A stretch of 64,000 nt of DNA. Source: Bacillota bacterium (lineage in GTDB: Bacteria > Bacillota > UBA5301). The stretch's first letter is position 1. Every line of letters begins with the position of its first letter. Location of the stretch: contig JACDOJ010000001.1 in the NCBI GenBank assembly GCA_017656135.1, positions 124,001 through 188,000 on the forward strand. The letters run 5' to 3'. Made by a program: the position numbers and the translations under genes. The notes beneath the pieces are model-generated. The model searched no databases. It saw only the letters and a program-made list of their open reading frames with translations, and had not been told where the DNA came from. Positions 1 through 64,000 of this stretch are shown in pieces.

Positions 1-143
1 AGTTTGGAACCAAAATGGGCATCGATGCCACCAGGAAGTGGGAGAGTGAGGGGTTCACCCGCGATTGGCCGGAAGAGGTTACCATGGATCCTGAAATCAA
101 GGCGCTGGTTGACAAGAGATGGAAGGAGTACGGTATAGAGTGA
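1..143 (+). CDS. UbiD-family decarboxylase, C-terminal end (partial)
   Basis: Only the last 46 codons lie in the window, read in the frame starting at base 3 and ending at TGA 141-143. The peptide KMGIDATRKW followed by a Pro/Glu-rich end is characteristic of the C-terminus of UbiD-type prenyl-FMN-dependent decarboxylases. This family decarboxylates aromatic acids such as the prenylated intermediate of quinone synthesis. The stop overlaps the GTG start of the UbiA homologue (GTGA), and a UbiX homologue that could supply its prenyl-FMN cofactor follows. The three together point to late menaquinone synthesis, probably the futalosine route, although no mqnA-D gene is visible. The family call is fairly sure; the substrate is inferred. 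Confidence 0.75.
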   Translation, partial: FGTKMGIDATRKWESEGFTRDWPEEVTMDPEIKALVDKRWKEYGIE

Positions 144-988
144 GGAAAGTCAAGCTATTCTTAAAGATGATTGACTTTCACGAGAGCATCTTTGCCCTGC
201 CCTTTGCCTATATCAGCGCCTTGTTGGCTACCGGCGGCCAGATGACTTGGAGTCAAGCCGCCTGGCTTCTGGTGGCTATGGTCAGCGGCCGAAGCCTGGC
301 GATGGCCTTTAACCGGATGATTGATGTGGAGTTCGATGCCCGCAATCCCCGGACGGCGGATCACATCATGCCTAAAGGGCTGCTCTCCAAGAAGGAAGTC
401 ACCGGGGCGATCATCCTGTGCGCAATAATCTTTGTCATTGCTGCCGCCCAGTTCAACCTGTTAACTCTGATGCTTTCGCCGGTAGCCATCTTCATCATGA
501 CTTTTTACTCCTTTACCAAGCGCTTTACCTGGGCAACCCATCTTATTCTCGGAGTCGCCCTAGGGCAGGTGCCGATAGCAGCTTGGCTGGCGCTTACCGG
601 TGGGGTAGAGATGCCGGCGTGGTTGTTAGGGGCGGCTGTGGCTTGCTGGGTTGCTGGGTTTGACATCATCTTCGCCTTGCAAGACATGGAGGCCGACGCC
701 AAAGAGGGCCTCTACTCCATTCCGGTTCGCTTTGGTCTAGAGAAGTCACTCTGGTGGTCCAGAGGCCTACATCTTTTAGCTTTGGTCTTTTTTGCCCTGA
801 CCGGTTACGCTGTAGGGGCAGACTTCTTCTATTGGATCGGCTTTGCTCTGGTGGCTATTCTGCTGGCGGTGGAGCAGGGTGCCATGGCAACTTTGGACTT
901 GAGCCGGCTCAACTTTGCCTATTTCAAGGTCAACGGCTTTATTTCCATAGCTTTTTTCGTTTTCACCTGGTTGTCCTTGGTTTTTTGA
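140..988 (+). CDS. UbiA-family prenyltransferase (probable menaquinone synthesis)
   Basis: A polytopic membrane enzyme of 282 aa that attaches a polyprenyl chain to an aromatic acid. Both Asp-rich, Mg-diphosphate-binding motifs are visible: NRMIDVEFD at about residues 58-66 and DMEADAKEG at about 182-190. About eight hydrophobic segments fit the family. I prefer GTG 140 over the track start at 119, because GGAAGGAG at 121-128 is well spaced from it and the start overlaps the ubiD stop. Homologues also begin near the motif FALPFAYISALLA. Its place between ubiD and ubiX homologues suggests the MqnP-type step. The family is clear; the exact acceptor is inferred. Confidence 0.85.
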   Translation: MRKVKLFLKMIDFHESIFALPFAYISALLATGGQMTWSQAAWLLVAMVSGRSLAMAFNRMIDVEFDARNPRTADHIMPKGLLSKKEVTGAIILCAIIFVIAAAQFNLLTLMLSPVAIFIMTFYSFTKRFTWATHLILGVALGQVPIAAWLALTGGVEMPAWLLGAAVACWVAGFDIIFALQDMEADAKEGLYSIPVRFGLEKSLWWSRGLHLLALVFFALTGYAVGADFFYWIGFALVAILLAVEQGAMATLDLSRLNFAYFKVNGFISIAFFVFTWLSLVF

Positions 989-998
989 GGTGGATTCA

Positions 999-1583
999 GT
1001 GTACACAGTTGGTATAACTGGGGCCAGTGGTATGCCATATGCCTATCGCCTTCTAAAATACTTGGCTGGGCGTCGGATTCCGGTGGAGTTGGTGATCTCC
1101 GATCCTGCCTGGGATGTCATCAGGCAGGAGCTGCCCGCTGAGGCTCAGGAGATCGAAGATAGAGAGAAATGGGTGAGAAGGCACTTTGGCTCCACCACTC
1201 GGCTCTGGGCCAACACTAACTGGTCTTCTCCCATTGCCAGCGGTTCGGCGCCATCAGCGGGCATGGTCATTATCCCCTGTTCTATGGGGACTCTAGGGCG
1301 GATCGCAGCCGGCATCTCCAGTTCCCTCCTGGAGAGAGGCGCTGATGTCTGTCTCAAAGAGGGGCGCCGCCTGGTTTTGGTTACTAGAGAAACACCTCTT
1401 AACCTCATCCACCTGGAAAACATGGCCAGGCTAGTAAAGGCAGGAGCCACGGTCCTGCCGGCTGCCCCGGCCTTTTACCATAATCCACAGAGCATTTCGG
1501 ATTTGGTGGATTTCATCGTCGGCCGGGTCTTATACCAGCTGGGAATTGAAAATGACCTGGTTAAGTCCTGGGGAAGTAAGTAA
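999..1583 (+). CDS. ubiX: UbiX-like flavin prenyltransferase
   Basis: Makes prenylated FMN, the cofactor of UbiD decarboxylases, from FMN and dimethylallyl phosphate. At 194 aa it has the usual length. The N-terminal GITGASG loop, the central PCSMGTLGRIAAGIS segment and the VTRETPLNLIHLENM segment are family signatures. The typical central motif is CSMKTL; here Gly replaces the Lys. GTG 999 is chosen because GAGGTGG (987-993) sits 5 nt upstream; the track's GTG 990 overlaps that site. It follows the UbiA homologue by 10 nt and probably shares its transcript. Confidence 0.88.
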   Translation: MYTVGITGASGMPYAYRLLKYLAGRRIPVELVISDPAWDVIRQELPAEAQEIEDREKWVRRHFGSTTRLWANTNWSSPIASGSAPSAGMVIIPCSMGTLGRIAAGISSSLLERGADVCLKEGRRLVLVTRETPLNLIHLENMARLVKAGATVLPAAPAFYHNPQSISDLVDFIVGRVLYQLGIENDLVKSWGSK

Positions 1584-1608
1584 TTTTTGCTATAAGGGAG
1601 TGGTTAAC

Positions 1609-2574
1609 ATGAAGAAAAAGTTTACCAAGCTCGGTATCATCACAGCACTGGCGGTGATTCTTGTCTGGGGGACGGCGGCGGTTGCCAAGAATGAGACACC
1701 GTTCACTCTCAAAATCGGTTTTATCCCGGCCGAAGATGAGCTGCCGCTCTTCGTCGGCAAAGAGCGGGGCGATTTTGCCCATGCCGGAGTCGACCTACGC
1801 TTGGTCCCCTTCGCCAGCGCGGTGGAGCGAGACACCGCTTTTCGAGCTGGACAGTTAGATGGGATTGTCTGCGATCTGGTGGCTGTAGGCCTCTTTGGTA
1901 AAGGTGGGATGGATGTCAAGGTCGCCTCCATTACGTTAGGTGCCAAACCGGAAGAGGGACGGTTCGCTCTCTTGGCCGCACCGGGCTCCGGAATCACTTC
2001 GCCCAGCGAATTAAAGGGCGTTCCAGTAGGGGTTTCCAACAACTCCATCATCGAGTTCGTTAACTACCAGCTGCTTTCTGCAGCCGGTCTGAAACCTGAG
2101 GAGATCAAGACCATAGAGATCCCCAAGGTTCCGGTACGCTTGGAAATGCTGATTAATGGCCAGGTTAAGGCGGCAACCCTCCCGGATCCTATTGCTGCTC
2201 TGGCTGAGGCCAAAGGGGCCAAGGTTATTGCCAGCGACACAGAATTCGAGGTCAACCTATCACCCATTGTCTACGTCTTTACTGACAAGGCTTTGAAAGA
2301 AAAGAGTCTCGCCTTGAATATGTTTTACAAGACCTACACTGATATCGTTCAGGAGATTAACGAAGATCCTGAGAAGTTTAGGTCTTATCTCTTGGAGAAC
2401 TGCCGAATCCCCAAACTTATCGAAGACGAGTACCCAGTTCCTCAGTTCCCGCTGCCAACGATTCCTACGAAGGCCGAGTGGGACCTGGTCATGGACTGGA
2501 TGGTGGAGAAGGGCTTGTTGAAGGCGGCTCTTCCCTACGAGGACTATTTCACCTCTAAATATGTGGTGCAGTAA
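1609..2574 (+). CDS. ABC transporter substrate-binding protein, NMT1/SsuA-like
   Basis: A 322-aa exported binding protein with a signal peptide (MKKK, a hydrophobic stretch, then VAKNE) but no lipobox Cys. The mature part (IGFIPAEDELPLFVGKERG, then a CDLVAVGLFGKGG-type loop) matches the NMT1/THI5/SsuA fold, which binds small organic solutes such as aliphatic sulfonates or thiamine precursors. ATG 1609 has AAGGGAG upstream; the track start at 1546 lies inside ubiX. It heads a three-gene importer with the ATPase (2590) and permease (3332). The cargo cannot be read from sequence. Being next to quinone genes may hint at an aromatic precursor, which is speculation. Confidence 0.8.
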   Translation: MKKKFTKLGIITALAVILVWGTAAVAKNETPFTLKIGFIPAEDELPLFVGKERGDFAHAGVDLRLVPFASAVERDTAFRAGQLDGIVCDLVAVGLFGKGGMDVKVASITLGAKPEEGRFALLAAPGSGITSPSELKGVPVGVSNNSIIEFVNYQLLSAAGLKPEEIKTIEIPKVPVRLEMLINGQVKAATLPDPIAALAEAKGAKVIASDTEFEVNLSPIVYVFTDKALKEKSLALNMFYKTYTDIVQEINEDPEKFRSYLLENCRIPKLIEDEYPVPQFPLPTIPTKAEWDLVMDWMVEKGLLKAALPYEDYFTSKYVVQ

Positions 2575-2589
2575 GTTGGAGGTCAAGTA

Positions 2590-3342
2590 TTGCTAGAAGT
2601 ACGAGAGCTTGGCTATAAATACAACCATAGCCAGCGGCCGGTTCAGGCCCTGGAAAGAGTGGACTTTACCGCCCAGCCAGGGGAGAGTTGGGCAGTTATC
2701 GGCCCATCCGGCTGCGGCAAGAGCACCCTTTTGTACCTTTTAGCCGGGTTGCTCAAACCGACTTACGGTGAGATCTCCTTTCACGGCCGGGAACCGGAGC
2801 AGTTTCGGCACGAAATCGCCTTAATTCTCCAAGGTTACGGTCTCTTTCCCTGGAAGACAGTTTTAGACAACATCACTCTGGGACTGCGCATCCGGCGTGT
2901 GCCCAGGGGTGAGGCGAGAGAACGTGCTCAGGCTATCATGGAGGAGCTGGGCATCGGAGACCTGGCTGAAGCCTATCCTAGAGAACTGAGCGGTGGTCAA
3001 AAGCAGCGGGTGGCCATCGCCAGGTCGCTGGTGCTTCAGCCCAAGCTGCTTTTGATGGATGAGCCATTTTCGGCTTTGGATGCTTTGACCAGAGAGAAGA
3101 TGCAGAACCTCCTGCTCAAAATCTGGCAGGAGAGAACCCTTATCACTATTCTGGTGACCCATAGTATCGAAGAAGCCGTGATTTTAGGGCGCAAGATTAT
3201 GCTGCTCTCCTCGCTCCCCGGCAGGCTCTTAGAGGTCGTGGATAATCCGGGGATGGGCAGCCCAGGCTACCGGTCTACCACCGAGTACCTGGATTTAGCC
3301 AACTACTTGCGGAAACGCTTGGAGGAGACCAATGCTCTTTAA
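2590..3342 (+). CDS. ABC transporter ATP-binding protein, SsuB/TauB-like
   Basis: The 250-aa cytoplasmic ATPase of the importer. Walker A is GPSGCGKST (about 38-46), the Q-loop region is ILQGYGLFPWKT, the signature is LSGGQKQR (about 133-140) and Walker B is LLLMDEPFSALD, followed by the H-loop THSIEEAV. The TTG start at 2590 is supported by TTGGAGG at 2576-2582. Its 3' end overlaps the permease start by 11 bp, as expected for co-translated subunits. Its partner protein class (SsuA/NMT1 type) places it in the nitrate/sulfonate/taurine subgroup. The specificity is unknown. Confidence 0.9.
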   Translation: MLEVRELGYKYNHSQRPVQALERVDFTAQPGESWAVIGPSGCGKSTLLYLLAGLLKPTYGEISFHGREPEQFRHEIALILQGYGLFPWKTVLDNITLGLRIRRVPRGEARERAQAIMEELGIGDLAEAYPRELSGGQKQRVAIARSLVLQPKLLLMDEPFSALDALTREKMQNLLLKIWQERTLITILVTHSIEEAVILGRKIMLLSSLPGRLLEVVDNPGMGSPGYRSTTEYLDLANYLRKRLEETNAL

Positions 3343-4102
3343 ACGGCGGAAAGGAAATAGCACCTGGCGGGGTAAGCTGTTGGCTGCCTTGGTCATCGCC
3401 GGCCTGTGGCAGGTCTTGGTTTGGTCCGTGGACGGGATCAATCTCCCCAGTTCTTGGCAGGTCATCCAGGCGATGACCGAACCCGGGGATGAACTGTGGC
3501 AGCACGGTTTGATCAGCGCCAGGCGGATCCTCATTAGCCTGTTCGTGGCTTTGGTGTTGGGAGTCCCGGCCGGGCTGTATCTTGGCCGCAACCCCCGGGT
3601 GGACCAGGTTGTGGCGCCTTTTATCTACCTGACCTACCCCATCCCGAAAATCGTTTTTCTGCCCTTGATTTTCGTGCTGATGGGACTGGGGGATGCTTCC
3701 CGGGTCCTGTTAATTACCCTGACCATTTTCTACCAGATCTTAGTTAGCGCCAGGGATGCCGCCCGTTCCCTACCCCTGGAGGCGGTTTACAGCATTCGAT
3801 CTTTGGGCGGAGGTCGCTGGGCTTTTTACCGTCATGTTCTCTTCCCGTATTCTTTGCCCAAGGTTTTTACGGCTTTACGGATAAGTATTGGTACAGCCAG
3901 TGCGGTTCTGTTTTTTGCCGAGTCCTTTGCAACCTCGTCGGGCTTGGGTTATTTAATTATGGATTCTTGGGGCCAGTTCGATTACGAGAAGATGATTGCA
4001 GCAATAGCCGGCATGAGCCTTTTGGGCTTGCTGCTTTACTCGGCTGTGGAGATGGTTGAATCTTGGGTCAGTGGGTGGTCCCGGACCACAGAAGATAGAT
4101 AA
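3332..4102 (+). CDS. ABC transporter permease, SsuC/TauC-like
   Basis: A 256-aa inner-membrane permease with about six hydrophobic segments. The EAA-type cytoplasmic loop is visible as RSLGGGRWAFYRHVLFPYSLP, including the conserved Gly and the P-x-x-x-P-style ending typical of BPD_transp_1 permeases. It starts at ATG 3332 inside the end of the ATPase gene. Together with 1609-2574 and 2590-3342 it makes a complete importer. A 77-nt gap separates it from ccmE, so the cytochrome genes may be a separate transcription unit. Confidence 0.9.
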   Translation: MLFKRRKGNSTWRGKLLAALVIAGLWQVLVWSVDGINLPSSWQVIQAMTEPGDELWQHGLISARRILISLFVALVLGVPAGLYLGRNPRVDQVVAPFIYLTYPIPKIVFLPLIFVLMGLGDASRVLLITLTIFYQILVSARDAARSLPLEAVYSIRSLGGGRWAFYRHVLFPYSLPKVFTALRISIGTASAVLFFAESFATSSGLGYLIMDSWGQFDYEKMIAAIAGMSLLGLLLYSAVEMVESWVSGWSRTTEDR

Positions 4103-4179
4103 TTAGGGAACTTAAGGCGTTTGAAACCACGTTTGTAAATATGGGATTAGCACGCATTTTGCTATTTGGAGGGAAATTG

Positions 4180-4590
4180 ATGGCAATTTCCAGAAAAGGG
4201 AAGGTCATTTTGGGACTAGGGGTAGTTTTAGCGGCTATCTTGTTCCTTTTGTACTTCGGCTTTTCCAATTCCACGGCGTACTACAAGACGGTGGCCGAAG
4301 TGCTGGCGGAGTCAGAGGACCTTACCAACCAGTTTCTGCGAGTCAGCGGGTATCTGGTGGATGAGATTCACTGGGATGCAGAGAATGTTGTCCTCAAGTT
4401 TTCTCTGGCAACGTCACCCGACGATACCAGCGGAAATTACCTTCCAGTTGTTTACCACGGAATTAAACCCAACAACTTTGAGCCAGGCAATGAAGCAATC
4501 ATTGAGGGTGTACTGGATGACAACGGCGTGTTTAAGGCAGACAAGTTGATGGTTAAGTGCCCGTCAAAATACGAAGAAAACGCTGAATAG
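4180..4590 (+). CDS. ccmE: CcmE heme chaperone, CxxxY variant
   Basis: A 136-aa membrane-anchored periplasmic-side heme chaperone of the System I (Ccm) pathway. One N-terminal transmembrane segment (about 6-27) precedes an OB-fold domain (RVSGYLVDEI, then IEGVLDDNGVFKADKLMVKCPSKY). The classic heme-binding His in an HxxxY motif is absent: the sequence is C127-P-S-K-Y131. Such CxxxY CcmE proteins are known from Desulfovibrio and archaea. ATG 4180 is preceded by TTGGAGGG, which decides it over the track start at 4141. It is the first gene of ccmEFABCD. Confidence 0.88.
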   Translation: MAISRKGKVILGLGVVLAAILFLLYFGFSNSTAYYKTVAEVLAESEDLTNQFLRVSGYLVDEIHWDAENVVLKFSLATSPDDTSGNYLPVVYHGIKPNNFEPGNEAIIEGVLDDNGVFKADKLMVKCPSKYEENAE

Positions 4591-4613
4591 TAACGGATTT
4601 AGGAGGATTTCTC

Positions 4614-6587
4614 ATGTTAGCTGAATTAGGACACCTGGCGTTGGTCTCCGGTTTTCTGGTCTCGATCTACGCCTTAGTCACCTACATTGTCGGCATTGTA
4701 GGTAAAAATGAGCGCCTTATCAAGACCGCCAACGGTGCAGTAGCGGTGACGGCTCTCCTTTCCACCGTTGCCTCGGCGATTCTGGTCTACCTGTTGGTGG
4801 TGGGAGATTTTTCAGTAGAGTATGTGGTGTCACACACCAACCGGCTCCTGCCTCTCATTTACAAGATCTCAGCCTTCTGGGCCGGTCAGGAGGGTTCACT
4901 CCTCCTGTGGCTCTGGCTGCACACCCTCATCGCAGCCATGATCGCCTACTCGGAAAACAAAGAGACTGAACACCTGCGGCCGGCGGCCAGCGCGGTTATG
5001 TCCTTCATTGCCCTCTTTTTCTTCGGGATTACAGCCTTCTTGATGAACCCCTTTGCCCGTTTGGATACGGTATATCCTGATGGGGTCGGGCTAAACCCCC
5101 TCCTGCAAAACTCGGGAATGATCATTCACCCGGTCACCCTGTACATCGGTTATGTGGCTTTTGCGGCGCCCTTTGCTTTTGGGGTCGCCTCTTTGCTCCA
5201 GAAGAAGGTGGACCCGGACTGGACCAAATACGTCCGTACCTGGACCTTAGTGGCCTGGGGTTTCTTGAGTGTGGGAATCCTCTACGGTGCCCAGTGGGCT
5301 TACGTTGAGCTGGGCTGGGGCGGGTATTGGGCTTGGGACCCGGTTGAGAATGCTTCTCTCTTCCCCTGGTTGATCGGTACCGCTTTTATTCACTCGGCCC
5401 TTTTGCACCAGCGGCGTAAGGCTTTGAATGCCACCAGCCTGCTCCTAGTGATCCTCTCCTACGGTCTGAGTGTTTTTGGGACTTATCTTACTCGCAGCGG
5501 GGTGGTCCAATCGGTCCACGGCTTTCCGGGCATCCCTATTCTGAATACCCTCTTTCTCACCTTCCTTTTCGTTCTAGTAGTGGGGCCGTTGGTGCTCCTT
5601 TACATCCGACGGGATGAGGTGGCTGATGAGGGCCAGGTGTCCAAGCTTCTGAGCAAAGAGGGCAGCTTCGTCTTGACCAACTACATCCTGGGAGCAGCTA
5701 CCCTGGCTGTCTTGATCGGCAGCCTGTTCCCGGTGATCTCCCGCAACTTGATGGGCGCCGAGATCAGTTTGGACCAAGGTTACTACAACATGGTCAATGT
5801 CCCTTTAGGTATTGCCCTGGCTTTTCTTATGGGTGCCTGCGTCCGGATCCCGTGGAAACGCAATGAGGGTGAGCCCCTTTTTAGCTCTGATTTTTACTAC
5901 AGCCTCGGGGCTACCGTGGTCCTGGTTCTGGTCCTGTACTTCTTAGGTGTTAAGCATATCGGGTCGGCCCTGGCTATTGGCAGCGCCTTCTTTGTGATCT
6001 TAAACCTGCTTCTGGAGGTCAACTACACCGCGGCCATCCGGAGTGAGAACACTGGGGAGACCGGCTTTGGCAACTTCATCAAGGCGCTCACCGGAAACCG
6101 CAGGCGGCTGGGGGCCTTCATCGTCCACATGGCCATAGCTCTGACTATGATCGGTTTTGCCGGAGCACCTTTCGATGTGGAAACCTCCCGTTCGGTAAAG
6201 CTAGGGGAGTCTTGGACGGTAGGTGATTACCAGCTGACCTACAAATCGCTGAACGAGAAGTTCGTAAACGGGTACTCATCGGTTTATGCCACTTTGGAGG
6301 TAGCCAAAAACGGTGAGTTCATAGGGGTAATGACTCCGGAGATGCAGTTCCACAAGAACTACCTGGACCCCCAAGCCGAGGAAAAACAGATGAGCGAGGT
6401 TGCGGTCAGGGGTAACCTCAGTGAAGATTTGTACATCATCTTAGCAGGTTGGGAGCAAGGGGGCGAGATCGCCACGTTTAAGGTGATGGTGAACTATCTG
6501 GTCAACTGGATCTGGCTGGGCATGTACCTGTTGGTCGTGGGTACCGTCGTGGCCTTGTGGCCCCAGAAGAAGATGGTAGCTCAGTAG
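4614..6587 (+). CDS. ccmF: CcmF cytochrome c heme lyase subunit
   Basis: A 657-aa polytopic membrane protein that transfers heme from CcmE to apocytochrome c. The diagnostic Trp-rich WWD motif is present as WGGYWAWDPVENASLFPWL (about 234-252), followed by many hydrophobic segments and a periplasmic-type C-terminal domain (FVNGYSSVYATLEV). The start ATG 4614 has TTAGGAGG upstream. It lies 23 nt after ccmE. No ccmG or ccmH lies nearby, so CcmF may act without the usual thiol-reducing partners in this operon. Confidence 0.93.
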   Translation: MLAELGHLALVSGFLVSIYALVTYIVGIVGKNERLIKTANGAVAVTALLSTVASAILVYLLVVGDFSVEYVVSHTNRLLPLIYKISAFWAGQEGSLLLWLWLHTLIAAMIAYSENKETEHLRPAASAVMSFIALFFFGITAFLMNPFARLDTVYPDGVGLNPLLQNSGMIIHPVTLYIGYVAFAAPFAFGVASLLQKKVDPDWTKYVRTWTLVAWGFLSVGILYGAQWAYVELGWGGYWAWDPVENASLFPWLIGTAFIHSALLHQRRKALNATSLLLVILSYGLSVFGTYLTRSGVVQSVHGFPGIPILNTLFLTFLFVLVVGPLVLLYIRRDEVADEGQVSKLLSKEGSFVLTNYILGAATLAVLIGSLFPVISRNLMGAEISLDQGYYNMVNVPLGIALAFLMGACVRIPWKRNEGEPLFSSDFYYSLGATVVLVLVLYFLGVKHIGSALAIGSAFFVILNLLLEVNYTAAIRSENTGETGFGNFIKALTGNRRRLGAFIVHMAIALTMIGFAGAPFDVETSRSVKLGESWTVGDYQLTYKSLNEKFVNGYSSVYATLEVAKNGEFIGVMTPEMQFHKNYLDPQAEEKQMSEVAVRGNLSEDLYIILAGWEQGGEIATFKVMVNYLVNWIWLGMYLLVVGTVVALWPQKKMVAQ

Positions 6588-6600
6588 GGGGCTGAAGAAA

Positions 6601-7308
6601 ATTATCAGAGCTGAGAAGATACGAAAAAAAATCGGGAGCAAAGAGATCCTGCACGGTGTGGATCTCTCCTTGGAGGAAGGCCGGTTTCTGACCATTTTCG
6701 GGCCTAACGGCGCAGGAAAGACCACCTTGCTCAAGATTTTATCCCTACTCATGCCCGCCAGCAGCGGAAAACTGGTCCTAGCCGGCCAGGAGGTCAAAGA
6801 CGATACCACAGCTCTCAGGCAGAAAATTGGAGTCATCTCCCACCACTCCTACCTCTATGGAAACCTGACTGCCCGGGAGAACCTCCGTTTTTACGGGTGG
6901 CTCTACCGGGTTTCCAACTTGGAAGAACGGGTAGAAGAGGTCATCAGAGAGGTGGGTTTGGAGTTATTTTTCAATGATCCGGTCCGGGTCTTTTCCCGGG
7001 GCATGCAGCAGCGGCTCTCCATCGCCCGGGCTATTTTGCACAATCCCAGTATCTTGTTCCTGGATGAACCCTATACCGGTCTGGACCAGCAGGCCATCGA
7101 GATCCTGAACTCGGTGCTGGCTGGGTTGAAAAACCAGCACCGGACGGTGGTCATGATCACCCACAACTTTGAGGTGGGGCTTTCGGTGAGCGATGAGATT
7201 ATGATTTTGAATAAAGGAGAAGTGGCTTTCCGAGGCCGGCGGGAAGAGGTCGGCTCTCTCAAGGACTTTCAAGAGCTGTACCGAGAGAAAGTTGGTGGCC
7301 GCCGGTGA
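6601..7308 (+). CDS. ccmA: CcmA heme exporter ATPase with apparent AUU start
   Basis: The ATPase of the CcmABCD complex, which releases heme-loaded CcmE. Walker A is GPNGAGKTT (about 34-42), the signature is FSRGMQQRLSIARA and Walker B is ILFLDEPYTGLD. The track start (6658) is too late: it drops the first beta strands that every ABC ATPase needs. Reading upstream in frame gives IIRAEKIRKKIGSKEILHGV back to a TAG at 6577, with no ATG, GTG or TTG. AGGGGG at 6586-6591 lies 9 nt before ATT 6601, the best candidate start; CTG 6592 is the alternative. The product would be 235 aa. Family sure, start codon uncertain. Confidence 0.85.
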   Translation: MIRAEKIRKKIGSKEILHGVDLSLEEGRFLTIFGPNGAGKTTLLKILSLLMPASSGKLVLAGQEVKDDTTALRQKIGVISHHSYLYGNLTARENLRFYGWLYRVSNLEERVEEVIREVGLELFFNDPVRVFSRGMQQRLSIARAILHNPSILFLDEPYTGLDQQAIEILNSVLAGLKNQHRTVVMITHNFEVGLSVSDEIMILNKGEVAFRGRREEVGSLKDFQELYREKVGGRR

Positions 7309-7985
7309 AAGAGTTTTTGTCCGCAGTGGGAGCCATTGTCTGGAAGGACCTGAAAGCCGAGTTTCGCACCAAAGAGATGATCAGCTCCATGCTGATTTTC
7401 GCCTTCCTGGTCATCGTGATTTTCAGTTTTGCCTTTGACCCGACTGCACAGAGTGTGAAGAAGATTCTTCCGGGGGTGATCTGGGTGGCCTTTATCTTCG
7501 CAGGCACCCTGGGGCTGAACCGGTCTTTCCTCTCCGAGCAGATCAATGAGGCCATCCAGGGCTTGATGTTGGCTCCGGTGGATCGGGCCGCTATCTATTT
7601 CGGGAAGGTCCTAGGCAACATGATCTACACCAGCTTGGTGGAGGCAGTGGCCCTGCCGGTCTTCATTATCCTCTTTGACTTCTCATTCAGCGGCTCCTGG
7701 CTTTCCCTGATTCTGGTGGTGGTGGCCTCGACCTTCGGGTTTGTGGCAGTCGGCACTTTCTTGGCTGCCCTGGCCAGTAACACCCGGACCAGTGAGGTGC
7801 TTTTACCGATCATCCTTTTTCCAGTGATTGTGCCGGTGATCATCGGAGCCGTAGAGATGACCAAGGCCATTTTTGCCGGTTCTTCGCTGGGAGAGGTGGC
7901 TACCTGGCTGCGGGTGGTCCTGGTCTACGATGTGGTCTTTCTGGTGATACCATTTTTGCTGTTTGATTTTCTGTTAGAGGCGTAA
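7305..7985 (+). CDS. ccmB: CcmB heme exporter membrane subunit
   Basis: A 226-aa membrane protein with about six hydrophobic segments. The N-terminus (AVGAIVWKDLKAEFRTKEM) and the GLNRSFLSEQINEAIQGLMLAP segment are typical of CcmB, the membrane partner of CcmA. GTG 7305 overlaps the ccmA stop by 4 bp (GTGA), with a modest GGTGG site upstream, which suggests translational coupling. Length matches the family. Confidence 0.92.
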   Translation: MKEFLSAVGAIVWKDLKAEFRTKEMISSMLIFAFLVIVIFSFAFDPTAQSVKKILPGVIWVAFIFAGTLGLNRSFLSEQINEAIQGLMLAPVDRAAIYFGKVLGNMIYTSLVEAVALPVFIILFDFSFSGSWLSLILVVVASTFGFVAVGTFLAALASNTRTSEVLLPIILFPVIVPVIIGAVEMTKAIFAGSSLGEVATWLRVVLVYDVVFLVIPFLLFDFLLEA

Positions 7986-8000
7986 TGAGGTGGTTTCCCA

Positions 8001-8687
8001 ATGAGGAGGAGAAAGCAGGCCATCGGCCTAATCACACTGGTAGTAACCGTGCTAGCTGTTTACCTGGTCTTTATGTATGCTCCGGTACCCAGCAATGTCA
8101 GGGACCTGCCAGAGGTACAAAAGATTCTCTATTTCCACGTTTCAGCTGCTTGGATCGGCTTTTTGGCTTTTTTTGTGGTTTTTGTGGCCAGCATCTTATA
8201 CCTCAAGAGCCGAGACCGCAAGTGGGACGTCTTGGCGGCCAGCTCTGCAGAGATCGGTGTGGTCTTCACTACCATCGTCCTGTTGACCGGGCCGATTTGG
8301 GGCAAGGCCGCCTGGAATGCCTGGTGGACCTGGGATCCTCGGCTCACCACGACTTTGGTTCTCTGGTTCATCTACTTGGCCTACATAGTGATTAGAAATT
8401 CCGCTGAAGAGGATGAGAAACGGGCAAGGCTTGCGGCTATTTTTGGAATCATCGGGTTTGTGGATGTCCCTATTGTCTTCATGGCTATTCGCTGGTGGCG
8501 TACGATCCACCCGGTGGTTTTTGAGGCCGGACAGGTGGGCCTAACACCAAAGATGCTGACCACGCTGTTTGTCAGTTTGATCGCTTTTACCTTTCTCTAT
8601 CTATACTATCTCTTGCTCAGGTTGGACATCGCTAAGGCCAAGTTGGAGCTGGCGGGGATCAAGGAAAAACTGCGTGCCAAGTTTTAA
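8001..8687 (+). CDS. ccmC: CcmC heme-handling membrane protein
   Basis: A 228-aa polytopic protein of the heme-handling family that loads heme onto CcmE. The WWD-type motif WGKAAWNAWWTWDPRLTT (about 93-110) is intact, and the His residues that flank the heme are present (ILYFHVSAAW and WRTIHPVVF). ATG 8001 is preceded by GAGGTGG. The start lies 15 nt after ccmB and the gene is followed by a short ccmD-like gene. Confidence 0.93.
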   Translation: MRRRKQAIGLITLVVTVLAVYLVFMYAPVPSNVRDLPEVQKILYFHVSAAWIGFLAFFVVFVASILYLKSRDRKWDVLAASSAEIGVVFTTIVLLTGPIWGKAAWNAWWTWDPRLTTTLVLWFIYLAYIVIRNSAEEDEKRARLAAIFGIIGFVDVPIVFMAIRWWRTIHPVVFEAGQVGLTPKMLTTLFVSLIAFTFLYLYYLLLRLDIAKAKLELAGIKEKLRAKF

Positions 8688-8702
8688 AGGGGGGGTTAAC
8701 CG

Positions 8703-8834
8703 GTGAGTTACCTGTTTGCGGCTTACACCATCATCTGGGTTGTGATCTTTTTGTATACAGTCTACCTGTGGCGGAAGCAGAATGAGGTGGCCACTGAATT
8801 AGAGATTCTGAAGCGTGCCGTCGAAGATAAATAG
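8703..8834 (+). CDS. ccmD: CcmD-like small membrane protein (43 aa)
   Basis: A reading frame too short for the ORF track: GTG 8703 to TAG 8832-8834. A strong AAAGGGGGGG site lies upstream. The product starts SYLFAAYTIIWVVIFLYTVYL, one transmembrane helix, followed by a short charged tail (WRKQNEVATELEILK). This matches CcmD, the small subunit that helps release holo-CcmE from CcmABC. Position directly after ccmC supports the call more than the weakly conserved sequence does. Confidence 0.78.
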   Translation: MSYLFAAYTIIWVVIFLYTVYLWRKQNEVATELEILKRAVEDK

Positions 8835-8848
8835 CTAGGGGGATTATA

Positions 8849-9526
8849 ATGAAAATTTCCATTCGCAATCTGATTATTGTTTCTGTCGTGGTAATCATGG
8901 TCGGGGTCATCGCAGCAGCGATTGTTCAGACCAACCGGCAGGCTGCCGCCCCTGGCACTAAGGTAACCCAAATTGATCCTAACGATCCGATATACGGACC
9001 CACAAGGCCCAATACCACTATGCCACCAGCCGGCGACGGGTCCACTATGGATATATCTGAGGCCGAGATACCGGTGGCGGTAGATGTCGAGTACGAAGAG
9101 GGGGTTGAGCCCCTCACCGCTCGTGACCTCCCTGCTGATATCGTCGGGGTGAAGCTCAGCCAGGTTATCGAGGGTCAGGCGGCGATAGAGGCTATTTCCA
9201 AGCTGCACGGCAAGGAGATCACGGTTTCAGATGGACTGGTAGCCAAGTACGGCCAAAAAGGGGAAGGAATCGAACTCTGGTTTTCCACCTCACCTACAGT
9301 GGATGAGGCCACCCAGTTGTTAAGGGCGATGATCGAAAAAATGGAGGATAACGAAATTTACTCCACGCCGGTGCCGATGCCCATCAGGAAACGGATCTTC
9401 TACCAGACCATCGGGCACGACCTGATGCACTTCTTCTGGCAGAGGGGACGGCAGTTGGTCTGGATCACCTTGGATCTGCCTCAGGAGCAGCTGATGCCGG
9501 CGATGAAAGAGGTCGTCGGACTCTAA
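8849..9526 (+). CDS. Membrane-anchored protein of unknown function in the ccm operon
   Basis: A 225-aa protein with an N-terminal membrane anchor (about 7-28), a Pro/Gly-rich linker (to about 65) and an outside domain of mixed alpha/beta character (ADIVGVKLSQVIEGQAAIEAISKLHGKEI, then a C-terminal amphipathic part). There is no CxxC or CxxCH motif, so it is neither a CcmG thioredoxin nor a cytochrome. It starts 14 nt after ccmD behind TAGGGGG, and a terminator follows. It therefore probably belongs to the ccm transcript. I do not recognise the family. Confidence 0.8.
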   Translation: MKISIRNLIIVSVVVIMVGVIAAAIVQTNRQAAAPGTKVTQIDPNDPIYGPTRPNTTMPPAGDGSTMDISEAEIPVAVDVEYEEGVEPLTARDLPADIVGVKLSQVIEGQAAIEAISKLHGKEITVSDGLVAKYGQKGEGIELWFSTSPTVDEATQLLRAMIEKMEDNEIYSTPVPMPIRKRIFYQTIGHDLMHFFWQRGRQLVWITLDLPQEQLMPAMKEVVGL

Positions 9527-9555
9527 ACTAAGGCTGCCATTTAGGTTCAAGGGCG

Positions 9556-9594
9556 AAAGGACGGGTCAAGCAAAAAAGGCCTGTCCTTTTTTCT
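9556..9594 (+). terminator. Intrinsic terminator after the ccm operon
   Basis: AAAGGACGGG and CCTGTCCTTT pair over 10 bp with one G-U, and the stem runs into TTTTTT. It lies 30 nt after the last gene of the ccm operon. Confidence 0.8.
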
Positions 9595-9673
9595 GTGTTG
9601 TGACTTCGCTCACACCGCCCTTCTCTCTTCTGTGGCATGATGTAAGTAACCGGAAAAAGCGGAGGTAATGGCA

Positions 9674-10219
9674 ATGAAGAAAAAGATACTGTCAGCCGCT
9701 TTGAGTGTGTTGTTAGGTCTGGGTTCAGCAGGAGTCGGCCTGGCATTGGACCCCGGAGAAGTCCGGCTCGTTGATTCCATTGTCCAGGAGTACGGTTTGA
9801 CTGAAGAGGAGATCTTGAGTTGGGTTGAGCTAGGCTACGGTTACGGCGAAATCACTATTGCTGCCAGTCTGGCTGATGCTGCAGGTTTGCCTCTCAGCGA
9901 GGTGTTCGCCAAAGCTGACAGCGGTCTTGGCTGGGGTGAGATCGCTGCTCTTCTGGGGATCGACCAAACACAGTTTGGGCAAAACGTCCGCCAGCTTTTT
10001 GCCCAGGGGGCCCAGAAGACCCGAAATACCGATCTGGACTGGGAAGCAGCCCTGGTTCGAGAGATGGTGCAAACCCGCCTGAGGGTAGAAGCCCAACTGC
10101 AACAGCCAGACTCGGCAGCAACTAATCAAAAGCAAAAAGAGATTGAGAAAACCATACAAACTGAAGCCCATCAGAAAGGACAGGCAGCAGCTGGAGGGTC
10201 CAAGGGGAAAGCCTCTTAA
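9674..10219 (+). CDS. Exported helical protein with GW/GYGEI repeats
   Basis: About 181 aa with a signal peptide (MKKKILSAALSVLLGLGSAGVGLA). The mature part contains two imperfect repeats, ELGYGYGEITIAASLADAAG and SGLGWGEIAALLGID, a pattern seen in small secreted helical proteins of Clostridia. The C-terminus is Gln/Lys/Ser rich and probably unstructured. GGAGG at 9661-9665 is 8 nt before ATG 9674, which I prefer to ATG 9668. The gene stands alone between two hairpins. No function is known to me. Confidence 0.75.
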   Translation: MKKKILSAALSVLLGLGSAGVGLALDPGEVRLVDSIVQEYGLTEEEILSWVELGYGYGEITIAASLADAAGLPLSEVFAKADSGLGWGEIAALLGIDQTQFGQNVRQLFAQGAQKTRNTDLDWEAALVREMVQTRLRVEAQLQQPDSAATNQKQKEIEKTIQTEAHQKGQAAAGGSKGKAS

Positions 10220-10258
10220 ACCCGGGCCCGGGCTGAATACCATGTCCCCCAAGTCATG

Positions 10259-10300
10259 GCCCCCTTGTTGGGGGCTTATCCTTTTCTCTTTCCGGATAAG
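10259..10300 (+). terminator. Two tandem hairpins between genes
   Basis: GCCCCC-TTGTT-GGGGGC (10259-10275) abuts CTTATCC and GGATAAG (10275-10281 and 10294-10300). There is no long T-tract after either hairpin, so termination is likely but not certain. It lies between the stop at 10219 and the next promoter. Confidence 0.5.
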
Positions 10301-10304
10301 CGAA

Positions 10305-10333
10305 TTCACCTGGCCCGCTATATTATATATACT
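10305..10333 (+). promoter_or_regulatory. Sigma-A-type promoter for the glycosyltransferase gene
   Basis: TTCACC (10305-10310), a 17-nt spacer and TATACT (10328-10333), about 20 nt before the start at 10353. The ribosome binding site GAGGTGG follows. Confidence 0.6.
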
Positions 10334-10352
10334 ATAGCGAGGTGGATCCAAG

Positions 10353-11045
10353 ATGAAGATGTGCTCAGTGGTGATTGCAGTCACCGACGGACTGGCGCGA
10401 AACCAGTTTTTTTTCTCCCGGCTCTTCAGAAACACCGATCACCCCTTCGAGTTAATTATCATCGACAACGGCACCACCGATGGAACCGGATCCTATCTTA
10501 ATGAACTGCCCAACCGCAAGTTGATTCGGTTTCCGGTGAATATGGGCCTGGGCAAAGCCTGGAACTCAGCCCTCCGGGTGGCCTCCGGAAGCATCTTGGC
10601 TTTTGTGGAGACTGGCTGTGTTCTGCCGGCTAAGTGGCTTTCCACTCTGGTAGGGATGGCGGGGGCTAATCGTCGTGCTAGAGTGGTCCGGACTTTGGAC
10701 CGGGAAACCGTTCTCCGACACCGAAGCCTCTTCGGCCGCTACGCCGACCTCATCAAAAACGTCCCGGGCACAGCCTTTTCCAGTGAAGCCGAGCTCAATT
10801 CGTATTACCCAGGTGGTTTCGATGAATATGCCACTCGTTTGGCCCGGCGGTTCAAAACCGTGAAACTCCCCTCCTCCACCTCCGATTGTTTGGTTGTGGC
10901 CAAAGAGGTCTTTCAAAGCGGGTTCCGGTTTCCTGAAGGTTATGCCCAGGCGGGGCAGGTGACCATCGATGGATTCACAGCCTCACTGCAAAAATCAGGG
11001 GCCGTTCTAAAGACTTTGATTTCTGGGGTGTATACCCACCGGTAG
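10353..11045 (+). CDS. Family 2 glycosyltransferase
   Basis: A 230-aa GT-A fold enzyme that transfers a sugar from a nucleotide donor. The N-terminal strand and the loop FELIIIDNGTTDGT (about 32-45) are the classic GT2 nucleotide-binding region, and NMGLGKAWNSALRVASG is the next conserved block. The usual DxD is replaced by FVETGC, so metal or donor binding may be altered. The C-terminal part is short and there are no membrane segments. It precedes a sugar-nucleotide dehydratase gene, so both probably serve glycosylation of a surface or spore polymer. The acceptor is unknown. Confidence 0.82.
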   Translation: MKMCSVVIAVTDGLARNQFFFSRLFRNTDHPFELIIIDNGTTDGTGSYLNELPNRKLIRFPVNMGLGKAWNSALRVASGSILAFVETGCVLPAKWLSTLVGMAGANRRARVVRTLDRETVLRHRSLFGRYADLIKNVPGTAFSSEAELNSYYPGGFDEYATRLARRFKTVKLPSSTSDCLVVAKEVFQSGFRFPEGYAQAGQVTIDGFTASLQKSGAVLKTLISGVYTHR

Positions 11046-11113
11046 CTGGGCACCCCCTCTCTCCCTCCGACATAGACTGTTATCAGGACAAGTATTTTGG
11101 AGGGTAGCAGAGC

Positions 11114-12076
11114 ATGAAAAAAGCACTGATCACAGGAATTACCGGATTTGCAGGCAGTCACTTGGCCGACTATCTTTTAAAGCACACCGACTGTGAAGTC
11201 TACGGGACAGTCCGGTGGCGCAGCAAGAGGCAAAACATCCGGCACCTCCAGGATAAAGTCACACTTCTCGAATGCGAACTCAAAGACGCCACTAGTGTGG
11301 ATGAGCTGATAGAGAGGGTCCGGCCAGACTACATTTTCCACCTGGCCGCCCAGAGTTTTGTGCCCACTTCTTGGCACTCCCCTACTGACACCATCGTCAA
11401 TAATATAACCGGGCAGCTCAATCTGTTTGAAGCTGTCCGGGAGTACCAGCCGGAGGCGGTAATCCAGATCGCCTGCTCCAGTGAGGAGTACGGTCTGGTT
11501 TACCCCTCAGAGGTCCCGATCACAGAGGAGAGCCCTCTGCGTCCGATGAGCCCTTATGCGGTCAGCAAGATCGCCCAGGACTTCATGGCCTACCAGTACT
11601 ACCAGAGCTACGGCTTAAAGACCATCAGGACCAGGGCTTTTAACCACACCGGCCCCCGCCGGGGAGAAGTCTTCGTCTGTTCCAACTTTGCCAGGCAAAT
11701 AGCTGAAATCGAATTGGGCTTACGGGAACCGGTGGTTTACGTCGGCAACTTAGAGGCCAGGCGAGATTTCACCGACGTCCGGGACATGGTGAGAGGGTAT
11801 TGGCTGGCGGTGACCAAAGGTGAGCCAGGCGAACTCTACCAGCTTTGTTCGGGTCGGGCTTGGTCTATAAGGGAGGTCTTGGAGTTCTTGGTGGACTTTT
11901 CCGGAGTAAAGATAGAGGTGCAAGAGGACCCTGAGCGGATGCGCCCCTCTGACGTGCCTCTTCTTCTAGGAAGCTATGAGAAGTTTGAAAAGCAGACGGG
12001 CTGGTCGCCGGAAATCCCCTTTGAGCAGACTCTGGCCGACCTGCTTGTTTACTGGAGGCAGGAATTAGCCAAGTAG
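11114..12076 (+). CDS. NAD(P)-dependent nucleotide-sugar dehydratase/epimerase (GDP-mannose 4,6-dehydratase-like)
   Basis: A 320-aa short-chain dehydrogenase/reductase of the extended type. The cofactor loop is GITGFAGSH (8-16) and the catalytic S-Y-K set is visible: CSSEEYG near 122 and Y148-AVS-K152. The motif TRAFNHTGPRRGEVFVCSNFARQ and the substrate-binding part VGNLEARRDFTDVRDMVRGY most resemble GDP-mannose 4,6-dehydratase or the related 4-keto reductase Rmd. TGGAGGG precedes ATG 11114. Its neighbours are a glycosyltransferase and SPOCS genes. The exact sugar is not determined. Confidence 0.85.
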   Translation: MKKALITGITGFAGSHLADYLLKHTDCEVYGTVRWRSKRQNIRHLQDKVTLLECELKDATSVDELIERVRPDYIFHLAAQSFVPTSWHSPTDTIVNNITGQLNLFEAVREYQPEAVIQIACSSEEYGLVYPSEVPITEESPLRPMSPYAVSKIAQDFMAYQYYQSYGLKTIRTRAFNHTGPRRGEVFVCSNFARQIAEIELGLREPVVYVGNLEARRDFTDVRDMVRGYWLAVTKGEPGELYQLCSGRAWSIREVLEFLVDFSGVKIEVQEDPERMRPSDVPLLLGSYEKFEKQTGWSPEIPFEQTLADLLVYWRQELAK

Positions 12077-12100
12077 AAAATATACAGGCCATAAGCACAT

Positions 12101-12150
12101 TAACCCCCTTTTGCATAGTATGGTACTGAAACGTGGACAAAAGGGGGTTA
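12101..12150 (+). promoter_or_regulatory. Perfect 13-bp inverted repeat containing the ribosome binding site
   Basis: TAACCCCCTTTTG (12101-12113) and CAAAAGGGGGTTA (12138-12150) are exact reverse complements separated by 24 nt. The right arm includes AAGGGGG, the only good ribosome binding site for ATG 12155. If folded in RNA, the stem would hide this site. It could also end the upstream transcript, but no T-tract follows. Confidence 0.75.
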
Positions 12151-12154
12151 TTTC

Positions 12155-14377
12155 ATGGTGACGAAAATGCCGGATCCAGGCATCCCGGCAGGTAATACAG
12201 GCAAATTCGGGAAGAGCAAAGTCCAGGTTACCAGCTCCAGAAGCAAGGTCATCAAGGCCCATGTGGCAGCCGATAAAGCGGAAATCGAGAAAAAAATCAA
12301 CAGCTTCAATGGTGTACAGACCCTATCCAAAGACCGGGAAGAGTTAAATGCCCAGGCGGTAACGACTTCCCAGAACAGCAGCGGGCAGGAGGCTGCTACC
12401 AGCCAAGTGGTTGTTCCCATGCAAGACGTGATGCTGGCCCCGGAGCCGCCAGTATTAGCAGGCCAAACTCAGTTGGAATTCACCGCCCGAAAGGTGCGGG
12501 AAATCCGCGGTGAAGTCCGCAATGTCGAAGCCACGGTCATCGAAAACAAAGTTATCATTCAGGGTACCGTTCACAAACAGATTTTCTACGTGGACTTGGA
12601 CGGCATTGTCAGGCATCAGGCCGAGGATATCCGGTTCAGCACTTTTGTGGATATTCCCGGTGCCATGCCTGGGATGAATGTCTTGGTCAATCCGGTAATT
12701 GAGGACATCATCTTCCGGCTCATCAATCCGCCCAGCCGGGTGCTTATGCAGAAAGTCGTTTTACAGATCTTCGTCAAGGTTACCGACACGGTCCAGCTCC
12801 AGCTGGCTGTTGGCGATGGGCCGCTCTTTAAGACCGAATCAGTCATCGGCGAAGGCAGTACCCAGGTCCTTTCGGAGACAGTGGTCAACCTAGAGAATCC
12901 AGCCCAGAAGGTCGCTGAAATCGTGGCCCGGGTGCAGGATGTTACCTCTGAAATCATCGATGACAAGGTGATCGTCCAAGGCATCATCCATAAGCAGATC
13001 TTCTACGTTGACTTAGACGGAGTCAGCCGGCACCAGGCCGAGGAGGTTCCCTTCAGCACCTTCCTTGATATCCCCGGTGCTGCTGACGGCCAAAACGTCC
13101 AGGTTCATCCCAATGTTGAGTTCGTCGGTTTCATCTTAGAAGATGAGACCACCCTACGTCAAAAGGTGGTCCTGGAGATCTTCGTCAAGGTCACCGAGAC
13201 CATCCAGATTCAGGTCCAGCCTGGCAACGGGCCGCTCCTGGCCATCGGTGAGGTGGTCGGTGAAGGCACTACTCAGCTACTCAGCGATACCGTGACCACC
13301 CTAATTCAACCGGCCATAAAGGTCCGGGAAGTGGTCGCTGAGATCAGGGATATCACCACCCATGTCCTGGCCGACAAGGTGGTCATCCAAGGCACATTGC
13401 ATAAACAGATCTTCTTTATCAATGAGGATAACATCGAAGTCCATCAGCCGGAAGATGTACCGTTCAGCACCTTCATCGATATTCCCGGGGCTCTTCCCGG
13501 CCTAAATGTTCAGGTTCATCCCTTCATTGAATTTGTGGGCTTCAACTTCACTGAACCGGACCAGCTGAATCAGAAGGTCGTCATGCAGTTCTTCGTGAAA
13601 GTCACCGAGCCGGTCCAGATCCAGGTGGCCTTGGGCAACGGGCCTCTGGTCAAGGTCGAAGAGGTCATCGGCGAGAACGCCAAGCAGATCCTGGTGGAGC
13701 GGCCGGTCAGGCCGGTGGTCATCCCCATAAGGATCAGAAGGTTGCTCCTCCAGGTCGTGGAGGCCGTCGGTGAAGTGGTTGAGCGCCAGATCATCGTGGA
13801 AAACGTGGTCGACCTGCCGGTACAGGCAATCAAAGTAGCCGGGGTGACTGCCACCATTGAGGATTTGACCGCCCAGGTAGTGCCCAACGGCATCATCATC
13901 CAGGGCAATGTGGTCAAACAGGTGCGTTTCGTGGACACCGACGGCATCGTGAGGGATATCACCGAGACCGTGCCCTTCAGCCTGCTCCTCACCGTTCCCG
14001 GCATTGATCCGGCGGCAGAGGTTGAGGTGGAGGTGGCCATTGAGAACATCACTCTGACCTTGAGTGAAGACGGACGGACACTCAATCAGCTCATCGTCGT
14101 GAATGCTGTGGCCTCCATCACCAACGTCGAAGGCATCCGCAGGGTCTCGGTGATCAGCGAGATTACCGGCCCCGGCATCACTTCCGAATCAGTGACCGTC
14201 AGGGCTCAGGTAGTTACCGACGACACCGTGGAAACCAGGGTAGTGAATGTGGTCACCGATGTCCAAGGCCCAGGCATTGTAGAGGTCATCCGCGAGACCT
14301 TGCTCCTGGACGTGGTCGATGACGGAAATCCCAACCCGGTACCGGTCAGTGTAGTCACTGATGTCCGGTTCGCTTAG
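12155..14377 (+). CDS. SPOCS (DUF3794) repeat protein, four domains
   Basis: 740 aa with no signal peptide. Residues 1-105 are polar and low in complexity. SPOCS-type domains follow at about 110-235, 245-375, 385-510 and a more diverged one at 560-680. Each repeats a core like KVIIQGTVHKQIFYVDLDG, then DIPGA, HP-x-V-E and EIFVKVTE. The first three start at DNA intervals of 417 and 411 nt. SPOCS domains occur in SipL and other spore-envelope proteins of Clostridia, so a spore coat or surface role is likely but inferred. The C-terminal 60 residues are a Val-rich stretch of another type. It is followed by a second SPOCS gene. Confidence 0.85.
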   Translation: MVTKMPDPGIPAGNTGKFGKSKVQVTSSRSKVIKAHVAADKAEIEKKINSFNGVQTLSKDREELNAQAVTTSQNSSGQEAATSQVVVPMQDVMLAPEPPVLAGQTQLEFTARKVREIRGEVRNVEATVIENKVIIQGTVHKQIFYVDLDGIVRHQAEDIRFSTFVDIPGAMPGMNVLVNPVIEDIIFRLINPPSRVLMQKVVLQIFVKVTDTVQLQLAVGDGPLFKTESVIGEGSTQVLSETVVNLENPAQKVAEIVARVQDVTSEIIDDKVIVQGIIHKQIFYVDLDGVSRHQAEEVPFSTFLDIPGAADGQNVQVHPNVEFVGFILEDETTLRQKVVLEIFVKVTETIQIQVQPGNGPLLAIGEVVGEGTTQLLSDTVTTLIQPAIKVREVVAEIRDITTHVLADKVVIQGTLHKQIFFINEDNIEVHQPEDVPFSTFIDIPGALPGLNVQVHPFIEFVGFNFTEPDQLNQKVVMQFFVKVTEPVQIQVALGNGPLVKVEEVIGENAKQILVERPVRPVVIPIRIRRLLLQVVEAVGEVVERQIIVENVVDLPVQAIKVAGVTATIEDLTAQVVPNGIIIQGNVVKQVRFVDTDGIVRDITETVPFSLLLTVPGIDPAAEVEVEVAIENITLTLSEDGRTLNQLIVVNAVASITNVEGIRRVSVISEITGPGITSESVTVRAQVVTDDTVETRVVNVVTDVQGPGIVEVIRETLLLDVVDDGNPNPVPVSVVTDVRFA

Positions 14378-14398
14378 GAGTTGTCTTCTTGGCCAGAT

Positions 14399-14427
14399 GC
14401 GGGAGGGGAAGCCCCTTCCCCTCCTGC
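14399..14427 (+). terminator. Strong hairpin after the first SPOCS gene
   Basis: GCGGGAGGGGAAG pairs with CTTCCCCTCCTGC across a CCC loop (13 pairs, one G-U). It is followed by AAAAA rather than T's, so it may be a processing or stability element rather than a classic terminator. Confidence 0.5.
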
Positions 14428-14436
14428 AAAAAGCCT

Positions 14437-14466
14437 TTAACACATAGTGCCGGTGGCACATATAAT
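14437..14466 (+). promoter_or_regulatory. Sigma-A-type promoter for the second SPOCS gene
   Basis: TTAACA (14437-14442), an 18-nt spacer and TATAAT (14461-14466). The start codon is at 14652, which would give a leader of about 180 nt. Confidence 0.65.
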
Positions 14467-14472
14467 ACATTA

Positions 14473-14651
14473 GTCCAAACCCAGCTAGACGCGGGTACAG
14501 GTTCAGGGGGGTTAACCGCATCGGCGCTTACCAGGTTATATTAGGGGAAATTTGAAGCTTTGAGGTGGTGAGTTTCTAAACTTTCGAGTTTGGTTCTATC
14601 TGCAAGTACGGGGGAGAAGCCGTCTAGTAGGATCTTGAAGGAGGAGACAAT
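14473..14651 (+). promoter_or_regulatory. Long, structured 5' leader of the second SPOCS gene
   Basis: About 180 nt with no reading frame of note. It contains the hairpins AAACT-TTCG-AGTTT (about 14578-14591) and ACGG-GGGAGAAG-CCGT, a GGTTAACC palindrome and the ribosome binding site AAGGAGGAG just before ATG 14652. I could not match it to a known riboswitch. Confidence 0.4.
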
Positions 14652-15947
14652 ATGAGTGTCGTGACAAATCCGTTAGTCAAGATGGACGTGGTGATAGGGG
14701 AAAACACCCGTCAAATCCTGTCGGAAACCACTTTGACTTTGCCTGTCCCGGCAATCAAAATCAGGGATATCGTGGCGCGAGTACAGGACATAACCACAGA
14801 GGTTATTGAGAACAAAATTATCGTCCAGGGAACTTTGCACAAACAGATTTTCTTTGTGGGAACTGACAACGTGGTCCGCCACATCGCTGAGGATGTGCCC
14901 TTCAGCACCTTCCTGGAGATTCCAGGTGCTCTGCCTGGCATGGATGTGCAGGTACACCCGACGATTGAAGCGGTCATTCCGATTCTGCTCAATCCCACCA
15001 CCCTGCTACAAAAGGTGGTCCTGGAGATCTTCGTCAAGGTCACTGAGAAGCGCCAGATCAACATTGCTCTCGGCGACGGCCCTCTAATCAGGGTAAATGA
15101 GGTTGTCGGCGAGGGAACGGTTCAGACACTGGAGGAAACCGTCGTTACCCTTAACTGCCCGGCAATAAAGATAGATGCCATCGACGCCACGGTTGAGGAT
15201 ATCACCTTCGAGCTCATCGAGGATAAGGTCATCGTCCAGGGCATTATTCACAAACAAATCTTTTACATCTGTGAAGATAATATCGAACACCATCAGGCCG
15301 AGGATGTACCCTTCAGCGTCTTTGTGGATATCCCGGGAGCCACTGAGGGTATGGATGTCCAGGTTCACCCGACCGTGGAGTTTGTGGCCTTTACCTTAGA
15401 GACCCCGACCACCCTTCGGCAGAAGGTAGTCTTGGAGCTCTTCGTCAAGGTGACCGAACGGGTCCAACTCCAGGTTGCTTTGGGAACCGGCCCTTTGGTT
15501 AAGACTGAGGCCGTTCGGGGCGAAAACACCGCCCAGTTCCTCAGCGAAACCACGGTAACCCTACCGGTGCCTGCAATTAAGGTGAGAGAGATTGATACTC
15601 GTCTAGAGAACATCACCACTGAGATTCTGGAAGATAAAGTGATCATTCAGGGCACCATTCACAAACAGATTTTCTTCATCGACACTGATAATGTAGAGCG
15701 CGAGTTCACCGAACTGGTTCCCTTCAGCACCTTCGTGGATGTGCCAGGGGCCGAGGACGGCTTCAATGTGGAAGTCGTACCCAGGATTGAGTTTGTGGGC
15801 TTCAACCTGCTGACCGAAACTGAACTGGAACAGAAAGTGGTCGTGGAGCTCTTCGTCAAGGTTACCGAGACCGTTCAGATCCTGGTGGAGGAGGTCATCG
15901 TCCCCCCCTACGTGCCACCGTATATCCCGCCGAATGATATAGACTAA
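14652..15947 (+). CDS. SPOCS (DUF3794) repeat protein, three domains
   Basis: 431 aa built almost wholly of three SPOCS domains of 137 aa; the HKQIF codons recur exactly 411 nt apart (14838, 15249, 15660). The domains closely resemble those of the 740-aa neighbour, e.g. EDVPFSTFLEIPGALPGMDVQ. A short Pro-rich tail (VPPYVPPYIPPND) ends the protein. There is no signal peptide, so export, if any, is not Sec-type; assembly in the mother cell around a spore would not need one. A strong AAGGAGGAG precedes ATG 14652 and a terminator follows. Confidence 0.87.
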   Translation: MSVVTNPLVKMDVVIGENTRQILSETTLTLPVPAIKIRDIVARVQDITTEVIENKIIVQGTLHKQIFFVGTDNVVRHIAEDVPFSTFLEIPGALPGMDVQVHPTIEAVIPILLNPTTLLQKVVLEIFVKVTEKRQINIALGDGPLIRVNEVVGEGTVQTLEETVVTLNCPAIKIDAIDATVEDITFELIEDKVIVQGIIHKQIFYICEDNIEHHQAEDVPFSVFVDIPGATEGMDVQVHPTVEFVAFTLETPTTLRQKVVLELFVKVTERVQLQVALGTGPLVKTEAVRGENTAQFLSETTVTLPVPAIKVREIDTRLENITTEILEDKVIIQGTIHKQIFFIDTDNVEREFTELVPFSTFVDVPGAEDGFNVEVVPRIEFVGFNLLTETELEQKVVVELFVKVTETVQILVEEVIVPPYVPPYIPPNDID

Positions 15948-15974
15948 GGGAATTGACAGAACTAAATACTGTTA

Positions 15975-16012
15975 GGCTGTTGACAAAGTTTATGTCAGCA
16001 GCCTTTTTTATT
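15975..16012 (+). terminator. Intrinsic terminator after the second SPOCS gene
   Basis: GGCTGTTGACA and TGTCAGCAGCC pair over 11 bp (one U-G) around a 7-nt loop and are followed by TTTTTTATTT. Confidence 0.9.
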
Positions 16013-16140
16013 TGCCCGGCATGTCTGCTAAGCCGATGGGTTGCAAGGGTGTTACAAAAACCAGATGGCAGCATGCGAAATAAATTGTGGCAATAAGGTA
16101 AATACTATATGTAAATAGGCGGGAAGGGGGCAAATGAGAG

Positions 16141-16881
16141 TTGAAGGAAGACAAAGATAAAAACACTGTTGAGAAAATTGCGGAGGTTATTGGCGTAAAT
16201 AAGCCAACATCCCGCCGCCGTTTTTTAATAGGATCTGCCATTGTGGCAGGGGCTGTTTATGGTTCCAGTGTTCTATATAGACAAATTAATATTGCAGAAG
16301 ACAATAACGGAAATAAAAGGGTCGTTATCTTAAAAAATGCCAAAGGAGTATTGGTTTCAGATCCGACTCGTTGTGTGGGCTGTCGCCGCTGTGAGCTAGC
16401 CTGTACCGAATTTAATGACGGGAGGTCCTCCCCGACCCTTTCCCGAATTAAGGTGGCTCGTAACTTAAACTACGGCCCTCAGGCTGTTCAGCTTGGCTTT
16501 CGGAGAGGCCACGGAAAATTTGGCGATTTCTTGGTTATTCAGGATATGTGTAAACAATGTCCGCACCCTGTTCCGTGTGCAACGGCCTGCCCTTATGACG
16601 CGATTGAGGCTAAACCCCCACTTAATGCGCGTGTAGTAAATACTGAAAAATGTGTAGGTTGTGAAATCTGTCAACGAGCTTGCCCGTGGGATATGATTAG
16701 TTTTGACGAGGAAGCTGATAAAGCAACCAAATGTACTTTATGCGACGGTAATCCACAATGTGTGGAGGCCTGCCCCACAGGCAGTCTGAGGTATGTTCCC
16801 TGGAGAGATCTGACCAAAGACTTCCATCCCCGGCAGGCCGGTATGCTGGCAGTTACCGAAGAGTGCGACATCTGCCACTGA
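16141..16881 (+). CDS. Tat-exported electron-transfer protein with four [4Fe-4S] motifs
   Basis: 246 aa. A twin-arginine signal (SRRRFLIGSAIVAGAV, about 24-39) targets it across the membrane. Four Cys clusters follow in the DmsB/HybA order: CVGCRRCELAC (78-88), CKQCPHPVPCATAC, CVGCEICQRAC and CTLCDGNPQCVEAC. It probably passes electrons for the aldehyde oxidoreductase homologue that starts 83 nt downstream, similar to E. coli YdhY with YdhV. TTG 16141 is used behind GGAAGGGGG. The gene is visibly more A+T-rich than its neighbours, which suggests recent transfer. One puzzle is that the AOR partner shows no export signal. Confidence 0.87.
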   Translation: MKEDKDKNTVEKIAEVIGVNKPTSRRRFLIGSAIVAGAVYGSSVLYRQINIAEDNNGNKRVVILKNAKGVLVSDPTRCVGCRRCELACTEFNDGRSSPTLSRIKVARNLNYGPQAVQLGFRRGHGKFGDFLVIQDMCKQCPHPVPCATACPYDAIEAKPPLNARVVNTEKCVGCEICQRACPWDMISFDEEADKATKCTLCDGNPQCVEACPTGSLRYVPWRDLTKDFHPRQAGMLAVTEECDICH

Positions 16882-16964
16882 TGACCGTGTTATCCTCACT
16901 AGTTGATACTGGTATCGGTATTAAGTAATTATGTCAGTAACTGTATATGCGGGGTGGTATAGAG

Positions 16965-19064
16965 ATGGCAAAAGTAGGTGGATGGAGAGGTAAGACCCTT
17001 AGGGTGAACTTGACTACAGGGGAAATCACCAGTGAGGATACACTTGAGAAGTATAAAGATTACCTAGGTGGTACAGGTATCGGGTATAAAGTCCTTTGGG
17101 ACGAGGTCCCGGTTGGAACCCGTGCTTTTGCTGCTGAGAATATGCTTGTCTTCGGTGTTGGCCCGTTGGCCGGCACCGGCGCCCCAAGCAACAGCCGCAC
17201 TGCGGTTACGACTATATGGCCGTTGACGGACCCAGACACATTTGTTGGTTCCGGCCATATGGGAGGTCATTTTGCAGCTGAACTGAAATTTGCCGGATGG
17301 GACTCGATTATTATTGAAGGAAAAGCGGAACATCCTGTGTGGTTATCCATCGAGGATGATAAAGTTAAGCTGAAAGATGCCCGCCACCTGTGGGGAAGCG
17401 GAATATACCGTACCACCGCCGAAATTAATGCTGAAATGGGGCCAACGGCCCAAATAGCCGCTATTGGTCCAGCAGGTGAAAACATGGTGCCGCTTTCAGT
17501 GGTGATTAATGGATATTGCCACTCTGCCGGCGGTGTTGGCGGCGTGATGGGCTCTAAGAACCTGAAAGCCGTCGCGGTAAAAGGCAGCGGTTCCGTTAAC
17601 ATTGCTGCTGACCAAAAAGATTGGAAAGAACTGATTCAGTATGCTTTAACCTTGATCGGATCCAATAACCAACACGTGGTACCCAGTACTCCACAGCCTT
17701 GGGCCGAGTACTATGACCCCGGCAGCCGCTGGACTGCCAGCAAGGGTGTATATTGGGGCGCGGCCAACCCGCCGGTGGAAACCGGCTTCTGCAACCCTCA
17801 TGACGTTCATAAAATAGGTTTGCGGTGCCATAAGGGCGTCAAGGACTTCGGCAAGGATTTTGGCGGCACGTACACCGTAAGGATGGGTGGGTGCTATGCC
17901 TGTCCAATCAGATGTTTTGCCCAGATTGATTACCCTCCGCTGGAGGGGAAATATGGATATAGCCGTTACATAGCCAATACCTGCATGGGTTGGTTCTCCC
18001 CGCGCCAGGTCTTCCATGAGTTCCCCGAAGGCCCGGAAGGTGAGCTTAAAGCCAGGGAAGCCATGGTCCTGGGGAGCCATCTCGTTAACGACCTGGGGAT
18101 CTGGGATAACTATGCCTTGATGCAGAAAGTGTTCAACTATGCCGCTACTCACGGCATGCTGGAGAAAATTCTGCCGGCGGATGAATATAAGAGTATCCCG
18201 TGGGAGTTGTGGGAGAAGGGTGATCCCGCCTTCTTGCTGGACTTCTACCGCCGAATCGCGTACAAGGAAGGTGTATTAGGCAAAGACTTGGGTGACAGCA
18301 CCCTGAAGACCATGAAGAAGTGGCAGATTCCCGAAGACTTCTACAAGAAGTTTAAGTGGAAGTACTGGAAGATGGGCCACCCTCTCCACCATTCCGTGGA
18401 GGACAGCGGCCAGATCGGTGCCCTGATCAACATGCAGTACAACCGGGATTCCCAGAATCACTCCCACACCAACTTCCAGAACAGTGGTCTTCCCATCGAG
18501 ATCCAGAAGAAGCTGGCCGCCAAGGTCTGGGGCTCGCCGGACGCTGTAGACGAGAAAGGCCACTGGACGCCGATGAACAGGTACAAGGCCAAAGCTGCCA
18601 AGTGGGCTTCGATCCGCAAGGAGTTGCACGACAGTCTGTCCCTGTGCAACTGGATGTATCCCTGGGTGGCTTCCCCGCTGAAAGAGCGGAACTACGAAGG
18701 AGACACCGCCTTGGAGGCTAAGTACTTCAGCTTGGCAACAGGTATTGAAGTTACCGAAGAAGAGTTGGACCTATATGCAGAGCGCATTTTCAACCTGCAC
18801 CGGGCTTTGACCATTATGGAGATGAATACCAGGGATATGCGGGACCAGCACGACACCGCTCCGGATTGGGTATTCGAGGAAGGTCCTGAACCCTTTACAC
18901 CGGGCAGCAATCGCTTCCCCAGAGAGGATATTGAGAAAGCTAAAGACTACTTCTATGAAGTTTGCGGTTGGAACAAAGAGGGCTTGCCGACCAGGGAAAC
19001 CCTGGAGCGGCTGGGCCTGAAAGATGTCGCTGACAGGCTGGAGAAGGCCGGTTTGTTAGGCTAA
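16965..19064 (+). CDS. Aldehyde:ferredoxin oxidoreductase family protein (tungsten/molybdenum)
   Basis: 699 aa. The N-terminus GWRGKTLRVNLTTGEI and the GVGPLAGTGAPSNSRT block are standard for this bis-pterin enzyme family. The [4Fe-4S] ligands are visible as C310-YA-C-PIR-C317 with a distant Cys at about 561 (SLCNWMYPW). ATG 16965 fits GGGGTGG at 16949-16955; the track start at 16947 overlaps that site. Its partner is the four-cluster Tat protein upstream. The family oxidises aldehydes or reduces acids; members paired with such a protein include YdhV, whose substrate is not settled. No signal peptide is present. Confidence 0.9.
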   Translation: MAKVGGWRGKTLRVNLTTGEITSEDTLEKYKDYLGGTGIGYKVLWDEVPVGTRAFAAENMLVFGVGPLAGTGAPSNSRTAVTTIWPLTDPDTFVGSGHMGGHFAAELKFAGWDSIIIEGKAEHPVWLSIEDDKVKLKDARHLWGSGIYRTTAEINAEMGPTAQIAAIGPAGENMVPLSVVINGYCHSAGGVGGVMGSKNLKAVAVKGSGSVNIAADQKDWKELIQYALTLIGSNNQHVVPSTPQPWAEYYDPGSRWTASKGVYWGAANPPVETGFCNPHDVHKIGLRCHKGVKDFGKDFGGTYTVRMGGCYACPIRCFAQIDYPPLEGKYGYSRYIANTCMGWFSPRQVFHEFPEGPEGELKAREAMVLGSHLVNDLGIWDNYALMQKVFNYAATHGMLEKILPADEYKSIPWELWEKGDPAFLLDFYRRIAYKEGVLGKDLGDSTLKTMKKWQIPEDFYKKFKWKYWKMGHPLHHSVEDSGQIGALINMQYNRDSQNHSHTNFQNSGLPIEIQKKLAAKVWGSPDAVDEKGHWTPMNRYKAKAAKWASIRKELHDSLSLCNWMYPWVASPLKERNYEGDTALEAKYFSLATGIEVTEEELDLYAERIFNLHRALTIMEMNTRDMRDQHDTAPDWVFEEGPEPFTPGSNRFPREDIEKAKDYFYEVCGWNKEGLPTRETLERLGLKDVADRLEKAGLLG

Positions 19065-19286
19065 CCTCTTCCAGCTGACATAAAGCCGTTTTCCGGTGTT
19101 AAGGCCCCATTTGTCACAGATTAGCAAACCGCACTGGACGGAGGTATTTGAATCTCATCAAAGGAGTAGCCGTTGAACTTTTTTATCATATCAAAGTTAT
19201 AGGTCTGATTAACTTCTAGATATCAATTTTTCTCCCGCATATACATTTTCTGAGGAAATGTAGGATGAGGGGAGGGGTAGTCTCCG

Positions 19287-20921
19287 TTGCCGGTACAGAG
19301 AATAGTCCTGGATAGACTAATAGCGGAGCACTACTCCGAGGAGATTCTGAGCGTGAATTTCCACTTACCCTCGGACCGGTGCAATATTGTTCAGCTTGTG
19401 GCCGAGCCTGCCCGGGCCTGTGCGCATGTGGTAGACCGGGGTGTGGTGGTTCAGGTATACCAAGAGGTCAAGCTGGTCTTGACCTCCGGTAAAACCGGCT
19501 ACCTCTCCAGAGAAAGCACAGCCCAGGGCAGTTTCTTTTACCCTATGTACACCCCTGAGGGTAGGGAGGTGGAGATTCAGTGCGAAACCGGGGAGCTTGA
19601 AAGCTTCCCTGAGGCCGGCAAGCTGACTGTTCTGGTCCCCTGCCGGATCCGGCTCTGGTATACCCAGAAAGAGATCAAGAGCCTCACTCTTCCTCCTGCA
19701 GAAAGCAGAGACGAGGATCTGGTGGTAGCTGATCTCCTGTTGGCCCAGGGCACAGAGCACCGCCTTTTTCACCAGGTCTTATCCATAGCTGTGGCTGAGG
19801 GGATCACCCGGTACGACTTGGAGGTAAAACCCGGTGAGACCATAATTCTCCCCGGCCGGGCCGTGCTTGGTGGAGAAATCAGTGGGGGCCTCTACTACGC
19901 TGCCCCCAACGGAACAGAGCGCTTTCTTCCCGTTAAAAAGGAGTTCAGCATAGTCATTTCCGACTCCAGTATCCTGCCGGGAGCTTCTGTCGAATCCACT
20001 TACCACCTGGAACCGCAGAGGGCTGGCAGGGTCCTCAAAGTCTTTTTAACCCTGGACTGGCTCGTAATTCAAAAAGAAGCCATATCTTTACCAATAGAAG
20101 AGCTGACCGGCGAGGACTTGAGAGTGGATCGCCTTCTGGAGAAGCAGGAGTCGGTAGTCCAGTTTAAAACCGCCTTTGCTTTGGGCGAGGAGATCAGGAA
20201 GATTCGAGATTACCAGGTGATCTGGAAGGAGGTCGAAAGCCAGCAGCAGGGCGGGTATGTGCTGGTCAAAGGGGTTTTGGAGTTCCAGGCGGCCGGGGTG
20301 ACGCCCTTAGGCGAGGTCAAGGAGTTCTGCTTCACCTACCAGGTGGAGCAGGTCTTCCGCCTCAAAGCAAAGGACGAGAACCTCCGGCTTTATCCGGATG
20401 TGGAAACCCAGTATCTCCGGATGGAGCTACTCCCGAGAAACTATTTAGGCTTGTTGGGCCAGGTCAAAATGGGCCTCACGGTGGCCAAAAGAGAGACCTT
20501 GAAGGTTCCGGCGGTCTCTTTGGTTCCGGGATGCCAGGAGATTGCCGAGGTTAGTCAGGGGGTTTATAGTGCTGACCTGGCCCTGCCCAGAGGGTTTTCC
20601 AAGCTGGTAGAGGTCAAGGTCAGTCCTGTGATCACCTGGGCCGGGGTATCCGGGGGTTCTGCTCAGGTCCAAGGGGAGCTCCAGGTTAAGGCTCTGGTGG
20701 AGACTTCAAAAGGTCAGAGCGTGGTTTCTACTTCCGTCCCTTTTTGGCACTTTCCTGCTCTTGAAGGTGCGGCTCAGGTAGTTTCCACCCAAGGGCCTCA
20801 GGCGGAAGTGGTATCCCAAGAGTTGGTTAGAGAACCTGGATGGAAAGGGGTATTTGACCATTGGCACCTGCACCTTACAATCAGAGTCACCTTCAGCACC
20901 AGGACCCTCCGGCCCAAGTGA
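19287..20921 (+). CDS. Diverged SPOCS-like multidomain protein
   Basis: 544 aa with no signal peptide, predicted all-beta. I see about four repeats of a strand-rich unit of 125-140 aa (starting near residues 5, 145, 285 and 415), each with a hydrophobic pattern like the SPOCS domains of 12155 and 14652 but with low identity, e.g. VTRYDLEVKPGETI-type strands. SipL-like spore morphogenesis proteins are the nearest family I can name. TTG 19287 follows GGGGAGGGG. The end overlaps a glycosyltransferase gene (GTGA), so the two are probably co-translated. Confidence 0.68.
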   Translation: MPVQRIVLDRLIAEHYSEEILSVNFHLPSDRCNIVQLVAEPARACAHVVDRGVVVQVYQEVKLVLTSGKTGYLSRESTAQGSFFYPMYTPEGREVEIQCETGELESFPEAGKLTVLVPCRIRLWYTQKEIKSLTLPPAESRDEDLVVADLLLAQGTEHRLFHQVLSIAVAEGITRYDLEVKPGETIILPGRAVLGGEISGGLYYAAPNGTERFLPVKKEFSIVISDSSILPGASVESTYHLEPQRAGRVLKVFLTLDWLVIQKEAISLPIEELTGEDLRVDRLLEKQESVVQFKTAFALGEEIRKIRDYQVIWKEVESQQQGGYVLVKGVLEFQAAGVTPLGEVKEFCFTYQVEQVFRLKAKDENLRLYPDVETQYLRMELLPRNYLGLLGQVKMGLTVAKRETLKVPAVSLVPGCQEIAEVSQGVYSADLALPRGFSKLVEVKVSPVITWAGVSGGSAQVQGELQVKALVETSKGQSVVSTSVPFWHFPALEGAAQVVSTQGPQAEVVSQELVREPGWKGVFDHWHLHLTIRVTFSTRTLRPK

Positions 20922-21667
20922 GCGGCAGCGCTGGTGTGGACCTGGTTATCGTCAACTACAACTCCCGCCGCTACCTGGAGAAGTGTTTGGCCAGTATCTA
21001 CCGGTACACTCCCCGGCCTTTTAAGATCATCGTGGTGGATAACGGCAGCACCGACGGGAGCGTGGAGTACTTGGAAGGCCGGAGTGATCTGGAGTGCTTG
21101 CCAAACCAGGAGAATCTGGGTTATGCCGCCGCCTGCAACCAGGGGATACGCCAGGGGGTAAACCCCTATATCATCCTCCTTAACCCTGATATTGAGGTCA
21201 CCCGGGGGTGGCTGGAGCCCCTGTTGGGTTCGGCCCGACACCCGAAGGTGGCGGTGGTCGGTCCTAAATTGGTAAACTCCGAGGGCCTCTTGGTAGGAAC
21301 AGGGGTGAAAGATTGGAACGAGCTGACCAGACCCAGGTCTTGGATGCAGCCGGATTATCCTGGCCGTTTCATGAAGCCGGAGGAGTGCATCTCTGTAGGA
21401 GGCGCCTGCTATCTGATTAAGCGAGCCCTCTTGCCGGAATTGGGTTTCTTTGATGAGCGCTATTTCCTCTATTTTGAGGAGACAGATTACTCCATAAATG
21501 CTCTGCTGAAAGGGTTTAAGGTCATTTTCAACCCGAAAAGCGTGGTCATCCACCACGTCGGCGCCACAGGGGGCGGCGGTGGGCACCAGGCTCGGCTGAA
21601 CTACTTCCGGGAGAGTCGGGCGAAATTCGTGGCCAAATGGCGGGGCAAGATACCATGTTTGCCTTAA
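20918..21667 (+). CDS. Family 2 glycosyltransferase, rhamnosyltransferase-like
   Basis: About 249 aa. DLVIVNYNSRRYLEKCLASI is the typical GT2 start, IIVVDNGSTDGSVEYL the nucleotide-binding loop and ILLNPDIEV the DxD-equivalent. GGACYLIKRALLPELGFFDERYFLYFEETD is the acceptor/catalytic block. The track start (20861) lies in the upstream gene; GTG 20918 overlaps its TGA and keeps the whole fold, though no clear ribosome binding site is seen. It overlaps the next glycosyltransferase, so the three genes form one unit. The glycan acceptor is unknown; the SPOCS protein is a candidate by position only. Confidence 0.85.
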   Translation: MSGSAGVDLVIVNYNSRRYLEKCLASIYRYTPRPFKIIVVDNGSTDGSVEYLEGRSDLECLPNQENLGYAAACNQGIRQGVNPYIILLNPDIEVTRGWLEPLLGSARHPKVAVVGPKLVNSEGLLVGTGVKDWNELTRPRSWMQPDYPGRFMKPEECISVGGACYLIKRALLPELGFFDERYFLYFEETDYSINALLKGFKVIFNPKSVVIHHVGATGGGGGHQARLNYFRESRAKFVAKWRGKIPCLP

Positions 21668-22677
21668 GGGTGCTGTTTTTAAGCCGGTCCAATTTGACTA
21701 CGGTGCCGGCCGGCGATACCATCCAGGTCCTCAACACTAAAAGGGCCTTAGAGAAGCTGGGGGTCCAGGTGGAACTGAAGAAGCATCCACCTGAGGGCCA
21801 CTTTCGCGGGGACCTGGTGCATCTCTTCAACACCATCCCCATTCAAGATGTCTACGCCGCTTACCACTGGGCCAAAAGACATGGTCTGCCTGTAATCTTA
21901 TCCACCATCTACTGGGATGCTGCCGGCTGGATCAGTGAGGCGGGTCTTGGGGAAGAGGGTTTAAAGCGGCAAGAGTGGTGGCAGCGGACTCAGCCCCTGC
22001 GCCGGGAGGTAATCGGCGGTGCCCACCTGCTTCTTCCCAACGCCGAAGGTGAACTGGCCAAGATTCGGTCGGACTTTGGCTTTGCAGAGCTTCCGTATAG
22101 AGTGGTGCCCAACGCCGCTGACCCTATTTACCTCACCGGCCGGGCTCAGGCTTTTCGCAGGCGGTTTAAGCTCTTCGGGGACTTTGTGTTTTGCGCGGCC
22201 CGCATTGATGCCCGTAAGAACCAGTTGGCTTTGATAGACGCCTTAGCGGACACTGCTTTCCAGGTGGTCTTTGCCGGGCCAGGAGGTGATTCCGCCTATT
22301 TTTGCAGTTTTCAAAAGCGGCTGGGGGAAAAGATTCGCTATCTAGGCAGCCTCAGCCCGCGGGTTTTGGCCGATGTCTATGCTGCCGCCAGAGTGCACGC
22401 TTTGGTCAGCTGGTACGACACTCCAGGCTTAGCCAGTTTAGAGGCGGGGCTGGCCGGCTGCCGTCTGGTCAGCACAAATAGGGGTACGGCCCGGGAATAT
22501 TTAGGTGATGCTGCTTTTTACTGTGATCCAGGTGATCCGGAGGATATCAGACAGACTGTGCTTAGAGCCTGGCGGGCCCCGGTGCCCGTGGGGCTCAAAC
22601 AGCGGATACTGGCCGAGTACAACTGGGATCGGGTGGGCCGGCTGACCCTCGCCGCCTACCAAGAGGTTCTAGGGTGA
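21655..22677 (+). CDS. Family 4 glycosyltransferase (GT-B)
   Basis: About 340 aa. The C-terminal donor domain is clear: FCAARIDARKNQLALIDAL, then VVFAGPGGDSAYF and the ALVSWYDTPGLASLEAGLAGC region, where the E-x(7)-E pattern of GT4 enzymes is partly present. The N-terminal domain has VHLFNTIPIQDVYAAYHWAK. ATG 21655 gives a normal start (MFALRVLFLSRSNL); ATG 21637 is possible. It overlaps the end of the upstream glycosyltransferase. A hairpin follows the stop. Confidence 0.82.
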   Translation: MFALRVLFLSRSNLTTVPAGDTIQVLNTKRALEKLGVQVELKKHPPEGHFRGDLVHLFNTIPIQDVYAAYHWAKRHGLPVILSTIYWDAAGWISEAGLGEEGLKRQEWWQRTQPLRREVIGGAHLLLPNAEGELAKIRSDFGFAELPYRVVPNAADPIYLTGRAQAFRRRFKLFGDFVFCAARIDARKNQLALIDALADTAFQVVFAGPGGDSAYFCSFQKRLGEKIRYLGSLSPRVLADVYAAARVHALVSWYDTPGLASLEAGLAGCRLVSTNRGTAREYLGDAAFYCDPGDPEDIRQTVLRAWRAPVPVGLKQRILAEYNWDRVGRLTLAAYQEVLG

Positions 22678-22685
22678 AATCAAGA

Positions 22686-22709
22686 GAGGCAGGCCGCCTG
22701 GCCTGCCTC
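22686..22709. terminator. Perfect 10-bp hairpin after the glycosyltransferase unit
   Basis: GAGGCAGGCC and GGCCTGCCTC pair perfectly around GCCT, 9 nt after the stop at 22677. No T-tract follows on the plus strand. Confidence 0.55.
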
Positions 22710-22939
22710 GATTGGGAGGAGCATTAGGATTACAAATATAAGTGCGTTTTCGTTAGTCCTGGTTTGCCCTTAAAACGTGCGCTCTTTAGGGTACCTGTCG
22801 GGGGATGGTGGCGACACGAATACAGGCTTTTTTGGGGGTTGGGACTACAGTTTATGTCTTTGAATTTGGCCCCCCTTCATCTTTCCTAGTAATAGTCTAT
22901 GATTGTCCGAGGCAAAGGTGTCAGCAAATTTAAAAATAA
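22710..22939. other. Convergent intergenic region, no gene seen
   Basis: No coding frame is convincing. The stretch holds a second, weaker terminator-like hairpin (CCTGT 22794-22798 with ACAGG 22822-22826, then TTTTTT) and a possible CGTTTT/AAAACG pairing upstream of it. It separates two genes that point at each other. Confidence 0.45.
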
Positions 22940-23350
22940 TTACACCTTTAGGCGGGACCAGGCCAGTTTCTTTTCCTCTAGGTCGTAAACCTCAAAGATA
23001 ATCTCGGGTTTATAGAAGAACCGTTTGGTGATGACATAGAGGCCCAGGTAGTCCGGTTTCTTCTCCGCGGCGACAAAGACGGTGTTTCCCCGGTACATCA
23101 TCTCCAGAATGGTGAAATTTAGGCTTACCAGCCCGGCCTCGTCGGGCCCTAAGGGTGTGAGTTTATCCCGGATTCCATTGGGAAGCCCGTCAGGGACGCT
23201 GCCCCACCTAGAGTTCCCGTCTCGGATTATCAGGCTGAAATTGCCGTAATTCAGCTTATCCCATGCGGCTTCTTCCGCCAACACTTTTGGATTCAAAGGG
23301 ATGTACTCCACTGTTGGAAATCGATGAATAGTGGGCAGGCGGTAGCGCAT
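22940..23350 (-). CDS. Small protein of unknown function
   Basis: 136 aa, no signal or membrane segment, mixed alpha/beta. It has a motif-like run NFSLIIRDGNSRWGSVPDG and ends KKLAWSRLKV. The start ATG at 23350 is decided by AAGGAGG 8 nt upstream on the minus strand; the GTG used by the track overlaps that site. It is divergent from the YlbF gene and the two promoters must share the 137-nt gap. I do not recognise the family. Confidence 0.7.
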   Translation of the reverse strand: MRYRLPTIHRFPTVEYIPLNPKVLAEEAAWDKLNYGNFSLIIRDGNSRWGSVPDGLPNGIRDKLTPLGPDEAGLVSLNFTILEMMYRGNTVFVAAEKKPDYLGLYVITKRFFYKPEIIFEVYDLEEKKLAWSRLKV

Positions 23351-23487
23351 GGCCCTCACCTCCTTACTCTCGACGCTTCATCATATGGGCTCAAGTCCCA
23401 AGGTGTTCCACCGGGCCAGACTTGAAATTTAGAGGCCGGGGAGATAGTATTGAAGAGTAGTTACAAACTGTACAAGGGGGAAGACCT

Positions 23488-23850
23488 GTGTCCCAGGTTC
23501 GAGCGAAAGCAGAGGAGTTGGCCAAGGCTATCAAGGAGAGTCCGGAGTTCGCCCGACTCAAGGCGGCCCAGGCCAGGCTGGCTGAGAACACAGCAGCCCA
23601 GATCATGTACTCTGACTTTCAGAAGCTCCAACTGGAAGTGGAGAAAATGCGCCTTTCCGGGGAGGAAGTCCCAGAGGCGAAGCTAGAAGAAGTCCGTAAG
23701 AAGTATGAGCTTTTGATGTTTAACGAGGATATCAAGGAAATCATCATGGCCGAAGCTGAGCTGAGCCAATTGATGGTGGAGATTCAACAGATCCTGGCCG
23801 AGAGTCTTGGTCTCTTGCGTCCGGCTGGAGACGATCAGACTGTAAACTAG
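23488..23850 (+). CDS. YlbF/YmcA family protein
   Basis: A 120-aa all-helical protein. The pattern AEELAKAIKESPEFARLKAAQARLAENTAAQ followed by FQKLQLEVEKMRLSGEEVPEAKLEEVRKKYELLMFNEDI is typical of the Com_YlbF family. In Bacillus, YlbF, YmcA and YaaT form a complex that affects competence, sporulation and RNase Y-dependent mRNA maturation. This could be either YlbF- or YmcA-like. GTG 23488 is used behind AAGGGGGAAG. The small zinc-ribbon gene follows 19 nt later. Confidence 0.85.
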   Translation: MSQVRAKAEELAKAIKESPEFARLKAAQARLAENTAAQIMYSDFQKLQLEVEKMRLSGEEVPEAKLEEVRKKYELLMFNEDIKEIIMAEAELSQLMVEIQQILAESLGLLRPAGDDQTVN

Positions 23851-23869
23851 ACTGAGCGGGGGCTGAAAA

Positions 23870-24166
23870 TTGGCAAGTTTTTTCATCGCCATGGCAATCG
23901 TCATCGCCACCGTCGGTGTCGGACTAAAGATGTTTATTTGGGGCAAAGCTCGGTGTCCTCAGTGCGGCAGCCGGCTGAAGACAGTTAAAACGGTCTTGAA
24001 GGAACCCACGGAGACGGACAGCGGCTCTGAGCGGGTTATCTACAATTGCCCCCACTGTCCGTATTGCCGGACAACCCAGGCTGTCTTACCGGCCTTAGTT
24101 GCCGGGAAAGCAGCGGGTCGAAGGGGGATCTGGTTCGGCTGGGTAAATCGGTTTAGGAGGGTTTGA
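23870..24166 (+). CDS. Small membrane-anchored zinc-ribbon protein
   Basis: 98 aa. One N-terminal membrane segment (about 3-24) precedes a zinc ribbon made of CPQCGSRLK (first knuckle) and CPHCPYCRTTQ (second). The tail is basic (AAGRRGIWFGWVNRFRRV). TTG 23870 lies behind GCGGGGG. The stop at 24164-24166 sits inside the ribosome binding region of the fumarase gene, so the two may be coupled. No function is known to me. Confidence 0.72.
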   Translation: MASFFIAMAIVIATVGVGLKMFIWGKARCPQCGSRLKTVKTVLKEPTETDSGSERVIYNCPHCPYCRTTQAVLPALVAGKAAGRRGIWFGWVNRFRRV

Positions 24167-24167
24167 G

Positions 24168-25010
24168 ATCCGGGAAATACACGTCGATAAAATAGTTGCG
24201 GTAGTCCGGGAGCTCTGTATCGAAGCCAACTACACCTTGGCTCCGGGGATGGAGGAAGCTCTGGCCCGGGCCAGGGAGGCGGAAGAGTCTCCCGTCGGCC
24301 GCGGAATCATCGAAGAGCTACAGGCCAATGTGGCCTTGGCTAAGGAGGAAGCCATTCCGGTCTGCCAGGATACCGGCATGGCAATAGTTTACGTCGAACT
24401 GGGCCAGGATGTCCATATCACCGGGGGAAACCTGTACCTCGCCATCGATGAGGGGGTTCGGCAAGGCTATGAACAGGGATACTTGCGTAAGTCCATCGTG
24501 GCTGACCCCTTGAGGCGGGAGAACACTGGAGATAACACCCCGGCTTTCATCCGGGTTCAGGTGGTGCCCGGAGATAAGCTGCGCATCCATCTCCTACCCA
24601 AAGGCGGTGGCAGTGAGAACGTCAGCCGCCTGGCCATGCTCAAGCCGGCCCAAGGTGTGGCCGGGGTGAAAAAATTCGTCCTGGAAACCCTGGATTTGGC
24701 AGGAGGGAACGCCTGTCCGCCTTATTTGGTCGGCGTTGGGATAGGCGGGACCTTTGATGAGTGTGCCTTCCTGGCTAAACGGGCCTTGATGCGGGAGGTG
24801 GGTAGGCCTAACCCTCAAGAACACTTGGCCCGGTTGGAAGAGGAACTCCTTGAGGCCATCAATGACCTGGGCATCGGACCTCAGGGTTTCGGGGGCCGCC
24901 AGACGGCCCTGGCCGTCCACGTGGAGTCTCTTCCGACCCACATCGCCTGTCTGCCGGTGGCAGTGAACTTGAGCTGTCACGCCCTGCGCCACCGGAGCAG
25001 GGAGGTCTAG
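24168..25010 (+). CDS. Class I fumarate hydratase, alpha subunit, apparent AUC start
   Basis: The larger subunit of the two-part [4Fe-4S] fumarase or tartrate-dehydratase type, interconverting fumarate and malate. IPVCQDTGMAIVYVELGQDVHI carries a cluster Cys. KGGGSENVSRLAMLKPAQG and ACPPYLVGVGIGGTFDECA are the other conserved blocks with cluster cysteines. The track start at 24237 truncates the family N-terminus. The frame upstream reads REIHVDKIVAVVRELCIEANYTL, exactly like homologues, but has no ATG/GTG/TTG. TTAGGAGGG (24153-24161) is 6 nt before ATC 24168, the position of the expected Met. About 280 aa. Family sure, start codon unusual. Confidence 0.87.
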   Translation: MREIHVDKIVAVVRELCIEANYTLAPGMEEALARAREAEESPVGRGIIEELQANVALAKEEAIPVCQDTGMAIVYVELGQDVHITGGNLYLAIDEGVRQGYEQGYLRKSIVADPLRRENTGDNTPAFIRVQVVPGDKLRIHLLPKGGGSENVSRLAMLKPAQGVAGVKKFVLETLDLAGGNACPPYLVGVGIGGTFDECAFLAKRALMREVGRPNPQEHLARLEEELLEAINDLGIGPQGFGGRQTALAVHVESLPTHIACLPVAVNLSCHALRHRSREV

Positions 25011-25012
25011 AG

Positions 25013-25561
25013 ATGCTGAAGATCACAACTCCCTTAACAGATGAAACCGTCTGCAAGCTACGCACCGGAGATCGGGTCTTGCTCTCTGGCACGGTGTATA
25101 CCGCTCGGGATGCGGCTCACGCTCGGTTTATGGAGGCTTTCGAGAGAGGGGAGGATCTGCCCTTCCCCCTGGAAGGAGCGGTCATTTACTATGTTGGTCC
25201 GGCTCCGGCCAAACCCGGCCGGGTCATCGGGTCGGCCGGTCCGACCACCAGCGGCCGGATGGATGTCTATACTCCCGCTTTGTTAGAGCGGGGATTGAAG
25301 GGAATGATCGGTAAAGGTTCCCGTTCCCGCCAAGTTCGAGAGGCTATAACCGCTGCCAAAGCCGTGTATTTTGCCGCCACCGGAGGAGCTGCGGCCTTGC
25401 TGGCCAAGTGCATAATGGAGACGGAAATTATTGCCTATCCAGAGCTGGGGCCCGAGGCGGTGCGGCGGCTGGAGGTTCGCGACTTGCCTTTGACGGTGGT
25501 CAACGATATCTACGGCGGTGACCTCTACGAGGAGGGCCGAAAGAGGTACGCCCGGCTATAA
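25013..25561 (+). CDS. Class I fumarate hydratase, beta subunit
   Basis: 182 aa, the C-terminal part of class I fumarase as a separate subunit. Typical blocks are LRTGDRVLLSGTVYTARDAAHARF, IYYVGPAPAKPGRVIGSAGPTTSGRMD and GMIGKGSRSRQVREAI, the last with the catalytic-loop residues. It begins 2 nt after the alpha-subunit stop, so a heterodimer or heterotetramer is expected. It may supply fumarate/malate interconversion in a partial or reductive TCA cycle. Confidence 0.92.
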   Translation: MLKITTPLTDETVCKLRTGDRVLLSGTVYTARDAAHARFMEAFERGEDLPFPLEGAVIYYVGPAPAKPGRVIGSAGPTTSGRMDVYTPALLERGLKGMIGKGSRSRQVREAITAAKAVYFAATGGAAALLAKCIMETEIIAYPELGPEAVRRLEVRDLPLTVVNDIYGGDLYEEGRKRYARL

Positions 25562-25569
25562 CCTAACAG

Positions 25570-26442
25570 CTAGAACTTGAGAATGATATCCAGAGTGGTC
25601 TCCTTTGAGGCCGGCTCTCCTTGAGGAGCAGGCCAAGGGGCTGTTATTTTCGTGGTTAGGCTGGTGTAGCCGGAGGTCAGCGTCAAAGTGCTCCCTCCAG
25701 TTCCCACCAGCTTTGCTGAGCTGAAGAGCTCCGAATTCAGCCACAAGGACCAGTTGGTGTTGGCGGCAATTAGAAAGACAAGATTATCACTTTCGAGGTA
25801 CGCTCGGCCTGGTTCTCCCAGGCTTTTTTTGCGCACCTTAAGCTCGAGGGGGCTATTTAGGCAGGCGGCCCAGCGGGGCACTTCCAAAGCCAGGGTCACC
25901 GTAATCGTTCCCGCCAGTTCCCCGTCGGTATAGAACCTCACTAGAACTTCTGCCTGATACTGGCCGGGTGGGGTGAGCAACGGCACCATAGCCGTAAACT
26001 GGATTCCGGGAGCGGGACCTTCGTCCTCCCGGCCCTCCCAAATCCAAGAGCCCTGCACCCAGTCGAGCCTGGCCCCAGGGAGCTGGTTTCCGTTTGGGCC
26101 AATCAGCCCCGATTGGAGCTCAGCGCTGACCTGTACATCCCCCAGATTCAAATTTTTAAGGCGGAGCATCACCGGGTAGGTTGTGTACTTGACCACTGCA
26201 GCCGGCAGGGAGTAGAGATTGGTTTTGGCGGTCTCGATGAATCGGTCTCTCGGGCCGCCTTCCAGTTGAATGATGATGGGCCGAGAGGCCTGCACAGGCA
26301 GGGAGAGCGCCAGGACCAGGCTGAGCCAGAGAAAGGGGAACCTCTTAGGAACATAGGTACCCGGTTCCCGGTGCTGGGGCTGCTTATTGGAGGTCAGCCC
26401 TTTTTTGATAAGACCCAGCAAACGTCTGTAGAGTGGCATCAT
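25570..26442 (-). CDS. Exported or membrane-anchored beta-rich protein, unknown function
   Basis: About 290 aa. A basic N-terminus of about 33 residues precedes a hydrophobic segment (FPFLWLSLVLALSLPVQA), which would act as a late signal peptide or anchor. The rest is beta-strand rich with few Cys, e.g. FTAMVPLLTPPGQYQAEVLVRFYTDGELAGTITVTLALEV, which resembles an Ig-like or pilus-subunit fold. GGGGGAGG on the minus strand supports ATG 26442. It is convergent with the fumarase genes. I do not recognise a family. Confidence 0.72.
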   Translation of the reverse strand: MMPLYRRLLGLIKKGLTSNKQPQHREPGTYVPKRFPFLWLSLVLALSLPVQASRPIIIQLEGGPRDRFIETAKTNLYSLPAAVVKYTTYPVMLRLKNLNLGDVQVSAELQSGLIGPNGNQLPGARLDWVQGSWIWEGREDEGPAPGIQFTAMVPLLTPPGQYQAEVLVRFYTDGELAGTITVTLALEVPRWAACLNSPLELKVRKKSLGEPGRAYLESDNLVFLIAANTNWSLWLNSELFSSAKLVGTGGSTLTLTSGYTSLTTKITAPWPAPQGEPASKETTLDIILKF

Positions 26443-26484
26443 CTGCACCTCCCCCGGAATAGTTAGTATTAGGATATGCAGGGC

Positions 26485-26543
26485 TTGTCCCAGTTATACA
26501 TAGGGAAAACCGGGTTTTATGTGGAAAACCCTTCTTGGGACAA
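26485..26543. repeat. 8-bp inverted repeat before the importer operon
   Basis: TTGTCCCA (26485-26492) and TGGGACAA (26536-26543) are perfect reverse complements flanking a run with AAAACCGGGTTTT. It lies in the gap between divergent genes, just before the ribosome binding site of the importer's first gene. Confidence 0.4.
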
Positions 26544-26568
26544 ATAGTTACAGGGAGGCACATTTAGT

Positions 26569-27405
26569 TTGAGCGGATATCGATTGTTCCCCCAGACCCT
26601 GGTGGATGGGGCCAAACGCATTGTTGAGATTCCCAAACGTCCCACCAGAATCATCTCTCTCTCCCCTGGCATCACTGAACTGCTTTTTTCAGTGGGTGCA
26701 GGTAAACAGGTAGTGGCGGTCACGACTTGGTGCAATTACCCGGAGGCCGTCAAGTCGCTGCCGAAAGTCGGCGACATGAACGTGAATCTGGAGTTGGTGG
26801 TGTCTCTGAATCCGGACCTGATTGTGGCCGACGGTTCCTTGCAGCCGGCCACCGCCGAGCGTCTGGATAAATTGGGCCTGCCGGTGTTTGTCATTAATCC
26901 TAAGGATATCGCCGGGATCTTAGATTCTCTGGAGCTCTTGGGTCGGGTTACCGGGAACATCGACACCAGCCAGGACCTGGTCACTGAATTGACCCAGCTA
27001 CTTAGCAAGACCCGGCGCCGGGTGGAATCCGGGCCTCTTGCAGAAAAGCCGGTTTCCGTGTTGGTGCTCTTTGGGACAGACCAGCTTTACAGCGCCGGAA
27101 GGGGGACTTTTTTGGACCAAGCCATCACTAGGGCCGGCGGCTACAATATAGCCAGAGAGGCCGAAGGTTCCTGGCCGCTTTTAAGTGAGGAGTTTGTGCT
27201 GGCTGCAGATCCGGAAGTGGTGCTCTTAACCTACGGTAGTCCTCAGGATTTGGCAAGCCGTCCAAACTGGCAAGGGGTGGCGGCGGTCCAGAACAGGCAG
27301 ATCCACTCCATCGATCCGGACCGGTTCAGCCGGCCCACTGCCAGACTCATCCGGGGGATACCTGAGCTCTATGAGCTTTTCTTGGCGGTGAGGGGGCAGA
27401 AATAG
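26569..27405 (+). CDS. BtuF/FhuD-like substrate-binding protein without signal peptide
   Basis: 278 aa of the cluster A-III binding-protein fold used for corrinoids, heme or ferric siderophores. IPKRPTRIISLSPGITELLFSVGAGKQVVAVTTWCNYP is the family's first lobe; the helix-rich linker and second lobe (YSAGRGTFLDQAITRAGGYNIA) follow. The mature domain starts at once: there is no signal peptide or lipobox, and a TAG at 26545 in frame blocks extension. GGGAGG supports TTG 26569. It leads an operon with permease and ATPase, so either a signal was lost or the start is mis-sequenced. Confidence 0.85.
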   Translation: MSGYRLFPQTLVDGAKRIVEIPKRPTRIISLSPGITELLFSVGAGKQVVAVTTWCNYPEAVKSLPKVGDMNVNLELVVSLNPDLIVADGSLQPATAERLDKLGLPVFVINPKDIAGILDSLELLGRVTGNIDTSQDLVTELTQLLSKTRRRVESGPLAEKPVSVLVLFGTDQLYSAGRGTFLDQAITRAGGYNIAREAEGSWPLLSEEFVLAADPEVVLLTYGSPQDLASRPNWQGVAAVQNRQIHSIDPDRFSRPTARLIRGIPELYELFLAVRGQK

Positions 27406-28437
27406 TTGGGAGCAGAGAAAAAGAACCTGTATATCACAGTGGTTCTCCTGCTCCTGCCGGTGGTCATCATCATCGCAGTGGCCACAGGTCCCGTCAGGCT
27501 GCCCTGGCCCCAGACGGCCGCCATCATCTGGACCGCCCTCACCGGTGGTGATCTCTCTCGCTTTGGCGCGAACAGTCTCATCGTCTTCAACTTGCGCTTG
27601 CCGAGGGTGTTACTCTCGGCAGCAGTAGGGGCCGCTCTCTCAGTCTCCGGTGCAGCTTTTCAGGCTCTTTTCCGTAACCCTCTGGCCGACCCCTATGTAG
27701 TTGGGGTCAGTGCCGGGGCTGCCTTAGGTGCCACGGTGGCTATCGGTTTTGGATTGGCTTTTGCCGGTTCTCAGGTTTTGGCCACTAGCATTCTGGCTTT
27801 CGTCGGGGCACTGGGGGTGAGTTACCTGGTCTACCGGATCTCCCGGGGGGCCGGAGCTCTTTCCAGCTTAGTACTGCTTTTGGCTGGGATGGCGGTGAGT
27901 GCCTTTCTCTCGGCGCTGATCTCCCTGATCATGGTCTTGGAGAGCCGCAACCTCTCAGAGACGGTTTTCTGGTTGATGGGGGGCTTCACCGGCCGGGGCT
28001 GGCGGGAGTTGTTCTTGGCTTTACCCCTGATTTTTGCCGGCACAGCCGGGCTCTGGTTTCTCCATAAGGAACTGAACCTGCTGCTTTTACCGGAGGACGA
28101 GGCTAGGAGCCTGGGGTTGAATGTGGCCCGGATGAAGGCTGTGGTTTTGGGGTTAGGCAGCCTTTTGGCGGCTGCGGCTGTGGCCGTCAGCGGTTTGATT
28201 GGTTTCGTGGGTCTGATCGTGCCTCACTTAGTCCGGCTTATTACCGGTCCGGACCACCGCTACCTTCTGGTTGGCTCCTTTTTGACCGGAGCGGTTCTTT
28301 TGGTTCCTGCTGATCTGATTGCCAGGACCTGGCTCGCTCCTCTGGAGCTTCCGGTAGGCGCGATCACCTCTCTCTTCGGGGGGCCTTTCTTTTTGTATCT
28401 GCTCCTGAAAGCCAAAAAAGAAGGCAGAGGTTTTTGA
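27406..28437 (+). CDS. BtuC/FecCD-family ABC permease
   Basis: 343 aa with about ten hydrophobic segments. NLRLPRVLLSAAVGAALSVSGAAFQALFRNPLADPYVVGVSAGAALGA is the family hallmark, and GFVGLIVPHLVRLITGPDHR is the cytoplasmic coupling region. TTG 27406 directly follows the binding protein's stop, behind GAGGGGG. The cargo is likely cobalamin, heme or an iron chelate; the sequence alone does not decide. Confidence 0.9.
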   Translation: MGAEKKNLYITVVLLLLPVVIIIAVATGPVRLPWPQTAAIIWTALTGGDLSRFGANSLIVFNLRLPRVLLSAAVGAALSVSGAAFQALFRNPLADPYVVGVSAGAALGATVAIGFGLAFAGSQVLATSILAFVGALGVSYLVYRISRGAGALSSLVLLLAGMAVSAFLSALISLIMVLESRNLSETVFWLMGGFTGRGWRELFLALPLIFAGTAGLWFLHKELNLLLLPEDEARSLGLNVARMKAVVLGLGSLLAAAAVAVSGLIGFVGLIVPHLVRLITGPDHRYLLVGSFLTGAVLLVPADLIARTWLAPLELPVGAITSLFGGPFFLYLLLKAKKEGRGF

Positions 28438-29702
28438 TGGAGATTTGCTGCAAGGACTTGAGCATAAAATATGCTTCGGCTCCGATTCTGGCCGGAGTGA
28501 CTTTTGAAATAAAAGCTGGGGATTTTGTGGGAATCATCGGACCCAATGGCTCTGGGAAAACCACCCTGCTTAAGGCCATTGCCGGCATCCTAGCCCCGAC
28601 TCAAGGTGCTGTGGAGGTGGACGGCAGGCCTTTAAAGGAGTATTCTCCTCAGGAACTGGCTGCACTTTTTGGGGTCGTGCCCCAGAAAAGCGGCACCGAA
28701 TTCGCCTTCACGGTGCGGGAAATGGTCTCCATGGGTCTCTACAGCCAGGCCAAAGAGGCCAGAGGAAGACGCTCCCAAAGGCTGTCTCAGCGGGTCCAGT
28801 GGGCGCTGGCTGAGATGGACCTGGTGGAGCTGGCAGAGCGTCCGGTGACTGTTTTGAGCGGCGGGGAATGGCAACGGGTGTTGATCGCCAGGGCTCTGGC
28901 CCAGAATCCTCAGGCCCTGCTTTTAGATGAGGTCACCACCCACCTGGATATCCGGTATAAGACTGAGATCCTGGAGAAGGTCAAAAGCCTCAACCGGAGC
29001 AGGGGTTTGACGGTAGTTGCTATCCTTCACGAGCTGGAGCTGGCTGCCGAGTATGCCTCTAAGCTCTTAGTTTTGAAGGACGGTCGGATTCACAGTGTGG
29101 GCCCGCCGGAAGAGGTGCTTTCTTCTCAGGTGATGAAAGAGGTATTTGGAGTTGATCTACAGGTGGTCAGAGGGGCCCGGGGAGAAATCATCCTCCAGTC
29201 TGTCCGTAGGCAGAGTAAGGGCAAGGCTGTGGCAGGCGCCGGTGGGAAAGGCCTGATTCATGTGGTTGCTGGAGGAGGAAGCGGGGTGGCCATCTTAGAG
29301 TACCTAGCTGAAAAGGGTTTCGCCCTTTCCATGGGAGCCGTAAACCGGGAGGATGCCGATTGGGTGAAGGCTAAAGAGCTTGGTATCAAGCTCTGTGAGG
29401 AAATTCCTTTTGCCCCGCTCTCGCCGGAAGTGCGGGCCAGAAATCTTCGGCTGATGGAAAAGGCTGACCTGATTGTTGTCACTGATGTGCCCTTCGGCCC
29501 TGGAAACGTAGGGAACTTGGAGGATGTCTTGGCCCTTGTGGAGATGGGCAAGGAAGCCTATCTTCTGGCTGAGCCGCCCATAGCTGAGCGGGATTTCACC
29601 GGTGGGGAGGCGACCAGGCTCTGGCAGCGCCTGGCGGAAGCCGGGGCCCGTCTCGTGCCCTCCCAGGCTCAGCTCTTGGCGGAAGTCACCGGAAAGGAGT
29701 AA
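28437..29702 (+). CDS. BtuD/FepC-like ABC ATPase fused to an extra C-terminal domain
   Basis: 421 aa. Residues 1-255 are a normal ATPase: GPNGSGKTT (about 35-43), LSGGEWQRVLIARAL, LLLDEVTTHLD, and the H-loop ILHELELA. Residues about 262-421 form a second domain that starts GLIHVVAGGGSGVAILEYLAEKG, looks Rossmann-like, and has a run DLIVVTDVPFGPGNVGNLEDV. Such fusions occur in some archaeal and clostridial corrinoid importers; the domain's job is unknown to me. ATG 28437 overlaps the permease stop by one base; TTG 28434 is possible. Confidence 0.88.
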   Translation: MEICCKDLSIKYASAPILAGVTFEIKAGDFVGIIGPNGSGKTTLLKAIAGILAPTQGAVEVDGRPLKEYSPQELAALFGVVPQKSGTEFAFTVREMVSMGLYSQAKEARGRRSQRLSQRVQWALAEMDLVELAERPVTVLSGGEWQRVLIARALAQNPQALLLDEVTTHLDIRYKTEILEKVKSLNRSRGLTVVAILHELELAAEYASKLLVLKDGRIHSVGPPEEVLSSQVMKEVFGVDLQVVRGARGEIILQSVRRQSKGKAVAGAGGKGLIHVVAGGGSGVAILEYLAEKGFALSMGAVNREDADWVKAKELGIKLCEEIPFAPLSPEVRARNLRLMEKADLIVVTDVPFGPGNVGNLEDVLALVEMGKEAYLLAEPPIAERDFTGGEATRLWQRLAEAGARLVPSQAQLLAEVTGKE

Positions 29703-29706
29703 CGGT

Positions 29707-30507
29707 TTGGAGTTTTCTGCAATAGCCAGCGGTAGTTCAGGGAATTGTATATATGTAAAGAGCAAAAGCACAGCCATACTGATTGATGCCGGGATCACCG
29801 GGAAACGCATAGTCCAGAACCTTTCGGAACTGGGCTCTTGTGCTGAAGACCTGCAGGCGGTGCTCGTTACCCACGAGCACCGGGATCACATCTCGGGAGT
29901 GGGAGTGATGGCCCGCAAGTTCGGCCTAGCCGTATACGCCAACGGCTCTACCTGGGCGGGGATGAATCCTTATATCGGGCCGATTCCTGAGAGGCAGAAA
30001 AAGATCTTTGAGAGTGGAAGCGTTTTTTGCGTCGGGGATTTGGAAGTGACGACTTTCCGCACCTCCCACGACAGCCGGGAGTCGGTAGGTTTCATTATCG
30101 ATGATGGAAAAACCCAGTTGGCTATAGCCACCGACACCGGAGTGCTTTCCCCGGAGATCCTGGGCAAGCTGAAAACCGCCGAGTACCTGCTGATCGAGTC
30201 TAACCATGATCTTACCATGCTGAAGGAAGGGAGGTACCCCTGGCATCTAAAGAAGAGGATCATGAGCGAAAAGGGGCACCTTTCCAATAAAGCGGCTGCC
30301 GCTTGTGTGGAGTTTTTGGTGAAACACGGCCGGGTGAGCCAGGGGCAAGTCCTATTGGGGCATTTAAGTCAGGAGAACAACCTGCCTGATCTGGCCCTCA
30401 AGGAAACCACCTCCCGGCTCTTAAAAGCAGGGATCAAACCAGGCAGCGATGTTCGGGTGGGCTTGGCTTTGCGGGACCGCAGAACTGCTTTGTATAAAGC
30501 GGGTTAG
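29707..30507 (+). CDS. walJ: WalJ/YycJ-type metallo-beta-lactamase-fold hydrolase
   Basis: 266 aa. The metal motif is THEHRDH (about 55-61), with later ligands in DTGVLSPE, ESNHD and LGHLSQENN. These are those of WalJ/YycJ. In Bacillus and Streptococcus this protein is linked to the WalRK cell-wall regulon and DNA repair. TTG 29707 has AAGGAG 7 nt upstream; the track start is inside the ATPase gene. It is followed by an HtrA protease and rlmH, the same order as the yycJ-yyxA-rlmH block of Bacillus, though walRK itself is not in this window. Confidence 0.88.
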   Translation: MEFSAIASGSSGNCIYVKSKSTAILIDAGITGKRIVQNLSELGSCAEDLQAVLVTHEHRDHISGVGVMARKFGLAVYANGSTWAGMNPYIGPIPERQKKIFESGSVFCVGDLEVTTFRTSHDSRESVGFIIDDGKTQLAIATDTGVLSPEILGKLKTAEYLLIESNHDLTMLKEGRYPWHLKKRIMSEKGHLSNKAAAACVEFLVKHGRVSQGQVLLGHLSQENNLPDLALKETTSRLLKAGIKPGSDVRVGLALRDRRTALYKAG

Positions 30508-30553
30508 GGCAGATGAAAAAGGTGGGGGAGAGATATCCTGGGAGGGAAAACTC

Positions 30554-31666
30554 TTGTCCACTCATTCTTCTTTTCAAAACCTCAGGTTTTGGGTGTATGT
30601 GGTCATTTCCTTGGTCCTGTTGGCTATTGGCGCGGTTTTCTTCCGTTTCTTCACCCAAGGAGGTAATGTCTCTCCACCGAACCTGAACTTCAACACCGTT
30701 CAAGTGGGTTTAGAGGAGCGGGGTAGGGAAGGCGTTTTTGATGCCACTAAGGTTGTGGAGAAAGTCGGTCCAGCGGTGGCTCAGATTAACACCAGAACTG
30801 AGCTGGTTCTCTACGACTATTTTCGCCGTCCCTACCTGAGTGAAAGTGAAGGGTTGGGTTCAGGAGTCGTCATCGAGGAGAACGGGTACATCTTAACTAA
30901 TAACCACGTGGTAGCGGGCGCCACTACCATCGAAGTAACCCTTCCTGGCAGGGAACCGGTGGAGGCCCGCTTGGTGGGTGCTGATCCCCAGACCGATTTG
31001 GCGGTGATCAAGATCTCCGACTCAGACCTGCCAGTGGCTGAGCTTGGTGACTCCACTAAACTCAAAGTGGGTGAGTCAGTGGTGGCCATCGGCAACCCCT
31101 TTGGTTTTGACAACACGGTGACAACCGGGGTCATCAGCGCTTTGGGCCGCAGTTTGGCTGTGGGTCAAAACGTCTGGTTGGAGGGGCTGATTCAGACCGA
31201 CGCCTCCATCAATCCAGGGAACAGCGGAGGGCCTCTGCTCAACGCCGAGGGCCAGGTCATAGGTATCAACACCGCCATCATCGAGCAGGCTCAGGGGATC
31301 GGGTTCTCCATCCCCATTCACATGGCGGTGGAGGTCGTCCGGGATCTGGTCAAGTACGGTAAGGTCCTGCGTTTAGGGGTTTATGCCGAAACTCTCACCA
31401 GGGAAACGGCGAGCCGCATTGAAAGGGCTGTTGGCCTGGAGATTCCGGTTACCACCGGGGTAATTGTCCTCGGGGTCAAAGAGGGGAGTCCAGCGGCTAG
31501 GGCCGGCCTCAGAGCCGGGGATGTGATTTTCGAGTTCAACGGAAAAAAGGTAGAGAGCAGAGACCAACTCTTGAAGATCACCTCAGAGCTGGATTATCGG
31601 GATCCGATTCAAATCACTGCCTTCCGGGGACGGCGGAGGCTGAGGTTAACCACTAGGTTGGAATAG
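30554..31666 (+). CDS. HtrA/DegP-like membrane-anchored serine protease
   Basis: 370 aa. One N-terminal membrane segment (about 12-33) holds the enzyme at the outer face. The trypsin-like triad is H118 (TNNHVVAGA), D148 (TDLAVIKI) and S224 (NPGNSGGPLLN). One PDZ domain follows (about 275-365, TGVIVLGVKEGSPAARAGLRAGD). TTG 30554 behind GGGAGGG places the start after the walJ stop; the track start lies inside walJ. The role is quality control of exported proteins. Confidence 0.92.
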   Translation: MSTHSSFQNLRFWVYVVISLVLLAIGAVFFRFFTQGGNVSPPNLNFNTVQVGLEERGREGVFDATKVVEKVGPAVAQINTRTELVLYDYFRRPYLSESEGLGSGVVIEENGYILTNNHVVAGATTIEVTLPGREPVEARLVGADPQTDLAVIKISDSDLPVAELGDSTKLKVGESVVAIGNPFGFDNTVTTGVISALGRSLAVGQNVWLEGLIQTDASINPGNSGGPLLNAEGQVIGINTAIIEQAQGIGFSIPIHMAVEVVRDLVKYGKVLRLGVYAETLTRETASRIERAVGLEIPVTTGVIVLGVKEGSPAARAGLRAGDVIFEFNGKKVESRDQLLKITSELDYRDPIQITAFRGRRRLRLTTRLE

Positions 31667-31688
31667 CACAAAATGGGGATTTTGGGGA

Positions 31689-32168
31689 ATGCTGCAGTTT
31701 ACTGTGATTGCCGTGGGCAAACTGAAAGAAAAGTACCTGATCCAGGCTTGTCAGGAGTACCTGAAGCGCCTGCGCCCGGCAGTCAAGGTCAGGGTCGTCG
31801 AACTCAAAGATGAGCCCTTACCTGCTATTGGTTCGCCTGATGAGGCCGGGGCTAAAGAGATAGAGGGGAAGCGCATCCTAGCTGCTCTGCCTCAGGGAGC
31901 GGTGAAAATCGCCCTGGACCCCATGGGGCGGGAGCTCTCCTCTCCGGAATTTGCCCACCTCCTAAATCAATACGCTCTCGCCGGGAGAAGCAGTTTCGCC
32001 TTCATCATTGGTGGTGGGGCGGGACTGGCTGAAACCGTGAGGAGAGCCAGTGATGAAGTCCTCTCTTTCTCCAGGCTAACTTTTCCACACCAACTTTTCC
32101 GAGTCATTCTTTTGGAACAGCTCTACCGGGCAGTGAAGATCATTCGCAATGAGCCGTATCACCGGTAA
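31689..32168 (+). CDS. rlmH: 23S rRNA pseudouridine-1915 N3-methyltransferase
   Basis: 159 aa, the SPOUT-fold enzyme that methylates pseudouridine 1915 of 23S rRNA. The SAM-binding knot is clear: FIIGGGAGLAETVRRASDEVLSFSRLTFPHQLFRVILLEQLYRA, ending with the invariant EPYHR. Length is exactly that of the family. It starts 22 nt after the HtrA stop, closing the walJ-htrA-rlmH unit. Confidence 0.97.
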   Translation: MLQFTVIAVGKLKEKYLIQACQEYLKRLRPAVKVRVVELKDEPLPAIGSPDEAGAKEIEGKRILAALPQGAVKIALDPMGRELSSPEFAHLLNQYALAGRSSFAFIIGGGAGLAETVRRASDEVLSFSRLTFPHQLFRVILLEQLYRAVKIIRNEPYHR

Positions 32169-32300
32169 ATTATTGAGGGTCTTAGGCCCAGTCCCCATCT
32201 ACCTCTTTTAAGGCAAACCGGAAATCCAGATTCATCTTTAAGTGCATGAGCAGAGTTTTAAAGCCCTTAGGTACTTCAGCGCCCAGTGGTAATCAGGGTT

Positions 32301-33218
32301 TCAACTTTCTTCTGACTTAACTTCATGTTTATTCCTCCTAAGACCATTCAAAGTCGCTTGTCCCATAAAGACAATTAGACCAGTGATAGTCAGAGTCCCT
32401 CCCACTATTTCCAGGGGAGTCGGTGCTTCCTGGAAAAAGAACCAAGCCCAGAGGGTTGCACCTACCGGTTCTCCGAGGACGGCAGTGGCCACCACCGAGG
32501 GGGATACGTAGCCTAAAGCCCAGTTGAAAGAGGTATGGCCGCCGATGTGACAGATGAGTCCCAGTCCCAGGAAGGCCCACCAGTCCAGCGCCGAGTAGGG
32601 GCCAAAGGAGTAGCCTTTGAAGAGGCTGATCAGTCCTAAAGCCAGGGTACAGGTGAGGTAGGACCAGAAGGTGTAAGTGTTGAGGTCCAGGCTGCTTCTG
32701 GCCAGGTGCCCGATGAAAAAGTAGGTGGCGGCAAAGGCTGCAGCCAAGACGGCGAGGCCGTTGCCTAGCAGAGTGCTCCCATAAGTGCCACCGCTTGTGC
32801 CGATGAGGATGGTTCCCAAAAAGGTTAAAAGCACTCCTATGCGAGCTCTGGCAGAGAGCCTCTCAGCCAGCAAAAACCGGGCGGCGATGATCACAAAAAA
32901 GGGTTGGGTGGCTACCAGCACAGTGGAACTGGCCACCGAAGTGAGTTTCAAAGACTGAAACCAAGACCAAAAATGTAAGGCCAAAAGGGTACCGGAAAGA
33001 AGAGTGTACCGGGCTTCTCGCCAAGTTGGCCAAGCAAATCCCCCTTTGGGCAAAAGCAAGAGGGAGGTGGCCAAGGTGGCGATGAGGAGCCGCCAAAAGG
33101 CGATGACTGCTGCCGGGGCGGTGCTGAGGCGCACAAAAATGGCGGCGAAAGAGACTGAGGTCACCCCAATGATTACTAAGACTATCGGATTTATCGGGGG
33201 CTTTTTGGCAGTTGACAT
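32301..33218 (-). CDS. EamA/DMT-family transporter
   Basis: 305 aa with ten predicted membrane helices in two EamA halves: VTSVSFAAIFVRLSTAPAAVIAFWR, then a second half ending VLGEPVGATLWAWFFFQEAPT. Members export metabolites or amino acids; the substrate is unknown. The track start lies 96 codons upstream in non-coding sequence; ATG 33218 gives the usual length, though no good ribosome binding site precedes it. It diverges from alanine dehydrogenase, which may hint at amino acid export. Confidence 0.82.
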   Translation of the reverse strand: MSTAKKPPINPIVLVIIGVTSVSFAAIFVRLSTAPAAVIAFWRLLIATLATSLLLLPKGGFAWPTWREARYTLLSGTLLALHFWSWFQSLKLTSVASSTVLVATQPFFVIIAARFLLAERLSARARIGVLLTFLGTILIGTSGGTYGSTLLGNGLAVLAAAFAATYFFIGHLARSSLDLNTYTFWSYLTCTLALGLISLFKGYSFGPYSALDWWAFLGLGLICHIGGHTSFNWALGYVSPSVVATAVLGEPVGATLWAWFFFQEAPTPLEIVGGTLTITGLIVFMGQATLNGLRRNKHEVKSEES

Positions 33219-33379
33219 GCTAGAAGAGTACGACTTTGGGAGGCGGATTCCTCTCGTCAAGCATAAGATATGAACCCCTTTCTTGAGCCGCAAGTGGCGG
33301 CGCCGGTTCTTGGTGCTCACTGTGACCTGGGTGAGTGGAGTGGCCTTATTAATCAAGTAGTGGCAGGAGAGGCGGCATA

Positions 33380-33407
33380 CTTGTGGAATTAAACAATAAT
33401 TCCCAAG
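33380..33407 (+). promoter_or_regulatory. Hairpin or operator just before alanine dehydrogenase
   Basis: CTTG-T-GGAATTA pairs with TAATTCCCAAG (11 pairs and a bulged T) around AACAA. It sits 12 nt before the ribosome binding site of the ald gene, where a repressor or RNA structure could act. Confidence 0.45.
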
Positions 33408-33435
33408 ATTCCAGGGAAGCAAGGAGGGGGAATAA

Positions 33436-34551
33436 ATGAAAATAGGTATTCCCAAGGAGATCAAAAACAACGAAAACAGAGTTGCAATTACTCCAGCCGG
33501 GGTCAAAGATTTTGTTCGGCATGGACATGCAGTTTATATAGAAAAGAATGCCGGAGTTGGAAGTGGCATCTCTGATGAAGAATACGTCCAGGCCGGGGCC
33601 ACCATTCTCCCGTCGGCAACTGAGGTTTACGGGGAGGCGGAGATGATCATCAAAGTCAAGGAGCCGGTGCCTCCGGAGTATGATTTGCTCCGGCCGGGCC
33701 AGATCCTCTTCACCTATCTGCACCTTGCGGCAAGTCAAGAGTTAACCCGGGCTCTTATGGAGAAAGAAATCATTGGCATTGCCTATGAAACGGTTCAGAT
33801 GGCAGATGGCAGCCTGCCACTCCTGGCGCCCATGAGTGAAGTGGCCGGTTCCATGGCTTCTCAGGTCGGTGCCTATTACCTGGCCCGCACTCAGGGGGGC
33901 CGGGGCGTCTTGATGGGTGGGGTACCTGGGGTGGAGCCTGCCCATGTTGTGATCATCGGCGGAGGCAATGTAGGGACTCGGGCGGCCATGATGGCAGCAG
34001 GCCTCGGAGCCAAAGTGACTATTCTGGAGATCTCCGCCCGGCGGATGCGTTACCTGTACGAGATCATGCCCAAGAACGTGACCGTTTTACAGTCAAACCA
34101 CTACAACATCGAACAAGCCCTTACTGATTGTGATCTCTTGATCGGAGCAGTCTTGATTCCTGGGGCTAAGGCCCCCAAACTGGTTACCCGGGAGATGCTC
34201 TCCCTGCTTAAGGAAAGAGCGGTTCTGGTGGATGTCGCGGTGGACCAGGGCGGGTGTTTTGAGACTACCGTTCCCACCACCCACGAAGACCCGGTCTACT
34301 ATGTGGACAACATCCTGCACTACGCTGTGGCCAATATGCCTGGAGCCTACCCCCGGACTTCCACCTTTGCCCTGACTAATGCCACTATGCCCTATGCCCT
34401 GCAGATTGCTGATAAAGGGCTGATGGCTTTGGCCGAAGACCCGGCCCTTCTCAAAGGCCTCAACCTGTGGCGGGGTGAAGTCACCTACCGGGCGGTAGCC
34501 GAGGCCTTCGATCTGGAGTGGGTTGACCCCAAAACTGTCCTGAAAAATTAA
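33436..34551 (+). CDS. ald: Alanine dehydrogenase
   Basis: 371 aa. It interconverts L-alanine and pyruvate with NAD and ammonia. The N-terminus [23 protein letters not shown], the catalytic Lys/His region ([18 protein letters not shown]) and the NAD loop [13 protein letters not shown] are all standard. The C-terminal block [18 protein letters not shown] completes it. The ribosome binding site is AAGGAGGGGG. It is monocistronic, with a terminator downstream. In spore formers the enzyme feeds alanine into energy metabolism during sporulation. Confidence 0.96.
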
Positions 34552-34573
34552 GGTTTAAAACAGATCGGCGAGA

Positions 34574-34606
34574 TGGACCCGTTCATAGAGAGTGGGTCCA
34601 CTTTTT
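34574..34606 (+). terminator. Intrinsic terminator after ald
   Basis: TGGACCC and GGGTCCA form a perfect 7-bp stem followed by CTTTTT. Confidence 0.85.
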
Positions 34607-34748
34607 ATGCAAATTATGGTAGGAAGAGAGTGGCCGGTAGCGAACAGAATAGACAGCTTGGTTCTTGTGGGGGAATAGGGCAGCAGTGTTAATGGGTAGT
34701 GCAGAACGTAAGTTAGACTTAGATTGTGATTACGGGTTTTAGAAAGTA

Positions 34749-34841
34749 ATGAAGCCCTTTGATATTCAAGACATTCTGACCCTAGTGGAAAAAGCTCTGA
34801 GTCGCTCAGAGGATAGTCTGAAACTGCCTGTGGCAGATTAG
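34749..34841 (+). pseudogene. Remnant of a response-regulator receiver domain
   Basis: Reads MKPFDIQDILTLVEKALSRSEDSLKLPVAD then TAG. KPFDIQDIL is the ending of a CheY-like receiver (the conserved Lys of the phosphorylation site, then the last helix). The same frame continues upstream as GSAERKLDLDCDYGF before a TAG at 34740, and an earlier TAG at 34650; the Asp-pocket part is missing. It looks like a decayed, shortened gene in the 375-bp gap between ald and pdaD. The rest of the gap has no other gene. Confidence 0.4.
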
Positions 34842-34884
34842 CAAAGGGGCAAAAAATCTTATTTATTTTCAGCACTGATTCTGT

Positions 34885-34918
34885 TATACTATCTCTGTTT
34901 CTATTCCACGATAGGAGG
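34885..34918 (+). promoter_or_regulatory. -10 element and leader of the polyamine operon
   Basis: TATACT (34885-34890) with only a weak -35 (TTTATT, 17 nt upstream), then a short leader with ATAGGAGG before GTG 34927. Confidence 0.4.
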
Positions 34919-34926
34919 TAATTCCA

Positions 34927-35385
34927 GTGCTGCCTACACCAAAGAAATTCACTGTGGTTGCCGGCGCTGCAGAAGGTGCTACTAGGTTGAACGCTTTTGA
35001 CAACGCCTTGTTGGCTTCAGGCATCGGTAATTTGAACCTGCTCAGGGTGAGCAGTATTCTCCCCCCGGGTTGCGAAGAGGTAGAGCATTTGGATATTCCA
35101 CCGGGGTCTCTCACTCCCACTGCTTACGGCAGCATTATCAGTGAGACTCCCGGCAAAAAGATCGCTGCTGCTGTAGCTATTGGTTTCAGCGAGAATGATT
35201 TTGGAGTCATCATGGAATACTCTGGAGAGTGTTCCAAGGAAGAGGCGGAAGCAGAGGTTGCCCGCATGGTCGAAGAGGCTTTCAAAGTCCGCGGCCGCAA
35301 GCTGGTGCGGGTTCTGGCCAAGGGTTCGGAGATTGTTGTGGACAAGTGTGCCTGTGCCTTTGCTGCCGTAGCTCTTTGGTATTAG
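34927..35385 (+). CDS. pdaD: Pyruvoyl-dependent arginine decarboxylase
   Basis: 152 aa. A proenzyme that cleaves itself between two serines to make a pyruvoyl group, then converts arginine to agmatine. The cleavage site is visible at NLLRVS42-S43ILPPG, and the FTVVAGAAEGATRLNAFDNALLASGIGNLNL block and the ECSKEEAEAEVARMVEEAF helix are typical. GTG 34927 has ATAGGAGG upstream. It is the first gene of a three-gene polyamine unit with speE and speB. This class is common in archaea, thermophiles and some Clostridia. Confidence 0.94.
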   Translation: MLPTPKKFTVVAGAAEGATRLNAFDNALLASGIGNLNLLRVSSILPPGCEEVEHLDIPPGSLTPTAYGSIISETPGKKIAAAVAIGFSENDFGVIMEYSGECSKEEAEAEVARMVEEAFKVRGRKLVRVLAKGSEIVVDKCACAFAAVALWY

Positions 35386-35419
35386 TATAATTTCAACAAG
35401 GATACAAGGAGGTTCGCTG

Positions 35420-36244
35420 TTGGAAACCTGGCTTACTGAAAACCAGACCAAAAACATGCGGTTGTCCCTGCGGATCAAAGAGATTCTCCACCACGAACAG
35501 ACCGAGTTTCAGGAACTGGTGGTGGTCGATACCCTGGAATACGGCCGGATGCTGGTCTTGGATGGGGCCATTCAGACCACCGAACGGGATGAGTTTACCT
35601 ACCATGAAATGATCGCCCATGTCCCGGCTTTCGCTCACCCGGCTCCTAAACGGGTCTGTGTGATCGGCGGCGGAGACGGAGGAACCGTCCGGGAGCTCCT
35701 AAAACACCCATCCATCGAAGAAATCGACCATGTGGAGATCGATGGCAAGGTGATTGAAGCCAGCCGTAAGTATCTCCCGACTCTGAGCTCGGGTCTGGAT
35801 GATCCCCGGGTCAACTCCTTGGTTACTGATGGAATCAAGCACGTTGAATCAGTGGAAAACCGCTATGATATCATTATCGTTGACTCCTCGGATCCGGTGG
35901 GGCCAGGGGTACAGCTTTTTGAGGTTCCTTTCTACACCAATTGCTATCGGGCTCTGGCCGAGGGCGGGCTCTTAGTGGCCCAGACTGAGTCTCCCTTCTC
36001 AGAGGCTGATCTTCTGGTCAAGGCCTACCGGAACATTGCTCAGGTCTTCCCGCAAACCAAGGTCTACTTGGCGAACGTACCCACTTACCCGTCTGGTCTT
36101 TGGAGTTTTACCTGCGGTTCTAAAGGGCCCGACCCCGCTAAAGCACCGGAGAAGGTAGAGTTTGCCACCAAGTACTACACACCTGAGATTCACCGGGCGG
36201 CCTTCACCCTGCCACCTTTTGTGCAGGAGCTCTTGGAGGGATAG
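35420..36244 (+). CDS. speE: Spermidine synthase / aminopropyltransferase
   Basis: 274 aa. It moves an aminopropyl group from decarboxylated SAM to a diamine. The N-terminal strand domain ends with YGRMLVLDGAIQTTERDEFTYHEM; the SAM loop is VCVIGGGDGGTVRELLKHP, and IIIVDSSDPVGPG is the acceptor-binding motif. TTG 35420 follows AAGGAGG. No speD gene is in the window. Because an agmatinase follows, the acceptor might be agmatine (giving aminopropylagmatine) or putrescine. Confidence 0.94.
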   Translation: METWLTENQTKNMRLSLRIKEILHHEQTEFQELVVVDTLEYGRMLVLDGAIQTTERDEFTYHEMIAHVPAFAHPAPKRVCVIGGGDGGTVRELLKHPSIEEIDHVEIDGKVIEASRKYLPTLSSGLDDPRVNSLVTDGIKHVESVENRYDIIIVDSSDPVGPGVQLFEVPFYTNCYRALAEGGLLVAQTESPFSEADLLVKAYRNIAQVFPQTKVYLANVPTYPSGLWSFTCGSKGPDPAKAPEKVEFATKYYTPEIHRAAFTLPPFVQELLEG

Positions 36245-36246
36245 AT

Positions 36247-37122
36247 ATGACTGGCAAGTTCCTGGAGTTCGCCCGGGAACATATGGAAAAAGGGGCTCCT
36301 TTTTTAGGAGCCTCTAAAGATTATACGGCCTCAAAAAAGGTCATCATCGGGGCTCCTATGGACTGGACGGTCAGCTTCCGGCCGGGTTCCCGCTTTGGGC
36401 CCGCCTCCATCCGGGATGTCTCCCCGGGGCTGGAAGAATACAGCGTCTACCAGGATAAGTCTCTGGCTGATGTTGCTTTCTACGATGCCGGGGACTTGGC
36501 CCTGCCCTTTGGAAACCCTGGGGCCTCACTGGATTTGATCAAAGAGGCCGTATCTTTGCTCCACGCAGACGGCAAAGTACCTTTGTTGCTCGGGGGAGAG
36601 CACTTGGTCTCCTGGCCGGCTATTGCCGCTGCCCACAGCGTGTACCCGGATCTTGTGGTAATCCACCTGGATGCCCATGCCGATCTCCGCAGCGATTATC
36701 TGGGGGAATCCCTCTCCCACGCTTCGGTAATCAGGAGGGTCTGTGAGCTGGTGCCGGAGGTGGAGGTCTACCAGTTCGGTATTAGATCCGGAGAGGGGGC
36801 CGAATTTATCTACGCCCGGGAGCGGACAAGGCTTTTCCCCTTCAAAGTGCTGGAGCCTTTAAGAAAAGTCTTGCCTGAACTTAAGGGCCGGCCGGTCTAC
36901 CTCACTTTGGATATTGATGTGGCCGACCCGGCTTTTGCACCGGGGACAGGAACCCCTGAGCCCGGTGGGGTTACCAGTTCCGAACTCATCGAGGCCATCA
37001 CGCTCTTTAGCGAGTGCCGACTTATTGGGGCTGACATTGTCGAAGTGGCCCCGGATTATGACTTGAGCAGGCGGACTCCGTTTTTAGCAGCCAAGCTGCT
37101 TCGGGAGATTTTGTTGTTTTAA
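36247..37122 (+). CDS. speB: Agmatinase / ureohydrolase
   Basis: 291 aa. A binuclear Mn enzyme that removes urea from agmatine to give putrescine, or from aminopropylagmatine to give spermidine. Metal motifs are all present: GGEHLVSWP, VIHLDAHADLR and LTLDIDVADPAFAPGTGTPEPGG. It starts 2 nt after speE, so it is coupled to it. Length and motifs match the arginase/agmatinase family; the preferred substrate cannot be told from sequence. Confidence 0.93.
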   Translation: MTGKFLEFAREHMEKGAPFLGASKDYTASKKVIIGAPMDWTVSFRPGSRFGPASIRDVSPGLEEYSVYQDKSLADVAFYDAGDLALPFGNPGASLDLIKEAVSLLHADGKVPLLLGGEHLVSWPAIAAAHSVYPDLVVIHLDAHADLRSDYLGESLSHASVIRRVCELVPEVEVYQFGIRSGEGAEFIYARERTRLFPFKVLEPLRKVLPELKGRPVYLTLDIDVADPAFAPGTGTPEPGGVTSSELIEAITLFSECRLIGADIVEVAPDYDLSRRTPFLAAKLLREILLF

Positions 37123-37218
37123 CCTGCCGGATTTTCCCACTGAGCTATGAGAAGGATTAAAGGGCGAGCAGTGGAAATCTGTTTCTGGAATGTCAGAATT
37201 ACAGGGAGGAACAAAAAG

Positions 37219-37866
37219 ATGCCAGTGAAAGTAAAGCCTGCTTTATTCATAATCGTAGCGGGTCTGTTGCTACTACCCATCGCTGCAGTGGCCGCGCCCA
37301 GTCTCAGCGGCCCCACAGGGTTGATCACTATTCCCAGCGCAGATGTGATTCAATCCGATCAGTTCAACATCGGCGGTTTCATGGTGGAAGACGAACTTTC
37401 CTTTGTCATCAACGGTGCACCTATTCCCGGTCTGGAAGTGGGAGTCGGAGTCCACGGCCGTGGAGACTCTTTGGGCTATTTGAACGCCAAGTACCAGTTG
37501 GTTCCGGAGACCAGAGAATATCCTGGGGTGGCTGTGGGTGCCGTGGGTATCAATGATGTCACCAGACGCTCGGTCTACGTGGTAGCCAGCAAAAACCTAC
37601 CTGAGTTTGGGGTGCGGGGGCATATCGGCATCCAAACTCCCGGTGATCCTCTCTTTGCCGGGGTGAGCAAGGTACTGAATACGGTTTCTGTTCAGCGGCC
37701 CGGTGAAAAGAGCTTGGCCCTACAAACCACGCTCTTGGCTGAGCTTAGGGGAAGTGACCCCAGTGTGGGCCTCAGGCTGCGTCTCAGTCCGCACTTTGTC
37801 TTGCATGCATCCTATGTGGATTTGAGCACCGGAGTAATTGGACTCTCCTATAACGGCTGGTTCTAG
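37219..37866 (+). CDS. Exported YjbH-like beta-strand protein
   Basis: 215 aa. A signal peptide (MPVKVKPALFIIVAGLLLLPIAAVAA) is followed by APSLSGPTGLITIPSADVIQSDQFNIGGF, the characteristic start of the YjbH/DUF940 family of outer-membrane-like barrels. Alternating strands (VGVGVHGRGDSLGYLNAKYQ, ending VIGLSYNGWF) continue to the end, which closes with an aromatic as barrels often do. GGGAGG supports ATG 37219. In Gram-negatives YjbH is linked to exopolysaccharide export; in a Clostridium-like host the role is unclear. Confidence 0.72.
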   Translation: MPVKVKPALFIIVAGLLLLPIAAVAAPSLSGPTGLITIPSADVIQSDQFNIGGFMVEDELSFVINGAPIPGLEVGVGVHGRGDSLGYLNAKYQLVPETREYPGVAVGAVGINDVTRRSVYVVASKNLPEFGVRGHIGIQTPGDPLFAGVSKVLNTVSVQRPGEKSLALQTTLLAELRGSDPSVGLRLRLSPHFVLHASYVDLSTGVIGLSYNGWF

Positions 37867-37889
37867 CTTCAAGCCAGAGACTGTCCATC

Positions 37890-37926
37890 AAAAGTGCTCT
37901 GCACCACGCGGGGCGCTTTTTGTTTT
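37890..37926 (+). terminator. Intrinsic terminator after the YjbH-like gene
   Basis: AAAAGTGCTCT pairs with GGGGCGCTTTT (11 pairs, three G-U) and runs into TTTTTGTTTT. Confidence 0.75.
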
Positions 37927-38013
37927 AAGCTGCCAGTCCTTGGAGAAAATGAGAGGAAGAAGTTAGTCAATGTAGAACTAAACAAAAGTTTGCCAGAAAA
38001 GAGGTGTGCTGTC

Positions 38014-38421
38014 ATGGATATTCGGGCCTACCAGCAGTGGGTGAAAGAATTTGACCAGGAGCGCGGATGGGATCTTTGCCCAGGTACAGACACTATGGTC
38101 CACGTTCTTGAGGAGCTGGGAGAAGTGGCCCGCTGTCTTTTGGCCCTGCATGGGTACCGCAGCACCGATTCAGCCCACCGTGAAGAGTTCAAGAAAGAGC
38201 TCGGGGAGGAGCTGGCTGATGCAGTGACTTTTCTGGTCAAACTGGCTTACACCTATGATATTGACCTGGCCAGCTACCTTGAAGCCAATCAGGCCAAGTG
38301 CGAGGCCAGGTTTGGGGCGGGAACCGGTTCCTACCAGACGGAACGGTACCTGAAGGGCTTGGCTGAATCCAGCCAGGCCATGCTTTCAGAATACCACGCG
38401 AGGTTTGGGAAAAAGGAGTAG
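38014..38421 (+). CDS. MazG-like nucleotide pyrophosphohydrolase
   Basis: 135 aa, all helical. EELGEVARCLLALHG and ELGEELADAVTFLVKLAYTYDIDL carry the ExxE...ExxD metal motif of the MazG/all-alpha NTP pyrophosphohydrolases, which destroy non-canonical nucleotides. GAGGTG upstream supports ATG 38014, 40 codons inside the track ORF whose start lies in the terminator. It ends 4 nt before the argS start codon. Confidence 0.8.
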   Translation: MDIRAYQQWVKEFDQERGWDLCPGTDTMVHVLEELGEVARCLLALHGYRSTDSAHREEFKKELGEELADAVTFLVKLAYTYDIDLASYLEANQAKCEARFGAGTGSYQTERYLKGLAESSQAMLSEYHARFGKKE

Positions 38422-38425
38422 GTTC

Positions 38426-40144
38426 ATGTACGTAATCGACCATGTCAAAGAGGAACTTACCACAGCGCTCGCTCAGGCGGTGGCCAAGGCCGTTCAGGAA
38501 GGTAGCCTTCCGGAGGAGATGCGGGAGGCCCAAATCCAGTTGGAGGTTCCCAGAGAAGAGGCCCATGGTGACTGGGCCACTAACCTGGCCATGACCTCGG
38601 CCAGGATTGCCAGGTGCGCTCCGCGCAAAATCGCGGAAACCATCGTCCAAAACCTGGATACTGAAGGCACATTCATTGATCAGGTGGAGATCGCCGGTCC
38701 CGGTTTTATCAATTTTCGCCTGCGCCCGGACTGGCTGTTGGAAGTAGTCAAAGAGATCGAGGCCAAAGGAGAGGCCTACGGCCGCAGGGATATCGGCGCC
38801 GGCCGAAAGGTGCAGGTGGAGTTCGTCAGCGCCAACCCCACCGGCCCCCTGCATGTGGGCCATGGCCGGGGTGCCGTGGTTGGCAGTGTCCTAAGCAACC
38901 TCCTGGAGGCGGCTGGGTTTCTAGTCACACGGGAGTACTATATCAACGACGCCGGCAACCAGATCGTTAACTTTGGCCTCTCTCTGGAGGCTCGCTACTT
39001 TCAGGCTTTAGGCCAGGATGTGCCTGTGCCGGAACAGGGCTACCACGGGGAAGATTTAAAAGAATTGATGGCCGAGGTTGCTGCTGAGAAAGGCGACTTC
39101 TATTTAAAGATGGACCCTGAGGAGCGGCGGAAGGCCCTGACTGAGCTGGCCCTGGAGCGTAAACTGGCTGATATAAAGCGGGATTTGGCCGATTTTGGGG
39201 TCACCTTTGATCACTGGTTCAGTGAATCCAAGCTGCATGCCGAAGGGGCTATCAAGGCTACGGTTCAAAAGCTTAAAGAAGAGGGGAGCATTTACGAGTC
39301 AGAAGGCGCCCTCTGGCTGAAATCTACCGACTACGGTGATGATAAGGACCGGGTGGTGATCAGGGAGAACGGCGTCCCCACTTATTTAGCTGCTGACCTC
39401 GCCTACCACAAGAACAAGTTTGAGCGAGGCTTTGATACTGTCATCAACGTCTGGGGCGCCGACCACCACGGGTACATTCCCCGGATGAAAGCCGGAGTGG
39501 CGGCTTTGGGTTATGATCCTGACCGGTTGGAGATCCTCATTGTCCAGCTAGTTAACCTGTTGAGAGACGGGGAGCCGGTGGTGATGTCCAAGCGCACCGG
39601 GAAGCTGGTGACCCTGGCGGAGGTCATTGAGGAGGTGGGCAAGGATGCTGCCCGCTACTTCTTCATCATGCGCAGCGCCGACAGCCACCTGGACTTTGAC
39701 CTATCTCTGGCGGCAGCCCATACCGAGGAAAACCCGGTTTTTTACATCCAATACGCCCACGCCCGGATATCGTCGATCCTGCGCCAGGCCCAGGAGTTGG
39801 GACAGATCCCAAGGCTCTTGGAGAGGAAACCCCTTTCAGATGTAGTGGACCTGGCTCAAGTGAACCTGAGCCTGTTGGCGAGCGAAGTAGAGCGGGCTCT
39901 CCTCAAAAAACTGGCCTTCTGGCCCGAGGAAGTGGCTGTGGCCGCCCTCAACCGGGAGCCCCACCGGATTGCTCGCTACGCTCACGATTTGGCAGGGAGC
40001 TTTCACTCTTTCTACAATGCCTGCCGGGTCATCACCGATGATCCGGAGCTTACCTTAGCCAGACTGTTTTTGGTGGATGCCACCGGAATTGTTCTCCGGT
40101 CGGCCCTGGGTATTCTAGGAGTCAGCGCACCGGATCGGATGTAA
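38426..40144 (+). CDS. argS: Arginyl-tRNA synthetase
   Basis: 572 aa. Class I synthetase: N-terminal Add-1 tRNA-binding domain, then the HIGH-type motif HVGHGRGAVVG (about 143-153), the MSK motif as VVMSKRTGKLVTL, and a C-terminal DALR anticodon domain (YAHDLAGSFHSFYNACRV). ATG 38426 follows AAAAAGGAG; the track start is 21 nt upstream within the MazG-like gene. Full length for the family. Confidence 0.97.
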   Translation: MYVIDHVKEELTTALAQAVAKAVQEGSLPEEMREAQIQLEVPREEAHGDWATNLAMTSARIARCAPRKIAETIVQNLDTEGTFIDQVEIAGPGFINFRLRPDWLLEVVKEIEAKGEAYGRRDIGAGRKVQVEFVSANPTGPLHVGHGRGAVVGSVLSNLLEAAGFLVTREYYINDAGNQIVNFGLSLEARYFQALGQDVPVPEQGYHGEDLKELMAEVAAEKGDFYLKMDPEERRKALTELALERKLADIKRDLADFGVTFDHWFSESKLHAEGAIKATVQKLKEEGSIYESEGALWLKSTDYGDDKDRVVIRENGVPTYLAADLAYHKNKFERGFDTVINVWGADHHGYIPRMKAGVAALGYDPDRLEILIVQLVNLLRDGEPVVMSKRTGKLVTLAEVIEEVGKDAARYFFIMRSADSHLDFDLSLAAAHTEENPVFYIQYAHARISSILRQAQELGQIPRLLERKPLSDVVDLAQVNLSLLASEVERALLKKLAFWPEEVAVAALNREPHRIARYAHDLAGSFHSFYNACRVITDDPELTLARLFLVDATGIVLRSALGILGVSAPDRM

Positions 40145-40160
40145 AAGGAGGGCATATGAA

Positions 40161-42451
<2,291 letters not shown>

Positions 42452-42526
42452 TTTTCTGTAGGAAGTATATCCCTGCTAAATCCTGCCGAGACTGTGAATG
42501 GATAACAGGAAAAGGCGGGTGTGGGG

Positions 42527-43075
42527 ATGTACTTCAGAAGACAGCTACTTATTATCGGAATTCTTATCTTAGGGTCTACGGTTTCGGCCCCTTCAGCAGT
42601 TGCTTGGGATTGGTTGGAGCTGCCTGCGGGCCTTTCCGGAGGCGCGGATCTGGTCGGAGAGGTCTTGGAGGTACGCTCGGGTAGCTTAGTCCTTGAACCT
42701 TCCGGTGGGCCGGCCACCACCATTAGGCTGGCCCCGGAGTGTGAGATAACCCTCAATGGAATGCCGGTGGCCGCCGCTGCCCTGCGGCCGGTGGCCCCGG
42801 GAAGCCGGGTAGAAGTTCGGGTTTGTCTCCAAGGGGAGCGGGCGGTTTCGGTGGCCGGTTTCTACTGCTGTCTGGAGGCAGAGGTGCTGGCCATTAAGGG
42901 GCAGCAAGCTTTCTGTAAACCGCTCAACTCCAGTACGGGCGATAAGTGGCTGGAGCTTCCAGGGTTTCCTAAAAGACCCCAGGTGGGTGAGGTCTACCTC
43001 CTTATTCTGGACAGCGCCGGAAAGGTAAAACGCAGCCAGAGGCTGGGGCCCTTGGAGGAGAACAGTTACCGCTAG
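42527..43075 (+). CDS. Exported protein of unknown function
   Basis: 182 aa with a signal peptide (MYFRRQLLIIGILILGSTVSAPSAVA). The mature part is beta-rich and looks like two small OB-like or barrel units: GEVLEVRSGSLVLEPSGGPATTIRLAPECEITLNG, then VEVRVCLQGERAVSVAGFYCCLEAEVLAIKGQQAFC. Four Cys could form disulfides. ATG 42527 lies behind GGCGGGTGTGGGG; GTG 42521 is possible. No family recognised. Confidence 0.72.
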   Translation: MYFRRQLLIIGILILGSTVSAPSAVAWDWLELPAGLSGGADLVGEVLEVRSGSLVLEPSGGPATTIRLAPECEITLNGMPVAAAALRPVAPGSRVEVRVCLQGERAVSVAGFYCCLEAEVLAIKGQQAFCKPLNSSTGDKWLELPGFPKRPQVGEVYLLILDSAGKVKRSQRLGPLEENSYR

Positions 43076-43123
43076 CGAATATGAATAACGAGAGTCGCTA
43101 ATGGATGAGGTGTTACACACGAG

Positions 43124-43777
43124 ATGGTAATCGATACAGAACGCGCGCTGGCCATGCGGTGTCCTGCCTGCGGCAAACTTAACCATCAGGTTTTTTCTCT
43201 GTTTGCTTTTTCAGGCAACCGGGCTGTGAAACTGCAGTGTACTTGTGGTTTCACCCTGCTCATTCTCAGCACCCGTGATCATAAGCGTTACACCATCCAG
43301 TCCTTCTGTGTGGTCTGCGAAGCGCCTCATCTGACCAACGTCCAAGCCAAGGAGCTCTGGTGCCAGGAGTCCACGGAACTGGTCTGTCCAGAAACCAATG
43401 TGGAGCTGGGCATACTGGGCAGCCGGGCCCTGGTCAGGGAAGCGGTTCGCAAGGAGCAGACTCCCTTGGAAGACGTCCTTTCTTCTGCTGAGCACGATGA
43501 TTTCTTTGAAAATAAGGAAATAATGACTGAGGTGCTCTATTTCCTTCAGGAACTGGCGAGTCAAAGCCGGCTGTACTGCCAGTGCGGGAACGCTAACATC
43601 GACATAGATATCTACCCGGAACGAGTTGAACTGCACTGCCCGGAGTGTGACGGCTCCCTGACCGTTTACGGGCGAAGCGTTGACGATTTGCAACTCCTGG
43701 AGACAGTCAGTGAAATTGTACTAGCCAAAGAGAACTTCCAGTCCAAGGACGGAGAGAAATTCAAGACCCACAAATAG
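43124..43777 (+). CDS. Zinc-ribbon protein of unknown function next to fba
   Basis: 217 aa with no signal. Several CxxC knuckles: CPACGKLNH and the CTCG of LQCTCGFTL near the N-terminus, CVVC in the middle, and CQCGNANIDIDIYPERVELHCPECDGSL near the end. A helical middle (EDVLSSAEHDDFFENKEIMTEVLYFLQELASQ) links them. It lies 17 nt before fba, so it is probably co-transcribed. I know no function; similar proteins seem typical of clostridial relatives. Confidence 0.78.
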   Translation: MVIDTERALAMRCPACGKLNHQVFSLFAFSGNRAVKLQCTCGFTLLILSTRDHKRYTIQSFCVVCEAPHLTNVQAKELWCQESTELVCPETNVELGILGSRALVREAVRKEQTPLEDVLSSAEHDDFFENKEIMTEVLYFLQELASQSRLYCQCGNANIDIDIYPERVELHCPECDGSLTVYGRSVDDLQLLETVSEIVLAKENFQSKDGEKFKTHK

Positions 43778-43794
43778 TCAAAGGATGAACCCCC

Positions 43795-44649
43795 ATGTTA
43801 ACACCTCTGAAAGATCTTGTGCAAGCGGCACAGGCCGGACATTACGCAGTCGGTGCCTTCAACTTCAGCAACCTGGAAATCCTCAAGTCAATCACCGAGA
43901 CGGCTCAGAGACTCTCTTCCCCAGTCATCATTCAAACCAGTCAGAGCGCGATAAAATATGCGGGCCTTGGTTTCATCGTGGCTATGGCCAGGGCGGCCGC
44001 TGAGGAGACAGACGTTCCGATTGCCCTGCACTTAGATCACGGCACCGATTTGGATCTAATTAAGGAGTGCATAGCCAGAGGCTACTCCTCGGTGATGATC
44101 GATGGTTCACATCTTCCTTTGGAAGAGAATATTAGAATAACTAGAGAAGTAGTGGCGTTGGCTCATCCGTCTGGGGTTTCGGTGGAAGCGGAATTAGGTA
44201 GGTTAGTAGGGGTCGAAGATGAAATATCAGTAGATGAGAGAGAGGCTTCATTCACAGATCCGGATGAGGCTCGCCGTTTCGTGGAGGCCACTGGCGTAGA
44301 CGCCCTGGCGGTGGCTATCGGTACTGCCCATGGCCAGTATAAAGGCGAACCGAAACTGGACTTCGACCGCCTGAAACAGATTGCCGGAGCGGTAGAAACT
44401 CCGCTGGTGTTGCACGGGGCTTCAGGGGTTCCGGCAGAAAGCGTGAGCAAAGCTATTAAACTAGGGATTTGTAAGGTGAATATCGATACCGACCTGCGCC
44501 TGGCTTTCCACGGCGCCGTCAAGAGTTTTCTGGAGAGCAGCGACTCCTATGATCCGCGCAAGCTCCTTGCTCCGGCCATGGAGGCTATGAGCGAGGTTGT
44601 GGCGACCAAAATCAATCTCTTCGGCTCAGCTGGCAAAGCTGTCAGGTAA
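43795..44649 (+). CDS. fba: Class II fructose-1,6-bisphosphate aldolase
   Basis: 284 aa. A zinc aldolase of glycolysis and gluconeogenesis. The zinc and catalytic motifs are visible: [42 protein letters not shown] and [10 protein letters not shown]. The C-terminus [11 protein letters not shown] is typical. Length matches the short class II type (FbaA/GatY-like); tagatose-bisphosphate aldolase is an alternative but less likely in this context. Confidence 0.94.
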
Positions 44650-44696
44650 TATACATTTGCAGCATCGTGCTTGACTCCAAAAATGAGGTGAAAAAA

Positions 44697-46160
44697 TTGA
44701 ATAAGTCTGACTTGGAGAAACGGACAGTGGTCGAATTGCGCCGCATCGCCCAAAAGATTGGACTTAAGAACTACCAACGCCTGCGGAAAGCGGAATTAGT
44801 CAACCGGGTTATGGAAAGACTGCTGGAGTTGGCCAAAGCCAAACAGGCAGAGCTTGAGTCCAAGGGCGCTCAGGAGACACCAGGGGACGGCGGGGAGGCC
44901 GCAGCACCTGAGGGCGTTGAAGAAGACAGGGAAGAGTCTCCACCCCCTCCTGAGGAGGACGAAAAGGAACAGGCGGAGACGGGCAAGGGAAAACAAAAAT
45001 TCCGGGATCAGGACTTACCGAGAGGCGAAGGGATTCTGGAGATCCTCCCAGATGGATACGGGTTCTTAAGAACCTCCGGCTATCTTCCAGGCCCTCAAGA
45101 CATCTATGTCTCCCCTTCCCAAATCCGTCGTTTCTCCCTTCGTGACGGCGACAAAGTTTCCGGATTGATCCGAACTCCCAAAGACAGTGAGCGGTATGCG
45201 GCCTTACTCAGGGTGGAAAAAGTGAATGATACCACCTTGGAAGAGCTGGCTAAGCGCAAGCACTTCGATGATTTAACACCGATCTACCCGAACGAACGAA
45301 TTCGGTTAGAGACCGGGCAGCGGGATATCGCAACCCGTCTCATCGACTTCATCGCTCCCATCGGCAAAGGGCAGCGGGGGCTCATCGTCTCTCCGCCGAA
45401 GGCCGGAAAGACTACCCTGCTCAAGAAGATTGCCAACAGCATCACCACTAATCATCCGGAAATCCTGCTCTTTGTGCTGTTAATCGACGAGCGGCCGGAG
45501 GAAGTCACTGATATGCAGCGTTCCGTCAAGGGAGAAGTGGTCAGTTCCACCTTTGACAACCTGCCGGAGAACCACGTCAAGGTGGCCGATTTCGTGCTGG
45601 AACGGGCAAAGCGGCTGGTGGAAATGGGTCGGGACGTGGTCATTCTCTTGGACAGCATTACCCGCCTGGCTCGTGCTCACAATCTGGTGATTCCACCCAG
45701 CGGGCGGACGCTCTCCGGTGGCGTTGACCCCACTGCGCTGCACCGGCCGAAACGCTTTTTCGGTGCCGCTCGGAACTTTGAAGAAGGCGGCAGCCTTACC
45801 ATTATAGCCACAGCTTTGGTCGAGACCGGCAGTCGCATGGATGACGTGATTTATGAGGAGTTCAAGGGCACCGGCAACATGGAAGTGCACCTAGACCGGA
45901 AACTATCTGAGCGGCGCATTTTCCCAGCAGTGGACATCTACCGCAGCGGCACCCGAAAGGAAGAGCTGCTCCTGGACCCTTCAGAGATGGAGATGGTTTT
46001 CGTGCTGCGTAAAGCCTTGGCCTCCCTGGGCGTGGCCGAAACCACCGAGCTGCTTCTGGACCGCCTCAAGCACTCTAGGAGCAACAAGGACCTGGTCAAC
46101 CTTATAATTAAATCGTCATTTGCAGATAATGTTAGAGCGCAGTCTAATAATTGGGAATAA
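44697..46160 (+). CDS. rho: Transcription termination factor Rho
   Basis: About 487 aa. The N-terminal helical domain ([30 protein letters not shown]) is followed by a long acidic insert ([17 protein letters not shown], about 75-105), the RNA-binding CSD ([21 protein letters not shown]) and the RecA-like motor with Walker [14 protein letters not shown] (about 232-244) and [16 protein letters not shown] 44697 is used behind GAGGTG; the track's GTG 44667 is less well placed. The acidic insert is a lineage feature. Confidence 0.94.
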
Positions 46161-46256
46161 TGGAAAGTCGCTTTTGAAGGATTTAGTCAAGCCTTCCTTG
46201 AAGATATAAAATTGAACTACCTTTTTTCTGAAGATTGGCGGTTGTGGAGGAGACCA

Positions 46257-47264
46257 ATGGGGTCTTTTTGGCGTTATTTCGGACATCCTTTAGTTGTACT
46301 GGCAGTGGCTCTGGCCGCTGCTACCGGTCTTTTAGGCTACTCCGGTACAGGCCCGATTGAGCAGACTACCTCTGACGAGTACCCGATTAGCCTGGCCATG
46401 CGGGGCGAGCTGGAACCGGCCGAATCTGCTACTCCTGTCCGAAATAATGCGGTAAATGAGGAAATCGCCAACCAGTTTAAGGAATTGGTTACCGCCGGCT
46501 TGCCGAAGGCGGAATCTGAGCCGACAGCAGAACCGGAGAAGAAACCGCAGCTACCAACTATTACTGTGCACCGGGTTGCTCCCGGAGAAAATCTGTACTC
46601 CATTGCCGCCAAATACGGAATCGACGTCAACACCATTTTGGGAGCCAATGACTTGGAAGATATCAATACCATCCGGGTGGGCCAGGAGCTGAGGATCCTC
46701 AGTCAGAAAGGGGTTATGCACAGGATCAGTCGCGGCGAAAACCTCTGGGAGATCGCCCGCAAGTACAAGGTATCCATTGATGATATCATTGCGGCCAACG
46801 GCATCGAGGATCCGAGACGTCTTGCAGTAGGAGAGGAGCTTTTCGTCCCTGGAGGTACGCCGGTTAAAGACATAAACTATTATCGGGCCAAGCAAGGGCC
46901 GCAGTTTATCTGGCCGGTGAAGGGTAGGATCAGCTCCAAATACGGTATGCGGTGGGGCCGGATGCACTACGGCATCGACATCGCCGTAATTACCGGGACC
47001 AGAGTCAAGGCTGCGGAATCAGGTTGGGTCAAGTTTGCCGGTTATTCCAGCGGCTACGGCTACCTGGTCATCCTTGGGCATAAAGATGGCTATGAGACCA
47101 GATACGCCCATAACTCCAAGCTATTGGTGAAGACCGGACAGCGGGTGCAGCAGGGACAGGTGATAGCCTTGTCAGGAAACACCGGCCGGTCCACCGGGCC
47201 GCATCTTCACTTTGAGATTCGGAAAAATGGCCGGCCGTTGAATCCGCTGACCAAGCTCGATTAG
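46257..47264 (+). CDS. M23 peptidase with two LysM domains
   Basis: 335 aa. An N-terminal membrane segment, a low-complexity linker (Glu/Pro-rich), LysM 1 (about 103-148, TVHRVAPGENLYSIAAKYGID), LysM 2 (about 153-198) and an M23 zinc endopeptidase (about 225-330) with HYGIDIAV, RYAHNSKL and HLHFEIRKNG. It probably cuts cell-wall cross-bridges during growth or sporulation. GTGGAGGAG supports ATG 46257, 15 codons inside the track ORF. Confidence 0.93.
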   Translation: MGSFWRYFGHPLVVLAVALAAATGLLGYSGTGPIEQTTSDEYPISLAMRGELEPAESATPVRNNAVNEEIANQFKELVTAGLPKAESEPTAEPEKKPQLPTITVHRVAPGENLYSIAAKYGIDVNTILGANDLEDINTIRVGQELRILSQKGVMHRISRGENLWEIARKYKVSIDDIIAANGIEDPRRLAVGEELFVPGGTPVKDINYYRAKQGPQFIWPVKGRISSKYGMRWGRMHYGIDIAVITGTRVKAAESGWVKFAGYSSGYGYLVILGHKDGYETRYAHNSKLLVKTGQRVQQGQVIALSGNTGRSTGPHLHFEIRKNGRPLNPLTKLD

Positions 47265-47327
47265 CACTCTTCATAACATTCATTTGGATTTAAAGGCAAA
47301 ACCAACCGAACCAAGAGGATGTTCATC

Positions 47328-47870
47328 GTGAGCAATACCAGTGGTGTTAAGGCAGATTGTAGTTGTTTAGAAAATACCACCAAGGCGGTATATGAGGACG
47401 TAAGATCCACGTTCAGAGCGAGGAACACCAAGCGCAATAAAGTTGATGAGCGTTGCCCCTTCTGCGGCCAAGAGGGGCAAAGAGTACCTAATACTGCTGT
47501 GACTAATCTGCTCAAGTCCGAATTCCTCTCCAAAGTAGAAACGGGAGAATATTAGCTTTGCACTAATTGCGCTTGTCAGGCGGTTTATTACCAGCCGCAT
47601 ACAGGGCAAGTTTTTGAGCAAGAGGCTTTGAGAGTTAAGGTGTGGCTTAAAGACCCAGGTGATAATGTACCCCTTTGCTATTGTCATGGGGTCACCCGGA
47701 GCCAAATTAAGACTGCTTGGCAAAAGGGGGCTAAAACTTTCGCTGAGCTGGTTAAGGTAACGGGAGTAGCGAAGGGAGGCTGCCGTTGCCAATATGAAAA
47801 CCCTGCCGGGCGATGCTGCAGCGAGGCTATTAAACAGTATTTGGGCGAGTTAGCGAAATCTATTAACTAA
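47328..47870 (+). pseudogene. CopZ-like (2Fe-2S) metallochaperone interrupted by an in-frame amber codon
   Basis: One reading frame spans GTG 47328 to TAA 47868 but for a single TAG at 47553. Before it lies RCPFCGQEGQRVPNTAVTNLL and SKVETGEY; after it LCTNCACQAVYYQP, then VPLCYCHGVTRSQIKTAWQKG and GGCRCQYENPAGRCC. This order, a zinc / [2Fe-2S] N-terminal domain and a BFD-like four-Cys part, is that of CopZ-type chaperones, where an aromatic residue stands at the TAG position. No frameshift or drift is seen after the stop, so a recent nonsense change, a sequencing error or readthrough (pyrrolysine) are all possible. Confidence 0.7.
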
Positions 47871-47926
47871 TTCCCCCCCTCTTAAAAAGTCCAGGTGTCC
47901 ACTTGTGGTATGAATCGGGACAACGG

Positions 47927-47955
47927 TTGCCAGCAATATGATATTATGCTATACT
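47927..47955 (+). promoter_or_regulatory. Promoter for rpmE
   Basis: TTGCCA (47927-47932), a 17-nt spacer and TATACT (47950-47955), with the start at 47982. Confidence 0.75.
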
Positions 47956-47981
47956 ATCGTTTGTGAGTGAGGTGAAAAGCT

Positions 47982-48191
47982 GTGAAAGAAGGAATCCATC
48001 CCAAGATGCATAAGGTGACTGTTCACTGTGCCTGTGGGGCCAGTTTTGAGACCGCCTCTACAAAAAGTGATAACTTAAGGGTAGAGGTGTGTTCCCAGTG
48101 CCATCCTTTGTATACCGGTACTCGGGCCCAGATCGTTGAACGCGGCGGTCGGATAGAGAGATTCAGAAAGAAATACGGTTACGAAGGATAA
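47982..48191 (+). CDS. rpmE: 50S ribosomal protein L31
   Basis: 69 aa. The zinc-binding (C+) type: [14 protein letters not shown] and [15 protein letters not shown] give the Cys ligands. The start [11 protein letters not shown] is standard. GTG 47982 follows GTGAGGTG. A good promoter is just upstream. Confidence 0.97.
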
Positions 48192-48289
48192 GTTGCCTTA
48201 TAGAAAAGTTTTTTCGGTGGGAGTTGACTTGCGGAAAGTGGGTTGGCTCCTTATTTTTTGTACTGGATGTGGTATATATTTCTTCACTT

Positions 48290-49261
48290 GTGATTGGCGG
48301 CGTTGTCATTGAAAATCCAGTAATCTTGGCTCCCATGGCCGGTGTCACCGACCGGGTCTTTCGGCAAATTATCTATGAATTGCACCCGGGATTGGCCTAC
48401 ACCGAGATGATCAGCGCCATGGCCCTTGTTTACGCCAATAAAAGGACCTTTAATATGTTGAATTTGGAACCTTATCGGCCCTTGTCTGTCCAGATCTTTG
48501 GTTCAGACCCCGAGGTCATGGCCAAGGCCGCCCGGATTGTTGAGAAAGCCCAGCCGACCTTCATCGACATCAATATGGGCTGTCCGACTCCGAAGATCGT
48601 CAAGAACGGGGAAGGGTCAGCGCTCATGAAAACCCCGGACCTGGCGGCCAAGATTGTCGAGGCTGTGGCCCAGGCAGCGACGGTGCCGGTTACGGTGAAA
48701 ATCAGGGCAGGCTGGGATGAGGACAGCATCAACGCCCCGAAATTTGCCCAAAAAATGGTGGAGGCCGGCGCTCAGGCAGTGACGGTGCACGGGCGGACTA
48801 GGTCCCAGTTTTACAGCGGTGAGGCGGACTGGGATATCATCGGGGAAGTGGCCCAGGCGGTGGATGTCCCGGTGATCGGCAACGGTGATATTTCAACCCC
48901 TCTTCTTGCAGAGAAGCGCCTGGCGGAGTCAGGGTGTGCCGGGGTCATGATCGGCCGGGGTGCCTTGGGGAACCCCTGGTTGGTTGCTCGGTGCCGGCAG
49001 TATGTGACCGACCGGTCCTGTGATCCTGAACCCACTTATGAAGAGCGGATCAAAATGGCCTGCCGCCACTTAGATAGGGCGGTGGCGTACTTGGGAGAGG
49101 CCGTTGCCGTCCCGCAGATGCGAAAACACATTGCCTGGTATCTGAAGGGTATGCCTAAGGTATCGGAGGTGAAGAGCAGAGTTCAGACCCTGCAGTCCCC
49201 TACGGAGGTCAAAAGAGAACTCGAGCTCTATCTGGAGGAACTTCGTTCTCTTACCGGCTAG
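48290..49261 (+). CDS. dusB: tRNA-dihydrouridine synthase B
   Basis: About 323 aa, a flavin TIM-barrel enzyme that reduces uridines in tRNA. Motifs: VIENPVILAPMAGVTDRVFRQ, FIDINMGCPTPKIVKNGEGSALM with the catalytic Cys, GAQAVTVHGRTRSQFYSG and VPVIGNGDISTP. The track start (TTG 48224) adds 22 residues that homologues lack; GTG 48290 gives the normal N-terminus, but no ribosome binding site precedes it. TATATT lies 10 nt upstream, so a leaderless mRNA is possible. The start is therefore uncertain. Confidence 0.9.
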   Translation: MIGGVVIENPVILAPMAGVTDRVFRQIIYELHPGLAYTEMISAMALVYANKRTFNMLNLEPYRPLSVQIFGSDPEVMAKAARIVEKAQPTFIDINMGCPTPKIVKNGEGSALMKTPDLAAKIVEAVAQAATVPVTVKIRAGWDEDSINAPKFAQKMVEAGAQAVTVHGRTRSQFYSGEADWDIIGEVAQAVDVPVIGNGDISTPLLAEKRLAESGCAGVMIGRGALGNPWLVARCRQYVTDRSCDPEPTYEERIKMACRHLDRAVAYLGEAVAVPQMRKHIAWYLKGMPKVSEVKSRVQTLQSPTEVKRELELYLEELRSLTG

Positions 49262-49336
49262 GTTCGTTTTTGACCAACAATCTATCAAAGCTTTCCAAAT
49301 GCTTTCTTTTTTAGAGGAAGCCTATTTTTTTGTCAG

Positions 49337-49365
49337 TTGAATAAAAAATGGCCGCTCGGTATAAT
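49337..49365 (+). promoter_or_regulatory. Promoter of the regulator gene
   Basis: TTGAAT (49337-49342), 17-nt spacer, TATAAT (49360-49365). Transcription should start near 49372. Confidence 0.75.
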
Positions 49366-49378
49366 ATGGTAGAGACAG

Positions 49379-49396
49379 GTGCACAGTTTTGTGCAC
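49379..49396. promoter_or_regulatory. Perfect palindromic operator candidate
   Basis: GTGCACA-GTTT-TGTGCAC, two perfect 7-bp half sites, 7 nt after the predicted transcription start and 16 nt before the start codon of the HTH regulator. A likely autoregulatory site. Confidence 0.6.
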
Positions 49397-49412
49397 AATG
49401 GAGGAACCAGCG

Positions 49413-49943
49413 GTGGATTTCGTCCGGATCGGCAGCAAAGTCATCAGCCGCCATAAGCTTAATTTGGCCATCGACAAGATTCTCGACCTCAGAGTGCAAG
49501 GCTATTCCCAGTCCGAAGTGGCCAAAATCACCGGCATCGACCGCAGTTTCATCTCCCGGTTGGAGACCTTGGGTGAGGTCAAAAAGGGCCAGCGTCTGGC
49601 TGTGGTGGGTTTTCCGGTGGGCAACAAACAGGAGCTGGAAGAGCTCTTGGCCCAAGAGGGAGTTGAGTATACGCTGCTGCTCACGGAGGAGGAACGCTGG
49701 GCCTTTTTTTCCGGGAAGGATGGTGCTGAGGTCTTCAACGAGCTGATGTGCATCCTCTCTCAACTGAGACAGTACGATGTGGTCATTTTCTTTGGCTCAG
49801 ACATGCGGAACAAGATTGTGGAATCCATCCTAGGCAGCCGGGCAGTGACTGTTCCCATTGGTGAATCCCCAATTAAAAGGGATGTTTATCTGGACCCGGC
49901 AGAAGTACGGAGCCTAGTGAGGAAGGTGCGAAAGGAGAATTAG
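49413..49943 (+). CDS. HTH transcriptional regulator
   Basis: 176 aa. An N-terminal helix-turn-helix (SQSEVAKITGIDRSFISRLETLGEV, about 30-54) is followed by an effector-like alpha/beta domain that has a conserved run VVIFFGSDMRNKIVESILGSRAVTVP. GTG 49413 has GGAGG 8 nt upstream. It lies 1 nt before the 'quinate dehydrogenase' gene and has a palindrome in its leader, so it probably controls itself and the two genes after it. Effector unknown. Confidence 0.82.
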   Translation: MDFVRIGSKVISRHKLNLAIDKILDLRVQGYSQSEVAKITGIDRSFISRLETLGEVKKGQRLAVVGFPVGNKQELEELLAQEGVEYTLLLTEEERWAFFSGKDGAEVFNELMCILSQLRQYDVVIFFGSDMRNKIVESILGSRAVTVPIGESPIKRDVYLDPAEVRSLVRKVRKEN

Positions 49944-49944
49944 A

Positions 49945-50850
49945 GTGAAGCGAGTGGTCAGCGTCAGCATTGGGTCTTCAGAGCGTAATCACAGAGTGGA
50001 AGTGGATATCCTCGGTGAGCCTTTTGTCATCGAACGAATCGGAACTGACGGTGACATGGAAAAGGCGGTGGAGCTGATCCGGGAGTTAGACGGCAAAGTC
50101 GATGCCTTTGGCATGGGGGGGATAGACCTTTTCATCTGGGCTGGGTCCAAACGCTACACTTTCCGGGATGGGAAGAAGATCTTTCGGGCCGCGACTAAAA
50201 CGCCAATTGTTGACGGCACCGGCCTCAAGAACTCCTTGGAGCGGAAGGTGGTGAACTGGATCCAAGATAAAGGGATCATCGATTTCAAAGGGTGCAAGGT
50301 CCTCTTGACCTCTGGCATGGATCGCTTTGGCATGGCCGAGGCTCTGGTGGAACATAAGGCAGACTTGGTCCTGGGGGATCTTATGTTCGCCCTGGGTGTT
50401 CCCATTCCCCTTCACTCCCTTAAGACTTTACACCGCTTAGCAGCGATTTTGGCCCCGATCATCGTTCAGCTGCCTTTTGAGTTGCTCTACCCGACCGGGC
50501 AGAAACAGGTTAAGGAAAGTAAACCCCGCTTTGAAGAGTGGTACCAGTGGGCTGATGTTATTGCCGGCGATTTCTTGTTCATCAAGCGATACATGCCGAA
50601 GGATTTGAGCGGCAAGACTATACTGACCAACACCGTGACCGCCAAGGATGTCGAAGATCTGAAGAGGAGGGGAGTTAAAAGGCTTATCACCACTACTCCT
50701 GAGCTCTCCGGCCGGTCTTTCGGAACCAATGTAATAGAGGGTGTTTTGGTCACTCTGGCCGATAAACCCTATAACGAACTCACTCAGGAAGACTATCTGG
50801 AGCTTTTGGAGAGAATTGGATTTGAACCCAGATTGGAAGAGTTAGCATAA
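49945..50850 (+). CDS. Conserved protein annotated elsewhere as quinate 5-dehydrogenase; function unproven
   Basis: 301 aa, no signal. It starts KRVVSVSIGSSERNHRVEVDILGEPFVIERIGTDGD and has FGMGGIDLFIWAGSKRY and a GVKRLITTTPELSGRSFGTNV segment. It lacks an obvious Rossmann GxGxxG loop. Databases often name this clostridial family quinate dehydrogenase, but I see no shikimate/quinate motifs (no S-x-SLS or K-D pair), so the name should be doubted. It sits between an HTH regulator and the acyl-ACP-reductase-like gene and probably works with the latter. Confidence 0.7.
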   Translation: MKRVVSVSIGSSERNHRVEVDILGEPFVIERIGTDGDMEKAVELIRELDGKVDAFGMGGIDLFIWAGSKRYTFRDGKKIFRAATKTPIVDGTGLKNSLERKVVNWIQDKGIIDFKGCKVLLTSGMDRFGMAEALVEHKADLVLGDLMFALGVPIPLHSLKTLHRLAAILAPIIVQLPFELLYPTGQKQVKESKPRFEEWYQWADVIAGDFLFIKRYMPKDLSGKTILTNTVTAKDVEDLKRRGVKRLITTTPELSGRSFGTNVIEGVLVTLADKPYNELTQEDYLELLERIGFEPRLEELA

Positions 50851-50878
50851 AGAGCGGAAGGAGCCGTGAAGTAGACCC

Positions 50879-52009
50879 TTGAACAGATTCGCTTTTATCA
50901 TTCATCCTTTGGATACTGAAGACATTTACCGAAAGTTTCCCTTGGCCAAACGATTGCCTCAGGCTTGGATAGAGCATGGACTTTCCCGCCTGCCGGCCTT
51001 AAAGATTTCAGAGATAACTGGGGTCCGGTCTAAGACCGGTGCCGAAACCAGGGGCTGGTTTGTGGCCTGTCCGGTGACCAGCAGGCTGATGATGAAGCTG
51101 CCTGAGGATTATGTCCTCCAGAAGATCACTGCCAGTGCTAGGCTGGCGGAGAAGCTGGGGGCCCAGATTGTGGGGTTGGGGGCTCTGACTTCGGTAGTGG
51201 GAGATGCCGGTGTAACCGTAGCCAAGAATGTGAACATCCCTGTGACCACAGGGAACAGCTACACGGTAGCTACTGCCCTGCAGGGTATCAAGAAGGCTGC
51301 CACCTTACTAGAAAAGGATCTGTCCCAGTCGGTGGTGGCTGTGGTCGGAGCCACCGGCTCCATCGGCAAGGCCTGTTCTCGGCTTTTGGCCCGGCAAGTT
51401 CGGGAGTTGGTTCTGGTCGGCCGCAGGGAGGAGGCTTTGAACCGCCTCGCTGACCAGATCAGAACGGCGGGGAGCGTGGCCGAAGTGAAGGTGTCCACGA
51501 ACTCCAGAGGCGCCTTGGCCAAAGCCGACGTGGTGGTGACGGTGACCAGCGCGGTGGATACCATCATCGAACCCCAGGACTTGAAGTCCGGGGCCATCGT
51601 CTGTGATGTGGCCAGACCCAGGGATGTCTCCAAGAAAGTTGCCGAGCTTCGCAAGGATGTGCTGGTTTTTGAGGGAGGAGTTGTGCGGGTTCCAGGGAAT
51701 GTGGACTTTGGTTTCAATTTCGGTTTCCCGCCGGGAACTTCTTACGCCTGTATGGCTGAGACCATGATCTTGGCCCTCGAGGGCCGGCTGGAGTCTTACA
51801 CCTTGGGCCGGGATTTAACGGTGGAACAGGTCACGGAGATCGCCGAGCTGGCGGAGAAACATGGATTTACCCTGGATGGTCTCCGCAGTTTTGAACGGGC
51901 GTTGGCCGATGAAGAGATTGAGGCCATAAAGAAGCGAATAAAGAGTAAGCACGGTGTGGTGATTCCCCTGGATATTTCTACCACTCAGGACGAGGCCAGC
52001 TTAGCTTGA
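50879..52009 (+). CDS. Acyl-ACP reductase (AAR)-like oxidoreductase
   Basis: 376 aa. The order of motifs matches cyanobacterial long-chain acyl-ACP reductase: FAFIIHPLDTEDI start, LGAQIVGLGALTSVVGDAG, VTTGNSYTVATALQGIKKAA, the NADP loop VAVVGATGSIGKACSRLLA, then GGVVRVPGNVDFGFNF and the ending EKHGFTLDGL. AAR makes fatty aldehydes from acyl-ACP. Here no alkane-forming partner (ADO) is seen. TTG 50879 is used; AAGGAG is 15 nt upstream, rather far. A second possibility is a short-chain dehydrogenase with another acyl or keto substrate. Confidence 0.78.
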   Translation: MNRFAFIIHPLDTEDIYRKFPLAKRLPQAWIEHGLSRLPALKISEITGVRSKTGAETRGWFVACPVTSRLMMKLPEDYVLQKITASARLAEKLGAQIVGLGALTSVVGDAGVTVAKNVNIPVTTGNSYTVATALQGIKKAATLLEKDLSQSVVAVVGATGSIGKACSRLLARQVRELVLVGRREEALNRLADQIRTAGSVAEVKVSTNSRGALAKADVVVTVTSAVDTIIEPQDLKSGAIVCDVARPRDVSKKVAELRKDVLVFEGGVVRVPGNVDFGFNFGFPPGTSYACMAETMILALEGRLESYTLGRDLTVEQVTEIAELAEKHGFTLDGLRSFERALADEEIEAIKKRIKSKHGVVIPLDISTTQDEASLA

Positions 52010-52034
52010 CAAATCAAATTCCCTACATTATAAT
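52006..52034 (+). promoter_or_regulatory. Full-consensus sigma-A promoter
   Basis: TTGACA (52006-52011), 17-nt spacer, TATAAT (52029-52034): every base is consensus. It overlaps the stop codon of the AAR-like gene. Transcription should start near 52041. Confidence 0.88.
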
Positions 52035-52039
52035 TATCT

Positions 52040-52125
52040 AAAATTTTACAGGATAGGCACTGGCCAACGGCCGGTGCTTATTACTGGTTCCCCGGCTTCT
52101 AGCTCGGGGCCTGTAAAATTTTTGC
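52040..52125 (+). ncRNA. Candidate three-way-junction RNA upstream of greA
   Basis: A 13-bp outer stem (AAAATTTTACAGG 52040-52052 with CCTGTAAAATTTT 52110-52122) closes two inner hairpins: AGGCACTGGCC-AAC-GGCCGGTGCTT (52055-52079, 11 pairs with two G-U) and CCCCG...CGGGG (52090-52109). The predicted transcription start coincides with the first base of the outer stem, and a short T-run follows. It could be an independent small RNA or a leader controlling greA-lysS. No known family is recognised. Confidence 0.6.
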
Positions 52126-52202
52126 TCGAATACTCATAATATGCTGCACATACATTAAACCTGATTTCGACAGGGTAAGCAGAGTTAGAGGGGAAGGGTA
52201 AA

Positions 52203-52676
52203 ATGGCAGATAAGTACCTGTTAACCCGAGAGGGTTTGAAACAGAAAGAAGCTGAGCTGGAGTACCTCAAAACCGTGAAGCGTCGTGAGATAGCAGCTCG
52301 GATTAAGCAGGCACTGGAGTTTGGCGACATCAGTGAGAACTCAGAGTACGATGATGCCAAAAATGAACAGGCCTTCGTCGAGGGCCGGATTGCCACTTTG
52401 GAGAAGATCCTCCGGAACGCTCAGATCATCGATGACGACGAGTACGATGAAGAGACCGTCAAGATCGGCCACAAAGTGACCATCAAGGATATGGAAACCG
52501 GTGATGAAGAGGAGTACCAGTTGGTCAGCTCCGCCGAGAGTGATCCGGCAAAAAACAAAATCTCCAATGAGTCTCCGGTGGGCAAGGCTATCCTGGGCCA
52601 GAAGATCGGCTCCATTGTCGATGTTCAGGTTCCCGCAGGGGTAATCCAGTATAAAATCATTTCGGTTTCGCGCTAA
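52203..52676 (+). CDS. greA: Transcription elongation factor GreA
   Basis: 157 aa. The N-terminal coiled coil (LTREGLKQKEAELEYLKTVKRREIAARIKQALEFGDISENSEYDDAKNEQ) carries the acidic tip DISENSEYD that enters the RNA polymerase channel. The C-terminal FKBP-like domain follows (TVKIGHKVTIKDMETGDEEEYQLV, SPVGKAILGQKIG). A ribosome binding site GAGGGGAAGGG precedes ATG 52203. It is followed by lysS at 18 nt. Confidence 0.97.
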   Translation: MADKYLLTREGLKQKEAELEYLKTVKRREIAARIKQALEFGDISENSEYDDAKNEQAFVEGRIATLEKILRNAQIIDDDEYDEETVKIGHKVTIKDMETGDEEEYQLVSSAESDPAKNKISNESPVGKAILGQKIGSIVDVQVPAGVIQYKIISVSR

Positions 52677-54983
<2,307 letters not shown>

Positions 54984-54987
<4 letters not shown>

Positions 54988-55304
54988 GAACTGAGGTCCT
55001 GACTGCTATTATAGGTATGATGCTGGTTACCTACATTCCCCGGGCCCTCCCCTTGATCGCTTTGAAAGATAAGGAGCTGCCTAAGTTTATCGTTTCCTGG
55101 CTGCAGTTTATACCTGTGGCAATCTTGGCTTCGCTTTTGGTTCCTTCCCTTTTCCAAATTGACGGCCAGTGGGTTTTCTCCTGGCACAATCCGTTTTTTC
55201 TGGCTGCTCTGCCGACACTATTGGTCGCCATCAAAACCCGCAGTCTCATGTTGACTACCTTCAGCGGGATGGCAGCAGCTGCGCTACTCAATAACCTTAC
55301 TTAA
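54984..55304 (+). CDS. azlD: AzlD-family small exporter subunit
   Basis: 106 aa with about four membrane segments. YIPRALPLIALKDKELPKFIVSWLQFIPVAILASLLVPSLF is the typical AzlD stretch. GTG 54984 overlaps the azlC stop, behind AAAGGAGG. It is followed by a terminator hairpin that reaches into the start of the hydrogenase operon. Confidence 0.9.
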
Positions 55305-55325
55305 AGCCTGATTACATTATTTGCT

Positions 55326-55371
55326 AATCCCCTGGACAGACTAGTGCACGTAGTCTGGAGGGGATTTTTTT
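55326..55371 (+). terminator. Terminator hairpin that also buries the ribosome binding site of the hydrogenase gene
   Basis: AATCCCCT (55326-55333) pairs with AGGGGATT (55359-55366), and CAGACTA with TAGTCTG (55337-55343 with 55351-55357), followed by TTTTTTT. The right arm holds GGAGGGG, the only ribosome binding site for TTG 55370, and that start codon lies in the T-run. Confidence 0.85.
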
Positions 55372-56671
55372 GCTCACCCGGAGAGAATTTATCAAGGCAC
55401 TGATGACCATGGCTGCGGGAATGAGCATTCCTGCTTTCTGCAGCGAACTTCTGGCGGAAGCAGCCGGCAAACAGGGGAGGAAGCCAGTGGTAATCTATTT
55501 GGAGGCCAATACCTGTGCCGGGGACATAATGTCCCTGTTAAATGCCAAAGATCCCAGCCTAGACCGGTTCATTCAGGAAACGATTGATTTGCAATACCAG
55601 ACAACGCTGATGGCTGCGGAGGGGTCCCAGGCCGTCCAGTACATGTATAAATCTGCGGAGGAAAACTGGGGAGAATACGTATTAATCGTAGAGGGAGCGG
55701 TGTCCACCCGGGAAAACGGGAAGTACGGCATCATCGGTGAGCTAGCCGACGGCCCCCTTACCGGTCTCCAGGCAGTGCGGGACCTTGCTCAAGGGGCCAA
55801 GTATATTGTCCCCTTTGGGGTCTGTGCCTGTTACGGAGGCCAGTATGCCACACCTCCTAACCCCTGCGGCGCCAAGGGTGTTTCCGAGGTTATCGGCAGC
55901 AAGGACAGGAAGAAAGTGGTCAATGTTTCAGCCTGTCCGGGCCATCCTGAATGGCTGGTGGGTACCTTGACCCATCTGTTTGTCTACGGGATGCCCGACC
56001 TTGATCCGCACCGCCGGCCGAAGGTCTTTAACGGGAGGACCGTTCATGATCTGTGCCCGAGGCGGTCTTTCTTTGAGAAGGGAATATTCGCTTCAAAACC
56101 GGGTGAAAGGGGTTGTTTATACAAAATCGGGTGTAAAGGGCCGGTTGCCGGGTGTGATGTTCCCCTGCGGCACTGGAACACCTTTTACCATTGGCAGTGG
56201 GTGATCGGTTGTAATGTGCCCTGCATTGGCTGTACCGAACCTGGCTATCCTACTAAGATGATGCCTTTTTACCGTCACCTCCCTGATATAAGGGTTTTCG
56301 GCAGTTATACTGCCAGCACAGCGGTGGCTAAAGCCGTGGGGGCAGGGACTGGTTTGGCTATCGCTGGCCATTTGGGAGCATCTCTGCTCTCAGGGAGGGT
56401 CAGGGAAAATTACCGAAAGTTAAAGGAGCCGTTACCCCCACTGCCCCCTGAACCGACACCCTCGGCGGATTTCACCGGTAAACAGGGTCCCCTTCAATAT
56501 GAGTTCGGTGATTACCTCGGCGAACCGGATTTGCCCAGCGGAATTGACCGGGTCCCATCCGGACCTAAACACCCAAAACCCCTTTTCGGGAAAAAACTGA
56601 TCCAGAAAGAAGGACCTGATACAAAAGCCTCTCTTCTGGCCCGGCAGATTTCGAAGAAGTGGAAGGACTGA
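55370..56671 (+). CDS. [NiFe] hydrogenase small subunit, Tat-exported, Asp in proximal cluster motif
   Basis: 433 aa. A twin-arginine signal (LTRREFIKALMTMAAG) exports it with the large subunit. Three Fe-S clusters are indicated: proximal CAGD (C49, D52), GVCACYGG and ACPGHPEW; distal VHDLCPR, GCLYKIGCKGP; medial CNVPCIGC. In most enzymes the first motif is CTGC; here Asp replaces the second Cys. A similar Cys3Asp cluster is known in the oxygen-insensitive actinobacterial-type (1h) hydrogenases. The C-terminal 80 residues are Pro-rich and unusual. It starts the hyaABC-like operon. Confidence 0.9.
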   Translation: MLTRREFIKALMTMAAGMSIPAFCSELLAEAAGKQGRKPVVIYLEANTCAGDIMSLLNAKDPSLDRFIQETIDLQYQTTLMAAEGSQAVQYMYKSAEENWGEYVLIVEGAVSTRENGKYGIIGELADGPLTGLQAVRDLAQGAKYIVPFGVCACYGGQYATPPNPCGAKGVSEVIGSKDRKKVVNVSACPGHPEWLVGTLTHLFVYGMPDLDPHRRPKVFNGRTVHDLCPRRSFFEKGIFASKPGERGCLYKIGCKGPVAGCDVPLRHWNTFYHWQWVIGCNVPCIGCTEPGYPTKMMPFYRHLPDIRVFGSYTASTAVAKAVGAGTGLAIAGHLGASLLSGRVRENYRKLKEPLPPLPPEPTPSADFTGKQGPLQYEFGDYLGEPDLPSGIDRVPSGPKHPKPLFGKKLIQKEGPDTKASLLARQISKKWKD

Positions 56672-56674
56672 ACC

Positions 56675-58087
56675 ATGGCCCAAAAGATAATTAGCCCTTT
56701 GACAAGAGAAAATGTACCCATAGCCATCCAGGTAACGGTAGATAAAGGTGTTATCACCGATGCTAAAATGATGGCCCGCAACATGCGGGGCTTCGAATAT
56801 ATGCTGAAGGGGCTGGCCCCTTCTGATGCTCCTTACTTTACCGAGCGCATCTGCGGTATTTGTTCCACCGCTCACGCTGTTGCCTCCTGCCTGGCTTTGG
56901 AGAACGCCACCTCCCATGACCTAACCAAGAACGGGGTCCTGATCAGAAATATCCTTTTTGTCGGCGATATCCTCCAGAATCACCTGCGCCATTTCTACCT
57001 TTTGGCGGTACCGGATTACGTAGACCTCCCGGAGAAACCGCCTTGGACACCCCGGAACAGATTTCCGAACTCTCTGCCCAAACCGGTCAACGAGCGCATC
57101 GTCAAAAACTATTTCCGGGCCTTTGAGGTTTCCCGGGATGCCCACACGTTGACCGCAATTATGGGCGGTAGGGCCCCCCACCAGTGGTCCATGCAGCCCG
57201 GGGGAGCCACCATCCAGCCTACAGCCGAAAGAATAATGCGGGCCAAGGCTGTAGTCGAACGTATCAAGGCCTTTGTCACCCAAGATTACCGGGAAGATGT
57301 GGAGGCACTGGCAGAGGCCTATCCGGAGTATTTTGAGTACGGGACCCGTCCTCGCAACTACATCGCTTACGGAACACTTCCTAACCCGGATAAACCCCAT
57401 GAATTCCTGCAGCCGCCTCAGGTGGTTCTGGAGGGGAAGGTGGAAGCACTGGAGGTTAAGAACATCACTGAAGATATCCGGTTTTCCTGGTACCGTGGGA
57501 AGAATCAGGTTTCACAGGGCCCATTTTATGCGAAACCGCCGGAGCCGGACCGGTCGAAACAGGAGGCGTACAGCTGGATTAAGGCTGTGCGGTATAAAGG
57601 CAGAGCCTGCGAAGGCGGGCCCATTGTCCGCGCCTACTTGGCCGGAGGTTACCGCCGTACCAATGCCACCTGGGATAGACACCTGGCCAGACAGTGGGAG
57701 GCAGCTAATTACGTGGAAATGGTGTTGAAGTGGATTTCCCAGCTGAAAGAAGATGAACCGGCATACAATCACTGGGAGACCCCAGATTCCGCCAGGGGGG
57801 AAGGGCTGATTGAATCCATGCGCGGACCCCTGGGACACTGGGTAGAGATTGAGGGCGGACGGATCAAAAACTACACTGTTATCACTCCTTCGGTTTGGAA
57901 CATGGGACCTAGGGCCGGACCCACTGATTTAGGCACAGTCGAGGAAGCCTTAATAGGCACGCCCATAAAAGATATCGAGAATCCAGTGGAAATAGGCCGG
58001 GTGATTAGGGCCTTTGACCCTTGTTCTGCCTGTGCGGTGCACGTGATTACCCCTACCCGGAAGCTTGAACCCATCAGGGTCGTGTGA
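56675..58087 (+). CDS. [NiFe] hydrogenase large subunit
   Basis: 470 aa. It holds the Ni-Fe site. The N-terminal motif is RICGICSTAH (C60, C63, H67) and the C-terminal DPCSACAVH (C450, C453, H456), so all four Ni ligands are present. A 14-residue tail (VITPTRKLEPIRVV) after His456 must be cut off by a maturation protease, which is not encoded in this window. It begins 3 nt after the small subunit and overlaps the cytochrome gene by 4 bp. Confidence 0.96.
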   Translation: MAQKIISPLTRENVPIAIQVTVDKGVITDAKMMARNMRGFEYMLKGLAPSDAPYFTERICGICSTAHAVASCLALENATSHDLTKNGVLIRNILFVGDILQNHLRHFYLLAVPDYVDLPEKPPWTPRNRFPNSLPKPVNERIVKNYFRAFEVSRDAHTLTAIMGGRAPHQWSMQPGGATIQPTAERIMRAKAVVERIKAFVTQDYREDVEALAEAYPEYFEYGTRPRNYIAYGTLPNPDKPHEFLQPPQVVLEGKVEALEVKNITEDIRFSWYRGKNQVSQGPFYAKPPEPDRSKQEAYSWIKAVRYKGRACEGGPIVRAYLAGGYRRTNATWDRHLARQWEAANYVEMVLKWISQLKEDEPAYNHWETPDSARGEGLIESMRGPLGHWVEIEGGRIKNYTVITPSVWNMGPRAGPTDLGTVEEALIGTPIKDIENPVEIGRVIRAFDPCSACAVHVITPTRKLEPIRVV

Positions 58088-58098
58088 GGGTTGTTCCG

Positions 58099-58701
58099 AT
58101 GTTTAGCGAAGATAAATATACCGGCTTCCCTCCAGAGGTGCGGATAACACACAATATCCACATGGTCTCCTTTATTCTCATTGCCCTGACGGGTTTTTAC
58201 ATTCACTATCCCATTAATATTCTGGGATTCACAGGGGTTAAGTGGGTCGGTTTTGCCCATACGGTCTCCGCTATCTTCCTGTATGCTTCCTTCGTGTTCC
58301 GGCTGTATTACGCTTTTGCCACCGGGAATTATGTCAACTTTAAGTTCCTACGGGAGGATAGCGCCAAGACTTGGGAGTGGCTGAAGTACTACTTATTTTT
58401 AAGTAAAGAAAAACCTGTCAAGCGGAAATACAACCCCCTGCAGAAACTTACGTATTACATTTTTATCGTGCTCCTTATCTTTCAGGCCTTCACCGGTTTG
58501 GCCCTGCTGGAGACCGCGGCCTTCGGCTGGGTCATGGCACTGTTCGGCGGGAGACAAATGGTCCGGACCATTCAATTTTTTCTGGCGGTAGCTCTCTCCA
58601 GTATCGTCGCCGTCCATCTTTACCTGGTATTTACCGCTGCGGATCAGCGCCAACGGCAGACTATGTTTGCCTTGGGCCGGATCAGGGAACGAGAGCAGTA
58701 G
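58099..58701 (+). CDS. Hydrogenase b-type cytochrome subunit
   Basis: About 200 aa, with four to five membrane helices. His residues that can bind two hemes are in helix positions (RITHNIHMV, IHYPIN, FAHTVSAIF, VAVHLYLVF). It anchors the hydrogenase and passes electrons to menaquinone. The track GTG 58084 overlaps the large-subunit stop; ATG 58099 behind GAGGG is an equally good start. The operon ends here. Confidence 0.88.
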   Translation: MFSEDKYTGFPPEVRITHNIHMVSFILIALTGFYIHYPINILGFTGVKWVGFAHTVSAIFLYASFVFRLYYAFATGNYVNFKFLREDSAKTWEWLKYYLFLSKEKPVKRKYNPLQKLTYYIFIVLLIFQAFTGLALLETAAFGWVMALFGGRQMVRTIQFFLAVALSSIVAVHLYLVFTAADQRQRQTMFALGRIREREQ

Positions 58702-58740
58702 TGTGGGAACTAATGCGTTTCCTCTTGGACCAGTTTATGG

Positions 58741-58774
58741 TATAATACGGTGGTAGTCTGGAGGGAGTCAGAAG
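58741..58774 (+). promoter_or_regulatory. -10 element and leader of ychF
   Basis: TATAAT (58741-58746) without a good -35, then CTGGAGGGAG before ATG 58775. Confidence 0.4.
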
Positions 58775-59857
58775 ATGAAAATCGGAATCATCGGCCTGCC
58801 GACCGTAGGCAAGACCACACTCTTCAATCTCATGACCGGTAAATCCGCTGAAACAGGCACTTTCTACGGGGAAGACCGTGAGGTCAACCAGGGCAAGGCC
58901 CCTGTCCCTGATAAGCGCATCGACAAACTTAGCGAACTGTACCAGCCTAAAAGGACTACCTACGCACAGGTGGAGTTTTTAGATATTCCCGGTTTGAACC
59001 CGAACGCCGGTAAAGAGGCCAACCGTAAGTTCCTTAGGCATGTCCAGGATGCTGACGCCCTGGTTCACGTGGTCCGTGCCTTCTCTGATCCCAGCATCCC
59101 GGCGATAAATCAGGACATCGATCCGGTGCGGGATCTGGAGCAGATCCACACCGAGCTTCTCTTGGCCGACCTGACTCTGGTGGAAACCCGCCTGGAGCGG
59201 ATCAAAAACAATAAGAAGCCCCGGCCGGAAGAGACCATTGAGAAGGCGGTCTTAGAAAAATACCGAGCGGCTCTGGAAAAAGAGCTTCCTCTGGCTACAG
59301 TGGAGCTAAGCGACGAGGAAAGAGAGGCCGTCTACTCCCTCGCCTTCTTGACCGACAAACCTACAGTCATTGTGGTCAACGGCGGTGATGACGCTCCGGC
59401 TACTGGTGAGTTTCCCCAAAAAGACCGGCTCATGGAGTACGCCAAGGCCCACGGCTCTCCGGTGGTTGTGGTGTCCGCTAAAATCGAGGCGGAGATCAAC
59501 GCCATGGATCCGGAGGACCGGGAGGTCTTCATGGAAGAGATGGGTATTGCCGAATCCGGCCTGGTCAAAGTAACTCAGGCGGCTTTTAAGAGTTTAGGAC
59601 TTATTTCCTTCTTCACTGTAGGGAAAGATGAGGTCAGAGCCTGGCCCATCAAAAAAGGTCTTAACGCCCGCAAAGGCGCCGGCAAGATTCACTCTGACAT
59701 CGAACGGGGTTTCATCCGGGCCGAGGTGGTCAGCTACTCTGATTTTATCCAGGCAGGGAGCTGGGAGGAGGCGCAAAAACAGGGTCGGATCCGTTTGGAA
59801 CCAGCGGAGTACCTCCTCCAAGACGGAGATATTGTCAATTTCCGGTTCAATGTGTAA
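58775..59857 (+). CDS. ychF: YchF/OLA1-type ribosome-binding ATPase
   Basis: 360 aa. G-domain with [12 protein letters not shown] (P-loop, about 7-18), [16 protein letters not shown], a non-canonical G4 motif (VIVVNGG rather than NKxD, in keeping with ATP preference), and a C-terminal TGS domain ([33 protein letters not shown]). Length matches. It probably acts in translation or stress control. Confidence 0.95.
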
Positions 59858-59940
59858 CTTTGGGCTCCAGCGGCAGGATTTTGCGGTGTCAAGTTGAACA
59901 CCTATTAAACACTTTTTTTGGAAATGGAGGAGAGCTTTCA

Positions 59941-60828
59941 ATGACAGAAGAGAAAGCTACTTGGAGAAATAAAGTGGGCTTGGCACAGATGCTCAAAGGT
60001 GGGGTCATCATGGATGTCACCACAGCTGAGCAGGCTAAAATCGCAGAGGAGGCCGGAGCCGTGGCGGTCATGGCCTTGGAGCGGGTTCCCGCCGACATCA
60101 GGGCTGCCGGTGGCGTGGCCAGGATGGCTGATCCCAAGGTGATTGAGGAGATCATGAACGCCGTCAGCATTCCGGTGATGGCCAAGGCCCGGATCGGCCA
60201 CTTTGTAGAAGCGCAGATCCTGGAGAGCCTGGGCGTTGACTATATCGATGAGAGTGAGGTTCTTACCCCCGCTGATGAGGACTTCCACATCGATAAACAT
60301 AGGTTCAAGGTTCCTTTCGTCTGTGGCGCTCGGAACCTCGGTGAGGCGCTGCGGCGCATCGGTGAAGGCGCTGCCATGATCAGGACCAAAGGGGAGGCCG
60401 GCACCGGCGACGTGGTGGAAGCCGTTCGCCACATGCGCCGGGTCAATGCGGATATCCGCCGGGTCCTGGATGCACCTGAAGAGGAGCTTATGACCATCGC
60501 CAAAGAGATGGGCGCACCTTATGAGCTGATCAAAGCGGTGCGGGAAGCGGGGAGACTGCCGGTAGTGAACTTTGCCGCCGGCGGAATCGCCACTCCCGCC
60601 GATGCCGCGTTGATGATGCAGCTGGGGGCCGACGGTGTTTTTGTGGGATCAGGCATCTTCAAGTCCTCAAATCCTGCTGAACGAGCCAAAGCCATAGTCG
60701 AGGCCACTACCCACTACGATGATCCTGAGATCCTGGCCAAGGTTTCCAGAGGAATCGGTGAAGCTATGCGGGGTATTTACGCCGGTTCTCTGAAGGAAGA
60801 AGAACGGATCCAGAGCCGGGGTTGGTAG
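59941..60828 (+). CDS. pdxS: Pyridoxal 5'-phosphate synthase subunit PdxS
   Basis: 295 aa, the TIM-barrel synthase that builds PLP from ribose 5-phosphate, glyceraldehyde 3-phosphate and ammonia. Motifs are nearly invariant: [57 protein letters not shown] and [30 protein letters not shown] 59941 with TGGAGGAG is the true start; the track adds 27 residues from the leader. It is paired with pdxT. Confidence 0.98.
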
Positions 60829-60845
60829 AGGAGAGCAAGTCAAGA

Positions 60846-61418
60846 ATGCGAATCGGAGTATTAGCTTTACAAGGAGCTGTTTCAGAACACCTTGCTGTAC
60901 TGGAGAAACTAGGCGTTGACGCGGTCAGGGTTAAGAAACCGGAGCATTTGGAGGGCCTTTCTGGTTTGATTATCCCCGGTGGGGAAAGCACCACTTTAGG
61001 GAAGCTGATGACCAAATATGAGCTTTTCTCCCCGGTGCGGGAAAGGGTTCAACAGGGCAAACTGGCCCTCTTTGGTACCTGTGCCGGTATGATCATGGCA
61101 GCCAGGGAAATTGTCGGCTATGACCAACCTCGTTTGGGGGTTATAGACATCACCGTCAGGCGGAATGCCTACGGGCGACAGGTGGATAGCTTTGAAACCG
61201 ATCTTGAGATCCCGGTTCTCGGGCCGGAGCCCTTCCGGGCGGTTTTCATCCGGGCCCCCTACATCGAAAAGGTTGGAACTGGGGTCGAGGTTTTGGCCAG
61301 CCACGACGGTCACCCGGTCATGGCCCAGTCCGGGAATGTCTTAGTGGCGTCTTTCCACCCGGAGCTTACTGAAGATTACCGGCTTCACCGGTACTTTGTT
61401 CAGCAGGTAGTGAAATAA
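60846..61418 (+). CDS. pdxT: Glutaminase subunit PdxT
   Basis: 190 aa. It frees ammonia from glutamine for PdxS. The class I triad is seen as FGTCAGMI (Cys), SFHPEL (His-Glu), and the LIIPGGESTTLGKLM loop is diagnostic. ATG 60846 gives the usual MRIGVLALQGAVSEHL start behind AGGAGAG. It lies 17 nt after pdxS and is followed by a terminator. Confidence 0.97.
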   Translation: MRIGVLALQGAVSEHLAVLEKLGVDAVRVKKPEHLEGLSGLIIPGGESTTLGKLMTKYELFSPVRERVQQGKLALFGTCAGMIMAAREIVGYDQPRLGVIDITVRRNAYGRQVDSFETDLEIPVLGPEPFRAVFIRAPYIEKVGTGVEVLASHDGHPVMAQSGNVLVASFHPELTEDYRLHRYFVQQVVK

Positions 61419-61428
61419 CAGCCGACTC

Positions 61429-61458
61429 TCGCCCCGTGTCCCGGGGCGATTTGTGTTT
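61429..61458 (+). terminator. Hairpin after pdxT
   Basis: TCGCCCCG and CGGGGCGA form a perfect 8-bp stem (61429-61436 with 61442-61449), followed by TTTGTGTTT. Confidence 0.75.
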
Positions 61459-61490
61459 AGTGGAGAAATAAGTGGAGGAGGTCCAGGAGA

Positions 61491-62750
61491 GTGGAAACCA
61501 AGGAGTTTAATGATTTTTTGGATGAAGTGGTCCGGGGGGTAGACCCGGAGATAGCAGATGCAATTAGGCTAGAGGAGGATCGCCAGGCTGAAAAGCTTGA
61601 GCTAATTGCCTCTGAAAACTTCACCAGTAGGGCTGTCCGGGCGGCTCAGGCCTCGGTGCTCACCAACAAGTACGCCGAGGGCTACCCGGGCAAGCGCTAC
61701 TATGGCGGCTGCGAGTACGTGGATATCGTTGAGAACCTAGCCCGAGACCGGGTCAAGGAGCTTTTCGGCGCCGAACACGCCAATGTGCAGCCTCATTCCG
61801 GTTCCCAGGCCAACATGGGCGTTTACACCGCTGTGCTCAAACCCGGGGATACAATCATGGGCATGGACCTTTCCCACGGCGGGCACCTGACCCACGGAAG
61901 CCCGGTGAACTTTTCAGGCCTCAGTTACCGGGTGGTTTCCTATGGGGTGGATAAGGAGACAGAGCGGATTGACTTCGACCAGGTTAGGGAGTTGGCCTTG
62001 AAGTACCGGCCGAAACTGATTGTGGCCGGAGCCAGCGCCTATCCCAGAGTCATTGACTTTGCCCGGTTCCGGGAGATCGCCGATGAGGTCGGGGCTTACT
62101 TGATGGTGGATATGGCCCACATCGCCGGCTTGGTGGCGGCGGGCCTTCACCCTAACCCGGTCCCCCATGCTCAGTTTGTGACCTCAACGACCCACAAGAC
62201 CCTGCGGGGGCCCAGAGGAGGAATTATCCTGACCACCAAAGAGTTCGCCAAAGCCATAGACAAGGCCATCTTTCCTGGGATTCAGGGGGGGCCGTTGATG
62301 CACGTGATTGCAGCCAAGGCGGTTGCATTTCGCGAGGCGTTAAGCAAGGATTTTCGGGAATATCAGCAGAAGATAGTAAAAAATGCCAAAGCTTTGGCGG
62401 AGGCTTTGTTGGCCCGGGGCTTCCGTCTGGTTTCCGGTGGAACTGATAACCACCTGATCCTCATCGACCTTACTTCCAGGGATATCACCGGAAAAGAGGC
62501 CGAAGAGGTGCTGGATTCCATAGGGATCACCGTCAATAAGAATACGATTCCCTTTGAGACCAGGAGCCCCTTTGTGACTAGCGGCATCAGGGTCGGGACT
62601 CCGGCGGTCACCACTCGGGGTTTAGGGCCGGAGGAGATGAGCCGGATTGCCGATATCATGGATAAAGTGCTAGTCAAAGAACCTGGCGAAGAGCTGCTTA
62701 CCTGGGCTAAAGAAGAAGTGGATGATTTGTGCAGGTTGTTTCGGTACTGA
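61491..62750 (+). CDS. glyA: Serine hydroxymethyltransferase
   Basis: 419 aa. It interconverts serine and glycine with tetrahydrofolate. [43 protein letters not shown] and the PLP-lysine motif [17 protein letters not shown] are standard. The PLP made by the upstream pdxST genes is its cofactor, although a terminator separates them. GTG 61491 lies behind AGGAGGTCCAGGAGA. Confidence 0.97.
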
Positions 62751-62781
62751 GCAAACTAATATCTAGATAGGAGGTATCGTC

Positions 62782-63363
62782 ATGGCTGAATATCTGGAGA
62801 TCCGCTGGCACGGTCGGGGCGGTCAGGGTGCCAAAACCGCGGCTCTGCTTTTAGGCGAATCTGCAGCTGCTGCCGGCAAGTACATTCAGGCTTTCCCTGA
62901 GTACGGGCCGGAGCGCATGGGCGCCCCTGTGGTCGCTTTCAACCGGATAAGTGATGAACCCATTACTGTCCACTGCCACGTGAAAGAGCCAAAGTACGTT
63001 GTGGTCTTAGACCCCACCTTTGTGGGCTCGGTAGACTTTACTGACGGGGTGCCCGAAGACGGAGCGATTATCATCAATACGGACAGGAGCCCCGAGGAGA
63101 TGCGAAAAAGGCTGGGGCTTGAAGAAAGCAGCATCAAAGTCTACACCGTCAATGCCACGAGAATTGCCCAGGAAACCATCGGCCGGGCCATTCCTAACAC
63201 CCCGATGATGGGAGCTTTGGTAGGGGCCACCGGCCTTTTGGAGATCGAGGCTTTGTTGGAAGACACCCGGCGGAAGTTGGAGAAGAAGTTCCGGAACAAG
63301 CCGGAAGTGATTGACGGAAACATCCAGGCTATCCAGCGGGCTTACGAGGAGGTGCAGGGTTAA
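62782..63363 (+). CDS. porG: Pyruvate:ferredoxin oxidoreductase, gamma subunit
   Basis: 193 aa. The start EIRWHGRGGQGAKTAALLLGESAAAAGKYIQAFPEYGPERMGAPV is diagnostic for the gamma subunit, which binds CoA. The four-subunit (archaeal/ancestral) form is indicated by the separate delta and alpha genes that follow. It feeds reduced ferredoxin from pyruvate oxidation or fixes CO2 in reverse. A TAGGAGG site precedes ATG 62782. Confidence 0.95.
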   Translation: MAEYLEIRWHGRGGQGAKTAALLLGESAAAAGKYIQAFPEYGPERMGAPVVAFNRISDEPITVHCHVKEPKYVVVLDPTFVGSVDFTDGVPEDGAIIINTDRSPEEMRKRLGLEESSIKVYTVNATRIAQETIGRAIPNTPMMGALVGATGLLEIEALLEDTRRKLEKKFRNKPEVIDGNIQAIQRAYEEVQG

Positions 63364-63728
63364 TGAATAAGGAAGCCAAGGCAACTGCGGCCAAAGCAGC
63401 TCACGCTAAAGCACTCCCGGGTTGGAAAGACCTGCCCAGGGCCGGGATAATCCTGGAACCCGGCAACGCTCTTCAGTTTCAGACCGGGGACTGGCGGGTA
63501 GTCCGGCCGGTGTGGATTGAGACCAACTGCATTCAGTGCATGCTCTGCTGGACCTACTGCCCAGACAACGCCGTCCGGGTGGAAAACGGAAAGGTTACCG
63601 GCTTTGACCTGGCCCACTGCAAGGGCTGCGGCATCTGTGCCAATGAGTGCCCTGGGAAGATCGATCGGGAAACCAAGGAGAGACACAAAGCCATCGAAAT
63701 GGTTCCAGAAAGCAAATTCCGGGATTAA
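63363..63728 (+). CDS. porD: Pyruvate:ferredoxin oxidoreductase, delta (ferredoxin) subunit
   Basis: 121 aa. Two [4Fe-4S] motifs, [16 protein letters not shown] and [15 protein letters not shown], carry electrons to ferredoxin. The N-terminus has about 40 residues before the clusters, typical of PorD. The start ATG shares a base with the porG stop (TAATG). Confidence 0.95.
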
Positions 63729-63751
63729 GAGCAGGAAAGGAGGAACTAGGT

Positions 63752-64000
63752 GTGAAAAAAACCGTTGCCTACACCGGTAATGAGGCAGTAGCCCATGGGA
63801 TGAAACAGCTCAACCCCGATGTTGTAGCTGCCTATCCCATTACTCCGCAGACTGAAATCGTACAGATCTTCTCTACCTTTGTCGCGGATGGGCTTGTCGA
63901 TACTGAGTTTATCACCGTAGAAAGTGAACACAGCGCTATGAGCGCCACCATTGGTGCGGCCGCTGCCGGGGCCAGAGCGATGACGGCCACCTCCAGTGCC
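63752..64000 (+). CDS. porA: Pyruvate:ferredoxin oxidoreductase, alpha subunit (partial)
   Basis: The first 83 codons; cut by the window end. The start [38 protein letters not shown] and [26 protein letters not shown] are the conserved pyrimidine-domain motifs of the alpha subunit. GTG 63752 follows AAAGGAGG. The beta subunit is expected just beyond the window. Confidence 0.93.

Follow-up and report, generated by a model that had tools for sequence, protein, structure and literature searches.

A conserved hairpin behind a consensus-perfect promoter in the greA leaders of Bacillota

Autoregulation through a greA leader has, as far as we could find, been worked out only in E. coli, where the controlling element is GraL, a leader RNA that arises from an imprecise terminator ~19 nt past the start (PMC6829880). 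The GreA feedback there operates in cis, requires GreA to be catalytically active and depends on the leader and on the hairpin sequence; it was not reproduced in vitro, and its mechanism in E. coli was left unresolved (PMC6829880). More broadly, greA leaders are described as frequent predicted attenuator sites, from Proteobacteria to Clostridia, in a comparative study (PMC2965389).

Here we describe a structured leader ~80 nt ahead of greA-lysS in an uncultured Bacillota lineage. The window is the whole stretch of DNA that was analysed, 64,000 nt in length (genome G000, contig C1, 124001-188000). The features of the locus, in window coordinates, are as follows.

52006-52034, + strand: full-consensus sigma-A promoter, TTGACA-17-TATAAT, recognised by sequence and kept in relatives.
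52041, + strand: predicted transcription start, placed from promoter spacing (+7 from the -10 box).
52040-52052, + strand: 5' arm of the outer stem, partner of 52110-52122; the pairing is specific to the window genome, and the sequence, AAAATTTTACAG, also occurs in relative G001.
52053-52081, + strand: hairpin 1, the conserved greA-leader hairpin, supported by a match to model R1, covariation and excess over shuffles.
52078-52089, + strand: U-containing tail of hairpin 1 (TTATTACTGGTT); the U-tract is weak, interrupted and partly paired.
52090-52109, + strand: hairpin 2 (CCCCGGCT...AGCTCGGGG), from the fold; not conserved in relatives.
52110-52122, + strand: 3' arm of the outer stem, merging into T5 at 52119-52123; not conserved.
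52128-52156, + strand: sigma-E-type (sporulation) promoter-like site, GAATA (52128-52132), 16 nt, CATACATT (52149-52156), supported by conservation.
52203-52676, + strand: greA, the gene that the leader serves, which encodes the transcript cleavage/elongation factor (Pfam GreA_GreB_N and GreA_GreB).
52695-54257, + strand: lysyl-tRNA synthetase gene (class II, lysS-type; Pfam tRNA-synt_2 and OB-fold anticodon domain), the probable operon partner of greA.

The window leader resembles the GraL system (Potrykus and colleagues; PMC6829880) in that an RNA hairpin forms near the start, in the greA 5' leader downstream of its promoter. Shared features are a short greA leader, a hairpin ~20 nt past the start and an extra alternative-sigma promoter at greA. 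The E. coli P2 promoter uses the envelope-stress sigma-E, not the sporulation sigma-E, and it overlaps the main promoter, whereas the extra promoter of Bacillota lies downstream of the hairpin. The GraL hairpin, GACCTGGG...CCCGGGTC, is soon followed by T7, whereas the Bacillota hairpin, AAGCACTG...CAGTGCTT, has an interrupted tail, and by inspection the two have no sequence core in common. The greA attenuators predicted for bacilli and Clostridia by Naville and Gautheret (2010; PMC2965389), compared here by description only, share the gene, the place and a terminator-type hairpin. The accessible text of that study reports antiterminator structures, of which we found none above chance for the Bacillota hairpin, and mentions neither the consensus promoter nor the sporulation promoter.

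As the earlier note claimed, the promoter ahead of greA is perfect (TTGACA at 52006-52011, a 17-nt spacer and TATAAT at 52029-52034; 12/12 positions match) and lies at the end of the previous gene, whose TGA stop codon (52007-52009) sits within the -35 box; the structured greA leader has a promoter of its own. The gene that ends at 52009 is dehydrogenase-like, with a Shikimate_DH domain, and the ORFs upstream of it (49389-49943 and 49945-50850) have no Pfam match at 1e-5. Judged from its sequence, the promoter is probably strong. The -35 and -10 boxes are identical in both family relatives of the window genome. Perfect TTGACA-N16-18-TATAAT occurs in 177 of 208 greA upstream regions (0-1 in shuffles) and is otherwise rare, with 26 sites across the 1.9 Mb window genome. 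The combination of such a promoter with an early hairpin could limit escape or cause backtracking near the start, a step that GreA speeds, in which case GreA would boost its own synthesis. GreA does aid promoter escape (PMC6829880), but autoregulation in E. coli is negative and promoter-independent (PMC6829880), and simpler reasons exist for a strong promoter; we consider this promoter-escape sensor improbable.

The folding energy of the RNA from ~52041 is -42.5 kcal/mol (z = -5.67), and none of 200 shuffles is as low. The stem described in the earlier note, which encloses two hairpins and closes before a T-run, is present: 52040-52052 and 52110-52122 form a perfect 13-bp helix, a length reached by 0/20000 dinucleotide shuffles (best, 12). 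Hairpin 1 has arms at 52053-52065 and 52069-52081, an AAC loop (52066-52068), a core of CACTG (52058-52062) and CGGTG (52072-52076), and a foot of GGCACUG...CGGUGCUU.

How much of this fold is conserved? Two other genomes of the window's family, G001 and G002, were compared. Both share with the window genome the promoter, hairpin 1, the promoter-like site near greA and much of the initially transcribed sequence, and both lack the outer stem and hairpin 2. The enclosing stem amounts to 5 and 7 pairs in G002 and G001, respectively (shuffle means 6.6 and 5.8), and averages 7.2 pairs over 63 leaders against 6.7 in shuffles. The 13-bp outer stem was rejected as a conserved unit on these grounds, and with it the idea of a conserved three-stem object. 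The conserved unit is one hairpin and a perfect promoter, not a three-stem sensor, and a sporulation bypass promoter probably accompanies it. The enclosing stem and second hairpin appear to be additions of the window lineage. L234 and L146 are among the few other leaders with long enclosing stems of their own; that of L234 surrounds the conserved hairpin with 17 pairs and has a T-run at its end, like the window's, and is apparently of separate origin. The first transcribed bases after the -10 box look conserved within groups of greA leaders (for example, ACCTATAAAC, GTACAGGAAC and AACGAGTAATG), which may be a sign of control at promoter escape or by the initiating nucleotide.

The suggestion that the leader senses something would make it a riboswitch or protein-sensing element, in which the window's three-stem junction binds a ligand and switches greA-lysS. 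The three-way junction is very stable, as its z-score attests, and the promoter and leader position are conserved, but the junction and two of the three stems are not preserved in the closest relatives. No mutually exclusive pairing exceeds chance, and a search of the flanks for an antiterminator partner of either hairpin arm gave nothing above chance (5' arm, 3.98 against 4.11), which gives no indication of a classic attenuator switch. Rfam covariance models produced no match to the leader at gathering score and nothing credible at permissive thresholds, which leaves it uncatalogued there. The junction-based riboswitch reading is largely refuted, and we regard it as the remotest of the explanations considered. 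The description of the leader as new holds in part: it has no Rfam family, and no paper describing a greA leader hairpin with this sequence in Bacillota was found among the open-access papers searched, but greA attenuator leaders have been described in E. coli (PMC6829880) and predicted in bacilli and Clostridia (PMC2965389).

The spread of hairpin 1 was assessed in 208 distinct regions upstream of greA, gathered from relatives, from genomes of the phylum and from GTDB representatives. In this sample, which is uneven and overrepresents GreA proteins similar to that of the window, the exact core (CACTG-N3-45-C[A/G]GTG) occurs in 68 leaders, or about one third (four of them set aside as doubtful), compared with 2.1 in shuffles. 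Matches mostly lie 15-45 nt past the -10 box, and the hairpin sits 15-30 nt past the predicted greA start (median 23 nt). By a tally from genome tables, carriers span 27 family-level groups, and within the window's class, the hairpin core is present in all genomes that yielded this greA. A covariance model finds the hairpin, in the sense direction, at ~66 of 136 greA loci (about one half), including variants with AAGCACTA or similar cores. On the window, model R1 scores 26.5 bits (E 2.8e-6), with the window hairpin itself among the 44 model sequences.

The first 80 nt of greA leaders are more structured, with a mean z of -3.2 where the hairpin is present, -1.6 where it is not and -0.19 in the control. 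Between 34 and 41 of 107 leaders without the hairpin core are significantly structured, and leaders without the exact core often bear a different hairpin in the same position, such as AGTGTCAAG...CTTGACACT. This second hairpin class, with a T-rich tail, was seen in other Bacillota, in leaders L240, L045, L167, L074, L180, L035, L090, L114 and L102.

Covariation was scored in 61 gap-free leaders, with loops removed, as a 12-pair helix. Paired cells make up 90.7% of the helix, compared with 79.2% in shuffles and ≤50.7% when the arms are slid, and double changes number 98 where 35.5 are expected. The covariation score is 0.364 (against 0.160), and 0/500 shuffles attain it; common descent inflates such counts, but this effect is not seen in the slid controls. 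Five core pairs belonged to the selection rule and say little, and the constancy of the core is partly by construction. The four inner pairs show all Watson-Crick types, and the foot (AAG/CUU) is also informative. The covariation that the earlier note asked for is found in hairpin 1; the outer stem and hairpin 2 are unkept in the two family relatives.

Loop length varies from 8 to 33 nt among greA leader hairpins, which suggests that the constraint acts on pairing in the RNA and not on a protein-binding site in the DNA. The core is strictly conserved and palindromic, as might be expected if the inverted repeat AAGCACTG...CAGTGCTT were a repressor site downstream of the promoter. However, the arms are spaced without fixed phasing and the inner four pairs co-vary freely, which a fixed operator does not account for, so we hold a DNA operator to be very unlikely.

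The same covariance model also matches elsewhere in each genome, and the hairpin was rejected as a greA-only motif because these matches include ordinary terminators genome-wide. Of the 20 non-greA matches inspected, most directly follow the 3' end of a gene or separate two converging genes. T-runs are common among them, and a preceding sigma-A promoter was found for none; by sequence and placement, they are ordinary terminators. That the same stem elsewhere serves in this way suggests that the greA leader carries a terminator-type hairpin adjoining its promoter. Intrinsic terminators in these genomes that have the form AAAGCACTG...CAGTGCTTTTT share the stem sequence pattern with the greA hairpin and have more T in their tails (5.4 T in 8 nt for same-shape genome terminators, compared with 4.4 for greA-leader hairpins). 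Unlike them, the greA copies occur 15-30 nt past the predicted start of a perfect promoter. A simple scan rule found no terminator-like site in the window leader, and the constancy of the core sequence, though partly a product of how leaders were selected, appears to exceed the need of a plain terminator.

A weak U-tract would suit a structure that is not meant for termination, such as a hairpin that protects the greA-lysS message from 5'-end-dependent RNase decay and exerts no control over elongation. The hairpin is indeed within 15-30 nt of the start, and the window's 13-bp outer stem begins right at the transcription start. Yet those same 15-30 nt leave most leaders with 5' RNA before the hairpin, a poor arrangement against 5'-end attack, and neither the constant core nor the U-rich tail would be needed for such a role. 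We think a 5' stabiliser unlikely, although it is the most plausible of the rivals, followed in falling order by the promoter-escape sensor, the DNA operator and the riboswitch.

The sigma-E-type site downstream of the hairpin has boxes of the form ATA, 16-18 nt and a CATACANT-like element, conserved in relatives, and we take the sequence at 52128-52156 to fit the consensus of the mother-cell factor sigma-E. Both family relatives have GCATA-N16-CATACATT, and the -10 element and spacing are identical in the three family genomes. The pattern ATA-N15-18-CATA[CT]ANT occurs in 42 of the 208 greA leaders (0.75 in shuffles), and in 29/29 leaders that have both, the site is 3' of the hairpin, 36-71 nt ahead of the start codon. 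The window genome encodes sigma-E (413 bits), as judged by a match of a kind found in 79 of 80 sampled genomes, so presence of the gene gives no contrast with presence of the site. No paper on sigma-E control of greA was found among the open-access papers searched. Because the site lies beyond the hairpin, transcripts from there would lack it, and we infer that the mother cell could in this way bypass the hairpin.

So, what might the hairpin do? Our favoured reading, with a probability of roughly 0.55, is that the very strong promoter is followed by a leaky terminator or pause element, which determines how much transcription reads through into greA. The consensus-perfect sigma-A promoter would load RNA polymerase rapidly and at an almost constant rate, and ~15-30 nt past the start, the nascent RNA would fold the conserved hairpin, followed by the U-rich interrupted tail. 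The hairpin would then stall or end part of the transcripts near the promoter, with release of a short RNA of perhaps ~40-90 nt. In the weakest step, drawn by analogy with E. coli GraL, the read-through fraction may respond to the level of GreA or a partner factor, giving negative feedback. The sigma-E-type promoter would start RNA past the hairpin, and if it is used, greA would be made without the brake in sporulating mother cells. In the window, the extra stem and hairpin 2 could provide a second stop at 52119-52123 or shield the 5' end.

The leaky-terminator reading is supported by the hairpin excess, covariation, loop variation, terminator-like copies, leader structure, the precedent of greA attenuators and the sigma-E-type site. 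It is weakened by the poor U-tract, the failed terminator rule, the missing antiterminator and an overly constant core. A stronger version, which we put forward tentatively and consider doubtful, is that the GCACUG hairpin is a dedicated, sequence-specific greA brake across Bacillota, recognised by polymerase carrying GreA or by a partner factor, that holds GreA constant, and that the sporulation promoter just past the hairpin turns this brake off in the mother cell.

We read the Bacillota hairpin as a functional analogue of GraL from E. coli rather than as a ligand-sensing riboswitch. That a distant phylum has an unrelated hairpin at the corresponding position suggests that greA is generally controlled immediately after initiation. 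The constant core found in dozens of lineages offers direct targets for mutation, and the downstream sporulation promoter provides a testable link from GreA to spore formation.
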